A stretch of 40,065 bases of DNA, from IMG/VR virus record IMGVR_UViG_3300047322_000284, positions 1 to 40,065 of that record; one strand, 5' to 3'. Position 1 is the stretch's first letter, and the number at the start of each line of letters is the position of its first letter. Shown here piece after piece: positions 1-40,065 of this stretch. The position numbers and the translations under genes are program-made. Under the pieces are notes generated by a model. The model was not told where the DNA came from. It saw only the letters and a program-made list of their open reading frames with translations, and did not search any database. This stretch comes from a virus.

Positions 1-1258
1 TCGGGAAGTCAGCAGCCTTGAACAGCAGGTCGCCGGCAACCTTCATCAGCTCTTGATCCTGGCTCATGATCTGCGTGAGCGCGTTGAATGCTTCCTGCCT
101 GCGCGTCTCGTAGTTCGGGCCAACCTCAACGGTCACGTCATAGCGGCCGATGCCTGGGTTGTAGATCAGTTGCACGTCTTTCAGATGGTCGCGCTGGTCC
201 TGCGGCGGTGCGGGCTGTCCATCAGGCGTTGAAACCGGATGCGGCTGATTCGGATCGAACTGAGCAAACGTCTCTGTGCCGTCCTCGCCCAAGATCCGCA
301 CGACGCGCGCCGTGTCGTAAATCTTCGGGATCAGGTCAATCAGCACGCGGCCGGTGTATCGAATCGAGCGAGCAACGTTGTCGATGAAGTGATACGTCGC
401 GCGATCGCCCTGACGCTGCCGAGCCTGAATCGCCACGCCGGCTTGAGCGTTCGATTGCTGCCCGAACTGCTCTTGGTACTGGCCCGACGCCATCATCAAT
501 TCCTGCTGCGCCGTCTGCATGCCTTGCAGGTACGCAGAAGCGCCTACAGGCGGTTGCTCGCGCTGCGGACGCTCTATCTGCGAGCCGTCCTCTTTGACGC
601 CGTTGTAGGGCAGATACGGCAGGTTGTCTTTGTTCGCGTTCGCCCATTCGGATTCGAAGCCCTCGAACGCCTCAATCGGACCGACGAATGGCGTCTTGGT
701 CTGGAGCGCGATGTACTCGACTTGCGCGCTGCTCATGTAGTTGTACATGCGCTGCGCATCTTTCATGCTGCGCGTGTGGCCCTTGCGCTCAACCTTGCCG
801 TCGATGACGATTTCCTCGCCGATGACGCGCACAATCGGGATATACCGACCAGGCCACGGCTTTTCGTCGATGATCGTGTCACCAGCGAGCAGATACCAGG
901 TCATCTGCGGCGTGCTGACCGTGCGACGCTGGATTGACGCGTCGCCCTCAACCCTCTTCTGCTCATCAGGCGGCAGATCGGACAGCATGACGGCGCCAAG
1001 ATCCGGATGCGCAACAAGCGTGTCACTCTTGCTCGTCTTGCGGAAATACTCGCAGACGCGGATCTTGTCTTTGCCGATCCAGTCGCCCTTGGACGAGTCA
1101 TCGCCGAATTGCACGTCGGCAGCCTTCTCGCCCGGATAGGTCGCCTCGAATTCAGCCTTCGTCATCTGCTCGAACACGAAGCCATACTTCGCGTCTGAGC
1201 CGTCTGCGGATTCGATATCCGGGTCAAGATAGACCGTTAGCGGGTTCTTTACTCGCCG
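1..1258. repeat. Left copy of the diverged terminal duplication
   Basis: Bases 1-1258 align without gaps to 38808-40065. By hand count about 90 positions differ. Both copies lie in the portal gene in the same orientation. The final bases at 1258 and 40065 still align, so the true overlap may extend further. Confidence 0.95.
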
Positions 1259-1732
1259 AAGGAAAATTTCCTGATCAAAGCTGCCGTCGTGAGCGTACTC
1301 TGTGACGACGCGCCAATAACCAATACCTCCTTGGACAGCGAATTCGGTAGCAGTGTCATAGACGATCTCGGCGTGCGAGTTGTACTCGATATGCCGGATG
1401 ATTCCATCAAGGATCTTAGCAATCTCGATATCCGCATCGCCGTCCACCGGTAACGTCTTGACGCTAGGCTTGTTCTGCTTCGCATCGTTGATGATCTGTA
1501 GATTGTGCTGACGCGTCTTGTTGATCGTCAGGCACGGCCGCTGATCGCCTTCGCGTGCGTTGCGGATCTGATCGGGCCATTGCCAGCCGTTGTCGGCGTC
1601 GCCATTGGCGAACTTCAGGTCTTCAACGAAGCGCTTGCGAAACTCGCTCTCGGCTTCCTCGCATCGAGCAAAGCGTTCTTTCGCTTCGGCAACGATCTTC
1701 GCCTTGGGGTCTTCCTTTGCTTTGCGTGCCAT
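1..1732 (-). CDS. Portal protein, 5' part (truncated by the left window edge)
   Basis: This is the P22 gp1-type portal, the dodecameric ring at the capsid vertex through which DNA is packaged and ejected. The frame stays open from ATG at 1732 to base 1 (577 codons), so the gene runs out of the window and its stop is not seen here. The protein begins MARKAKEDPKAK and contains conserved stretches such as MTKAEFEATYPGEKA (about residue 190) and GPNYETRRQEAF. Its ATG overlaps the terminase stop by one base (TAATG), so the two are translationally coupled. The part encoded by 1-1258 is about 93 percent identical in DNA to the portal fragment at the right edge. Joining the two would give about 704 residues, normal for this family. 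Family assignment comes from the residue pattern plus the terminase-portal-scaffold-coat order. Confidence 0.9.
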   Translation of the reverse strand, partial: MARKAKEDPKAKIVAEAKERFARCEEAESEFRKRFVEDLKFANGDADNGWQWPDQIRNAREGDQRPCLTINKTRQHNLQIINDAKQNKPSVKTLPVDGDADIEIAKILDGIIRHIEYNSHAEIVYDTATEFAVQGGIGYWRVVTEYAHDGSFDQEIFLRRVKNPLTVYLDPDIESADGSDAKYGFVFEQMTKAEFEATYPGEKAADVQFGDDSSKGDWIGKDKIRVCEYFRKTSKSDTLVAHPDLGAVMLSDLPPDEQKRVEGDASIQRRTVSTPQMTWYLLAGDTIIDEKPWPGRYIPIVRVIGEEIVIDGKVERKGHTRSMKDAQRMYNYMSSAQVEYIALQTKTPFVGPIEAFEGFESEWANANKDNLPYLPYNGVKEDGSQIERPQREQPPVGASAYLQGMQTAQQELMMASGQYQEQFGQQSNAQAGVAIQARQRQGDRATYHFIDNVARSIRYTGRVLIDLIPKIYDTARVVRILGEDGTETFAQFDPNQPHPVSTPDGQPAPPQDQRDHLKDVQLIYNPGIGRYDVTVEVGPNYETRRQEAFNALTQIMSQDQELMKVAGDLLFKAADFP

Positions 1733-3150
1733 TAGCCCATCCATCCGCCGCCGCCCATCATGGGCCGGCGAACTGTTGGTTTAGTTTCAGATTTCTTTCG
1801 CTGCGCGGGAATCGCCCACGCCATCATCAGCGAGTCAGCCATGTTCGGAGATGGAATGCCTTGGGCGCGCATTTCATCCTTGCTGACAAGCTGAATCAGG
1901 CGCGACGACGAAGTGCGCTTGCGCTGCTGGCGCACCAGTTCCGCTTTCAGTTGATCAAGGTCTTTGATGGTCGACGACAGGCTAATCATGTCAACCGGAT
2001 CGGAGTATTCGCCGTGCTCGATCGCCTGATACGTGCGCTCGAATCGGTCACGCAGCAGCCACCAGTACTGAGCGCGCTTGTTGCGGAACACGTCTTCGTT
2101 TAGGCGATCCTCTTTGTACTTTCCAGGAGTCGGCGAGTCACCGCCCCCAAAGCCAATAACGTCGATCTGGCGGTCCCCAACGCGCTCTTTCAGGCCAACT
2201 TTCACGCCGGCACCAACGCCAACGCTGTCGTACACCAGCACATCGGCGCGGAACTCGAATGCATCATCGAACGCAATGCCAATCGCTTGATTCAGATCGC
2301 CGTCGCCCCATTGCTTGACGTTGTTGACGAGCATCCCGTATCGCATCGTGATCGCCTTCTTGTCGACACCACTGTCAGCAGGGTCAAACGACAGAACGCG
2401 TTCGCCGCGAGTCTTGAAGTTCAGCTTTACGTGCGCATCAATCGCAGCATCGACCCATTCTGATTCGATGATGCTGTCCGCATAGTCGGCGTTGCACTCA
2501 CCCTCCCAAACATGCAGGTACTTCTTGAAATTCACCCGCTTGTCGCGCTCCATTTCTTGGCGCAACGTATCTGGAAAATAGGGGTTATCACGCCACGAAA
2601 CCTTGCGGACATATATGTATTCGTCTTCGTAGAAGCCCTGCGAGTTGATCTCTTGCAGGTATGGCGCCACAAACTGCGAATACGTAGATGCCGCAGCCTC
2701 GTTCGGATTAAACGATATCCAAACCTCGGAGTTTTCCGCGCGAATCGTCGGCAGCAGCAAGTCCCACGTCTTTTGCGCAACCGTCTCAGCCTCTTCTACC
2801 CAACAAATCGTGTAGCCAAACTTCGATTTCAGGGATTGGATATTGCGCGCGAGGCCAACGAACTTGAAACACGACCCGTTATAGCGGCCATAAATCGCTG
2901 TCGCCTGTATATCGAAGAATTCGCGGAGACCTAGCTTGTCTATTTTTGCGACGATCAGCGCGTAGGAGGAATCTTCAATCGAATTCTGGAACTCCCGCGC
3001 GCACAATATCCGATCACCACGCGCATGCGCCAGTATCACCAGCACTTCCGCAAAGGTTTCAGACTTAGCTGCGCCACGACCACCGAAGAAGCACTTGATC
3101 CGCTTGGGGATCGGAAGCATCTCAAATGCTTCTATCAGGTCAATTTCCAT
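1732..3150 (-). CDS. Terminase large subunit
   Basis: This is the packaging motor ATPase/nuclease that docks on the portal and cuts concatemeric DNA. The 472 residues have the expected two-domain layout. The Walker A-type loop GGRGAAKS lies at residues 23-30. A Walker B-like segment ending WVEEAE lies near 115-121. A C-terminal RNase H-fold nuclease is suggested by LSFDPADSG near 249, VLVYDSVG near 304 and a late acidic MADSLMMAW near 440. It most resembles the Terminase_3/P22-Sf6 type, which fits headful packaging (inference). The start ATG at 3150 overlaps the end of the putative small subunit by 11 bp, and its stop overlaps the portal start. The C-terminus ends in a Gly/Met-rich tail. Confidence 0.93.
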   Translation of the reverse strand: MEIDLIEAFEMLPIPKRIKCFFGGRGAAKSETFAEVLVILAHARGDRILCAREFQNSIEDSSYALIVAKIDKLGLREFFDIQATAIYGRYNGSCFKFVGLARNIQSLKSKFGYTICWVEEAETVAQKTWDLLLPTIRAENSEVWISFNPNEAAASTYSQFVAPYLQEINSQGFYEDEYIYVRKVSWRDNPYFPDTLRQEMERDKRVNFKKYLHVWEGECNADYADSIIESEWVDAAIDAHVKLNFKTRGERVLSFDPADSGVDKKAITMRYGMLVNNVKQWGDGDLNQAIGIAFDDAFEFRADVLVYDSVGVGAGVKVGLKERVGDRQIDVIGFGGGDSPTPGKYKEDRLNEDVFRNKRAQYWWLLRDRFERTYQAIEHGEYSDPVDMISLSSTIKDLDQLKAELVRQQRKRTSSSRLIQLVSKDEMRAQGIPSPNMADSLMMAWAIPAQRKKSETKPTVRRPMMGGGGWMG

Positions 3151-3433
3151 CTGCTTTCGGCCGTATCAACTTGAATACGAACTCTCCCGCCGTCGCAACA
3201 GCAGCCCCGCCCGGGCCGGATATCTCCGTTGCCTGCGTGGACTTGCCATATCCGCGGTCAAGCAGTTCTTTTGCCGCCGCGATACGGGCCGAATCGTTCT
3301 CGCTCGTCGTCAAGATCGTGGCGAGCATTGCGATTGCCTCAGGCGCGTGGTTCTGTGCCAGCGCCCGAATATCGGCCGTGATCTTGTTCGGCGTTCCTCT
3401 GACTCGGCCGCCGGTTTTCACACCTTTAGCCAT
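3140..3433 (-). CDS. Putative terminase small subunit / DNA-binding packaging protein
   Basis: This gene encodes 97 residues starting MAKGVKTGGRVRGTPNK. A basic GxxxGTPNK start followed by a helical region (IAMLATILTTSENDSARIAAAKELLDRGYGK) is typical of the small DNA-binding proteins encoded just before phage large terminases. The TerS role is inferred from this pattern and from position directly upstream of TerL, with an 11-bp overlap. No certain helix-turn-helix is visible. It could instead be another small phage protein with the same basic N-terminus. Confidence 0.65.
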   Translation of the reverse strand: MAKGVKTGGRVRGTPNKITADIRALAQNHAPEAIAMLATILTTSENDSARIAAAKELLDRGYGKSTQATEISGPGGAAVATAGEFVFKLIRPKADGN

Positions 3434-3532
3434 GTGTCTATTTCCGTCTAAATCTATCTACTTTTGAGGTGCGCGCTCACCGGCCCGTATGTGTTGCCGG
3501 GTTCCTGCCCTGACCAGGAGCGCGCGAAAGGG

Positions 3533-3658
3533 TTACCTGAATACGCTTCGGATAAAGCCGAACGCCAGAGCCGCGATCCAGAACCACAGAAATGCACTGA
3601 TTGCCGCGCCAATGAGCACGAATGGCCCAACGGCAAAGATCGTCAAAAAGGTTCCCAT
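3533..3658 (-). CDS. 41-residue membrane peptide
   Basis: This small leftward ORF runs from ATG 3658 to TAA 3533 and fills the gap between the small terminase and the next gene. It has a good ribosome-binding site (GGAG, 6 bases before the ATG). The product is almost wholly hydrophobic, with two possible membrane passes split near SAFLW and a basic end (FIRSVFR). Such size and topology would suit a small holin-like or membrane-modifying peptide, but no family is recognised. Support comes from the ribosome-binding site, the membrane profile and its fit in the leftward operon. Confidence 0.55.
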   Translation of the reverse strand: MGTFLTIFAVGPFVLIGAAISAFLWFWIAALAFGFIRSVFR

Positions 3659-3786
3659 GTCTGCTCCAGTAGGTTGAGAAGATTCCGCACCCGGCGCGCC
3701 CTAGAGTTCCCTTGCGGGCGGAGACAGGACGCTTCCACTACCTGCGCGGCTGACGCTGTTTTCCCACCTGCGCCTGGGGTGATGAA

Positions 3787-3999
3787 TTAGTGCGTGATGC
3801 CAGCCCGCGCCATGATCGACAGCGCGGCTTCGAACAGCCCCGCGTAGTCGTCCTCGTCGTACTGCTCGGCGCGTCCAATCAGCATCTCTAGCGTCTCGTC
3901 GTCGAGTTCCAGATTGCCGGTATTGATCAGATGGCCGAACGCCACTGCGAGCGCGTCGGCTAACGTGTCTATGTCTTCGTGCGGGCAGAGCTTGCGCAT
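3787..3999 (-). CDS. Hypothetical acidic protein, 70 aa
   Basis: This leftward gene of the packaging operon has start ATG 3999 (MRKLCPHEDIDTLADALA) and ends MARAGITH. The protein is acidic and probably all-helical (LELDDETLEMLIGRAEQYDEDDYA) with no membrane segment. It lies 9 bp after the upstream 104-residue gene. I do not recognise a family. The strand, spacing and amino-acid balance support a real gene. Confidence 0.6.
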   Translation of the reverse strand: MRKLCPHEDIDTLADALAVAFGHLINTGNLELDDETLEMLIGRAEQYDEDDYAGLFEAALSIMARAGITH

Positions 4000-4008
4000 A
4001 CCACCCCG

Positions 4009-4323
4009 CTAACAGGTGACGGTCATCGGATTGACGGGATACGTAACGCCCGGGCCTGGCTGAATCCACGGGCTGACCGGGTAATACGGCTGCTGAACTT
4101 GCGGCGGCGTCTGTTGCTGCTTTGTGCGCTCGAAGTACTCACGCATGAGGCGTTGCGCGTCCGACTCGATCGCCTTCGGTGTCTCGCCAACAGGTGGAGT
4201 GACTTTTTGGAAGACGGTCGAAAGGTGTTCCTGAATCGACTTCCATTGTTCCGCTGTCGGCGCGGTGCCCTTCCCTAGCTCAACGAAACCTTGCAGCCAA
4301 TACGTGAATTGTTCTGGTGTCAT
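4009..4323 (-). CDS. Hypothetical phage protein, 104 aa
   Basis: The gene begins MTPEQFTYWLQGFVELG, a start common in small phage proteins encoded near terminases. A helical N-terminal half is followed by a Gln/Pro/Tyr-rich, probably disordered tail. The start overlaps the stop of the metallophosphoesterase gene (ATGA), so it is translationally coupled to it. No enzymatic motif is seen and the function is unknown. Confidence 0.65.
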   Translation of the reverse strand: MTPEQFTYWLQGFVELGKGTAPTAEQWKSIQEHLSTVFQKVTPPVGETPKAIESDAQRLMREYFERTKQQQTPPQVQQPYYPVSPWIQPGPGVTYPVNPMTVTC

Positions 4324-5219
4324 GCCATCCTCTGTCCGCGGAAGTAAGCGCGTCCGTCATCCCGCACCGAGCAGAACTCTGGCATCAGCAGTTCGCCGTC
4401 GCGCCACGTCAGCAGCGCAAAGCCCGACTGCCAGTTCGCGTTGCGCCCCGTTAGGTAATGGAACTCGTCTTGCGATGGATCGGCGAGCATGCCCGTCTCG
4501 ATGCCGTAGCGCAGCTTTCCGAATCCGCGGAACTGGACAGCCTGTAGGCGGTGCGTATGGCCTGTGACGACGTGATAGCCGGCGCCCTTAACCACGTTGT
4601 TGTATGCCGCATGCATGCCATTCGCCACCGAATGAATGATGACCGTGTCGTCGTTGACGTCGATTCGGTACGAATCCTTCCACGCGGGTAAGTGATCGGC
4701 GAGAGCGAACCCAGCCACGCCTTCATACTCAGGCGCCGAATGTGCGAGGCGACTATCGAAACGAACATCGTGATTTCCTATGGTGCGCAGAAGCTTCATA
4801 CCGCGCGCAGCGGCCTCGATCTCGCCTAAGCGATCCTGCACCGCCTCTAACTCGTCCTTGACGCTGTACGTCTTCTGCCAGCCAATGCGTGCGTGTTTGC
4901 TGATACGTGCGCCATCGAGCAAATCGCCGTTCAGGATCACGGCCTTGATATCGCTCGCGTGTTCCGCGATCACATTGCAGAACGCCTTGTGCGCGGTCGT
5001 GACCAGCTTCGGCGAGTAGTGAGCGTCAGAGCCGACGACGATCGATCCGTTGCGAATCGAAAGCCGGTTCGTCAGTTTCTTTTCCGTCAGCGTAAGCACT
5101 ACGTCTTGATGCTTCGCCGCCTTCATGCGATCGCGAAACGTCGTCTCTGCAATGCCGCTTGCCCGAGCTGCAGCCTTGATGCTGCCGTGCGTCTCAATGG
5201 CCTTCTGGTAATCGATCAA
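4320..5219 (-). CDS. Metallophosphoesterase with N-terminal HTH
   Basis: This is a 299-residue calcineurin-like phosphoesterase. The dimetal-site motifs are complete and in order: D65-A-H67 (GSDAHYS), GDLLD at 98-102, GNHD at 148-151, a lone His near 196, and GHTH at 220-223. The first 40 residues look like a helix-turn-helix (SIKAAARASGIAETTFRDRM), as in phage proteins that pair DNA binding with a phosphoesterase. The likely role is hydrolysis of a nucleic-acid or nucleotide phosphodiester; the substrate cannot be told from sequence. It is the second gene of the leftward operon and overlaps its neighbours on both sides by 4 bp (ATGA type). Confidence 0.85.
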   Translation of the reverse strand: MIDYQKAIETHGSIKAAARASGIAETTFRDRMKAAKHQDVVLTLTEKKLTNRLSIRNGSIVVGSDAHYSPKLVTTAHKAFCNVIAEHASDIKAVILNGDLLDGARISKHARIGWQKTYSVKDELEAVQDRLGEIEAAARGMKLLRTIGNHDVRFDSRLAHSAPEYEGVAGFALADHLPAWKDSYRIDVNDDTVIIHSVANGMHAAYNNVVKGAGYHVVTGHTHRLQAVQFRGFGKLRYGIETGMLADPSQDEFHYLTGRNANWQSGFALLTWRDGELLMPEFCSVRDDGRAYFRGQRMA

Positions 5220-5434
5220 GCATCGCCCCCGATTCTTTTTAGTGCCGCCTCGCGATCAGCCTTCATCGCGCCGACGATCAGTCGATGCTTTTCGTTGCCT
5301 ACGCTATCCAGCAGCACGCCCATTTCGTTGCCCGAGTCGCGCTCGAACTCCGCGCCAACCATCACCATCGCCAGCACGCAGAGCACGAATAACGCGAACA
5401 CGAGCGAAATCACGACGAGCGATACGATCGACAT
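5216..5434 (-). CDS. Small membrane protein, first gene of the leftward late block
   Basis: The 72 residues begin MSIVSLVVISLVFALFVLCV, one strong N-terminal transmembrane helix, followed by a charged soluble tail (VGNEKHRLIVGAMKADREAALKRI). The ribosome-binding site is strong (AGAAGGAG before ATG 5434). The gene faces away from the early gene at 5578, so it marks the beginning of the leftward operon. The topology would suit a membrane-anchored accessory or holin-like protein, but no family is recognised. Confidence 0.7.
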   Translation of the reverse strand: MSIVSLVVISLVFALFVLCVLAMVMVGAEFERDSGNEMGVLLDSVGNEKHRLIVGAMKADREAALKRIGGDA

Positions 5435-5521
5435 GGCGGCTCCTTCTAAGCACTGGTTGTATTAGATGTGGGCGAGCGAACGCGCAAAGCATCCACGGCG
5501 TCGACAGTTTGCAAACAAAAC

Positions 5522-5550
5522 TTGATGTTCTAATACTGCGGAAGTATTAT
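5522..5550 (+). promoter_or_regulatory. Promoter with embedded 19-bp inverted-repeat operator (site 1)
   Basis: TTGATG (5522-5527), a 17-bp spacer and TATTAT (5545-5550) form a sigma70-type promoter for the gene at 5578. The spacer and -10 contain TAATACTGCGGAAGTATTA (5531-5549), with arms TAATACT/AGTATTA. The same arrangement recurs at 10953-10981 and 17120-17148. A perfect 10-bp palindrome, GTTTGCAAAC, lies just upstream at 5507-5516. The repeat read on the minus strand also holds TATAAT, so the site may affect the leftward late operon too. Confidence 0.75.
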
Positions 5551-5577
5551 ATCTACACGCAAACGCGGAGACCAACC

Positions 5578-5754
5578 ATGAGCAACTATGAAAATTACGT
5601 TCTGAAGCAAGCAGCCGAGACGATCGGCAAGCTGCGCGAGCTGGTGCAGTCCGGTCACATCACCATCGAGAGCGCATGCGCAATCGGCGAAGCGCGCGCC
5701 ATGCTGAAGATCCTGTCTAACGCACTGGAGGCGCGCAGTGAACGCGCGGTTTAA
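5578..5754 (+). CDS. Hypothetical helical protein, 58 aa
   Basis: This is the first rightward gene behind operator-promoter site 1. The protein (MSNYENYVLKQAAETIGKL at the start) is predicted to be two helices and has no membrane segment. Its last codons overlap the GTG start of the next gene by 17 bp, and the pair ends at a strong terminator. Together they form a short, separately regulated transcript between the late operon and the immunity region. No family is recognised. Confidence 0.7.
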   Translation: MSNYENYVLKQAAETIGKLRELVQSGHITIESACAIGEARAMLKILSNALEARSERAV

Positions 5755-5857
5755 GTGCAGCCACGATTTCTGGCTCGATCAGGAGGCAGACGCCTACTAC
5801 AACGAGACAGATGGCGACGATGACGAAGAACCAGAGGAAGATCCGGATGACGAATGA
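5738..5857 (+). CDS. Very acidic 39-residue protein
   Basis: A GTG start at 5738 is preceded by a near-perfect ribosome-binding site (GGAGG, 6 bases away), and TGA lies at 5855-5857. After MNARFKCSHDFWLDQE the protein becomes almost continuously acidic (GDDDEEPEEDPDDE). It overlaps the end of the preceding gene and is followed within 6 bases by a terminator, so it closes this two-gene transcript. Such acidic small phage proteins sometimes mimic DNA to block host DNA-binding proteins; that is inference only. Confidence 0.65.
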   Translation: MNARFKCSHDFWLDQEADAYYNETDGDDDEEPEEDPDDE

Positions 5858-5862
5858 CCAAG

Positions 5863-5886
5863 GCCCGCGCGATGCGGGCTTTTTTG
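5863..5886 (+). terminator. Rho-independent terminator of the 5578-5857 transcript
   Basis: Stem GCCCGC (5863-5868) pairs with GCGGGC (5874-5879) around a five-base loop and is followed by a run of seven T (5880-5886). It sits directly after the acidic small gene. Confidence 0.9.
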
Positions 5887-5939
5887 TTTGTGCCGCTACT
5901 TTCCCGGCTGGTCAGGAGTGGGGATCTCCGGCGAAAACG

Positions 5940-5971
5940 AAAAAGCCGCCGCTGATTGCTCTAGCGACGGC
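5940..5971 (-). terminator. Leftward terminator, second hairpin
   Basis: GCCGCCGCT (5945-5953) pairs with AGCGACGGC (5963-5971) with one mismatch. Read on the minus strand, it ends in five T. It backs up the stronger leftward terminator at 5981-6012 and would stop transcripts from the repressor side. Confidence 0.6.
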
Positions 5972-5980
5972 TTACTTTGT

Positions 5981-6012
5981 AAAAAACCGGCTCAAGCATT
6001 TCTGCGAGCCGG
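5981..6012 (-). terminator. Leftward terminator of the repressor transcript
   Basis: Perfect 7-bp arms CCGGCTC (5987-5993) and GAGCCGG (6006-6012) enclose a 12-base loop. On the minus strand the stem is followed by six T (5981-5986). It lies 117 bp downstream of the 60-residue gene and ends the leftward immunity transcript. The rest of 6013-6128 shows nothing I can assign. Confidence 0.85.
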
Positions 6013-6128
6013 AAACTGCTTTGCAGCAGAAGGAACCGGTGATGAATACGACACAAGTCGCAATGACGTCACGGTAGACACATCTTACCAAAACAGTCCA
6101 AGTTGTGTCAACCAAAACTTTGAGCGTA

Positions 6129-6311
6129 TTAATGCGTTCGCCCAACGATAGACAGAAGGGCCGCAATCGCCTCCTGACGCATGTGAACGGGGATGGCGGC
6201 GCAGGCCGCGTTGATGAATTCTTGGTCACTCCAGGCATGAGGCGATAACTCGCCATCCAGCACCGGCATAGGGTTAGCACAATTTGCTGCGACAGCTTGC
6301 GCACCGGTCAT
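6129..6311 (-). CDS. Hypothetical protein, 60 aa, downstream of the repressor
   Basis: The leftward ORF starts at ATG 6311 behind an AAGGCGGG ribosome-binding site. The product (MTGAQAVAANCANPMPVLDG...ALLSIVGRTH) is soluble and has no recognisable domain. It lies in the leftward immunity transcript, between the repressor and two terminators, so it is probably expressed in the lysogen. Candidates are a superinfection-immunity or exclusion protein, but nothing in the sequence proves this. Confidence 0.55.
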   Translation of the reverse strand: MTGAQAVAANCANPMPVLDGELSPHAWSDQEFINAACAAIPVHMRQEAIAALLSIVGRTH

Positions 6312-6425
6312 AATTACCCGCCTTTCTCTTTTGTAGGGGACGCGCTTTCAACTAAGCGACCCCTGAACAATAAGGCTTATCATATGGGTAAGCAACAATT
6401 TTTTGTATCGCTTTGTTGCATTTTG

Positions 6426-6437
6426 GCAGTATTAGAA
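6426..6437 (-). promoter_or_regulatory. Possible operator half-site upstream of the 60-aa gene
   Basis: On the minus strand this reads TTCTAATACTGC, identical over 12 bases to 5528-5539 inside operator-promoter site 1. The second arm of the inverted repeat is missing. It lies in the 207-bp gap between the repressor stop and the 60-residue gene, where I see no other clear signal. Confidence 0.35.
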
Positions 6438-6518
6438 GTCAAAATTACTTTGCTCAGACCTAAGTTGTTATTTCTGTAATATTTTTGTCTGCCCCGCTGT
6501 CAACCGTTTGCGAGCAGC

Positions 6519-6968
6519 TTATTTCGCGTGCTCTTTCTCGACTATCGTCTCTATCGGCTTTCCTGTGACGATAGCGCCCATCACCTTTATCAGTGCGGCG
6601 CGCGTTGCTTCAGGTGAATGCTCGTAGAGGCCGCGGACAGTGTTTAGAACGTCTGCCAGCCCCTCGTCCTGGACTTCTGCCGGCGCCTGATGGTTTGTAT
6701 CGAGCCAGCCTTCCGGGAGGTTCAGAGCGCTCTCTATGCGGCGCGCGAGCTGCGGGCCGATGATGCGACCGTTGCCGCCCTCTTCCTTCTTCCCACCGTT
6801 CTTGATCTGCGACACGTAGATCTGATCCATACCGAGACGGTCGGCAAATCGTCTGAGCATTCCCCGATCTGGCTCGTTCGGCCAATCCTTTCTGAAGTCT
6901 TCCTTGAATTGGTCAAACAGCCAAAGGAAGTTTCGTTGGCGGATGCGCTCGATTGTTTCTACGGTCAT
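6519..6968 (-). CDS. XRE-family phage repressor (CI-type, short form)
   Basis: The open frame reaches further upstream, but ATG 6968 has an AGGAA ribosome-binding site and yields a clean 149-residue protein beginning MTVETIERIRQRNFLW. A helix-turn-helix is visible around residues 37-80 (LRRFADRLGMDQIYVSQIKN, then IGPQLARRIESALNLPEGWLD). The C-terminal part is helical and lacks the Ser/Lys LexA-type peptidase domain, so the protein is not expected to self-cleave during SOS. It is divergent from a Cro-like gene across a 266-bp region with promoters and repeats, the classic layout of a lysis-lysogeny switch. Confidence 0.85.
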   Translation of the reverse strand: MTVETIERIRQRNFLWLFDQFKEDFRKDWPNEPDRGMLRRFADRLGMDQIYVSQIKNGGKKEEGGNGRIIGPQLARRIESALNLPEGWLDTNHQAPAEVQDEGLADVLNTVRGLYEHSPEATRAALIKVMGAIVTGKPIETIVEKEHAK

Positions 6969-7078
6969 CTTCGGTTCCTGTGTTTTAGTCGCGGGTTGGC
7001 CCCGTCGTGCGCACCTCATGCGCTTTTCACCGGTACGGGCGTGTTCCCCTCGCCGCCCTGCTCTTTTCGTGTAACAGA

Positions 7079-7107
7079 ATATTGCGACATCAGGCGTCCG
7101 AATGCAA
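7079..7107 (-). promoter_or_regulatory. Repressor promoter (leftward)
   Basis: Read leftward: TTGCAT (7107-7102), a 17-bp spacer and CAATAT (7084-7079). It lies 111 bp upstream of the repressor ATG. This is the best promoter match facing the repressor. Confidence 0.55.
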
Positions 7108-7122
7108 GCGTGAATTAAGCAA

Positions 7123-7193
7123 AAAACTAGAGTTTTCACTAACTTACAGCGCTTTACGCCTACAAATACTGGATACTTGAGGCGCTTTATAAT
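7123..7193 (+). promoter_or_regulatory. Immunity control region: inverted repeat, direct repeats and Cro promoter -10
   Basis: AAAACT (7123-7128) and AGTTTT (7131-7136) form an inverted repeat. GCGCTTTA occurs at 7149-7156 and 7182-7189, 33 bp apart. A consensus TATAAT (7188-7193), overlapping the second repeat, is the likely -10 for the Cro-like gene; no good -35 is present at normal spacing. These are candidate operators for the two switch regulators. Confidence 0.5.
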
Positions 7194-7234
7194 ACAATGG
7201 AAGCCTTAGACAAACAGGCGAAAGGAGCCGACAA

Positions 7235-7486
7235 ATGGATGCAAACGAGTTCCATCAAAAGCACGGCCGCAAGATCGTCGACCAGGTGCGCGAGAAGCTC
7301 GGCATGAGCCTGTGCTCTTGGTATCACATCAAGAACTACGCCCGCCCTGTGACGCCTGATCGCGCCGTGAAGCTCGCTATGGCAAGCGACGAGATCACGG
7401 CTGGCGACGGAATGCAGATCGTCGACCTGCTGCGTCTGCGCGATCTGCCGGCGCGCGTCGTTGGCACCGGCAAGGACGAAGCATGA
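7235..7486 (+). CDS. Cro-like regulator
   Basis: This 83-residue protein is divergent from the repressor, with AAAGGAG ahead of ATG 7235. The middle (IVDQVREKLGMSLCSWYHIKNYARPVTPDRAVKLAMA) looks like a YdaS/Cro-type helix-turn-helix, with the C-terminal part describing a regulator choosing its positions (MQIVDLLRLRDLP). It is the first gene of the main rightward early operon and overlaps the next gene by 4 bp (ATGA). The Cro assignment rests on size, HTH-like pattern and position. Confidence 0.7.
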   Translation: MDANEFHQKHGRKIVDQVREKLGMSLCSWYHIKNYARPVTPDRAVKLAMASDEITAGDGMQIVDLLRLRDLPARVVGTGKDEA

Positions 7487-7869
7487 GCAAGCCGTACACA
7501 AAGATAATGACGAACAATGGAAAGCTGTTCACGCACGCTTTCCGCACATATATGTTCAAAAAGAGTGGCGGAACGTGCGAATACTGCGGAACTGCGCTGC
7601 GCTCGCGCGATGAAATGTTCATCGATCACGTTGTTCCTCGGTCGCTTCAGGGAAGCAACGACGAGCGGAACCTGCGCGCGGCATGCGTTTCATGCAACTC
7701 GCAAAAAGGTCATAGAACGCTCGGGTACCTGCGGGCCGTTCTCCGCCTGCGTTCCACAAAACTAGAGGGGATCATCACGCCGGCTCAGCTAATGGCGCTT
7801 GAAGAACTCGGTGCGTCCCTGCCGATCCCGCCAACGTTCGTTTTTCATTTCGAGATGGATCAAGCATGA
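7483..7869 (+). CDS. HNH endonuclease
   Basis: The 128 residues contain the zinc-supported HNH fold: CEYC near residue 32, the catalytic DHVVPRS near 47, then N-L-R-A-A-C and CNSQK around 62-73. It is a stand-alone nuclease in the early operon between the Cro-like gene and the replication initiator, coupled by ATGA overlaps on both sides. It may act in DNA processing or as a free-standing mobile nuclease; the tight overlaps favour long integration into the operon. Confidence 0.85.
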   Translation: MSKPYTKIMTNNGKLFTHAFRTYMFKKSGGTCEYCGTALRSRDEMFIDHVVPRSLQGSNDERNLRAACVSCNSQKGHRTLGYLRAVLRLRSTKLEGIITPAQLMALEELGASLPIPPTFVFHFEMDQA

Positions 7870-8579
7870 GCATCATTCGATCCCCCCGCCCCGAAAGCAA
7901 TTTCTACATCCTCAACAAGAGGATCAGCGAGGATTCGCGCTTATCCTGGTCCGCCCGCGGCATGCTGATCTTCCTGCTCGGCAAGCCGGATCACTGGCGC
8001 GTCAACATCGAGGCACTTATCAACTGCACCGGCGAGTCGTGCCGGCCGGCAGGAAAGACGGCGGTCTACGCGATCATTTCCGAGCTGCTGCAAGCCGGCT
8101 ACATGACGCGCCAGAAGCACGCAGACGGAACGCTCGACTACTACGTGCACGAAGACCCGCAGAGCCCTGTGGATAAAGGCTCTGAGCCAGATTCAGGAAA
8201 CCCAAATCTGGCTAACCCAAATCTGGGTAATCAGACACTAGTAAGTACTGAGCTTAAGCAAGTATCCAGAAAGGCAGCAAAAACTAAGGACGCGGCTGCG
8301 CCGCTCGTTCTTCCGGAATGGCTCGATCCGGAATTATGGGAAGAATGGGTCCAGCACCGCAAAGAAAAGAAGAAGCCCCTGACGCCTAGCAGCGCACTGA
8401 AGACGATCGAGCAGCTCGCAGACTACCGCGCGCAAGGGGTCGATCTGAAGGCGGCGATCAATCACTCGATTGCGAACGGTTATCAGGGTATTTTTCCGCC
8501 CAATTCTAAAACATCTGGTGTATCATCTACTAAAACAAAGTCGCTAGCCGACATGGACTATTCAGAGTCTTTCTTCTAA
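7866..8579 (+). CDS. Replication initiator-like protein (lambda O / DnaD type)
   Basis: The 237-residue protein begins MSIIRSPRPESNFYILNKR, a common start of phage replication proteins. It carries an N-terminal winged helix (residues 20-85: WSARGMLIFLLGKPDHW...AVYAIISELLQAGYM), a low-complexity linker with repeated NPNL, and a C-terminal helical domain (WLDPELWEEWVQHRKEKKKPLT). It is followed by a DnaC-type loader gene, so the pair probably opens the lytic origin and recruits the host DnaB helicase. The repeat-rich linker region around 8195-8245 could include origin sequence, as in lambda O, but I cannot show iterons there. Confidence 0.75.
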   Translation: MSIIRSPRPESNFYILNKRISEDSRLSWSARGMLIFLLGKPDHWRVNIEALINCTGESCRPAGKTAVYAIISELLQAGYMTRQKHADGTLDYYVHEDPQSPVDKGSEPDSGNPNLANPNLGNQTLVSTELKQVSRKAAKTKDAAAPLVLPEWLDPELWEEWVQHRKEKKKPLTPSSALKTIEQLADYRAQGVDLKAAINHSIANGYQGIFPPNSKTSGVSSTKTKSLADMDYSESFF

Positions 8580-8615
8580 CCAGAAGTGTTGTACAAAAAC
8601 AAACGGGAACCGACG

Positions 8616-9413
8616 ATGCATGTTTTATCAACCACACTGCCAGACGAGGGATCGTGCGCAAAGCACGGTTCTTTCCCTATTCGACAGATCAATGTCGCTG
8701 AGTCTGTGATTCGAATTACGCGCTGCCCTGCCTGCTCGAAGGAAGACGCAGACCGCGAGGCAGCAGAGCGCACCGAAAAGGAGCGCGCCGAACGTCAGGC
8801 GAAGATCGAAGCGCGTCTGGAGCAAGCTGGTATCCCTGCTCTGTTCCGCGATCGCACGTTTGACAATTACGAGTTCCCGACAAGCGAACAACTGCGCGCA
8901 CGTAACCGTTTCTATACCTTCGCGCAAAACTTTGACCATCACCTGAAGCGCGGCACCGTCCTAGTCGGCATCGGCAAAGTTGGTACCGGTAAATCTCACC
9001 TTGCATGCGCGGCCGCTAACTACCTGATGGCACGCGGTCACACCGTCTACTTTACGTCCACCGCACGCTTGTTTACCAAGATTCGCGGAACATGGTCGCG
9101 CAACTCCGAGCTTACCGAAGAACAGATGCTTCGCCAGTTCGAGTCGATCGATTTGATGATCCTCGACGAGATCGGATTGCAGCGCGGAACGGATGACGAG
9201 ATCCGCACGCTGCACGAGCTGCTAGAGGCGCGACGCCTCAATTGCAAGCCCACCATCCTGCTGACAAACCTCGACGTACCGAGCCTGAAGGCGTATCTCG
9301 GCGAGCGCTTCATGGACCGCCTGAGCGAATCTGGCGTCAGCGTGAAGTTTGATTGGGAGAGCCACCGGCGCCAATCGCGCGACGTGGGCGGCCTTGATTC
9401 GGAGGCAGCATGA
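8616..9413 (+). CDS. DnaC-type helicase loader ATPase
   Basis: I chose ATG 8616, which follows a GGGA ribosome-binding site, over the GTG at 8586; it gives 265 residues. An N-terminal CPAC with an upstream Cys/His suggests a small zinc site, then a charged coiled segment. The AAA+ core follows: Walker A GKVGTGKS near 120-127, Walker B LMILDEIG near 180-187, and a sensor-like ILLTNLD near 212. It is predicted to load DnaB at the origin opened by the preceding protein. Its stop overlaps the next start (ATGA). Confidence 0.88.
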   Translation: MHVLSTTLPDEGSCAKHGSFPIRQINVAESVIRITRCPACSKEDADREAAERTEKERAERQAKIEARLEQAGIPALFRDRTFDNYEFPTSEQLRARNRFYTFAQNFDHHLKRGTVLVGIGKVGTGKSHLACAAANYLMARGHTVYFTSTARLFTKIRGTWSRNSELTEEQMLRQFESIDLMILDEIGLQRGTDDEIRTLHELLEARRLNCKPTILLTNLDVPSLKAYLGERFMDRLSESGVSVKFDWESHRRQSRDVGGLDSEAA

Positions 9414-9697
9414 TTCCAGCCCGCATCAGCGATTACCTCAGCACGCAGCCCGAGGGCGCCACCGTTCAGCAGATCGCCGACAGCATAGACATTACGGCTC
9501 AGAAGGTGCGCCAGGCACTATCGCGACTTGAAACCAGCGGCAAGGTGAAATGCAACGGCCGCCGCGATAGATCGGGCTGCATTTGGTTTAGCACGCGCGA
9601 GGATACGCCGCCAGTGTTTCGAGCGATGGAGACGCTTGCAGCGATGCAAGACGCTTGCCGTGCGCGATTGATGGCTAACCAACTGGAGGCGGTATGA
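9410..9697 (+). CDS. Small winged-helix protein, 95 aa
   Basis: A compact winged helix is visible (MIPARISDYLSTQPEGAT, then VQQIADSIDITAQKVRQALS and a wing ending SGCIWFS). It is a probable DNA-binding early regulator or replication accessory, coupled by ATGA overlaps to the helicase loader before it and to a 29-residue ORF after it. The target is unknown. Confidence 0.7.
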   Translation: MIPARISDYLSTQPEGATVQQIADSIDITAQKVRQALSRLETSGKVKCNGRRDRSGCIWFSTREDTPPVFRAMETLAAMQDACRARLMANQLEAV

Positions 9698-9783
9698 GTC
9701 CCGCCCTGTACTGGTGGCTGTTCTTCAACGTCATGGCGAGATCATGGAATCCGCCGAAACGCGAGCAAAAGGAGGAAGTATGA
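9694..9783 (+). CDS. 29-residue hydrophobic peptide
   Basis: ATG 9694 has GGAGG five bases upstream and overlaps the preceding stop; TGA 9781-9783 overlaps the next start. The peptide MSPALYWWLFFNVMARSW is hydrophobic at the N-terminus and charged at the C-terminus. The double overlap and good ribosome-binding site argue for translation. The function is unknown. Confidence 0.45.
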   Translation: MSPALYWWLFFNVMARSWNPPKREQKEEV

Positions 9784-9977
9784 CCGTCACATTGATTTTT
9801 ACTGCGTTCATATTCGTCGCCGAAGGGATGCCCGCAGGACAGTATGCTCGCGCATCCGTTCACACCGAGCACGACTATCCATCAGTTGCAGCTTGTCAGA
9901 AAGCCGCGGAGATAGCAAAAGCGCAATACACATCGCGCGGCTATCTTGCTGACGCTACATGCCTGAAAGTCGAATGA
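9780..9977 (+). CDS. Small protein with signal-like N-terminus, 65 aa
   Basis: It starts at ATG 9780 after AAGGAGG. The first 20 residues (MTVTLIFTAFIFVAEGMPAG) look like a membrane anchor or signal sequence. The rest is soluble with two Cys (AACQKA and ATCLKVE) that could form a disulfide if exported. Both ends overlap neighbours by 4 bp. The layout suggests a periplasmic or membrane-attached phage protein; no family is assigned. Confidence 0.6.
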   Translation: MTVTLIFTAFIFVAEGMPAGQYARASVHTEHDYPSVAACQKAAEIAKAQYTSRGYLADATCLKVE

Positions 9978-10207
9978 CGAAGCCGTTACGCCAGCATGAA
10001 TACGGCGACCCACTAAAAATACTAATAGCGCGCGAGGAATCCACATGTCGGGGCTGCATTTGGGAAATCGGCAAGATCACGTTTTTGGACCGCTCACTTT
10101 GCGCAAAGCTGCGCGTGATGAGCAGGCGCTGCCCGGAGTACCGTTGTTCCGAAGCATGGAGGCAGCGCTATCGTTCGCTTTCAACTGGCGGGCAACGTCA
10201 GGAGTAA
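9974..10207 (+). CDS. Small cysteine-rich protein, 77 aa
   Basis: ATG 9974 overlaps the previous stop (ATGA). The protein has CRGC near residue 29 and further Cys in DRSLCAKLR and CPEYRC, a spacing consistent with a zinc-binding module. It overlaps the next gene's probable start by about 50 bp in another frame. Short zinc-finger-like proteins of this type are frequent in beta-proteobacterial phage early regions. The function is unknown. Confidence 0.55.
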   Translation: MTKPLRQHEYGDPLKILIAREESTCRGCIWEIGKITFLDRSLCAKLRVMSRRCPEYRCSEAWRQRYRSLSTGGQRQE

Positions 10208-10647
10208 AGGCGAGCGAGATCAAGGAATTCGTCGGCAAGGAAGGCGGCATGATCCTGTCAGCGAGCGAGAAACGAGCGCAGGCGCGGCTGATCCTCGACG
10301 TGATCGAGTCGCATACCAACCTGGATCAACGAGCGCTCCTGGATGCCGAATACGGCGGCGAGAACGGCGAGCGACACGCGGCGATCGGTCGGCTCGAACA
10401 TCTGTTCGCCGGCATCGTGCGCAATCGGGCCGTCATTCGCCTGATGCTGATGCGCGAGTTCGTGTACGGCGCGCACTACTGCCCTTCTGCGCAGCACATA
10501 GCCGACGAGTGCGGAGTAAGCCGAAGCACCGCATACAACGCAGCGGCGAAGATCGGGCCGGCCATCGCAGAGCTGCGCCAGGCGACGCACGAGAAGTTAC
10601 GACCGACGTTCGAGCGCCGTGGATGGATCAATAGGGAGGAAGCATGA
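10156..10647 (+). CDS. HTH protein, possible antitermination/late regulator
   Basis: The open frame extends to 10045, but its first 37 codons overlap the preceding Cys-rich gene, so I place the start at ATG 10156 (MEAALSFAFNWRATSG), giving 163 residues. A helical body is followed by a sigma-region-4-like helix-turn-helix (SAQHIADECGVSRSTAYNAA). It overlaps the next gene by ATGA. A Q-like or transcriptional role is possible because of the HTH near the end; this is inference. Confidence 0.6.
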   Translation: MEAALSFAFNWRATSGVKASEIKEFVGKEGGMILSASEKRAQARLILDVIESHTNLDQRALLDAEYGGENGERHAAIGRLEHLFAGIVRNRAVIRLMLMREFVYGAHYCPSAQHIADECGVSRSTAYNAAAKIGPAIAELRQATHEKLRPTFERRGWINREEA

Positions 10648-10922
10648 CAAGCGACGAAATGAACAAACTTGAAGATCAACTTGAGCGCGATGCGCGCGAC
10701 GCCGCCCGCTATCGCTGGTTGTGCGCCACGATGCAGAGCGCCAAAGGCAGCGCGCATCTTGTGGTGAACGAGGAAGCCGCCTACTACGATGAAGTTCCGG
10801 AGGGCGCGGAAGTTCGCTTGCAGTGGTATCCCGACACTCCAATCGGCTTCTACATATTCGAGGCCAGCACAATTGACGAGGCAATCGACGCCGCGATGAA
10901 CGCCGACTACGGGCGAAAGTAG
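10644..10922 (+). CDS. Hypothetical phage protein, 92 aa
   Basis: The start overlaps the previous stop. The protein (MTSDEMNKLEDQLERDARDA...DEAIDAAMNADYGRK) is acidic, has the ARDAARYRWLCA segment seen in many small phage proteins that link to varied C-termini, and ends with DEAIDAAM, a frequent ending of the same group. The function is unknown. It is the last gene before operator-promoter site 2. Confidence 0.7.
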   Translation: MTSDEMNKLEDQLERDARDAARYRWLCATMQSAKGSAHLVVNEEAAYYDEVPEGAEVRLQWYPDTPIGFYIFEASTIDEAIDAAMNADYGRK

Positions 10923-10952
10923 GCTGCCGCACAAATAAATTGGCGAAAATGC

Positions 10953-10981
10953 TTGCGCTGCTAATACAGCGCGAGTATTAT
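10953..10981 (+). promoter_or_regulatory. Promoter with embedded inverted-repeat operator (site 2)
   Basis: TTGCGC (10953-10958), a 17-bp spacer and TATTAT (10976-10981), with TAATACAGCGCGAGTATTA at 10962-10980 inside. The leader after it contains GCAGCACACACAA and AGAAGGAAAC, both repeated in the leader after site 3. It drives the 11028 gene and probably the recombination module. Confidence 0.75.
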
Positions 10982-11027
10982 TCTAATCAGCAGCACACAC
11001 AACAACAACCCAGAAGGAAACATCGAA

Positions 11028-11417
11028 ATGAAAGCGCAAACCTTGGCCCGCAACGGCTTATTACGCAGTATCGAAGCCTTCCGCCCGCAACAAGCTCCTG
11101 TTGCGCGTAAAAATTTGCCCGCAATGGATACACTGGCTGCTTCAGTGCCTAAGTCAGTATTCATGCAGGAACTGCGCAAGGCCGGCGACGAGCACCTTTG
11201 CCCTGTCGCCGAACTGATCGAACTCCATCGTCAGGTGCAGATCGCGGAGAAGGTGCCGGACATGTACGCCCTTCTGATGAATTTCGATCTCGAATGGCGT
11301 CGCTTTTCATCGATGTTTCCTGAAGCCGCCGCCGATGGCTGGCTCTCCCTCCTTGTGAACCGTGCGCGCGTACTGCGCGATGAAATCGACGAGATAAGCC
11401 ATGCGGGCCGCGCTTGA
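11028..11417 (+). CDS. Hypothetical protein, 129 aa, behind operator site 2
   Basis: It starts at ATG 11028 after AGAAGGA. An N-terminal basic segment (MKAQTLARNGLLRSIEAF) precedes a helical body containing WRRFSSMFPEAAADGWLSLL. No domain is recognised. Being first behind a promoter that may be controlled by a common repressor, it is expressed together with the following ERF recombination genes. Confidence 0.65.
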   Translation: MKAQTLARNGLLRSIEAFRPQQAPVARKNLPAMDTLAASVPKSVFMQELRKAGDEHLCPVAELIELHRQVQIAEKVPDMYALLMNFDLEWRRFSSMFPEAAADGWLSLLVNRARVLRDEIDEISHAGRA

Positions 11418-11481
11418 TTGGGTTTTCTTCGCCGCCCTGCTCGCTTGGTTCCTATGGGCTACACAGCCGGGGTGGCAATGA
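11401..11481 (+). CDS. 26-residue membrane peptide
   Basis: ATG 11401 to TGA 11481 encodes MRAALDWVFFAALLAWFLWA plus a short tail, a single transmembrane helix. It overlaps the end of the 129-residue gene and its stop overlaps the next ATG (ATGA). The linkage is tight, but the ribosome-binding site is weak. Confidence 0.4.
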   Translation: MRAALDWVFFAALLAWFLWATQPGWQ

Positions 11482-11600
11482 GCGACGACAACGGCCAGCA
11501 GCAAATCGAACACGACGAACAGCAGCTCTACGAATTGGAGAACGAGCATGAGCAACCAAGCACCCCACGTGTATTCGGCGATCTGCCGTGTGATCTTTGA
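11478..11600 (+). CDS. 40-residue Gln/Glu-rich ORF
   Basis: ATG 11478 overlaps the preceding stop. The product (MSDDNGQQQIEHDEQQLYEL...) is very polar and acidic and has no fold signature. Its last 50 bases overlap the ERF gene in another frame, so it may only serve to couple translation to ERF. Weak support. Confidence 0.35.
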   Translation: MSDDNGQQQIEHDEQQLYELENEHEQPSTPRVFGDLPCDL

Positions 11601-12189
11601 TCTGTCGCACGAAGGCATCGCAAAGAACAACCGCAACCAGCAGCAGGGCTACAACTTCCGCGGCATCGATGACGTCTACAACGTCCTGTCGCCCCTGCTC
11701 GCCCGACATGAACTCTGTGTTCTGCCCCGCGTCATCAGCCGGGAAGTGACCGAGAAAACCAACGCGAAGGGAACGACGCTCTTTTACACCGTCGTCCACG
11801 TTGAATTTGACTTCGTGAGCGCAGTAGACGGCAGCAAGCACACGGTCGCGACTGTCGGCGAAGCGATGGATTCGGGCGACAAGAGCAGCAACAAGGCCAT
11901 GAGCGCCGCATACAAGTATGCCGCTTTCCAAGCGTTCGCGATCCCGACCGAAGGCGACAACGACGCCGACGCGACGACGCATGAAGTCGCAACGCGCAGC
12001 GCACCGCCCGCCATGCCGGAAAGCGAGCTCGTCGACTGCTTGACGGCGCTGAACGACGCCGACGATCTGGAATCGCTCAAGGGCATTTTCGGCGGCGCAT
12101 GGAAGCGTGCAACGCAGGAGCAGAAGGCGCGACTCCAGAAGAAATACGACGAGCGCAAGGCCGCTCTCTCTGAACCCACCCCCGCATAA
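11548..12189 (+). CDS. erf: ERF-family single-strand annealing protein
   Basis: The 213-residue protein has the ERF signature: MSNQAPHVYSAICRVIFDLS, the hallmark GYNFRGIDDVYNVLSPLL near residue 35, and GEAMDSGDKSSNKAMSAAYKYA near 105-126. The C-terminal third is variable and helical. ERF proteins form rings that anneal complementary strands and can circularise terminally redundant phage DNA, which suits a headful-packaging phage that becomes a circle. The start has GGAG seven bases upstream. An HNH gene and SSB follow. Confidence 0.9.
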   Translation: MSNQAPHVYSAICRVIFDLSHEGIAKNNRNQQQGYNFRGIDDVYNVLSPLLARHELCVLPRVISREVTEKTNAKGTTLFYTVVHVEFDFVSAVDGSKHTVATVGEAMDSGDKSSNKAMSAAYKYAAFQAFAIPTEGDNDADATTHEVATRSAPPAMPESELVDCLTALNDADDLESLKGIFGGAWKRATQEQKARLQKKYDERKAALSEPTPA

Positions 12190-12198
12190 GGACGCGAA

Positions 12199-12699
12199 AT
12201 GGCATCAGTCAGCCCGGAGTTATTGATACGGCTCTACGTCGATGAGCGCAAAAGCATCAAGGACATCGCCTCGATCGTCGGGATGAACTACTCCGCGACC
12301 AGAAAACTCCTCATCGACTCCGGGGTTCCGATGCGAACCGTCCGAGAAGGACAGGTTGCCGCATCACACAAGCTTGGCACCCACCTGAAGGGGAAAAAGC
12401 GAGTCTTTACTGCAGATTGGCGCGCAAACATCTCCAAATCCGCAAGGCGCCGCGGAGAGGAAACAGCAAAAGGCGTGAGTGAGAAAACGGGCGGGTACGT
12501 CGAGTACACGCGAGGGCCGCACAAAGGACGATCAGTTCACGTAGTAACGATGGAGTCGATTATTGGGCGTCCATTGATGCCGAACGAAGTTGTTCACCAC
12601 ATCGACGGCGATAAGCACAACAACGACCCTGAAAATCTTCAACTGATGACGAGATCGGCTCATACGCGCCTGCATCGTCAAGAACACAAGGAACATTGA
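12199..12699 (+). CDS. HNH homing-type endonuclease with N-terminal HTH
   Basis: The 166 residues carry an N-terminal helix-turn-helix ([20 protein letters not shown], about 18-38) and a C-terminal HNH of the phage homing type ([20 protein letters not shown], then TRSAHTRLH). This architecture is known from free-standing homing endonucleases. It sits between erf and ssb with only 9 bp and 1 bp gaps, so it is probably an insertion into a recombination cassette. Confidence 0.85.
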
Positions 12700-12700
12700 T

Positions 12701-13129
12701 ATGGCATCACTGAACAAGGTCCACCTAATCGGCAATCTCGGCGCCGACCCCGAGGCGAAGTATCTGCCGAGCGGCGATGCAGTCGCAAATATCCGCATCG
12801 CCACGACCGACAAGTACAAGGACAAGGCAAGCGGCGAATGGAAGGAAACGACCGAATGGCATCGCATCGCCTTCTTCGGAAAGCTCGCTGAGATCGTCAC
12901 GCAATATCTGAAGAAAGGTTCGGCGGTCTATATCGAAGGAAAGATCCGCACGCGCAAATGGACGGACAAGGAAGGCGTCGAGAAGTACTCGACTGAGATC
13001 GTTGCCGACCAAATGCAGATGCTTGGCGGCCGCGGTGACGGTGCATCGCAGACGCAGCAGAAGCCCGCACGCCAGCAGCAGCGCCAGGCGGCACCGGCCG
13101 AATCGATCGACGATGAAATTCCTTTCTAG
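12701..13129 (+). CDS. ssb: Single-stranded DNA-binding protein
   Basis: A clear SSB: OB-fold start [20 protein letters not shown], then [14 protein letters not shown] and [16 protein letters not shown] Gln/Ala-rich linker is followed by the acidic tip DDEIPF, which recruits host repair and replication proteins. Its 142 residues are the normal length for a phage SSB. It protects single strands during replication and works with the ERF annealase encoded two genes before it. Confidence 0.95.
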
Positions 13130-13140
13130 GCAACAACAAC

Positions 13141-13166
13141 GCGCCGCTAGCACGCTCTAGCGGCGC
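13141..13166. other. Perfect 10-bp stem hairpin after ssb
   Basis: GCGCCGCTAG (13141-13150) pairs perfectly with CTAGCGGCGC (13157-13166) around six bases. No T run follows on either strand, so it is more likely an RNA-stabilising or processing hairpin than a full terminator. Confidence 0.6.
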
Positions 13167-13181
13167 ACCAAGGGGAACAGC

Positions 13182-13412
13182 ATGGAGGCGATGAGTGATT
13201 GGTTTGAGAGGCAAATTAGGCCCGTTCACATCGGCGTGTACGAAGTCCGCGTGAAGGCGAACGGAAAGATAGTGCGGTGGTACAGCTACTGGAACGGGAC
13301 GTTTTGGGGCATGTCGTCTAACACACCGGGCGCAGCAAATGTGCTGCGTGAGACGCCGAGCGATGCAGCAGAGCACGCAGGCGGGTTCGAATGGAGAGGA
13401 ATCAAGAAATGA
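13182..13412 (+). CDS. Hypothetical protein, 76 aa
   Basis: ATG 13182 follows AGGGGAAC. The protein (MEAMSDWFERQIRPVHIGVYEVR...) is a small beta-rich domain with many aromatics (WYSYWNGTFWG). Similar short proteins occur in beta-proteobacterial phages; no function is known. Its stop overlaps the next ATG. Confidence 0.65.
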   Translation: MEAMSDWFERQIRPVHIGVYEVRVKANGKIVRWYSYWNGTFWGMSSNTPGAANVLRETPSDAAEHAGGFEWRGIKK

Positions 13413-13708
13413 GCACGAAACACACGCCGGGACCGTGGTTCTACACCGGAAAGCACCACGACTGCGAAGTTCGTTACGTCGGACGCAACCGAGAAGATCG
13501 TTTCGACACGGAGATTGCGACCCTGTACCTCGGTAAGGGCGAAGAGCAAATAGCCAACGCCAACCTGATCGCCGCCGCGCCTGAGTTGCTGGCAGCGCTG
13601 CAAGAGGTTTTTGTGATCGGCGACACGCTCGTGTCGGACGTGTACGGATACGAGTTCAAAGAAAAGGCGCGCGCCGCAATCGCCAAAGCAACCGGAGAGC
13701 AATCATGA
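13409..13708 (+). CDS. Hypothetical phage protein of the MSTKHTPGPW type, 99 aa
   Basis: I place the start at ATG 13409 (ATGA overlap), not the upstream in-frame start. The MSTKHTPGPW opening and the NANLIAAAPELLAALQE segment define a very widespread small phage protein group of unknown function. The C-terminal helix reads FKEKARAAIAKATG. It is coupled to both neighbours. Confidence 0.8.
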   Translation: MSTKHTPGPWFYTGKHHDCEVRYVGRNREDRFDTEIATLYLGKGEEQIANANLIAAAPELLAALQEVFVIGDTLVSDVYGYEFKEKARAAIAKATGEQS

Positions 13709-13896
13709 GCCAGTTAGACAACACCCTGCCCGTCATCATCGTACCGCTTTCGCACATCCGCGAGCAGATCCGCATCGCAGAGATCGACATTGCAGAGGCG
13801 ACCATGAGACGCGACGCCCTGCGCCTGATCCTCGATCTGCGCGAGATCCCGAATCGTAATCGCACGAACGAAATCATAGCGAAATTTTATGCGTGA
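13705..13896 (+). CDS. Hypothetical protein, 63 aa
   Basis: ATGA overlap with the preceding gene. It is a mostly helical small protein (SHIREQIRIAEIDIAEATMR) with no known domain. The gene ends two bases before a degenerate pair of the TAATAC operator. Confidence 0.6.
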   Translation: MSQLDNTLPVIIVPLSHIREQIRIAEIDIAEATMRRDALRLILDLREIPNRNRTNEIIAKFYA

Positions 13897-13897
13897 C

Positions 13898-13957
13898 TAA
13901 TACGCCGCAAGCTTTATTTCGTGGCAATATGCTAGAACCGATACGCCAGATGCTTTA
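13898..13957 (+). promoter_or_regulatory. Two degenerate copies of the 19-bp operator ahead of the Gp157-like gene
   Basis: TAATACGCCGCAAGCTTTA (13898-13916) and CGATACGCCAGATGCTTTA (13939-13957) resemble the promoter-embedded repeat (about 15 of 19 positions for the first) and are 41 bp apart. GCCAGA and TCTGGC around the second also make a hairpin. The -35/-10 match is poor, so promoter activity is uncertain. Confidence 0.4.
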
Positions 13958-13986
13958 TCTCTGGCGATGACAACAAGGAGCCGGTA

Positions 13987-14484
13987 GTGAGCAATCTCTT
14001 CGAAATCGCGAGCGAGTACCGCGCAGATGCGGCAAAGCTCGAAGACCTGGATCTGGACGAAACGACGCTGGCTGACACGCTCGAAGCCATCAGCGGCGAT
14101 CTGGAAACCAAATGCATGAACACGGCGTTCGTCGCTCGCAACCTGGAGGCGACAGCAGCGCAGATCAAGGAAGCAGCCAAGGCCATGACCGAGCGCGCGA
14201 AGGCGCTTGAGAACCGAGCAGAGCGCATCCGCAAGTACCTGCTCGATGGCCTCACGCTGGCGCAGCGCGACAAGATCGATACGCCCTACTTCCGCATCAA
14301 GATCGCGCTCAATCCGCCGAGCGTGCAGATTGCAGACGAATCGCTGATTCCGGATGCGTACAAAACGGAACCGGAGCCGCCCAAGCCGATGCCGGACAAG
14401 AAGCTGATCGCGGCGGCGCTGAAAGATGGATTCGAAGTACCGGGTTGCTCGCTCGTTCGCGGGCGCCGTTTGGATATTAAGTGA
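13987..14484 (+). CDS. Siphovirus Gp157-like protein
   Basis: A 165-residue protein with a GTG start at 13987 behind AAGGAG. Residue pattern and length match the Gp157 family: a long helical N-terminal half (EDLDLDETTLADTLEAISGD, then MTERAKALENRAERIRKYLLDGL) and a beta-rich C-terminal part (TPYFRIKIALNPPSVQIADE, ending VPGCSLVRGRRLDIK). The family is associated with phage resistance and recombination gene clusters, but its mechanism is unclear. Here it follows erf-ssb. Confidence 0.85.
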   Translation: MSNLFEIASEYRADAAKLEDLDLDETTLADTLEAISGDLETKCMNTAFVARNLEATAAQIKEAAKAMTERAKALENRAERIRKYLLDGLTLAQRDKIDTPYFRIKIALNPPSVQIADESLIPDAYKTEPEPPKPMPDKKLIAAALKDGFEVPGCSLVRGRRLDIK

Positions 14485-14491
14485 GGAAACC

Positions 14492-14875
14492 ATGACGCCA
14501 GAACAAAAAATCAAGCACCTGATCCTTATTCGCTACGCGGAACTGAACAAGAAGCCTGCGCCGGAAAACGTCACCGCCGAGAACATCGACGAACTATACG
14601 ACGAGACGAACGGCGACGACTACGAGCTTCAAGACGCAATCAGCGACGTGCGTTGCAGCGGCGAGGAAACCGGCCTTTCTTGCGACTGGTCGCGCCACTA
14701 CGAATCTGACGCTGTAGCAGCTAAGGCGCCGGATGGCTCATGGGTCGGCTGGACCTACTGGTACGGCGGCGGCAAGCACGGCGAGCCGGAGGCTATCGAC
14801 TGGATCGAAGACGCATACGACGTGATCGTGACCGGCGAGAAGACCATCGTCCAGCGCATTTTCGCCAAAGCATAA
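14492..14875 (+). CDS. Hypothetical protein, 127 aa
   Basis: ATG 14492 follows GAGGAAAC and starts 7 bp after the Gp157-like gene; the upstream in-frame start would overlap that gene. The protein is acidic with an aromatic glycine-rich core (DGSWVGWTYWYGGGKHGEPE), as in a family of small phage proteins of unknown function. There is no catalytic motif. Confidence 0.7.
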   Translation: MTPEQKIKHLILIRYAELNKKPAPENVTAENIDELYDETNGDDYELQDAISDVRCSGEETGLSCDWSRHYESDAVAAKAPDGSWVGWTYWYGGGKHGEPEAIDWIEDAYDVIVTGEKTIVQRIFAKA

Positions 14876-14887
14876 CCGAGAACAACC

Positions 14888-15019
14888 ATGTCCACGTCAA
14901 TCACGATCTTAGCCAACGGCTACATGGAAATCACCTGTGTCAATCCTGAAGCCGAGCCGCTACGCCGGCATTACGTGATCCGGCGCACGGTCGATTACCG
15001 GTCGATCCCTTGGTGCTAG
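14888..15019 (+). CDS. Hypothetical protein, 43 aa
   Basis: This short ORF (MSTSITILANGYMEITCVN...RSIPWC) follows 12 bp after the previous stop. It is basic in its second half (PLRRHYVIRRTVDYR). The ribosome-binding site is weak (GAGAAC), but the ORF fills an otherwise empty interval on the coding strand. Confidence 0.45.
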   Translation: MSTSITILANGYMEITCVNPEAEPLRRHYVIRRTVDYRSIPWC

Positions 15020-15021
15020 GC

Positions 15022-15201
15022 GTGGACAGGGACGAATGCTTACACCGCTTCATGGCAGCAGCGAGAGACGGACGCCGAGGCGACTACAACGCAGCTAAGG
15101 CGATCGTCGAGAGCGTGAGACAGAGAAGCGGCAACGAGGCCGCAGAGACGGCAAAACGCGAACTGTGGGCGTATATCCGCAGCGAGAAGAAAACAAAATG
15201 A
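15022..15201 (+). CDS. Hypothetical protein, about 59 aa
   Basis: The frame is open from 15010. GTG 15022 is the start I prefer, but TTG 15010, GTG 15013 and ATG 15052 are alternatives. The product is helical and basic (YNAAKAIVESVRQRSGNEAA, ending RSEKKTK). Its stop overlaps the RusA start (ATGA), which supports translation. Confidence 0.5.
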   Translation: MDRDECLHRFMAAARDGRRGDYNAAKAIVESVRQRSGNEAAETAKRELWAYIRSEKKTK

Positions 15202-15575
15202 CAGGCCAAAACGAGTTACAGGGCGTCTCACAATGCTTGACGCTCCCTCTGCCGCCTTCCGTCAATAACTACTGGCGGAAATCGCAGCGCGGAATGTACA
15301 TCACGAAGGAAGGCAAAGACTTCCGCCAGCGTGTAGCCGAGATCGTCGCCGAGCACAACGCGATCAAGTTCGGCACATCGCGCCTGTTCATGGCTGTTCG
15401 CCTGTCGATGCGCGATCGACGTGCGGCTGACCTTGACAACCGCCTCAAGGCACTCAATGACGCGCTGGAACATGCCGGCGTGTTCGACGATGACGAGCAG
15501 ATCGACGAGCTGCACGTTCACCGCGGGCCGATCGTCAAGGGTGGCGAATGTTTCGTGATGATCTCGGGGGTGTGA
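15198..15575 (+). CDS. rusA: RusA-type Holliday junction resolvase
   Basis: From ATG 15198 (overlapping the previous stop) the protein has 125 residues. RusA hallmarks are LPLPPSVNNYWR near residue 15 and the acidic catalytic segment DLDNRLKALNDAL plus GVFDDDEQIDEL near 76-105. It resolves branched recombination and packaging intermediates. It is coupled to NinB by a TGATG overlap, forming a recombination unit like that of lambda nin regions. Confidence 0.92.
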   Translation: MTGQNELQGVSQCLTLPLPPSVNNYWRKSQRGMYITKEGKDFRQRVAEIVAEHNAIKFGTSRLFMAVRLSMRDRRAADLDNRLKALNDALEHAGVFDDDEQIDELHVHRGPIVKGGECFVMISGV

Positions 15576-15988
15576 TGGACAAACTCACGATCTTCCTCAA
15601 TCGCACGAATCGCCGCATGGCGGCAGATGCGATTCATGCGCGGCCCGATGGCCACATGCTGACCATCCAGGAGCCGACGCGCACGACGCGCCAGAACGCC
15701 CTACTCCATTCGTTGTTCAGCCAGATCGCGCGACAAGCCGAGTTTCACGGTCGGCGCCTCACGGCTGTCCAGTGGAAAACGCTGCTCGTATCCGCCCATT
15801 CGGTCGCGACCGGAATCGGCACTGACATGGTTCCGGGACTCGAAGGCGAATGGGTGAACATCCGCGAATCGACCGCGCAGATGGGCGTGAAGCGCCTAAA
15901 TAGCCTGATCGAGTACACGCTTGCTTGGGCGGCCGACAACGACATTCGCATCGCAGCGGATCCGGGCATGGAGGAAATGGCAGCATGA
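15575..15988 (+). CDS. ninB: NinB-family recombination protein
   Basis: ATG 15575 overlaps the rusA stop (TGATG) and gives 137 residues beginning MDKLTIFLNRTNRRMA. The pattern RTTRQNALLHSLFSQIARQ, WKTLLVSAHSVATG and STAQMGVKRLNSLIEYTLAW is that of NinB/Orf family single-strand DNA-binding recombination mediators. The partner function with RusA, SSB and ERF is inferred from location. Confidence 0.88.
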   Translation: MDKLTIFLNRTNRRMAADAIHARPDGHMLTIQEPTRTTRQNALLHSLFSQIARQAEFHGRRLTAVQWKTLLVSAHSVATGIGTDMVPGLEGEWVNIRESTAQMGVKRLNSLIEYTLAWAADNDIRIAADPGMEEMAA

Positions 15989-16350
15989 CAGGCAAAGAGC
16001 AGATCTTATCGCTCCTGCAATCGGGCGAATACACGCGCCACGAGATCCAGGCGATCGTCAAGATGACGACTGGCGGCACGAACAACGCGATCAAGCAGCT
16101 TCGAAACGAGGGGCTTGTCTATGTCGCCCGGTGGGAGCGCCAAGAATATTCGCGGGGCTTCACCGGCAATCAGCTCGCCGTCTACCGGGCCGGCACGAAG
16201 CGCGACGCAAAGCGAATCGCGAAATTCACAAAGGCGGAAGTGTGCAAGGCATATCGGACCAAGTACGCCGCCATCCTGAAAGCGCGGTATGCAGCTAAGA
16301 ACGGCCAGCAGATCAATCCGTTCGCGCAACTTCTGTGGAGCCAGCAATGA
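15985..16350 (+). CDS. Winged-helix protein, 121 aa
   Basis: ATG 15985 overlaps the ninB stop. The N-terminal half is a winged helix (EQILSLLQSGEYTRHEIQAI, then NNAIKQLRNEGLVYVARW), and the C-terminal half is basic and helical (ICKAYRTKYAAILKARYAAK type). It is a probable DNA-binding regulator within the nin-like region. It overlaps the next gene by ATGA. Confidence 0.7.
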   Translation: MTGKEQILSLLQSGEYTRHEIQAIVKMTTGGTNNAIKQLRNEGLVYVARWERQEYSRGFTGNQLAVYRAGTKRDAKRIAKFTKAEVCKAYRTKYAAILKARYAAKNGQQINPFAQLLWSQQ

Positions 16351-16751
16351 AGCGATCAGGATTCAAGCGCAAGGAGCCGAAGCCGTTCGAGCTTGCCGAT
16401 CGCAAGACGACGCTCAAGCGCACGGCGATGAAGTCGCGCGTCAAAAAGCCGACCGTTGCTGAAGGCTCGAAATATCTTGCTGCGTGCCGCGGCGAGCGAT
16501 GCTATCTCGGCGTGATCTGCGGCGGCGAAGCGTCGCCTGAAATTGTTGTCCCCTGCCACAGCAATCAAGGCAAGCACGGTAAAGGCATGGGGCTGAAGGC
16601 TGACCACACCTACACCGTTCCGGGGTGTCACTGGTGCCACCAATGGCTAGACGCTGGCAAGGCAAGTCGCGAAGAAAAGTTCTCAACATGGGATCGCGCT
16701 TACGGCGAATGGAAGTTCGTGCGCGATGGAAAAATGGAAGCATCAGCATGA
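16347..16751 (+). CDS. YbcO-like (DUF1364-type) nuclease
   Basis: ATG 16347 overlaps the previous stop and gives 134 residues. A basic N-terminus (MKRSGFKRKEPKP) leads to CRGERCYL, VPCHSNQGKHGKGMGLKADH and PGCHWCHQWLDAG, a Cys/His arrangement seen in the HNH-like YbcO/DUF1364 nucleases encoded next to RusA/NinB in lambdoid phages. It probably acts on branched or single-strand DNA. Confidence 0.78.
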   Translation: MKRSGFKRKEPKPFELADRKTTLKRTAMKSRVKKPTVAEGSKYLAACRGERCYLGVICGGEASPEIVVPCHSNQGKHGKGMGLKADHTYTVPGCHWCHQWLDAGKASREEKFSTWDRAYGEWKFVRDGKMEASA

Positions 16752-17107
16752 AAAACACAATCAATATCGGCCAACAGCCCGAAACGATCTCCCCGCACGA
16801 GCTTGCAGACGCCATGCAGCCGGGCCGAGCGTACTCGCAGGAGGAAGTCGTTGCGCTGATGCCAGGGCGCCCGCGCGCCTGCGTGCGCGACACGCTGCAT
16901 CTGATGGTCGCTAAGGGGATGGTCTGGAGGAACAACAGCAAGCGCGGCGCGATCACGTTCGAACTGCTGAGCGGTGAGCAGTTACGGGATGCCGTCGAGA
17001 GCAAGACGAAGCGCCTCGACGTGCCGGATTGGATGAAGAATAACTTGGTCGGATATGAGCGATCGCAGAACGGCTTCCGCGATCTGTGTTTACTCGCGCG
17101 AAAATAA
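16748..17107 (+). CDS. Hypothetical protein with winged-helix-like region, 119 aa
   Basis: ATG 16748 overlaps the previous stop; the longer frame from 16625 would run inside the nuclease gene. The middle (AYSQEEVVALMPGRPRACVR followed by TLHLMVAKGMVWRNN) looks like a winged helix, and the C-terminus mentions DVPDWMKNNL. It is the last gene before operator-promoter site 3. The function is unknown. Confidence 0.65.
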   Translation: MKNTINIGQQPETISPHELADAMQPGRAYSQEEVVALMPGRPRACVRDTLHLMVAKGMVWRNNSKRGAITFELLSGEQLRDAVESKTKRLDVPDWMKNNLVGYERSQNGFRDLCLLARK

Positions 17108-17119
17108 TACGATAGGTGC

Positions 17120-17148
17120 TTGACGGACTGATACCGCGCAAGTATTAT
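17120..17148 (+). promoter_or_regulatory. Promoter with embedded inverted-repeat operator (site 3)
   Basis: TTGACG (17120-17125), a 17-bp spacer and TATTAT (17143-17148), with TGATACCGCGCAAGTATTA at 17129-17147. An extra TAATAC half-site lies at 17104-17109. The leader carries GCAGCACACACAA and AGAAGGAAAC, matching site 2. It drives the variable accessory region. Confidence 0.78.
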
Positions 17149-17197
17149 TCATCGCAATGCAGCACACACAATAACTACACAACAGAAGGAAACCAGC

Positions 17198-17281
17198 ATG
17201 TACAACTACTACCGCTTCGCCTTATTACGTCGCGTTCTCTGCGTGGCCGCCTTCTTCAAACACGATCGAAGCCCGTTATAG
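17198..17281 (+). CDS. 27-residue peptide behind operator site 3
   Basis: ATG 17198 has AGAAGGA nine bases upstream. The peptide MYNYYRFALLRRVLCVAAFF ends HDRSPL and is hydrophobic with basic residues. Being first behind a strong promoter with a good ribosome-binding site, it could be a leader peptide or a small membrane peptide. Confidence 0.45.
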   Translation: MYNYYRFALLRRVLCVAAFFKHDRSPL

Positions 17282-17306
17282 CTCGGTCGTATCTAAAGCA
17301 GACTGC

Positions 17307-17504
17307 ATGATGAACACACAGAGACGCAGCGCCGCGCGTGAAGCATTCGAAGCGCTGGCGCTAGCGAAGAAACCGACGTCTGCCCTGCTACACCGCGCCT
17401 GTTCTGCATTCGTGGATATGGTCGCGGAGATCGAGCAGCAGCGTGTGACGCTTGTGATTGGACAGACTGTTATTGCGAGAGAACATGACAGAAAGCAAGC
17501 TTGA
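17307..17504 (+). CDS. Hypothetical helical protein, 65 aa
   Basis: Two ATG codons lie at 17307 and 17310. The product (NTQRRSAAREAFEALALAKK) is helical, with ALLHRACSAFVDMVAEIEQQ forming a probable amphipathic helix. The end overlaps the next start by 20 bp in another frame. No family is recognised. Confidence 0.55.
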   Translation: MMNTQRRSAAREAFEALALAKKPTSALLHRACSAFVDMVAEIEQQRVTLVIGQTVIAREHDRKQA

Positions 17505-17715
17505 AATGTGGATGTCACCGCTGACGAACCGAATCTACATCGGGAAGTCGCGCGCGGACAGGCAGCACGGCCGCGTGGCTACGCAGAAGCAAGACGTGAC
17601 CGCGCAGTGCATCAACGGCGCCGTCGCGCATCTGGTCGCTGAAAACGATCTGGAAATCATCGTAACGCTAGACGAAGGCCGTTACCGCGTTCGAATCACG
17701 CCGGAGGCAGCATGA
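17485..17715 (+). CDS. Small beta-rich phage protein (DUF7446-like), 76 aa
   Basis: I use ATG 17485. The pattern W-M-S-P-L-T-N-R-I-Y-I-G-K followed by KQDVTAQCINGAVAHL is typical of a widespread small phage protein group of unknown function (SPLTN...GK...KQDVT). It overlaps the next gene by ATGA. Family naming is from memory of the motif and moderately certain. Confidence 0.7.
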   Translation: MTESKLEMWMSPLTNRIYIGKSRADRQHGRVATQKQDVTAQCINGAVAHLVAENDLEIIVTLDEGRYRVRITPEAA

Positions 17716-18008
17716 CCGAAAACATCCTGTGGATGCTCCACATCCAAGGCCCAGACGACATCGTAGCGGCACCGTCGAAAGAGGAAGCCGACCAGGTCGC
17801 GGCGGCATTCAACGCGTACTGGAGCGCGTATCTCGCGAAGCAGCGCGCGCAGTCAGTAGTAGAAGGCAAAAATCCGGACCACTGGCCGACCGTCACCGCA
17901 GCAGTCGCCGAATGGGACAGCACGCCGAAGCAGCACGCGGCAAGTCTGAAACGCCACTGGCCAGACTATGCGGAGTATCTGAAGTTCTCGCCCGCTGACG
18001 CCGCCTAG
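17712..18008 (+). CDS. Hypothetical phage protein, 98 aa
   Basis: The start overlaps the previous stop. MTENILWMLHIQGPDDIVAA and SKEEADQVAAAFNAYWSAYL are the recognisable features of a small accessory phage protein group (a beta hairpin plus a helix). There is no catalytic residue set. It ends 23 bp before the next gene. Confidence 0.65.
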   Translation: MTENILWMLHIQGPDDIVAAPSKEEADQVAAAFNAYWSAYLAKQRAQSVVEGKNPDHWPTVTAAVAEWDSTPKQHAASLKRHWPDYAEYLKFSPADAA

Positions 18009-18031
18009 CCACCCTTCATTTTGAGAAAAGC

Positions 18032-18619
18032 ATGACTGACAACTTCCGCGGCGACAACGCCAAGCTGGTCGAGTCGATTAAGGCGCTGCTGGCGCTCGAC
18101 GAGAGCGGGTCATTGGTGCCGCACGGCGTAGGTGGGCACGCTCGCCAGCTATTGAGCGCAGCCGCATCGCGTCTCTCCGCGAGCATCGCCGACACAGCGG
18201 GGGCGAAGCCGATCTATCAGGTTCAAGACCCATGCGAAGCGACGTGGGAAGACACGGACTGGCTCACGTACAAAAGTACAGATGGCGCTTTCGCCCGCAT
18301 CGTCTACGCCGCCCCTCCCGTCACTCCGAGCGACAAGCAAGATGAATTAGGACCGTTCCGACACAAATGCAGGTCTTGCGGTGGGATATTCGGTGCCCGC
18401 CACTGGAAGCCGATATGTTCCACTTGCCGTGCAAACGCAACGTCCATCGACAAGCAAGAGGCATCAATGACCCGCGCTGGAATCGCATGTCTGCAACGCT
18501 ATGCGTTTCGACCAAATACCAGAATGAATTCGCTCGAGAAGGATAGCGAGGGTTCGTGGCTTCGGTATTCGGATGTGGTGCGTGTTGTAGAAGGCGCGAT
18601 CAAAAAGGATCCGAAATGA
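18032..18619 (+). CDS. Mosaic accessory protein with SIADTAGAK linker, 195 aa
   Basis: A helical N-terminal part (residues 1-48) is joined by ASIADTAGAK (near 50-59) to a second domain ending RIVYAAPPV, and then to a short zinc-ribbon-like part (CRSCGGIFG and CSTCRANA). The C-terminal third reads WLRYSDVVRVVEGAIKK, a common phage ending. The DNA encoding SIADTAGAK is repeated in two later genes and partly in a third. The architecture suggests modular shuffling; no enzymatic role is seen. Confidence 0.65.
   Translation: MTDNFRGDNAKLVESIKALLALDESGSLVPHGVGGHARQLLSAAASRLSASIADTAGAKPIYQVQDPCEATWEDTDWLTYKSTDGAFARIVYAAPPVTPSDKQDELGPFRHKCRSCGGIFGARHWKPICSTCRANATSIDKQEASMTRAGIACLQRYAFRPNTRMNSLEKDSEGSWLRYSDVVRVVEGAIKKDPK
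18181..18208 (+). repeat. Dispersed in-frame repeat, copy 1
   Basis: A 28-base block (GAGCATCGCCGACACAGC then GGGGGCGAAG) encodes SIADTAGAK. It is identical at 19127-19154, identical over 25 bases at 19985-20009, and matches over 18 bases at 19521-19538. All copies are on the same strand and in the same reading frame of different genes. Confidence 0.9.
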
Positions 18620-18864
18620 CCGACGAATACAAATACGTTGACGCGAAAGGCTGCTGCTACAAATCGCCCTGCGAGCGTCCGGGCGAAGGACCGTGCGAGA
18701 TGCCTGCTCGCCGCTCGAACCATGCGCATACGATGGCCGATAGTCGAGACTGCCAGCGATCGCATTGGGATGGAAAGATTGACTACAGCATGGGATACCC
18801 ATGCCCTATATGCACTGTGTGCGGCGTTCGAAAGGGAGCGCCATGCAAGGGAGCGAGCAAATGA
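18616..18864 (+). CDS. Cysteine-rich small protein, 82 aa
   Basis: ATG 18616 overlaps the previous stop. It contains many Cys (KGCCYKSPCERPGEGPCEMP and PCPICTVCGVRKGAPCK), indicating two small metal-binding knuckles. No relative is recognised. It overlaps the following gene by ATGA if the start at 18861 is used. Confidence 0.55.
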   Translation: MTDEYKYVDAKGCCYKSPCERPGEGPCEMPARRSNHAHTMADSRDCQRSHWDGKIDYSMGYPCPICTVCGVRKGAPCKGASK

Positions 18865-19610
18865 CCATCTGGAAGACGACGCATAAGGCTGTCTGCGTGC
18901 CGCTCACCGAAGACCGAGAAGTTGCGGAACAGTGGCGCGCGAACGGATACGAAGTGATCGAATTTTCCGCCCTCGAATCCCGCGTATTGGCGGAGAGGAA
19001 GCCGAGCCCGAAAGATCAGGCGCGCCGCTTCGTGAGCGACTTCACGAGAGAGATGGGCTTCGCGATGAGCGACCATGCACAAGAGGTCATGCTCAATCTG
19101 TTCCTGAAACATGCCGCCAGTGCGCAGAGCATCGCCGACACAGCGGGGGCGAAGCAGGACGATGTGAGGGATGCGCTCGATATTGCCGAGCAGCTTGACG
19201 AGATGAGCGACCGGATAACCCGCTTCAGCAATTACGAAGGCGACGCGGTGTGTGCTCGCGCGGCTCAACTTCTGAGGACGTTTGCCAACCATCAAGCCGC
19301 AAGACGCAAGGTCATGAGCGACGGCGATTTGCAAGACATCGTGATGGGCCTGTTTGGTCGATACACCATTCCGGCGGATTACAAGCTAGCCAACTCGGTT
19401 GCGGAATTCGTTATGTCGAAGCTACCGCGCTCCGCGCCATACGGCGCACCATTCACGACCGACGTTGCGCACTGCTGCGGCGATCCCGAGACGTGCAACG
19501 ATCCGTGCGAGCCTGCTATCGACACAGCGGGGGCGAAGGCGGTGAATGCTGCGGCTGTTACGGGAGACGGGCGTCGCGCTGCCGCCATCGCAAAGGAGAG
19601 CGGGAAATGA
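18861..19610 (+). CDS. Mosaic accessory protein with SIADTAGAK linker, 249 aa
   Basis: ATG 18861 overlaps the previous stop; ATG 18843 is an alternative. An N-terminal domain (TIWKTTHKAVCVPLTEDREV) is linked by SIADTAGAK (about residue 90) to a helical middle, and a second shorter copy (IDTAGAKA) lies near residue 222. A Cys-rich patch (CCGDPETCNDPCEP) lies between. This again looks like assembled modules with no catalytic motif. Confidence 0.6.
   Translation: MTIWKTTHKAVCVPLTEDREVAEQWRANGYEVIEFSALESRVLAERKPSPKDQARRFVSDFTREMGFAMSDHAQEVMLNLFLKHAASAQSIADTAGAKQDDVRDALDIAEQLDEMSDRITRFSNYEGDAVCARAAQLLRTFANHQAARRKVMSDGDLQDIVMGLFGRYTIPADYKLANSVAEFVMSKLPRSAPYGAPFTTDVAHCCGDPETCNDPCEPAIDTAGAKAVNAAAVTGDGRRAAAIAKESGK
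19127..19154 (+). repeat. Dispersed in-frame repeat, copy 2
   Basis: 28 of 28 bases match copy 1 at 18181-18208; it encodes SIADTAGAK inside the 249-residue gene. Confidence 0.9.
19521..19538 (+). repeat. Dispersed in-frame repeat, partial copy
   Basis: 18 bases, GACACAGCGGGGGCGAAG, match the 3' part of the repeat and encode DTAGAK at the C-terminal part of the 249-residue gene. Confidence 0.75.
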
Positions 19611-19789
19611 GCAAGCCCATTGAGAAGAATGGCCCGTACAAGATCGTGCAGTCCGACGACGGACGCTTCGTGCTGCATGGATGGTACGGGTCAGTCGAAG
19701 GGACATATCTAACGCTTGAATCAGCGCGGCACGAAATGCACCGTCTGATTCATATCGACGTGCAACTTGGCGACTTGGACTATGCGTAA
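19607..19789 (+). CDS. Hypothetical protein, 60 aa
   Basis: ATG 19607 overlaps the previous stop (ATGA); the longer frame from 19250 is inside the preceding gene and is not used. MSKPIEKNGPYKIVQSDDGR is a small beta-sheet protein ending with an amphipathic helix. The function is unknown. Confidence 0.6.
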   Translation: MSKPIEKNGPYKIVQSDDGRFVLHGWYGSVEGTYLTLESARHEMHRLIHIDVQLGDLDYA

Positions 19790-19802
19790 AGGAGTCCGGG
19801 AA

Positions 19803-20390
19803 ATGACTGAAGAACTGAAGCCGTGCCCGTTTTGCGGCGGCGAAGCATCCTTCACACTAACTGAGTCGCGCGCCGGCAAGTGGGGATTCGTGAAGTGCGG
19901 TTCCTGCGGGGCAACCTGTAACGATGACGACGTTGGCGACGCCGATTGGTGCGTTGATGTCTGGAACCGACGCGCCCCCTCCGCGAGCATCGCCGACACA
20001 GCGGGGGCGCAGAGCGCAGAGCAAGAGCGCGAGCGGTTTGAAGCAGATTACGCCGTCGTGTGGAACCGATCGATGCATGAAAACGGATGGGCGAGCGATC
20101 ATACCGCCGACGATGTGAGGGCGCTTCGCGAAGGAGATACATACGGAGAGGGACGCGACTATCTCAACGCGCGCTGGGAGGGATGGCAAGCCCGTGTTGC
20201 TCTCGCCGCCCCTCCCGCGAGTTCGGTAGCCGATCAGTCTGGCGATACGGAAGTGGAGTGCAACTGCGGAAGCAACCCGCACGCTGAAAGCTGCCCCGTG
20301 ACGTCGCATGTTCGCGCTTTGTTCGCGGCATGCTGGACAGAAGCCGCTATGGACAAGGAAATCGCCGCCATTGCCAAGGAGCCGAAATGA
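19803..20390 (+). CDS. Lar-like zinc protein fused to an SIADTAGA-linked domain, 195 aa
   Basis: ATG 19803 has AGGAG upstream. The N-terminal 58 residues (EELKPCPFCGGEASF, then CGSCGATC, ending CVDVWNRRA) match the Lar restriction-alleviation type zinc ribbon. The linker SIADTAGAQ (about residue 62) joins it to a domain (ERFEADYAVVWNRSMHENG, ending RVALAAPPA) found in many accessory phage proteins, then a short Cys patch. Lar proteins temper host restriction; whether this one is active is unknown. Confidence 0.7.
   Translation: MTEELKPCPFCGGEASFTLTESRAGKWGFVKCGSCGATCNDDDVGDADWCVDVWNRRAPSASIADTAGAQSAEQERERFEADYAVVWNRSMHENGWASDHTADDVRALREGDTYGEGRDYLNARWEGWQARVALAAPPASSVADQSGDTEVECNCGSNPHAESCPVTSHVRALFAACWTEAAMDKEIAAIAKEPK
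19985..20009 (+). repeat. Dispersed in-frame repeat, copy 3
   Basis: 25 bases identical to copies 1 and 2, preceded by CTCC as in copy 1. It joins the Lar-like zinc domain to the following domain. Confidence 0.85.
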
Positions 20391-20884
20391 GAAAGCGCAC
20401 GATCAGAAAGCACGTCGCTACGAAAGACGTCATCACTACCCTCTTCAACGGCGACTTACCGTTACAGGGCGACGAGCGAACGAACGTTCTTACGTCTGTT
20501 CACGCAGCCGCCATCTCCCTTGCTCGCGGCGATGGGCAGAAAGACGCATGGGACAAGCTTGTCTATGCAATGAATATTTCCATCATTCTGTGCGAGACGG
20601 CCGGCAATAAGGAAGTCGGGTTGCAAGCGCTCTATGACGCACAGAACGCGCTGATTGACGCAGCGGAACGCTACAACACAACCGGGCGACTCGTGTTCGG
20701 GCCTGGCGGATTGCCGGCGCTCAATGGCGGCATCCATGTATTCGAGGCGCTTGTCGATACGGTGACGCGCAGGCAGTACGTGCGGGCATCGGATGAGGTT
20801 CTGAGGCGGCTGAACGCGGGGAAGGCTGTTCAGATACGCAGGGGACGGGTGACGGAACGGTTTGAGTTGAGACGCGCCGCATGA
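20387..20884 (+). CDS. Hypothetical protein, 165 aa
   Basis: ATG 20387 overlaps the previous stop. It has a basic start (MRKRTIRKHVATKDVITTLF), a helical core (SLARGDGQKDAWDKLVYAMN, then YDAQNALIDAAERY) and a basic C-terminus (RGRVTERFELRRAA). Similar proteins occur in beta-proteobacterial phages without known function. It is the last gene of the early operon before the plasmid-maintenance module. Confidence 0.6.
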   Translation: MRKRTIRKHVATKDVITTLFNGDLPLQGDERTNVLTSVHAAAISLARGDGQKDAWDKLVYAMNISIILCETAGNKEVGLQALYDAQNALIDAAERYNTTGRLVFGPGGLPALNGGIHVFEALVDTVTRRQYVRASDEVLRRLNAGKAVQIRRGRVTERFELRRAA

Positions 20885-20890
20885 TGTACA

Positions 20891-20918
20891 CGTGTGCGCA
20901 CACGCGCATACGTGTGCG
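20891..20918. promoter_or_regulatory. Palindromic array upstream of parA (candidate centromere/operator)
   Basis: CGTGTGCGCACACG (20891-20904) is a perfect 14-bp palindrome, and CGTGTGCG recurs at 20911-20918. CGCACACG in the first palindrome and CGTGTGCG in the second form a further inverted pair. Position 70-95 bp before parA suits a parS site or an operator bound by the ribbon-helix-helix partner. Confidence 0.6.
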
Positions 20919-20930
20919 TCACTCCCCCCA

Positions 20931-20959
20931 TTGATGTTTGCGCAAGTATGGACTAGGAT
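20931..20959 (+). promoter_or_regulatory. parA promoter
   Basis: TTGATG (20931-20936), a 17-bp spacer and TAGGAT (20954-20959). TTTGCGCA occurs twice, overlapping the spacer and just after the -10. The ATG of parA follows with AGGGGAAG as the ribosome-binding site. Confidence 0.6.
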
Positions 20960-20985
20960 TTGCGCACAATAACAGGGGAAGTAAC

Positions 20986-21636
20986 ATGACCATCATAGCG
21001 GTTGTGATGCAGAAGGGTGGCGTCGGCAAGACAATGACCGCTACCAACGTCGCCGGTACGCTCGCCATGCAGGGCGGCTCTGTGCGCCTGTATGACGCCA
21101 ATCCGTACCAGTCCAGCGCGTACCAGTGGGGGCAGTTGCGCATCGATGCCGAAGTTCCGCAGAACCTAAGCGTCGTGCGGGTCGACCAGAATTACGGGCA
21201 CGCCGTCACTGCTGACGCGCCGAACTTCGATCACATCGTCATCGACTGCCCGCCGAACCTCGATATGGAAACACGCGTCGCGATGGCATTGGCTGACATA
21301 ATCCTGATTCCGTTGCGGATAGGCCAATTTGACGCCTGGAGCCTCGCGCAGACGGCGCACATAGTCAGGCAGAGAAGGGCGACGGTAACGGCGCCAGTGC
21401 GCGCTATCGCCTTTGTGAACGCCGTTCCGCATTACATCAGGGCGGAGCTTGACGAATCGATCGACGTTATCCGTGAAATGGGCGACTTCGAACTAGGCCC
21501 AACGATCGTCGACCGGGCGGCATACCGGAAGGGCGCGAAACTAGGGTTGTCGGTAATGGAGTTGCCGGCCGAATACCGGGACGGGAAAGCGAGTGACGAG
21601 TTCGGCACACTGATGGCGGGGGTTCTCAATGGCTAA
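20986..21636 (+). CDS. parA: ParA-family partition ATPase (small, type Ib)
   Basis: I use ATG 20986 behind AGGGGAAG; the product has 216 residues. The deviant Walker A MQKGGVGKT lies at residues 8-16, a Walker A'-like segment YDANPYQSS near 40-48, and Walker B HIVIDCPPNLDM near 80-90. There is no N-terminal DNA-binding domain, so it belongs to the small ParF/type Ib group. Such ATPases pattern on the nucleoid and segregate low-copy circles. The next gene is a ribbon-helix-helix candidate, as in ParF-ParG pairs, so segregation of a plasmid-form prophage is likely. Confidence 0.9.
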   Translation: MTIIAVVMQKGGVGKTMTATNVAGTLAMQGGSVRLYDANPYQSSAYQWGQLRIDAEVPQNLSVVRVDQNYGHAVTADAPNFDHIVIDCPPNLDMETRVAMALADIILIPLRIGQFDAWSLAQTAHIVRQRRATVTAPVRAIAFVNAVPHYIRAELDESIDVIREMGDFELGPTIVDRAAYRKGAKLGLSVMELPAEYRDGKASDEFGTLMAGVLNG

Positions 21637-21877
21637 TCCTCCCCTGAACCGAAGCGCCGTCGACGCCTTCATCGGCCAGCAGCCAGCAAAGCCAGAGAAC
21701 GAGGCGCAGCCGACATTCCGCGAGCGGGACTCGACGCAGCGGATGGCGGTGAATATGCCGAAAAGCTTGTATGAGGAATTGCGCGCGTTTATGAAGCTGA
21801 CGGATACGCCAATGTCTGACCTGCTTGTCGAAGGGGCGCGACGCGAGCTGGCGAGGCGGAAGCAGGGCGGGATATGA
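21629..21877 (+). CDS. Ribbon-helix-helix partition partner (ParG-like)
   Basis: The start overlaps the parA end by 8 bp. The 82 residues have a disordered N-terminal half (NRSAVDAFIGQQPAKPENEA) followed by a ribbon-helix-helix core (RMAVNMPKSLYEELRAFMKL, then MSDLLVEGARRELARRK). ParG-like proteins use the flexible tail to stimulate the ParA ATPase and the RHH core to bind centromere repeats. Assignment is by architecture and linkage; it should bind the palindromic array at 20891-20918. Confidence 0.78.
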   Translation: MANPPLNRSAVDAFIGQQPAKPENEAQPTFRERDSTQRMAVNMPKSLYEELRAFMKLTDTPMSDLLVEGARRELARRKQGGI

Positions 21878-22437
21878 ATCAGGGCCAACTTTGGGACGAG
21901 TTGGACGCCGATACGATATGGGTCCACGTTCTGAGAAGCACGCCGCTTGATGCGATGGGGATAAACGCTATCGCGGTATATGTCATGCTCAAGACCTATA
22001 CGGATTTGAACAACGGAACGGCGTTCCCTGGCGTCGACACGCTGGCCGAACGCCTCAAGACTTCTCGCGATACTGTCGAACGCGCGCTGCGCCGCTTGAG
22101 GGAGCTTAAATTGCTCGATTGGGACAAAGACCCGGAGAACCGCAAGCGGAACCGTTACCGGTTTACTGAGCAGCTTCCGCTGGTGACTAAGAGCGATCGG
22201 ACGCCTGCTGGAACCGCATCGGTTCCGTATGTTCCGACTGGCTTACAAGACTTCCTTAACGAACTGAAGGAATTCGCTAAGAACGGCACGCCGACTGGTC
22301 CGCAGATCGTTATCAACCTGTCGTTGCAAATTGGCGACAACAATGTTCAGAATGTTCAGAACGTTGTGGTCGAGGGATCGTCTGTATCGCAAGATGCGAT
22401 TGCAGAAATCAAGCGAAAGCTTGCCCCTAAATCTTAG
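21874..22437 (+). CDS. Winged-helix Rep-like plasmid initiator candidate
   Basis: The start overlaps the partner gene by ATGA, so parA, the RHH gene and this gene form one operon. The 187 residues contain a winged helix (INAIAVYVMLKTYTDLNNGT, GVDTLAERLKTSRDTVERAL, RRLRELKLLDW) of the HTH_36 type common in plasmid and phage initiators. A Val/Asn-rich C-terminal part (GDNNVQNVQNVVVEG) and a basic end follow. Iterons and DnaA boxes follow 22 bp after the stop, where a Rep protein would bind. Confidence 0.65.
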   Translation: MNQGQLWDELDADTIWVHVLRSTPLDAMGINAIAVYVMLKTYTDLNNGTAFPGVDTLAERLKTSRDTVERALRRLRELKLLDWDKDPENRKRNRYRFTEQLPLVTKSDRTPAGTASVPYVPTGLQDFLNELKEFAKNGTPTGPQIVINLSLQIGDNNVQNVQNVVVEGSSVSQDAIAEIKRKLAPKS

Positions 22438-22459
22438 AGAAATCTTACTTCTTATTAGT

Positions 22460-22560
22460 GCCGCACCCGTGCGGTATATCCGGCGAAATGTGCCGCACCC
22501 GTGCGGTATGTGGCCGCCGATATGCCGCACCACAGCGGTATGTGGATAACCTTATCCACA
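22460..22560. other. Candidate plasmid replication origin: three iterons and two DnaA boxes
   Basis: GCCGCACCCGTGCGGTAT at 22460-22477 and 22492-22509, and GCCGCACCACAGCGGTAT at 22524-22541, start exactly 32 bp apart (three helical turns). They are followed by two inverted DnaA boxes, TGTGGATAA (22541-22549) and TTATCCACA (22552-22560). An AT-rich stretch with repeated ATAA(A)CCTTAT runs to about 22610. The set is that of an iteron-regulated plasmid origin directly downstream of its Rep-like gene. Confidence 0.8.
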
Positions 22561-22595
22561 AGTGATAAACCTTATTATGTCAATTATCGTAAACA

Positions 22596-23657
22596 ATGAC
22601 AAGAAACAATAACCTTGACGGCCTGCGCGGGCTGGCCGCCCTTTCTGTCGTCCTCGGCCATTGCGCGACCTATTACGGTGGCGTTCCGATCTACTTGAAG
22701 GAAGCTGCCGACTTTCACAAGATGACAGGCCCGGAGATCTTCATTCGGCTTTGGCATACGGTATTTAATGCTGACGCGGCCGTAATGCTGTTCTTCGTGC
22801 TTAGCGGGTATGTGCTTGGCAAGTCGATGCTAAGGCGGTCAGAAGGGCCAATACAGGCGTTCTTGCCGTTCGTTTTCCGTCGAGCGACGCGCCTTTACCC
22901 TGTCGCCATCGCTGCCGCTGCGCTGCTTTGGGTGGCGCTGCCGCGCGTTACGCTGCCCGAGGCCATCTCTGCGGCCACGCTGATGGATCGTTCTGTTAAT
23001 GGCGTGATCTGGAGCCTACAGGTCGAGCTGGTCGGGTCGCTCGTGATCTATGCGCTGTGGGCGACGCGTAGCCGGATGCTGGTGAGCTCACTTGTGATTG
23101 GCTTCGCGTATCTGTATTACGCTGTGCCCGCCTGGGTTCATCCGATGACGTTTGGCCTTTTCGAAAGCATGTTTCTGATGTTTCAGGCTGCGTTCGTTTG
23201 CGGGTATGCCATCGCCTCTGGCGTCGCGCGCATCCCGAGATCGAAATTGCTGCTGCTGGCCGGAGTAGTCGCCTATCTTGGCTCGGATCTGTTTCTTGGC
23301 CGCGAATGGGGAAGCCGCTTTATGGAGATCGCAGGCGCAACAGTGATCGTCGGCTACTTTGCAAATGCGCCGATCGCGGCACTCGACAGCCGACCGGTTC
23401 AATTCCTGGGAGCGGTCAGTTACCCAATGTACATCGTTCAAATTGTGATGGTCGCCTACGGCGCGAAGTTCGTCGAGTTCGTCGCACAGAAGGCCAACCC
23501 GTTGCCGAAAGTGCTGCTGCTCGCCGCGGCCGTCGTTCCGCTCTCCCTTGTTATGGGCTGGCTTATGACGGTCACGGTCGAGCGGCCGGCAATGAGGTTG
23601 CCAGCGCTGCTGTCTTCGAAAAGGAGCGCGCCGGCATCGATTACGGAAGTTGCGTAA
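22596..23657 (+). CDS. Membrane acyltransferase (acyltransferase 3 / OafA-like)
   Basis: The 353-residue protein has the family opening NNLDGLRGLAALSVVLGH (residues 4-22), a further family motif FFVLSGYVLGKSML near 68 and FRRATRLYPVAIAA near 90. About ten hydrophobic segments follow. These enzymes acetylate or acylate surface polysaccharides at the inner membrane. In a temperate phage this alters O-antigen, blocks receptor use by related phages and changes the host surface. It lies behind the origin, has its own strand relative to the late block, and converges with the fibre-like gene by 17 bp. Confidence 0.88.
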   Translation: MTRNNNLDGLRGLAALSVVLGHCATYYGGVPIYLKEAADFHKMTGPEIFIRLWHTVFNADAAVMLFFVLSGYVLGKSMLRRSEGPIQAFLPFVFRRATRLYPVAIAAAALLWVALPRVTLPEAISAATLMDRSVNGVIWSLQVELVGSLVIYALWATRSRMLVSSLVIGFAYLYYAVPAWVHPMTFGLFESMFLMFQAAFVCGYAIASGVARIPRSKLLLLAGVVAYLGSDLFLGREWGSRFMEIAGATVIVGYFANAPIAALDSRPVQFLGAVSYPMYIVQIVMVAYGAKFVEFVAQKANPLPKVLLLAAAVVPLSLVMGWLMTVTVERPAMRLPALLSSKRSAPASITEVA

Positions 23658-24486
23658 TCATGAGGTAGTTAGATGCGGCGGTCGTGGTAAGCGTAAGCGC
23701 CGCACCGCTCGTCTGTGCGAGAACGACCGTGATCGTATCGCCCGCCGCGCAGTTCACGACCGCATTAATCGGGTGCGTGTAGTAGGGCTGCGATGCCGCG
23801 GCCGAAGGGAACACTACCGCGCTCTGATAGATGATCGCGCCATTGCGCCAGATTTGCGCATTGATGATGCCGCCAGACGGGAAGGTTGAAGTCGCGAACT
23901 GAAACTGCGCATTCACCAGGTATTGCGCTGCAGTCGGAGCCGTAAAGACCCCCGTCGACGGGACGAACGCAGATCCCTGATTCAACTGCGCCGTCCAGCC
24001 GGTTACGGTCACGGTCGTATTGTTCGCAACGCTTCCGCCCGCAGTATTCACCGCGATAACCTTGGCCGATCCGGTCGCCTTGAGTACCGGCGCGGTAACG
24101 GTGCCGGTGAATGTGGGCGACGCGACAGGCGCGGCACCGAGGTTCGTCAGCGCAGCCGATGCCGTCGTTGCGTTCGTGCCGCCGCTATTGATTGGGATCA
24201 CGCTCGTCAGCGAATACACGCCAGAGCTGACGCGCCCTACATAGCCAGTCGACGCCCCCGAGAACCCGTAGAGGTTGTCCAGCCCGACGCCGCCCGCTGC
24301 CGAGCCAGTACCACCGCCCGCGACGCCGACAACGCCCCACGCAGGCGCAGACGATGCGCCAGCCGAGATAATGGCCTGACCTGCAGCCGATCCGGTCGGA
24401 TTGAGCAATTGCACAGGAGCCAGGGTAGCAGCACCAGCGAAAGCAGCGCAAAGAGCCAGCGCGAGGCCGGCGAAAAGTCGTTTCAT
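23641..24486 (-). CDS. Exported fibre-like protein with C1q/TNF-like C-terminal domain
   Basis: The 281 residues begin with a classical signal peptide (MKRLFAGLALALCAAFAGA, cleavage near ALA/AGA). Repeats typical of phage fibres follow (VAGGGTGSAAGGVGLDNLYG and NSGGTNATTASAALTNLGA). The C-terminal half (about 140-281) is a beta-sandwich with jelly-roll/C1q-like features (GVFTAPTAAQYLVNAQFQF, AGDTITVVLAQTSGAALTL). It is the last gene of the leftward late block, after the lysis cassette. A signal peptide is unusual for a virion fibre, so the protein may act in the periplasm or at the host surface. Confidence 0.72.
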   Translation of the reverse strand: MKRLFAGLALALCAAFAGAATLAPVQLLNPTGSAAGQAIISAGASSAPAWGVVGVAGGGTGSAAGGVGLDNLYGFSGASTGYVGRVSSGVYSLTSVIPINSGGTNATTASAALTNLGAAPVASPTFTGTVTAPVLKATGSAKVIAVNTAGGSVANNTTVTVTGWTAQLNQGSAFVPSTGVFTAPTAAQYLVNAQFQFATSTFPSGGIINAQIWRNGAIIYQSAVVFPSAAASQPYYTHPINAVVNCAAGDTITVVLAQTSGAALTLTTTAASNYLMITQLP

Positions 24487-24509
24487 GGTTTTGCCTTGTA
24501 GAGAAAAAG

Positions 24510-25052
24510 TTAGCCGCGGTTGTCGGTGTTGATACGGGGATCAGCCTGTGCTTTCCCGCGAAAGAACGATGCAACCCCGAGAACGGCGCCGATCGTCAAT
24601 GTGAGATCCGCTGACAGGGGAACCGGTTGAACGTGAAAGAGCGGCAGAATGAACATCGACATGACGTAGAGGCCGAACACGAAGCCGATGAATGGCCGCC
24701 ATGTGTATGTGGGCCAATGGTCCGCCTTCGCCTCAGATTGCATCGTCACGTTGACATCGCCGACCGCATCAGATGCCGCCTTAATGCTCGCCTGATCGGT
24801 CGCAGCGGCAATCTGCGCCATCTGCACCTTGAAGTCGTTATCCGCCTTCTGAAGCGCTGCGATCGCGTCGGGAGACAGCCCGGCTTGAATCGCCTGCGTA
24901 ACCTGGTCCGTCGTGCCTTGATCGTGGCCAAGTACTGCGCCGCTCACTGCACGCAGCGCAGCGCCTGCCACCATGCCAGCAGGACCGCCGACGACAGAAA
25001 GAGCCGTCGCCAAGGTCGGCGCGACGCCGCCAAGTATCGATTTCCAGTCCAT
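24510..25052 (-). CDS. Phage holin, 3TM type
   Basis: I use ATG 25052, which overlaps the lysozyme stop (TGATG); the longer frame enters the lysozyme gene. The 180 residues have a hydrophobic N-terminal region (APTLATALSVVGGPAGMVAG), a long helical middle, and two membrane spans ending the typical WRPFIGFVFGLYVMSMFILP and LTLTIGAVLGVASFF. The WRPF-plus-two-span pattern matches GTA/3TM-type holins. It opens the inner membrane for the lysozyme encoded just before it. Confidence 0.82.
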   Translation of the reverse strand: MDWKSILGGVAPTLATALSVVGGPAGMVAGAALRAVSGAVLGHDQGTTDQVTQAIQAGLSPDAIAALQKADNDFKVQMAQIAAATDQASIKAASDAVGDVNVTMQSEAKADHWPTYTWRPFIGFVFGLYVMSMFILPLFHVQPVPLSADLTLTIGAVLGVASFFRGKAQADPRINTDNRG

Positions 25053-25504
25053 CACACCCCCTTGCGCATCATGTCGGCTAGGCGCTGCGCCCTGCCCTTG
25101 ACCTGGGTCGCCCATGCCGACGCGAGCATGCCGTCCGCCGCTTGGTTGTATTTGCCCTGCCGCATAAATACGAGCGTATTCTTGAAGCCGAGTAGCTTCG
25201 TGATTCCGAGGTTGAACGCCATGTTTGCGATAACGCGCTGGCGAACGTCGTTCAGATCCGTCCACCAAGGTAGGTTGCGGTCGAGATCGTGGAACACGTC
25301 TTCGAGGTCGTCATCGAGCAGCGAATTCACCTGCGTGTCGTTGAGCGGATATTTCCACCCGGCAGGCAGCGGCTTCCCGTTCAGGTTATGCCCGACGCCC
25401 ACCGTGGGAATGCCCTTCGTGTCGTTGTACGGCGAATAACGAACGCCCTCGTCGCGCCGCAGCTCTGCGATCAGCTTTTGAAGGTTCTCGTTATTCATCG
25501 ACAT
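25052..25504 (-). CDS. T4-type endolysin (lysozyme, GH24)
   Basis: Start ATG 25504 gives 150 residues; ATG 25510 and 25498 are in frame, but 25504 has the best spacing to AAAGGGG. The GH24 catalytic triad is in perfect spacing: E19 in RRDEG, D28 in YNDTKG and T34 in GIPTVGVGH, matching E11-D20-T26 of T4 lysozyme. It cleaves peptidoglycan. There is no signal or SAR segment, so export depends on the holin. It overlaps the small membrane gene upstream by 14 bp. Confidence 0.93.
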   Translation of the reverse strand: MSMNNENLQKLIAELRRDEGVRYSPYNDTKGIPTVGVGHNLNGKPLPAGWKYPLNDTQVNSLLDDDLEDVFHDLDRNLPWWTDLNDVRQRVIANMAFNLGITKLLGFKNTLVFMRQGKYNQAADGMLASAWATQVKGRAQRLADMMRKGV

Positions 25505-25682
25505 TCGCATCCCCTTTGCGCAGGCGCTTGATCGACGAGTAAATCTGTAGTGCCGTGTAGATAACTGACAATGCGAGCAACACGCGCGGGAAGTTCGCGT
25601 CACTCCACGCGAGCGCCGTTGCGTACCAAGGAGGCGCGACTTGTGCGACCGTTTGCGCAACGGCCGAAGCGGTTTCTTTCAT
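25491..25682 (-). CDS. Small membrane protein of the lysis cassette, 63 aa
   Basis: MKETASAVAQTVAQVAPPWY is followed by one transmembrane helix (FPRVLLALSVIYTALQIYSS) and a basic cytoplasmic end (IKRLRKGDANVDE). This topology matches class II/III phage holins or holin inhibitors. It lies directly upstream of the endolysin and overlaps it. With a 3TM holin on the other side, the cassette has two candidate holins; one may be an antiholin. Confidence 0.72.
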   Translation of the reverse strand: MKETASAVAQTVAQVAPPWYATALAWSDANFPRVLLALSVIYTALQIYSSIKRLRKGDANVDE

Positions 25683-25695
25683 GGGATCGGAAATT

Positions 25696-25716
25696 AAAAA
25701 GCCGCCCGGAGGCGGC
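25696..25716 (-). terminator. Leftward terminator ahead of the lysis cassette
   Basis: GCCGCC (25701-25706) and GGCGGC (25711-25716) pair around CGGA, and on the minus strand the stem is followed by five T (25700-25696). It separates the tail-fibre transcript from the lysis genes. Confidence 0.8.
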
Positions 25717-25739
25717 TGTTGGCGGTAAGCGAAAGATCT

Positions 25740-25895
25740 CTACACTTCGCCTTGAGTTTGGTTCGAAAGACGAGCGTCTTTCTCTTTCGCCTCTTTCCGT
25801 AGATCAAGGACAGTCAGCTTCAATTGCGCGTTTTCGATCTGCATTTGCAGAAAAGCGCGCTGCGTATTTTCAAGTTGCTTTTCAAGATCAGACAT
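25740..25895 (-). CDS. Coiled-coil peptide, 51 aa
   Basis: ATG 25895 overlaps the tail-fibre stop by 8 bp; the longer frame lies inside the fibre gene and is not used. The peptide (MSDLEKQLENTQRAFLQMQI) is a continuous heptad-type coiled coil with a charged tail. It may be a fibre assembly helper or a lysis accessory. No spanin-like signal is present. Confidence 0.6.
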   Translation of the reverse strand: MSDLEKQLENTQRAFLQMQIENAQLKLTVLDLRKEAKEKDARLSNQTQGEV

Positions 25896-27531
25896 TCTGG
25901 AATGGCACCTTATAAAGAGTCCCGTTGACGTAGACGCCGAGATAGCCAACGACGCCGCCCGCAGTCGCGTAAGTCGTATGCCCGACCACTTCGAGCGCGG
26001 GAGCCGAAAGGCTGATCGACTGATGCCCGGAAACGTAGGAGATGCCCTGCGCGTTTCCTGCGCCGTTAAGCTGGATAGGCTGATTCGGCGCCATCGCAAT
26101 GCCAACCGAATACCCGGAACCGATGTTGAGGCCGACGTTACCCGCCGATGCTCCACCGGCAAGGTTGATGCCGTAGGCAACCGAGCTTCCGCTAATGTGG
26201 ATACCCTGCGCGTGATTCGATTGGATCTCAATGCCGATGCCCTGCGTCACATGCAGAGAATTGGTACGCATAATCAGGCCGTAGATCCAGTCGCCGGACG
26301 TGTAGTTGCCCGTTACGCCGTTGATCCCGCCCGCGGCATAGAGCGCGAAGCCTTCTGTACAGTCGCCGCCGCCCCATGCAACAGCGCTGTATCCAGTCTT
26401 GCGGACCTGAGCGCTATCCACGCCGGTATATTTCGTCCACGTCTTTATGTCAGACTCGAAGCCGATCAGCGCGTTATCGCCTGTCGTTTTCGTGCCGTCT
26501 GCCGAGATATTGCCGATCTCCGAGTTGTAGCCTTCAGCGAAGCCGGAAAAATTGCCGTTAGTGTTGACCTGCGTGTACGTACCGACATGCGTCTGAGCAA
26601 GACTAGTCCCGCCGTGAACGTTGATAACAGACAGAAGCCCGATCTCTTGCCCGATGGCCGTCGCCGCTACTTCGGTTTGTGCCGAGATATTGGCGTGCTG
26701 CGCGGTGTCGAGCGTGCTATTGACATACCGCAAGCTATGGAACGTGTTTCCGCCTGCGGCCGATGACGCGGGTTGGTTGTCGTAGAGTCCAAGCGAGTTC
26801 GTGTAAAGCGGCGCCCCACTGACCTTCCACGAGCCGCCAGCCGGGACGATTACCGGCCCCTGTTGCGATGCGCACGCCGCGGCGAACGCAGCAGTATTGT
26901 CGACCGCAGAACCGCTTACGCCGCCGAAGTCAGTAACGCTTACGAGATCGCGGACACGGTTGCTGACTTTGGACCCCGACGCGATCGTGCTATCTGAAAC
27001 AGACCCGGCGCCAGGCGTGCCGGCTGCGATCGTCGTCCCAATCTTCACGTTGACGGCCTGCACACCAACCGGAATGGGCGCCGTGAAAGTGAGCGTCGTT
27101 CCGTTTATCGTGTACTGGTCGTCAGACTGAAACGCCGAGTCGAAGAACACCCATGCATTCGTCGACGTGCCGGGGTTAGCAGGCAGCGTCAACGTCGTCG
27201 TCGTGCCGGCCGTAAAGTCGACGCCCGCGACATACCGGGCATCGGTGACGGTCCCGACTAGCGCGGAAGTAGGGTCTTCCGTTACCTGGTCCCAAATCGT
27301 AACGCCGTTGCAGTCTTTGACGATCTGCCGGTAGACGCCAGAACCCCAAATAAGCGCCTGTCCGCGGCTGTCGAGCGAAACGGGGTTCGTATTCGGGATC
27401 GTGCCCGCCGCATCCTGATACGTGGCCTTTGGATTTAGCGTACCAGGAGCGTAGAATCCGACTGTACCATTTGCAAGCGGCGCACCGTTTTGGTCGATGA
27501 ACTGCTGCTTTGCATTGGGTATAAGCTGCAT
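25888..27531 (-). CDS. Tail fibre / tailspike-like protein
   Basis: Start ATG 27531 (MQLIPNAKQQFIDQNGAPLA) gives 547 residues; the few codons upstream run into a terminator. The N-terminal 90 residues are the head-binding fold of podovirus tailspikes (GTVGFYAPGTLNPKATYQDA, SRGQALIWGSGVYRQIVKD). A beta module (DFTAGTTTTLTLPANPG, ending PIPVGVQAVNVKIG) lies near residues 104-172. Then comes a pectate-lyase-like beginning (VSVTDFGGVSGSAVDNTAAF) and a long Gly-rich beta region ending in a short C-terminal knob. It recognises the host surface. Confidence 0.85.
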   Translation of the reverse strand: MQLIPNAKQQFIDQNGAPLANGTVGFYAPGTLNPKATYQDAAGTIPNTNPVSLDSRGQALIWGSGVYRQIVKDCNGVTIWDQVTEDPTSALVGTVTDARYVAGVDFTAGTTTTLTLPANPGTSTNAWVFFDSAFQSDDQYTINGTTLTFTAPIPVGVQAVNVKIGTTIAAGTPGAGSVSDSTIASGSKVSNRVRDLVSVTDFGGVSGSAVDNTAAFAAACASQQGPVIVPAGGSWKVSGAPLYTNSLGLYDNQPASSAAGGNTFHSLRYVNSTLDTAQHANISAQTEVAATAIGQEIGLLSVINVHGGTSLAQTHVGTYTQVNTNGNFSGFAEGYNSEIGNISADGTKTTGDNALIGFESDIKTWTKYTGVDSAQVRKTGYSAVAWGGGDCTEGFALYAAGGINGVTGNYTSGDWIYGLIMRTNSLHVTQGIGIEIQSNHAQGIHISGSSVAYGINLAGGASAGNVGLNIGSGYSVGIAMAPNQPIQLNGAGNAQGISYVSGHQSISLSAPALEVVGHTTYATAGGVVGYLGVYVNGTLYKVPFQNV

Positions 27532-27543
27532 GCGTGCCTCAAT

Positions 27544-27567
27544 AAAAAAACCCCGCACTACGCGGGG
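27544..27567 (-). terminator. Leftward terminator between ejection genes and tail fibre
   Basis: CCCCGC (27551-27556) and GCGGGG (27562-27567) pair around five bases, and on the minus strand seven T follow (27550-27544). It lies just ahead of the tail-fibre start. Confidence 0.85.
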
Positions 27568-27580
27568 TCGAGGGGAAAAA

Positions 27581-27751
27581 ATGAAACCGATGAAATGGCT
27601 ATTGAAGGTCGCGGCGCTTGCGCTTGTTATCGTCTCGCAAGCATGGATTCCGCTGATGATCTATGCGGCCGTGACTGACGACAACGAAAGCGGGTGGGTT
27701 TGGGATTGGCTTTACAGCGTCATCGAACCTATTGACCGCGCCTTGAGTTAG
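27581..27751 (+). CDS. 56-residue membrane protein on the opposite strand (moron candidate)
   Basis: ATG 27581 follows GAGGGGAA, a strong ribosome-binding site. The product has one long hydrophobic segment (KWLLKVAALALVIVSQAWIP, then MIYAAV) and a short acidic/aromatic tail (DDNESGWVWDWLYSVIEPID). It is the only rightward gene inside the leftward late block and overlaps the end of the ejection-protein gene by 23 bp. Small single-gene insertions facing the wrong way in a late operon are typical morons, often superinfection-exclusion proteins. No promoter is certain. Confidence 0.6.
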   Translation: MKPMKWLLKVAALALVIVSQAWIPLMIYAAVTDDNESGWVWDWLYSVIEPIDRALS

Positions 27752-30137
27752 CGCGCATGGCCTCGATCAGCTTGTTTGCCTCGCCCTGAAGCCGACTCGA
27801 TGCCGCACGAGCGGCCAACTTATTACCCGCCCATGCACCAGCGCCCGCGCCAGCACTCGCAGCAGCACCGCCGCTTATAGCGCCACCTAGGCCGCCACCA
27901 ATCGACGCGCCGACCTTGCCGGCATGCTTCTCGATCAGGCTTCCCTTGCTCAGTCGTTGCGACTGAAGTCCAGCCCCCTCATACGAGTGAACGCCCGGCA
28001 TGATCTGGCCGCCGTAGTTCAGCGTATGGAAACGCTCGACTTCATCAGGCGGGAAGGTTTGCAAAATCTTCTGCCCGACAACCGAGTTCAGCGTTTTATT
28101 CACGCTGTTCTGATTCCAGACGCCCGCCTTGCCCGCACCCTGCTCGTAGACCTCACGAGCCAACGCACCAGACATTTCGTTTTTCGCCGCTTGCGCTGCC
28201 TGCTGCAACTCTGGCGGGATCGGCGGCGCACCGTCAGGCGCACCAGCAACACGCCCTTTCGAGAGATCGTCGAACGTGTTGTAAATATGTCGCCATTGAT
28301 CGATCGGCATATTGTTCAAGCGGCTCGGAATCTGCTCGACAGCGGCACCAGACTTAACGCCGTTTGCGTCTGCGTCGCCGAAAACCTGCTTGAACCCGCG
28401 GGCGCCCATGATGGTTTGCTGCGCCTGATGGATGGCATCGCCTAGCTTGTAAGCATCAGAGCCGGCCGCCGCGGCAATGTCCTGGTCGATAGCGCGATTG
28501 ATTGCCCCGATGACGCGAGCGTTGCCTTCGTTCCAATCTGCATTATTCGACTTGCGCACGGCGTCCCATGCTGCGACACTTCCCGCCGGTGTCGTCTGGC
28601 TCGTTAGCGGATCGCGGAAGCCCTGATTTCGCGCAAGATCCATCAAGCGGGTAACGCCAGACACGACACGAGAATTGCCGCTGCGCTCAGCTTCCGCCAT
28701 GAATTGCGGATCAGCAAGCAGCGCATCGACGTGACTCGTCTGAATCGGGTTATCGCCCGACTCAGCGCGAGCGCGATCGTAAATCTGCTGCTTAGCCTGT
28801 TGGAACCATTCGTTCAGTCCGCCTTCACCATGCACCGCGTCATTGATGACCTGGCCGCGCTGCTCGTTGTTCGTCAGGTTCGGGCTTGCGCCGGTCGCAT
28901 CAATGCGCTGCTGCGCATAGTTCGAAAGCGCCTGTTGCTCGCGCGCAATCTGACTCCGCAGGGCGATTTGCTCGGGCGTGTTATCCGAGCTGCGCGACAA
29001 CGTATGCTCGCTTCGCAGCGTATCTTCGTTGCCGGTCACGACGCCAGTCCGTACCGCGTCGTTGTCCTCACCGAGGATTTCGTTAGCGATCTTCGCACGC
29101 ACCGCTTGTTCTGCGTCCGGCACGTCGCCCGCATTCTTCGCCACCTTCACTTGCGGGAATGCCGAACTTCCACCGCGCGCAGCTTCCTCACCCGTCATCT
29201 GCCCCGCATACGGGTTCTGATTCGCTTCCGCGGCACCGACGCCGCGCAGCGTTGCACCTTGCGGAGCGGAACCAGGAGGCGAGCCAGGCGGAGGTCCGCC
29301 AGCGGGGCCACCAGAAGGAGTCGCGCCAGGTTGCCCGCCCATCGTCGGCTCTACGCGCTCAGCCGCCGCGGCAGGCTTGGCAGAAGATACGATGCCCGCC
29401 AGTCTGTTAGCACCAGCAGCCATTCCGGCGCCGGCCACGCCACCAGCAACGCCGCCAAGCAAGCCGGCGCCCATCTGTGCTACCGGACCTGCGCCAGCCT
29501 CTTGCGCGCCCTGTGATGCAGCGCCGGCACCAGCGCCGGCCGCGATTTGCGCGGCAGGAGCCGCCGCCATTTGCGAAGCAATAGCCTGCGTAAGCGGGTT
29601 AGCCGCCACCGTCGCCACCTTGCCAGCAACGCCAGCGCCGGTCGCTGCACCAGCCATCGCGGAAGCACCGGAATTCACCACGCGTTCAAGCGCGTTCTTC
29701 GGTTCTGGCGTGATCGCGTCGACGCCAGCGCGGATCGCATCGCCCGGATTGTGCAGATGCGCGCCGAATAGCGTGTTAATCGTCGCATTGAGCGGAGCGC
29801 CGACGAGATCGACCGTATCAGCGAGGCCATGCCCTGCGGCACGAGCCGTCAGGCCGATTTGACGGCCCAGTTCGCCACCAAACGATGTAGGCTGCGCCGG
29901 CTGTTGAGGCTGCGCAGCAGGTTTAGGCGCATCTTTCGAGTCCTGCACCTGTTGCGCCATATCCAAAAGCGGATCGCTTGCGGCGCCGGTCACAACGATA
30001 TTTGGAGTGCCGTCGTCGTTGACGCTTTTATCAGACTGGCGAGCGGCAGCCGGCGCGGAGGCCGCAGCAGGCGCAGACGCGGGCGATGACCCGCTGCCCT
30101 GCACTTGCTGCGCCATAGCGAGCAGCGGATCATCCAT
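27729..30137 (-). CDS. DNA ejection protein, gp16-like (large)
   Basis: ATG 30137 overlaps the stop of the preceding ejection gene (TAATG), giving 802 residues; the longer frame is not needed. DPLLAMAQQVQ near the N-terminus is repeated as DPLLDMAQQVQ about 55 residues later. Long Ala/Gly-rich segments (residues about 140-300) and a glycine-rich, membrane-seeking C-terminus (GASIGGGLGGAISGGAAASA) fit ejected membrane-channel proteins of P22-like phages. No lytic transglycosylase motif is seen. The role is inferred from size, composition and third position in the ejection gene set. Confidence 0.72.
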   Translation of the reverse strand: MDDPLLAMAQQVQGSGSSPASAPAAASAPAAARQSDKSVNDDGTPNIVVTGAASDPLLDMAQQVQDSKDAPKPAAQPQQPAQPTSFGGELGRQIGLTARAAGHGLADTVDLVGAPLNATINTLFGAHLHNPGDAIRAGVDAITPEPKNALERVVNSGASAMAGAATGAGVAGKVATVAANPLTQAIASQMAAAPAAQIAAGAGAGAASQGAQEAGAGPVAQMGAGLLGGVAGGVAGAGMAAGANRLAGIVSSAKPAAAAERVEPTMGGQPGATPSGGPAGGPPPGSPPGSAPQGATLRGVGAAEANQNPYAGQMTGEEAARGGSSAFPQVKVAKNAGDVPDAEQAVRAKIANEILGEDNDAVRTGVVTGNEDTLRSEHTLSRSSDNTPEQIALRSQIAREQQALSNYAQQRIDATGASPNLTNNEQRGQVINDAVHGEGGLNEWFQQAKQQIYDRARAESGDNPIQTSHVDALLADPQFMAEAERSGNSRVVSGVTRLMDLARNQGFRDPLTSQTTPAGSVAAWDAVRKSNNADWNEGNARVIGAINRAIDQDIAAAAGSDAYKLGDAIHQAQQTIMGARGFKQVFGDADANGVKSGAAVEQIPSRLNNMPIDQWRHIYNTFDDLSKGRVAGAPDGAPPIPPELQQAAQAAKNEMSGALAREVYEQGAGKAGVWNQNSVNKTLNSVVGQKILQTFPPDEVERFHTLNYGGQIMPGVHSYEGAGLQSQRLSKGSLIEKHAGKVGASIGGGLGGAISGGAAASAGAGAGAWAGNKLAARAASSRLQGEANKLIEAMRANSRRGQ

Positions 30138-31663
30138 TAGAACGCCCCCATTTTCTTCATGGCCGAATAGTCCTCCATCCATTGCCCGAGCTTGCCGCGC
30201 GCCTTCATTTCCTGCATCGCGGCTTCCTGCTCTTGCGGATTGTTGAGCGCGCGGACATACGACACTTCCGGATTAAACGACTTATTCCATTGCGCTTCCC
30301 ACTCGTTCAGTTTCGACGTGTTGTTGCCGTTCGCAGCGAGGTACGCCGTTTCCGCCTGATGCTTCTCGAATACGGCTTGTTGCAGCCCCTTGACGTGCAT
30401 GATCGACTTGTAGAGCGCAGGCCCGTTCATCGTGTCAGCGCTTGGCTGACCAGCCTTGACCGCCGCCAAACGTGCGTCACTGCCCGACATGCCGAGCGCT
30501 TGCGCAGCCTGATCCGTTGCACTGTTAAGGTAATTCGACAACAGTTGACGGCTCTCGACCGCATCCTTGCCAACGGGCACGCCGAACGAGTTCAACACAG
30601 CCGCGGCGTCGATTGCCCCGCCCGAACCCTTGCCCTTCATCGTGCTAGAGATGAGCGACGCGGCGTTGTCGTATTGCCCCATAACTTGCTTGGCAGTCGA
30701 TGCGGCCGCCGTTAGAGCGCCGTAACGCTTGCCTGCGTCGTCGGCAATGCCCGCGGCACCTAGCGCCGGCCCGGTCGGAACAAAGCCTCGCGGAGCGCCA
30801 GGAGCGGAGCCGGACGGCATAGGAGCAGCCTGGCCGCCGCTTGTCGGCATGTTCGCCGGCTGTGCGACGGTCGGGATAGGAGGCGGCTGACCACCCACAG
30901 CAAACTGCGAACGCGGGATATTTCCGCTTTCGCCGGTCGACCGGTCGTAATAAGGAGTCGGAGTGCTTGCGGATACCGGGTCCATCGTTTTGTTGATGGT
31001 CGTTCCGACGATGCTCGGATTCGTAATCGGGTTTGTGTCCTTGTACATGATCGAGCCGCCAGAATCGATCTGCGTCGGCTTTGCGGTGATCGAATCAAGC
31101 TGCCCGGCAGCATCTTTCATGGAAGCAAGTTTTTGCTGGAACCATGCTGCGCGTTGCGTTGGATCTTGCGGCACCTGCTGAATAGTGCTTGCCACCATAT
31201 TGGGGTCGACGTGCCCGAGCTTCGCAGCGTCCGCTCCGATGGTCAGCAACTTCCCATTGAAGTTCGGGTCGCTCGGATCTAGCGTCGCGAACTGTTGCGC
31301 CAGGAACCCGATCGCCTTCTTATAGTTGTCGATCTGATCGTTGTTCATTCCGATCTGACCTTTGTCGTACGTCTGCTGTGCCTGCCGCGCGTCCATGACG
31401 TTTTTCATGGTCGTCGCGTAGTTGTACGCAGAATCAGGATCAGCAGCGATCAGTGCAGACAGCTTATTCGTGTCAAGTTGACCCGTATTCGGATCGACCG
31501 CCTGCTGATAAGCCGCAGACGTTGCCCGGTTTGCGGCAAGCGCTTGCTGTTGCGCGAGGCCGTTCGCGTTATACGCGCGGAACTGTGCAACCTGGAGCGC
31601 CTGCTGAAGTGGGTTGAACTCGGGCGCTTTTGCATTTAGCGCGATCGATGTATCGAGGGGCAT
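30137..31663 (-). CDS. DNA ejection protein, gp20-like
   Basis: A 508-residue protein between the gp7-like and gp16-like genes. The N-terminal part has the pattern FNPLQQALQVAQFRAYNANG and long helices with YNYATTMKNVMDARQAQQTY. A Pro/Gly/Ser-rich low-complexity middle (residues about 250-310) follows, then a helical C-terminal domain (SLISSTMKGKGSGGAIDAAA). These features match the second of three ejected proteins in P22 relatives. The start ATG 31663 is 19 bp after the gp7-like stop. Confidence 0.75.
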   Translation of the reverse strand: MPLDTSIALNAKAPEFNPLQQALQVAQFRAYNANGLAQQQALAANRATSAAYQQAVDPNTGQLDTNKLSALIAADPDSAYNYATTMKNVMDARQAQQTYDKGQIGMNNDQIDNYKKAIGFLAQQFATLDPSDPNFNGKLLTIGADAAKLGHVDPNMVASTIQQVPQDPTQRAAWFQQKLASMKDAAGQLDSITAKPTQIDSGGSIMYKDTNPITNPSIVGTTINKTMDPVSASTPTPYYDRSTGESGNIPRSQFAVGGQPPPIPTVAQPANMPTSGGQAAPMPSGSAPGAPRGFVPTGPALGAAGIADDAGKRYGALTAAASTAKQVMGQYDNAASLISSTMKGKGSGGAIDAAAVLNSFGVPVGKDAVESRQLLSNYLNSATDQAAQALGMSGSDARLAAVKAGQPSADTMNGPALYKSIMHVKGLQQAVFEKHQAETAYLAANGNNTSKLNEWEAQWNKSFNPEVSYVRALNNPQEQEAAMQEMKARGKLGQWMEDYSAMKKMGAF

Positions 31664-31682
31664 TCGTTATGTCCTGTTCTCG

Positions 31683-32501
31683 TTAGCTGCCGGCCGGAGT
31701 CCAGCCCGGAACGCCGACTGATGCGGCGTTGCCTCCACCGCCTGCGTTGTTCTGCAACATGCCGTAGGTGAAGGCCATATTTCCGGTATTGCCGAGCGCA
31801 CTGCTCAGTGCATTAGCGCTACCGACCGTGCCGGATGCCTGCGCATTGGCTGCGCTCGTCATCGTGTTGCCTATGCTGTTCGCAGTCGCCGCACCGAGAG
31901 AGCCGTTCGTCGCGGCTGCGTTCTGGCCGTTGCTGACCAGCCCTTGCAAGCGGTTCACTGCGTTCGACGCGCTGCTGTAATTCGTGTTGAACGTCTGCAA
32001 CGCGCGGTTATAAACGTCGTTGTATGTCGAATCAGCCAGGCCCGTCGCGTAGTTCGCGGCGCCCTTCAACGCTGCGCCTGATGTGCCAAGGCCACGCGCA
32101 GCGGCACTATTCTGTGTCGCCTTCAGCCCTTGGTTAAGCGTGAACTGATACCCCGGCGTTGCCTGCGCCTGCGCCTCCGTCGGAGCCGTGAACGACTGAT
32201 GCAGAATGTTATTGTCGTTGACGCTATCGAGCGAAACAGATCCATCAGGGTTCTGGCTGATGTTGTAGCCCATCGCGACCAAAAGCGGATTGATCGACGA
32301 CGAGCCGAGCTGCAGGTACGGCTGTAGATTCTGCTGCGTCTGCTGCCATTGCTGCTGCTGAAGATCTGCGGCATAGTTTGCTGCGTTAGCCTGCGTATTC
32401 GCCGCGCTCTTTGCGCCCTGCGACGAGATATAAGCACCACCGACAGCGCCGACACCTGCAGCAATGCCGCCGATTGCAGCGGCCGAAAGTCCAAATGACA
32501 T
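31683..32501 (-). CDS. DNA ejection (injection) protein, gp7-like
   Basis: The protein has 272 residues. It starts MSFGLSAAAIGGIAAGVGAV, a glycine/alanine-rich hydrophobic segment, then the typical AANTQANAANYAADLQQQQW and QNLQPYLQLGSSSINPLLVA pattern of phage injection proteins. The C-terminal part is low complexity (NAASVGVPGWTPAGS). It is ejected first with gp20 and gp16 analogues to build a channel through the cell envelope. Confidence 0.85.
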   Translation of the reverse strand: MSFGLSAAAIGGIAAGVGAVGGAYISSQGAKSAANTQANAANYAADLQQQQWQQTQQNLQPYLQLGSSSINPLLVAMGYNISQNPDGSVSLDSVNDNNILHQSFTAPTEAQAQATPGYQFTLNQGLKATQNSAAARGLGTSGAALKGAANYATGLADSTYNDVYNRALQTFNTNYSSASNAVNRLQGLVSNGQNAAATNGSLGAATANSIGNTMTSAANAQASGTVGSANALSSALGNTGNMAFTYGMLQNNAGGGGNAASVGVPGWTPAGS

Positions 32502-32503
32502 GT

Positions 32504-32956
32504 TTACCCCTCTAGCCGGTTGGCGATCGCTTGCTTATTGTCGGGACCGCCGAGCAGTTCACTCTTCTTCGATTCGGTCAATTCCTCGACGAGCTTGTCT
32601 AGGTCCGTTTCATCGGTCGCATGAACCGTCGTCCAATACGTGTCTTCGTGAGCAAACCCCGCTCGCTTGGCGCCAGGCTTCGACGAAAGAATCGCATGCG
32701 CGTCACTGATGCGCTTCACGCCGTCATCAGTTGTGACAGTGATATCGCCGGATATGATGCAAAGATGCTCGGTCTTGTGAATCGCGCCCGTCAAGACTGT
32801 GCCTTTCGGAATCAGCATCTTTCGCGCATACAGGCCGGGCGCGAAGTGATTCCAGACCGGGCAATCAACTTGCCGCATCTTCGCGACCTGATCTTCAAGA
32901 GCGAAGACTTTCCCGCGTATGTCGTCGACGCCATCAATCAGAACCACGTCGCTCAT
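32504..32956 (-). CDS. Cupin-fold protein in the tail module
   Basis: The 150 residues form a small beta-barrel: VWNHFAPGLYARKMLIPKGT, GAIHKTEHLCIISGDITVTT and DAHAILSSKPGAKRAGFAHE give the two cupin motifs. His/Glu ligands are partly present (HKTEH, HEDT). Such phage cupin proteins are found in podovirus structural clusters with no known role. The start overlaps the preceding gene stop (ATGA) and the stop lies 2 bp before the gp7-like gene. A sugar-binding or structural role is possible. Confidence 0.7.
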   Translation of the reverse strand: MSDVVLIDGVDDIRGKVFALEDQVAKMRQVDCPVWNHFAPGLYARKMLIPKGTVLTGAIHKTEHLCIISGDITVTTDDGVKRISDAHAILSSKPGAKRAGFAHEDTYWTTVHATDETDLDKLVEELTESKKSELLGGPDNKQAIANRLEG

Positions 32957-33291
32957 GCGCTATCCTTTACGTATTCGATGCCGCTTATGCTTATCGAGCA
33001 GCCGTTACCGTCCGCGAAAATCTGCGTTCCCGATTCCAGCTTGTGATTGACCAGTTCCGGAAACTGACCCGTCGCACCCGCAACAATGGTCTTTGCGGCA
33101 ATGCGCGTCGTTGCATCTGCCGCCCGGCCGCTCGGAACCTTGTAGACGTTCAGCGTCACGGCGCCCCCAGTCGGGTTGTTGGCGCTTGCCGCCTGGATAG
33201 ATGCTGAAGTCGAGGCCGGCGCGGTATAGAGGCTCGACGCCGCACCAGTCAGCGTCGCACCCTTGACCATTTCTTTATAGGTCGTTGTCAT
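32953..33291 (-). CDS. Small beta-sandwich virion-associated protein, 112 aa
   Basis: MTTTYKEMVKGATLTGAASS is followed by alternating beta strands (SIQAASANNPTGGAVTLNVY; GTQIFADGNGCSISISGIEY). Similar short proteins are encoded between tail genes of podoviruses, often decoration-like. No catalytic motif is seen. It overlaps the cupin gene by 4 bp. Confidence 0.6.
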   Translation of the reverse strand: MTTTYKEMVKGATLTGAASSLYTAPASTSASIQAASANNPTGGAVTLNVYKVPSGRAADATTRIAAKTIVAGATGQFPELVNHKLESGTQIFADGNGCSISISGIEYVKDSA

Positions 33292-33294
33292 TCG

Positions 33295-33915
33295 TTACCC
33301 TCTGGCATAAACCGTCTGAGTGCCGACCGGGATCGGCGATGTAAAAGTGATCGTCGTTCCGCTGACGGAATATTGGTCGCTTCCCTGGAATACGCCGTCG
33401 AAATGCACCGTTACCGCCGCGGGCGACAGATAGGCTTTGCTAAGCGTGAGCGCGGTTGTCGTGCCAGGCGTGAAGCCGCTTCCAGACGCGAACACGTCTT
33501 CGACAGTGGCAGCGATGCCGTCTAGCTTTGCCTTATCTGCGCTCGACATGAAGCCGGCCGCCGTGCTGCTCGCAAGCGCGTGCAGATCCGGCGCATCCTG
33601 CAATCCGTGCGTCGGAACGAACGAATCAGGCTCAGGCTCAGGCTCGCGCAGCGCTACAGCAAGAGCGGAAAGCGCCGCCTCAACATCAGCAATGCGGCGC
33701 GACAGTTCCGGTGCGTAGCTAGGCGCGACGGCCGATTCTGCCTGTTGCGCGAGCTGCGAAATCAGGCTCTTAAAATCGGCTGTGCTAGTGCCAGGAACTC
33801 CGCCCGTTCGGTTGAACAGCGCGAGCAATAGCTGAAACCAGACCATCGACACCCGGCCCGTCTTTGGGTCGGTCATCGGAACGCCAACGTCGGGGAAATT
33901 TGCTTGCGAGCTCAT
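33295..33915 (-). CDS. Tail needle-position protein with fibre-type C-terminal module, 206 aa
   Basis: It occupies the gp26 (tail needle) slot of the P22 order. The N-terminus (SQANFPDVGVPMTDPKTGRV, VWFQLLLALFNRTGG) is a common virion-binding start. A helical segment follows (ELSRRIADVEAALSALAVAL), then the fibre-like LASSTAAGFMSSADKAKLDG. The C-terminal module (FTPGTTTALTLSKAYLSPAA ... PIPVGTQTVYARG) is the same beta module found in the tail-fibre protein at 25888-27531. The function as plug/needle or short fibre is inferred. Confidence 0.65.
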   Translation of the reverse strand: MSSQANFPDVGVPMTDPKTGRVSMVWFQLLLALFNRTGGVPGTSTADFKSLISQLAQQAESAVAPSYAPELSRRIADVEAALSALAVALREPEPEPDSFVPTHGLQDAPDLHALASSTAAGFMSSADKAKLDGIAATVEDVFASGSGFTPGTTTALTLSKAYLSPAAVTVHFDGVFQGSDQYSVSGTTITFTSPIPVGTQTVYARG

Positions 33916-35336
33916 GTTCTAGCCCGCGATACGTCGACAAACGCACCGTTCAGCGCGGTCTTAACGGGAGCCGACCACGACAGTTCGAACACCCGATCGC
34001 GCGAGTACCCAAGGCGCTGCCATTGGACCGACGTTAGAAACTCGCCGACCTTGCCAAGCGATGCCGTCACGTAGTTTCCCCACGAACGGCCGCGATCATC
34101 AGACCAGCGCAGCCGTATTTCTGGCGCGTCTGTATCACCTGGCAATCCGTTGCCAACTTCCATGTCCGCGATGAACTGCCGGAACAGCACGCGATTCCCA
34201 TCAGCGCCGCTGATGTGCGGGAAGCTGCGTATATGCTCGATCGTATCGCCGTTGTCTGTGTAGGCGTTGGGGTCGAGCATATAGACGTTGCCAGATTGCC
34301 AGTCGCCTACCAGATTTCGCCCGCCGTTGAACGAATAGCAGTTCATGCGATGACGACTGATTGACCCGTCCGCTTCAAGATATCCGCGCTGATGCCATTG
34401 GCCGGTTGCCGTGTCGAAACACCACGTCTTGTTGGCGGTCGGGAACGTCAGCACGTAGAACGCATGGCCGCCTTGCAGATACGCGAAGCCGATCGCGTCG
34501 TCTATCCGGCTGTACGTTAGAAACTCCTGCTCTAGCGCGTGAGTCGAAACGCGCTCTGCCGCGTAGTTCCTGCCGGCGAACACGCAGCCCTGCCCTTGCA
34601 GGTCTTTCGACAGCCAGAACAGCGCGAGATCGATCTTTGCGACCGAATGTTTCGCCGCGCATCCATGTTCGATGAACACACCAGGCATGCGCCCGAAGGT
34701 GAAGTCAGACGCGCCGGTGTTGTACCAGACTTCAGTTGTCAAGTCACCGAACAGCCATATCTCGCGATGCATCACGGCAAGCGTGACGAGGTTATCGGCA
34801 TACGTTGATTTGCTGGCGATATCGAGCGAATCGAACGTAATATCGTTGAACTTCGAAATATAGAAGTGCTGCGTGCCGGGTTGATTGAATACGAAATAGC
34901 CGTCGACGTAATCGACCTTATCGGCTCCATAGAACGCCGTGTCGCTCACCGGAGACATGACGTTATCCGTCATGCTGATCGTGTAGCCGTTCGCGGTTCC
35001 GTCCACAACGAACACGCTTGTTCCGTTGTCAGCCATCGAGACGGGGCCAGCCTGTGACGAAATGATGCCGAGCAACTTATAGGCGTTCGCCGCGCTCACG
35101 AAATACACATTGGCGCCAACGACTTCATAGCGATTGCCGTTCGTCGCCGTATAGATGCAGCGCGACTCGCCAGCGGCGGGAGGCGTCGAAACGAGCGTGA
35201 GGCCGGGAGTCGGGTAGTACGTGAACGGCGCGTTGGCGTCTTGCGGGTTCTGCTCAGCGTACAAATTGACCGACCGCTGCGCGTCAGCGATGACGCTTTT
35301 CGCGGCGTATGCACCGCCAGTCAGAGGAATCCGCAT
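33912..35336 (-). CDS. Tail hub / packaged-DNA stabilisation protein, gp10-like
   Basis: The 474-residue protein starts MRIPLTGGAYAAKSVIADAQ and continues NLYAEQNPQDANAPFTYYPT, the family signature of P22 gp10 (tail accessory factor). A beta-propeller-like middle has repeated YDV/WFG-type strands (REIWLFGDLTTEVWYNTGAS, FTFGRMPGVFIEHGCAAKHS). It plugs the portal-gp4 complex after packaging and links to the tailspikes. It overlaps gp4-like and needle-position genes by 1-4 bp. Confidence 0.88.
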   Translation of the reverse strand: MRIPLTGGAYAAKSVIADAQRSVNLYAEQNPQDANAPFTYYPTPGLTLVSTPPAAGESRCIYTATNGNRYEVVGANVYFVSAANAYKLLGIISSQAGPVSMADNGTSVFVVDGTANGYTISMTDNVMSPVSDTAFYGADKVDYVDGYFVFNQPGTQHFYISKFNDITFDSLDIASKSTYADNLVTLAVMHREIWLFGDLTTEVWYNTGASDFTFGRMPGVFIEHGCAAKHSVAKIDLALFWLSKDLQGQGCVFAGRNYAAERVSTHALEQEFLTYSRIDDAIGFAYLQGGHAFYVLTFPTANKTWCFDTATGQWHQRGYLEADGSISRHRMNCYSFNGGRNLVGDWQSGNVYMLDPNAYTDNGDTIEHIRSFPHISGADGNRVLFRQFIADMEVGNGLPGDTDAPEIRLRWSDDRGRSWGNYVTASLGKVGEFLTSVQWQRLGYSRDRVFELSWSAPVKTALNGAFVDVSRART

Positions 35337-36049
35337 CAGTAATTAGATCCGCTGTAGATGTTGTAACGCTGCTTCGAGCCGAGGCCACGAGGCATCGTCA
35401 TGGACGGGATTTGGCTGTTCATCCGCTTCACAACACGCTTGGCGTTTAGCGCGAGGCCCACAAGCGAATGCTGCGGGTCAAGCTGATACGACGGCGCGAG
35501 ATACAAGCCAAGGTTGTAGCGAATCGCCGCCATGTATTCAGGCGGCAGGTTGACGACTTGTGCCGGCGCCGTGAACTGCGGCAGCGCTTCCATCGTGACG
35601 ATGTGAAGCTGAAACGTGCTGTCCGGGATCGGGTAATACGTCAGGTTTCCGAGAGGGAAAGCCGGGTCGTAATAGGCCCACGCAGGGAACGATTGCAGCC
35701 CCTTCAACGCCAAGCGCGAATAGTCCTCCATCGACTCGATAATCCGAACCGGGTAATCGATCGGCGTCGAGCTGCCCGCATTGAGTCGCGCATATGCTGC
35801 GTTGATCTTGATCGGCCGCTGAACGTTGAAATCGCCGCCAGTGCCGACCGTGTACGTCTGTTTGCCGGTCGACTGAATCGCCGTGTCGACCAGGTGATAA
35901 ACCGAGAGACGCTCGCCTTGCCACTGACCAAGCATCATGTTCAGCGTAGCAAGCGCGTCTGCGGTGTCTTCAGCCGAAATAGCCTGGCCGATACCGAGTG
36001 CGCCTATGTCCTTCAGCGCGAGCGTGATGAGGTCAACGGCGGTCGTCAT
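35336..36049 (-). CDS. Head-to-tail adaptor, gp4-like
   Basis: The 237-residue protein has the gp4/tail accessory factor signature MTTAVDLITLALKDIGALGI, then EDTADALATLNMMLGQWQGE and YTVGTGGDFNVQRPIKINAA. The C-terminal part has an RYNLGLYLAPSY segment. It binds the portal after packaging and starts tail assembly. Overlaps on both sides (TAATG, TGATG) keep it coupled. P22 gp4 also has a muralytic activity; I cannot confirm that here. Confidence 0.88.
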   Translation of the reverse strand: MTTAVDLITLALKDIGALGIGQAISAEDTADALATLNMMLGQWQGERLSVYHLVDTAIQSTGKQTYTVGTGGDFNVQRPIKINAAYARLNAGSSTPIDYPVRIIESMEDYSRLALKGLQSFPAWAYYDPAFPLGNLTYYPIPDSTFQLHIVTMEALPQFTAPAQVVNLPPEYMAAIRYNLGLYLAPSYQLDPQHSLVGLALNAKRVVKRMNSQIPSMTMPRGLGSKQRYNIYSGSNY

Positions 36050-36378
36050 TAAGCAGCCTCAAGAGCGGCCCGAATCTTGTCATCGGACCATCGTTTATCA
36101 ACCTTCACGCCCTTCTCTGCCGCGATCTTCAACAGGGCTTCGCGCGTGTCCACGTCGTCAGAGCCGAGCAGTGCGGATTCTTCTTCCGCGTTCTGCACAA
36201 GCTGATCGCCAATCCATTTTGGATATGCGGCGAATTCCGGCTTCTGCTCGCGCGGCACAGGCGGCACGTATTCAGGCACCGTGAAGCCGGGCAGAGCGTC
36301 TAACTCGTCCTGGCTGTTGACGATGCGTTGCGCACCATCGGGGCCAGTCGCCCATGCGGGAAATTTTTCGTATGCCAT
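36049..36378 (-). CDS. Small virion-region protein with HeH-like C-terminus, 109 aa
   Basis: I use ATG 36378 (MAYEKFPAWATGPDGAQRIV) because the longer frames pass through the coat-gene terminator hairpin. The N-terminal half is Pro-rich (VPEYVPPVPREQKPEF). The C-terminal 40 residues (REALLKIAAEKGVKVDKRWS) look like a small helix-extension-helix fold, as in phage proteins next to coat genes. The function is unknown. Confidence 0.65.
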   Translation of the reverse strand: MAYEKFPAWATGPDGAQRIVNSQDELDALPGFTVPEYVPPVPREQKPEFAAYPKWIGDQLVQNAEEESALLGSDDVDTREALLKIAAEKGVKVDKRWSDDKIRAALEAA

Positions 36379-36393
36379 CGGCTCGTCAGAATG

Positions 36394-36416
36394 AAAAACC
36401 CCCGCCGAAGCGGGGG
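36394..36416 (-). terminator. Leftward terminator after the coat gene
   Basis: CCCCCGC (36399-36405) and GCGGGGG (36410-36416) pair around CGAA, and on the minus strand five T follow (36398-36394). It sits 22 bp after the coat stop and could raise coat and scaffold levels relative to the tail genes. Confidence 0.9.
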
Positions 36417-36437
36417 CCGATTGCTGGATAAGCGCCA

Positions 36438-37643
36438 TTAGGAAAGGATTCGGCAGGCCATTTCCGGGTAGATCGCGCTCCAGCCGTACAAAACATCGAT
36501 ACGGCACGGCACAACGTCAGTGCCGATCGCATACTGGCGCGCGATACGCAGCGAAATGCCCTTGTAGTTACGACGAGCGCCCCAAGCACCGTATTGCGAC
36601 ACGTCTTCCAAGTCGGCCGTAGCCAGCGTGAAGGCGTTCTTGTGGTACGCGAGGTTTGCGCCATACGAAGTCGATGCCGCAACGTCCCACGTCACAACAG
36701 CAGCGTTTGCAGGACCAGCCGAAACCGTCTGATACTGCTGGTTGCTTGCCGCGGTGTTGATCGCCGGGAAGATCGACAGCGTTGCGTTGCCCGAGCCGTC
36801 AGCCGTTGCAGCCGCGGTAACGGTGAATTGACGCAGCACGCCATACGATTGACGGTTCTGCGGGTTCACTGCATAGACGCCAGCGATCGTGAACGTGTCG
36901 CCCTTCGCGACGGTTGCAGCAGCACCGAGGCCGGTAACGGTGAGCGTCGAGCCGGTTTGACCCGCGCCCGAAACAGTGCCGTTCGAACGCGTACCGGTCG
37001 TGAACGTGTTCACGTTCTGATCCATGCCGATATCGAAACCGAGCGCCGGAACGAAGATGCCCGAATCGTATTGCTCGCCGACTTGCTTCGACGGGTTCAG
37101 CAGGCCCGACGTCGACTTGACCATCTTGCCGTTCACGGTCGGATTCCACACGGCCGCACGCTGCTTGCCGCGCTGAACTGCTTCGTTGTCCAGTTTCGTG
37201 CCAGCGTCGATCAGGATCTGAATATCGTTCGGCGTGGTGCCTGCGGTGCCAACGCTGTTCGCGACGCTCGAAGCAAGCCCGAGGCCGTCGAAGTCCAGCT
37301 TATTGGCGATCGTTTCCATTGCCGGAACGAGGTAACGCTCCGCGAAGTCGTCGACGGTCAACGTGAGCTCGGTCGAGCTGAACTGAAAGTCGACGTGAAA
37401 CTGGTTCTGCATCGTGATCGCAACCGACGTTTCGTTCACGTTTTCGAGGCCAAGGTTCGGCCCCGACGTACCAACGAAGCGAACGGGCTTGCGCGCGTTC
37501 ACGGTCGAACCAACCTTCGCGCCCGAAACGGCGAACTCGCTGCTGTATTCGCGGTTAGCGCGCGACGTGAAAGCGAGGTTGTTGGTAAGAATCTGAAGCG
37601 ATTCGTCGAGGATCTTGGTCGGGGTAAGAAGCGTATTTGCCAT
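36438..37643 (-). CDS. Major capsid (coat) protein, P22 gp5-like
   Basis: The 401-residue protein begins MANTLLTPTKILDESLQILT, the P22 coat pattern, with VGSTVNARKPVRFVGTSG and a HK97-type body. An insertion-like region (GTRSNGTVSGAGQTGSTLTV, followed by GDTFTIAGVYAVNPQNRQSY) matches the I-domain position of P22 coat proteins. The C-terminus ends DVLYGWSAIYPEMACRILS. It forms the icosahedral shell on the scaffold encoded just before it. A strong terminator follows. Confidence 0.92.
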   Translation of the reverse strand: MANTLLTPTKILDESLQILTNNLAFTSRANREYSSEFAVSGAKVGSTVNARKPVRFVGTSGPNLGLENVNETSVAITMQNQFHVDFQFSSTELTLTVDDFAERYLVPAMETIANKLDFDGLGLASSVANSVGTAGTTPNDIQILIDAGTKLDNEAVQRGKQRAAVWNPTVNGKMVKSTSGLLNPSKQVGEQYDSGIFVPALGFDIGMDQNVNTFTTGTRSNGTVSGAGQTGSTLTVTGLGAAATVAKGDTFTIAGVYAVNPQNRQSYGVLRQFTVTAAATADGSGNATLSIFPAINTAASNQQYQTVSAGPANAAVVTWDVAASTSYGANLAYHKNAFTLATADLEDVSQYGAWGARRNYKGISLRIARQYAIGTDVVPCRIDVLYGWSAIYPEMACRILS

Positions 37644-37651
37644 CTAAGTAA

Positions 37652-38377
37652 TCAGCCTTTGTTTCGTTTCTTCCAAGCGATGTATTCCGCGGTCGAGGCG
37701 AACTCAGCCGGCTCGACAGGCGCAGACTTCCCGCCGACCGGAGTAATCGGTGCGGGCGCTTTGGAAACAGGTTTCGGGGTAGGTGCGCTCGCGCTGACCT
37801 TCGCTTCTAGGCGAGCCAGTTCGAGAGCCATTCGCAACGGGGGAAGGGAAAGCACGCGTTCAGCCGTCTCAGGGTCTTGGCCGAGTGCATGAAGCACCTT
37901 GTGACCGTGATCCATCGACGTGACGGCTTGCAGAAAGTCGGGCGATGCGCCGCCGAGCATTTGGAACGTGCGCAGGGACGAATCCCACTCCGCTCCAAAG
38001 TCACCTTTGCCCGCGTCGAATACCTTGTTGCAAGCCTCGTCGAATCGCTCTTGCTCGATCAGTCGCTTGGCTTCGGAACGGATCTGTTCGGCCGTCATCG
38101 GCTGCCCATTCGTCTCATGCTGCGGCTGAAGCTCGCGCAATCGCGCTTCGAGTGCTTCTCGCTGGCGTTTCTCTTCGTGTTTCTCGCGCGTCAGTTGGTC
38201 GATGCGTCGTTGAACCCAATCGTTTTTGGGCTTTTGCTGCTCTTGCGACTGCTGATCGACTTCCGATGCGGTTTGCTCTGCGCCCGGTTCAGAGACGACT
38301 TCAGCGGGCTGTTGCGCCTGTTCCAACTCCGTAGGCGTGACGTTTTCTTGCGGCAATGCGTTTTCTTCGATTTGCAT
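37652..38377 (-). CDS. Scaffolding protein
   Basis: I use ATG 38377 (MQIEENALPQENVTPTE); TTG 38389 is an alternative. The 241 residues are highly charged and mostly helical: an acidic/Gln-rich start, a coiled region (RRIDQLTREKHEEKRQREAL), and a basic C-terminal coat-binding end (EYIAWKKRNKG). This is the P22 gp8 type, which assembles the procapsid and then leaves it. It lies 8 bp before the coat gene. Confidence 0.82.
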   Translation of the reverse strand: MQIEENALPQENVTPTELEQAQQPAEVVSEPGAEQTASEVDQQSQEQQKPKNDWVQRRIDQLTREKHEEKRQREALEARLRELQPQHETNGQPMTAEQIRSEAKRLIEQERFDEACNKVFDAGKGDFGAEWDSSLRTFQMLGGASPDFLQAVTSMDHGHKVLHALGQDPETAERVLSLPPLRMALELARLEAKVSASAPTPKPVSKAPAPITPVGGKSAPVEPAEFASTAEYIAWKKRNKG

Positions 38378-38408
38378 GGACGAGTCCAAGAGGATTTAGC
38401 CCGGTGAT

Positions 38409-38426
38409 GCCGCACCGGTACGGTTT
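38409..38426. promoter_or_regulatory. Isolated iteron-like site between portal and scaffold genes
   Basis: GCCGCACCGGTACGGTTT matches the plasmid-origin iteron (GCCGCACCCGTGCGGTAT) at 15 of 18 positions. It lies at the portal stop codon. It may be chance or a distant Rep-binding site. Confidence 0.3.
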
Positions 38427-40065
38427 ATTGCTGTTGAGCGGGCAACAAAAAACCGCCCGAAGGCGATTGCTGTTGTGTGGGGTCTTGCGTTTGCGGTGGA
38501 CTGCCCTCTGGCGCGCCGGTCTGCATCATCTGCATGACGACTTGCGTAGCGACGTGCGCGACGAGTTCAGGATCAAGCGGCTGACCGAGTGCTTGCAGGC
38601 GCTTCGTCTCGGCGTCATAGGCCTTGATGTTCGTATCCTGCTGCTCCTTGCCCTGCTGCGCCTGCTGAAGCTGCTGCGTCAGGTGCTCGATCATCTGGCC
38701 CATGTGCTGCATCTTCTGCGTGGCGTCCTGCATTTCAGGCGTCGGGCCTTCGCCCAAGATCGCAGGCGGGATCGTGCGGTGCAGACGCTCGGCAACCTCG
38801 TCAGCCATCGGGAAGTCAGCAGCCTTGAACAGCAGGTCGCCGGCAACCTTCATCAGCTCTTGATCCTGGCTCATGATCTGCGTGAGCGCGTTGAATGCTT
38901 CCTGCCTGCGCGTCTCGTAGTTCGGGCCAACCTCGACGGTCACGTCATAGCGGCCGATGCCAGGGTTGTAGATCAGTTGCACGTCCTTCAGATGGTCGCG
39001 CTGGTCCTGCGGCGGTGCGGGCCGTCCATCAGGCGTCGACACCGGATGCGGCTGATTCGGATCGAACTGAGCAAACGTCTCTGTACCGTCCTCGCCCAAG
39101 ATCCGCACGACTCGTGCCGTGTCGTAAATCTTCGGGATCAGGTCGATCAGCACGCGGCCGGTATAGCGGATCGAGCGAGCAACGTTATCGATGAAGTGAT
39201 ACGTCGCGCGATCGCCCTGACGCTGCCGAGCCTGAATCGCCACGCCAGCTTGAGCGTTCGATTGCTGCCCGAACTGCTCCTGATACTGGCCGGACGACAT
39301 CATTAGCTCTTGCTGCGCCGTCTGCATGCCTTGCAGGTACGCAGAAGCGCCAACAGGCGGCTGCGAACGTTCCGGGCGGGGGATCTCTGATCCATCCTCG
39401 CGCAGGGCGTTGTAGGGCAGATACGGCAGGTTGTCTTTGTTCGCCTGCGCCCACTCGCCCTCATATCCTTCGAACGCCTCTTTCGGCCCGATGTACGGCG
39501 TCTTGGTCTGTAGCGCGATGTACTCGACGTTTGCGCTGCTCATGTAGTTGTACATGCGCTGCGCATCTTTCATGCTGCGCGTGTGGCCCTTGCGCTCGAC
39601 CTTTCCGTCGATGACGATCTCTTCGCCGATGACGCGCACAATCGGGATATACCGACCGGGCCACGGCTTTTCGTCGATGATCGTGTCGCCGGCGAGCAGA
39701 TACCAGGTGATCTGCGGCGTGCTGACCGTGCGACGCTGGATTGACGCGTCACCCTCAACCCTCTTCTGCTCATCAGGCGGCAGATCGGACAGCATGACCG
39801 CGCCAAGCTCAGGATGAGCAACAAGCGTGTCGCTCTTGCTCGTCTTGCGGAAATACTCGCAGACGCGGATCTTGTCCTTGCCGATCCAATCGCCCTTCGA
39901 TGAGTCATCGCCGAATTGCACGTCGGCAGCCTTCTCGCCCGGATAGGTCGCCTCGAACTCGGCTTTCGTCATCTGCTCGAACGCGAAGCCATACTTCGCG
40001 TCTGAGCCGTCTGCGGATTCGATATCCGGATCAAGATAGACCGTTAGCGGGTTCTTTACTCGACG
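38425..40065 (-). CDS. Portal protein, 3' part (5' end beyond the right window edge)
   Basis: The frame continues upstream of ATG 39972 to the edge at 40065 and is equivalent to residue 190 of the left copy, so the visible 515 residues from 39972 are not the true start. It has the same portal signatures as the left fragment (MTKAEFEATYPGEKA, GPNYETRRQEAF) and in addition the 3' end: a Gln/Met-rich coiled tail (QKMQHMGQMIEHLTQQLQQA) and the C-terminus GGFLLPAQQQ. The overlap with 1-1258 is about 93 percent in DNA and mostly silent. A short hairpin with six T lies at the 3' end (38447-38465). Confidence 0.92.
   Translation of the reverse strand, partial: RRVKNPLTVYLDPDIESADGSDAKYGFAFEQMTKAEFEATYPGEKAADVQFGDDSSKGDWIGKDKIRVCEYFRKTSKSDTLVAHPELGAVMLSDLPPDEQKRVEGDASIQRRTVSTPQITWYLLAGDTIIDEKPWPGRYIPIVRVIGEEIVIDGKVERKGHTRSMKDAQRMYNYMSSANVEYIALQTKTPYIGPKEAFEGYEGEWAQANKDNLPYLPYNALREDGSEIPRPERSQPPVGASAYLQGMQTAQQELMMSSGQYQEQFGQQSNAQAGVAIQARQRQGDRATYHFIDNVARSIRYTGRVLIDLIPKIYDTARVVRILGEDGTETFAQFDPNQPHPVSTPDGRPAPPQDQRDHLKDVQLIYNPGIGRYDVTVEVGPNYETRRQEAFNALTQIMSQDQELMKVAGDLLFKAADFPMADEVAERLHRTIPPAILGEGPTPEMQDATQKMQHMGQMIEHLTQQLQQAQQGKEQQDTNIKAYDAETKRLQALGQPLDPELVAHVATQVVMQMMQTGAPEGSPPQTQDPTQQQSPSGGFLLPAQQQ
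38808..40065. repeat. Right copy of the diverged terminal duplication
   Basis: Aligns to 1-1258 with a constant offset of 38807. Differences are mostly third-codon changes, except a block aligned with 545-745 where amino acids also change. This makes two alleles of one gene more likely than an exact terminal repeat of one molecule. Confidence 0.95.

Follow-up and report, generated by a model that had tools for sequence, protein, structure and literature searches.

Between 20.88 and 22.6 kb of a 40,065-nucleotide virus record from IMG/VR, analysed in full (IMGVR_UViG_3300047322_000284; the whole stretch is called the window here), lie parA, the gene of a small partner protein and rep, all on the plus strand, with a repeat-bearing site and a promoter before them and iterons, DnaA boxes and an AT-rich stretch behind. 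parA (20986..21636, ATG start codon at 20986) encodes a 216-aa ParF-type Walker ATPase without an N-terminal helix-turn-helix, as is typical of the small ParF-like ParA proteins of type Ib (ParF/ParG) systems. The protein matches Pfam AAA_31 (2.6e-19) and the PHROG ParA family (3.5e-37), and the profile of its family aligns with TP228 ParF (4dzz) across positions 1-214 (6.6e-9). A partition system, one of the hallmarks of a phage-plasmid, is present in the window.

The second gene (21629..21877, plus strand) encodes an 82-aa protein and overlaps parA by 8 bases (21629-21636) and rep by 4 bases (ATGA, 21874-21877); from these overlaps the three genes look translationally coupled. The protein has no match in Pfam or NCBIfam and a weak match to an Arc-like PHROG (E 0.041). 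In its AlphaFold monomer model a strand-like VNMP stretch is followed by two confident helices (45-58 and 62-80), and the strand position is conserved. A Foldseek search with this monomer model returned no matches, which is uninformative because ribbon-helix-helix (RHH) proteins fold as dimers. Context, the weak PHROG match, the VNMP stretch and the model support its assignment as a probable ParG/RHH-like partition partner. The first-pass annotation had likewise named an RHH partner, for which the database searches gave no firm match.

Upstream of parA is a putative centromere (parS, 20882..20931), in which CGTGTGCG/CGCACAC repeats form an imperfect palindrome (20882-20921; 18-nt arms, 83%). 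GTGTGCG occurs at three sites in the 154 bp before parA, where 0.00 are expected. These repeats mark the window's clade; relatives outside it have GTATGG/CCATAC in their place, 59 times in the 154 bp before parA of 14 loci (almost none expected), most commonly 8 bp apart. The centromere-like palindrome described earlier is real, and short repeats for RHH binding, set in an array, are the better reading of it. By analogy with ParF/ParG, the repeats fit a centromere for an RHH dimer, and a short-repeat site upstream of parA, here putative and recognized from sequence, is the type Ib layout. The par-rep promoter (20932..20960, plus strand; TTGATG-17 bp-TAGGAT) carries TTGCGCA operator-like repeats. 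Most relatives have TTGAAG-17-TACCCT with position and spacing unchanged, a set distance after the repeats. The ParF-ParG-parH system of TP228 (type Ib) is similar in its ParF, which ParA matches over nearly its full length, in the small partner within the parA operon and in repeats upstream of parA, whereas ParG is not alignable to the 82-aa protein by sequence and the repeat sequence differs.

The third gene, rep (21874..22437, plus strand), encodes a 187-aa protein with a single winged helix of the HTH_36/DnaD_N-like kind (HTH_36, 6.8e-10; DnaD_N, 2.1e-6, over the curated cut-off) and is predicted to be a plasmid initiator. Several replication-initiation PHROGs match it, one at 9.4e-8. The RepA_N Pfam family does not match, though HTH_36 and DnaD_N do, which places Rep outside RepA_N, and the two-winged-helix Rep3_N/Rep3_C architecture, present in the relatives L015 and L016, is absent from it. 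Searched against phages, Rep has no match.

Directly behind rep are three palindromic iterons of the CCGCACCCGTGCGG type (22456..22545, plus strand), starting at 22456, 22488 and 22520 (spacings 32 and 32 bp). Matches to the iteron pattern exceed those in all 100 dinucleotide shuffles, and palindromes at 32-bp spacing exceed those in all 300 mononucleotide shuffles. They are followed by two facing DnaA boxes, TGTGGATAA-CC-TTATCCACA (22541..22560); the whole window has three TTATCCACA boxes, two of them beside the iterons. An AT-rich stretch (22551..22610) is the probable unwinding element, AT content over 22541-22620 being about 63-73% versus about 42% in the window, and its TTATTATGTCAA tail is also found behind other Rep subtypes. 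The ParA, promoter, winged-helix Rep-like gene, iterons, DnaA boxes and AT-rich stretch named in the first-pass annotation were thus all recovered.

The search of Rep against plasmids that had been suggested with that annotation gave a single match (35%), on pA29BJ2 (NZ_MN657148), a complete 104-kb circular Polaromonas plasmid. There, as in the window, an AAA ATPase is followed by a small protein (110 aa) and then by the helix-turn-helix protein, the Rep homologue, as third gene. Palindromic iterons again stand behind Rep (CCCTTATnnnTAAGGG, three copies, at 33 and 32 bp), together with DnaA boxes, there three (TTATCCACA, TTATTCACA and TGTGGATAA), and the TCTTCTTATTAG-like flank (CTTCTTATTAG) before the iterons is nearly that of the window. 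Unlike the window, pA29BJ2 has a different iteron sequence, tyrosine recombinases elsewhere on the plasmid and a feature list free of virion genes; no second replication gene is among the features listed in its PLSDB table, which is incomplete. pA29BJ2 is not mentioned by name in the open papers searched. The window thus appears to carry a plasmid initiator with a predicted origin, the initiator having a homologue on a plasmid.

A different reading would make the Rep-like protein a MarR/GntR-type regulator and the repeats its operators, in a lytic or integrating phage where ParA is incidental. Foldseek matches the Rep model with MarR-like winged-helix proteins only, MarR-type regulators being its best structural matches, and HTH_36 and GntR are folds of DNA-binding proteins in general. 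Against this, the repeats follow rep and have DnaA boxes and an AT-rich stretch as neighbours; sister phages have Rep_3 or RepL initiators in the place of rep; and pA29BJ2 shares the arrangement with no other Rep in its incomplete feature table. We consider the regulator reading very unlikely.

A second replication system lies further left. The lambda O-like initiator (7866..8579, plus strand; 1e-25) contains a 15-bp tandem repeat, AACCCAAATCTGG[CG]T (8199-8228), and the window's sole TTATCCACA box outside the par-rep origin (8168-8176), and by analogy with lambda it likely holds the lytic origin inside itself. The adjacent gene (8586..9413, plus strand; 8.2e-75) encodes a DnaC-like helicase loader in the role of lambda P. 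This O-like/DnaC-like system is presumably the lytic one; P1 likewise separates plasmid from lytic replication. A repressor/Cro switch had been proposed as a sign of lysogeny, and its repressor half holds, as a cI-like protein (6519..7139, minus strand) matching a transcriptional repressor PHROG (3.5e-10), while the Cro gene was matched by no family.

The virion genes agree with the P22-type podovirus body proposed earlier. Terminase, coat, head-closure and adaptor proteins were identified by PHROG, and the portal gene was assigned by position and homology. The coat protein (36438..37643, minus strand) matches a coat PHROG (4.5e-79) and P22 coat proteins (45%), and the P22 gp10-like head closure protein (33912..35336, minus strand; 8.3e-116), which served as our virion marker, completes a set of P22-type coat and gp10/gp4-like head-tail factors. 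The first and last 1258 bp of the window match at 93%, which makes the map circular or permuted and the true unit about 38.8 kb; a 105-bp direct repeat is found at the ends of the relative G002. In the window, 67 of the 89 mismatches between the ends are third-position changes in portal-gene codons, and the 7% difference points to a strain mixture, the contig having been joined from slightly differing strains. At the nucleotide level the window matched no phage and its right half no plasmid, and Rfam and tRNA scans were empty. A candidate dispersed repeat at 18967-19001 was dropped, as it has one copy only within the window.

The metagenomic source and this strain mixture could be taken to mean that the contig is an assembly chimera of plasmid and phage. 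L007, however, has the same arrangement over 12.65 kb at 100%, and the same slot, flanked by the early genes and lysis, recurs in G002, G005, G033, G034, G036 and G044, which makes a chimera barely credible.

The absence of a tyrosine or serine recombinase, remarked on in the first-pass annotation, was borne out by profile searches (PF00589 and PF00239), which were positive on control genomes but found none in the window, nor in any of 30 related records. A phage-plasmid needs no integrase for lysogeny. The relation between recombinase and ParA was then examined in 23 long records (window included) chosen by the gp10-like marker (33912-35336), which is 78-100% identical among the best 80 viral contigs and reaches 81% in Paraburkholderia and 70% in Pandoraea genome contigs; the related phages are all metagenomic contigs, many of them incomplete. 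A tyrosine integrase was found in eight of these virion siblings, a serine recombinase in one, ParA in nine and both in none (P = 0.0025 by hand arithmetic, a guide only as the records are related). The full-length Rep family is present in 8/9 ParA-positive and 0/14 ParA-negative siblings, and in the ninth ParA-positive record, G036, ParA is followed by an initiator-like protein of another kind. Neither ParA nor a recombinase was detected in G035, G045 and G047. Two further records without ParA, G037 and G038, carry the window's early genes but were ruled out as true negatives, since their contigs end within the par-rep slot.

These siblings bear on a further alternative, that the phage integrates in a way so far unrecognized, be it XerCD hijack, a transposase or some overlooked gene, and that par-rep only stabilizes a transient circle. 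XerCD-type integration requires no phage recombinase, and related virions are found in chromosomes. The refuting findings named in the first-pass annotation were looked for, and related prophages do sit in Paraburkholderia and Pandoraea contigs. These are virion siblings, however, and this ParA was found in none of the recombinase-bearing sibling records. The Paraburkholderia contig C10 has no ParA match and carries a tyrosine integrase (190.9 kb) some 3 kb away from the prophage stretch, if C10 is the record ending 010. With recombinase and ParA mutually exclusive among the siblings and no tyrosine or serine recombinase domain in the window, hidden integration is highly improbable.

The preferred explanation is that a phage-plasmid uses the 20.88-22.6 kb segment, a cassette for partition and replication, as its lysogenic replicon, and on the sequence evidence we hold this with high confidence. 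The lifestyle proposed in the first-pass annotation is upheld by the missing recombinase, by its mutual exclusion with ParA in the 23 siblings, by the shared module of pA29BJ2 and by iterons that follow the Rep subtype. After infection the cI-like repressor would silence the lytic genes. From the anatomy and the plasmid relative, the winged-helix Rep would bind the three dyad iterons on one helix face and, jointly with DnaA bound to the facing pair of boxes, melt the adjacent AT-rich stretch and load the host replisome. As in ParF/ParG, the RHH-like partner would bind the repeats upstream of parA, repress the operon and segregate a low-copy circle together with nucleoid-bound ParA-ATP; we infer accordingly a low copy number and a physically circular prophage. 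Upon induction the O-like/DnaC-like module, recognized by its families, would take over and drive lytic replication.

The cassette was also compared across 27 records whose ParA is 77-100% identical to that of the window. Behind these ParAs stand an HTH_36-type Rep (9), Rep_3 (7), RepL (3) or a divergent RepL-like protein (7), with L033 untyped and each class typed from one representative or a few (Rep_3, 1e-33 in L016; RepL, 1.9e-30 in L019; divergent RepL-like, 4.6e-6 in L020). One ParA-RHH pair thus precedes four initiator classes, and it is present in podoviral and myoviral genomes alike: G000, G002 and G005 are P22-type podoviruses, and G024 has tail sheath and baseplate genes. Homology of the window with seven related loci (some near duplicates) ends at 21868-21877, which is the partner stop and rep start, and restarts within the lysis genes, no earlier than 24510. 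In the mapped par-type genomes the slot of the cassette has the last early gene on one side and the opposite-strand lysis genes on the other.

Rep subtypes are 16-70% identical and each has its own iteron: CCGCAC..GTGCGG in the window and L017, CCGC..GCGG in L004, GTTCAC..GTGAAC in L011 and L014, CCATCA..TGATGG in L005, CCCTCA..TGAGGG in L006, GGTGTC..GACACC in L008 and CACAGGTACGC, at 31-32 bp spacing, in L009. The 32-bp dyad spacing recurs in several iteron types (shuffle tests, seven loci). In G033 a Rep 96% identical to L011's, and the GTTCAC..GTGAAC iterons that L011 also has, stand behind a ParA sharing only about 31% identity with that of the window, so the Rep-iteron unit travels separately from par. 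The comparison shows rep with its iterons, par and the integrase behaving as alternative cassettes, and such swapping most likely helps related phages escape incompatibility. Replication and partition gene exchange has been proposed as an incompatibility escape for phage-plasmids (PMC10879196), from statistics across known phage-plasmids in a text that, as searched, does not mention podoviruses or Burkholderia.

Parts of this pattern are known from other phages. Within one phage group, the cluster A mycobacteriophages, a partition system takes the place of the integration cassette; of the parABS phages, some have a Rep protein and others an RNA-based origin (PMC7157519). Unlike the window, these phages are mycobacterial and use parABS (ParB-type), no repeats were identified at their Rep origins, and their initiators form one related family (PMC7157519). 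The Burkholderia phage KS14, a proven plasmid as prophage, has genes for ParA and for the initiator RepB (PMC3091744), and its ParA is the best phage match to the window's (33%); it differs in being P2-like, in having a serine recombinase and in its separate, oppositely oriented parA and repB (PMC3091744). The closest isolated phage by coat, Xanthomonas phage PBR31, is likewise a P22-type podovirus (coat 43%) with O/P-like replication genes but encodes an integrase and excisionase, and its paper contains no partition or plasmid terms (PMC10975493). As far as the open papers searched show, a P22-type podovirus phage-plasmid lineage, a combinatorial exchange of par and rep with a constant junction and a dyad-iteron origin common with a Polaromonas plasmid are new.

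On balance we lean towards a broader reading, in which the P22-type virion is a chassis for interchangeable lysogeny cassettes, either an integrase or any of several partition systems combined with any of several initiator-iteron units, the start-stop overlap of partner and rep being the point of division. Myoviruses would also receive the same par unit, so that incompatibility and virion type reshuffle independently, and the window's Rep would represent an undescribed proteobacterial class of initiators binding dyad iterons three helical turns apart. The siblings form a natural experiment in which near-constant virus particles vary in mode of inheritance (integration or plasmid) and in replicon type, making the origins of phage-plasmids, and incompatibility as a driver of replication-gene exchange, directly testable. 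The 1.7-kb cassette and its sister cassettes are a possible set of compatible low-copy vectors for Burkholderiales.

A scan of 84,980 species genomes for ParA, using two peptide patterns only, gave no confirmed relative and so does not fix the host. From the sequences of the virion siblings and pA29BJ2, the host likely belongs to the Burkholderiales.

The portal gene is repeated at both ends of the window (1-1258 and 38808-40065) with 93% identity, and the differences between the two copies are mostly third-position. This end repeat indicates a circular map with closure by a different strain, and the real unit is about 38.8 kb. A DnaA box and tandem AACCCAAATCTGG[CG]T located at 8168-8228, within the lambda O-like initiator gene, form a putative lytic origin.

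Three adjacent early genes (18032-20390) share the peptide SIADTAGA(K/Q), and one of them additionally encodes a Lar-like restriction-alleviation domain. In G037 and G038, metagenomic contigs of the same phage family, the assembly breaks within the par-rep slot, as expected if co-occurring strains hold different cassettes there.

The C-terminus of Rep (gene 21874-22437) contains NLSLQIGDNNVQNVQN at residues about 148-165, which is kept in the related viral loci L004 and L017 and appears as QVGDNN in L005. This stretch appears similar to QIGxxN, the core of amyloid motifs of the RHIM-like kind, and is a possible oligomerisation element. An HTH_36 Rep with several dyad iterons is also present in bigger viral contigs, those that hold L005 (78 kb) and L006 (62 kb).

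An O-acetyltransferase gene (22596-23657; PHROG, 6.2e-32) immediately adjoins the origin on its far side from rep, and a different acyltransferase-like gene immediately follows repL in the related locus L025, which suggests that this position is a moron slot.
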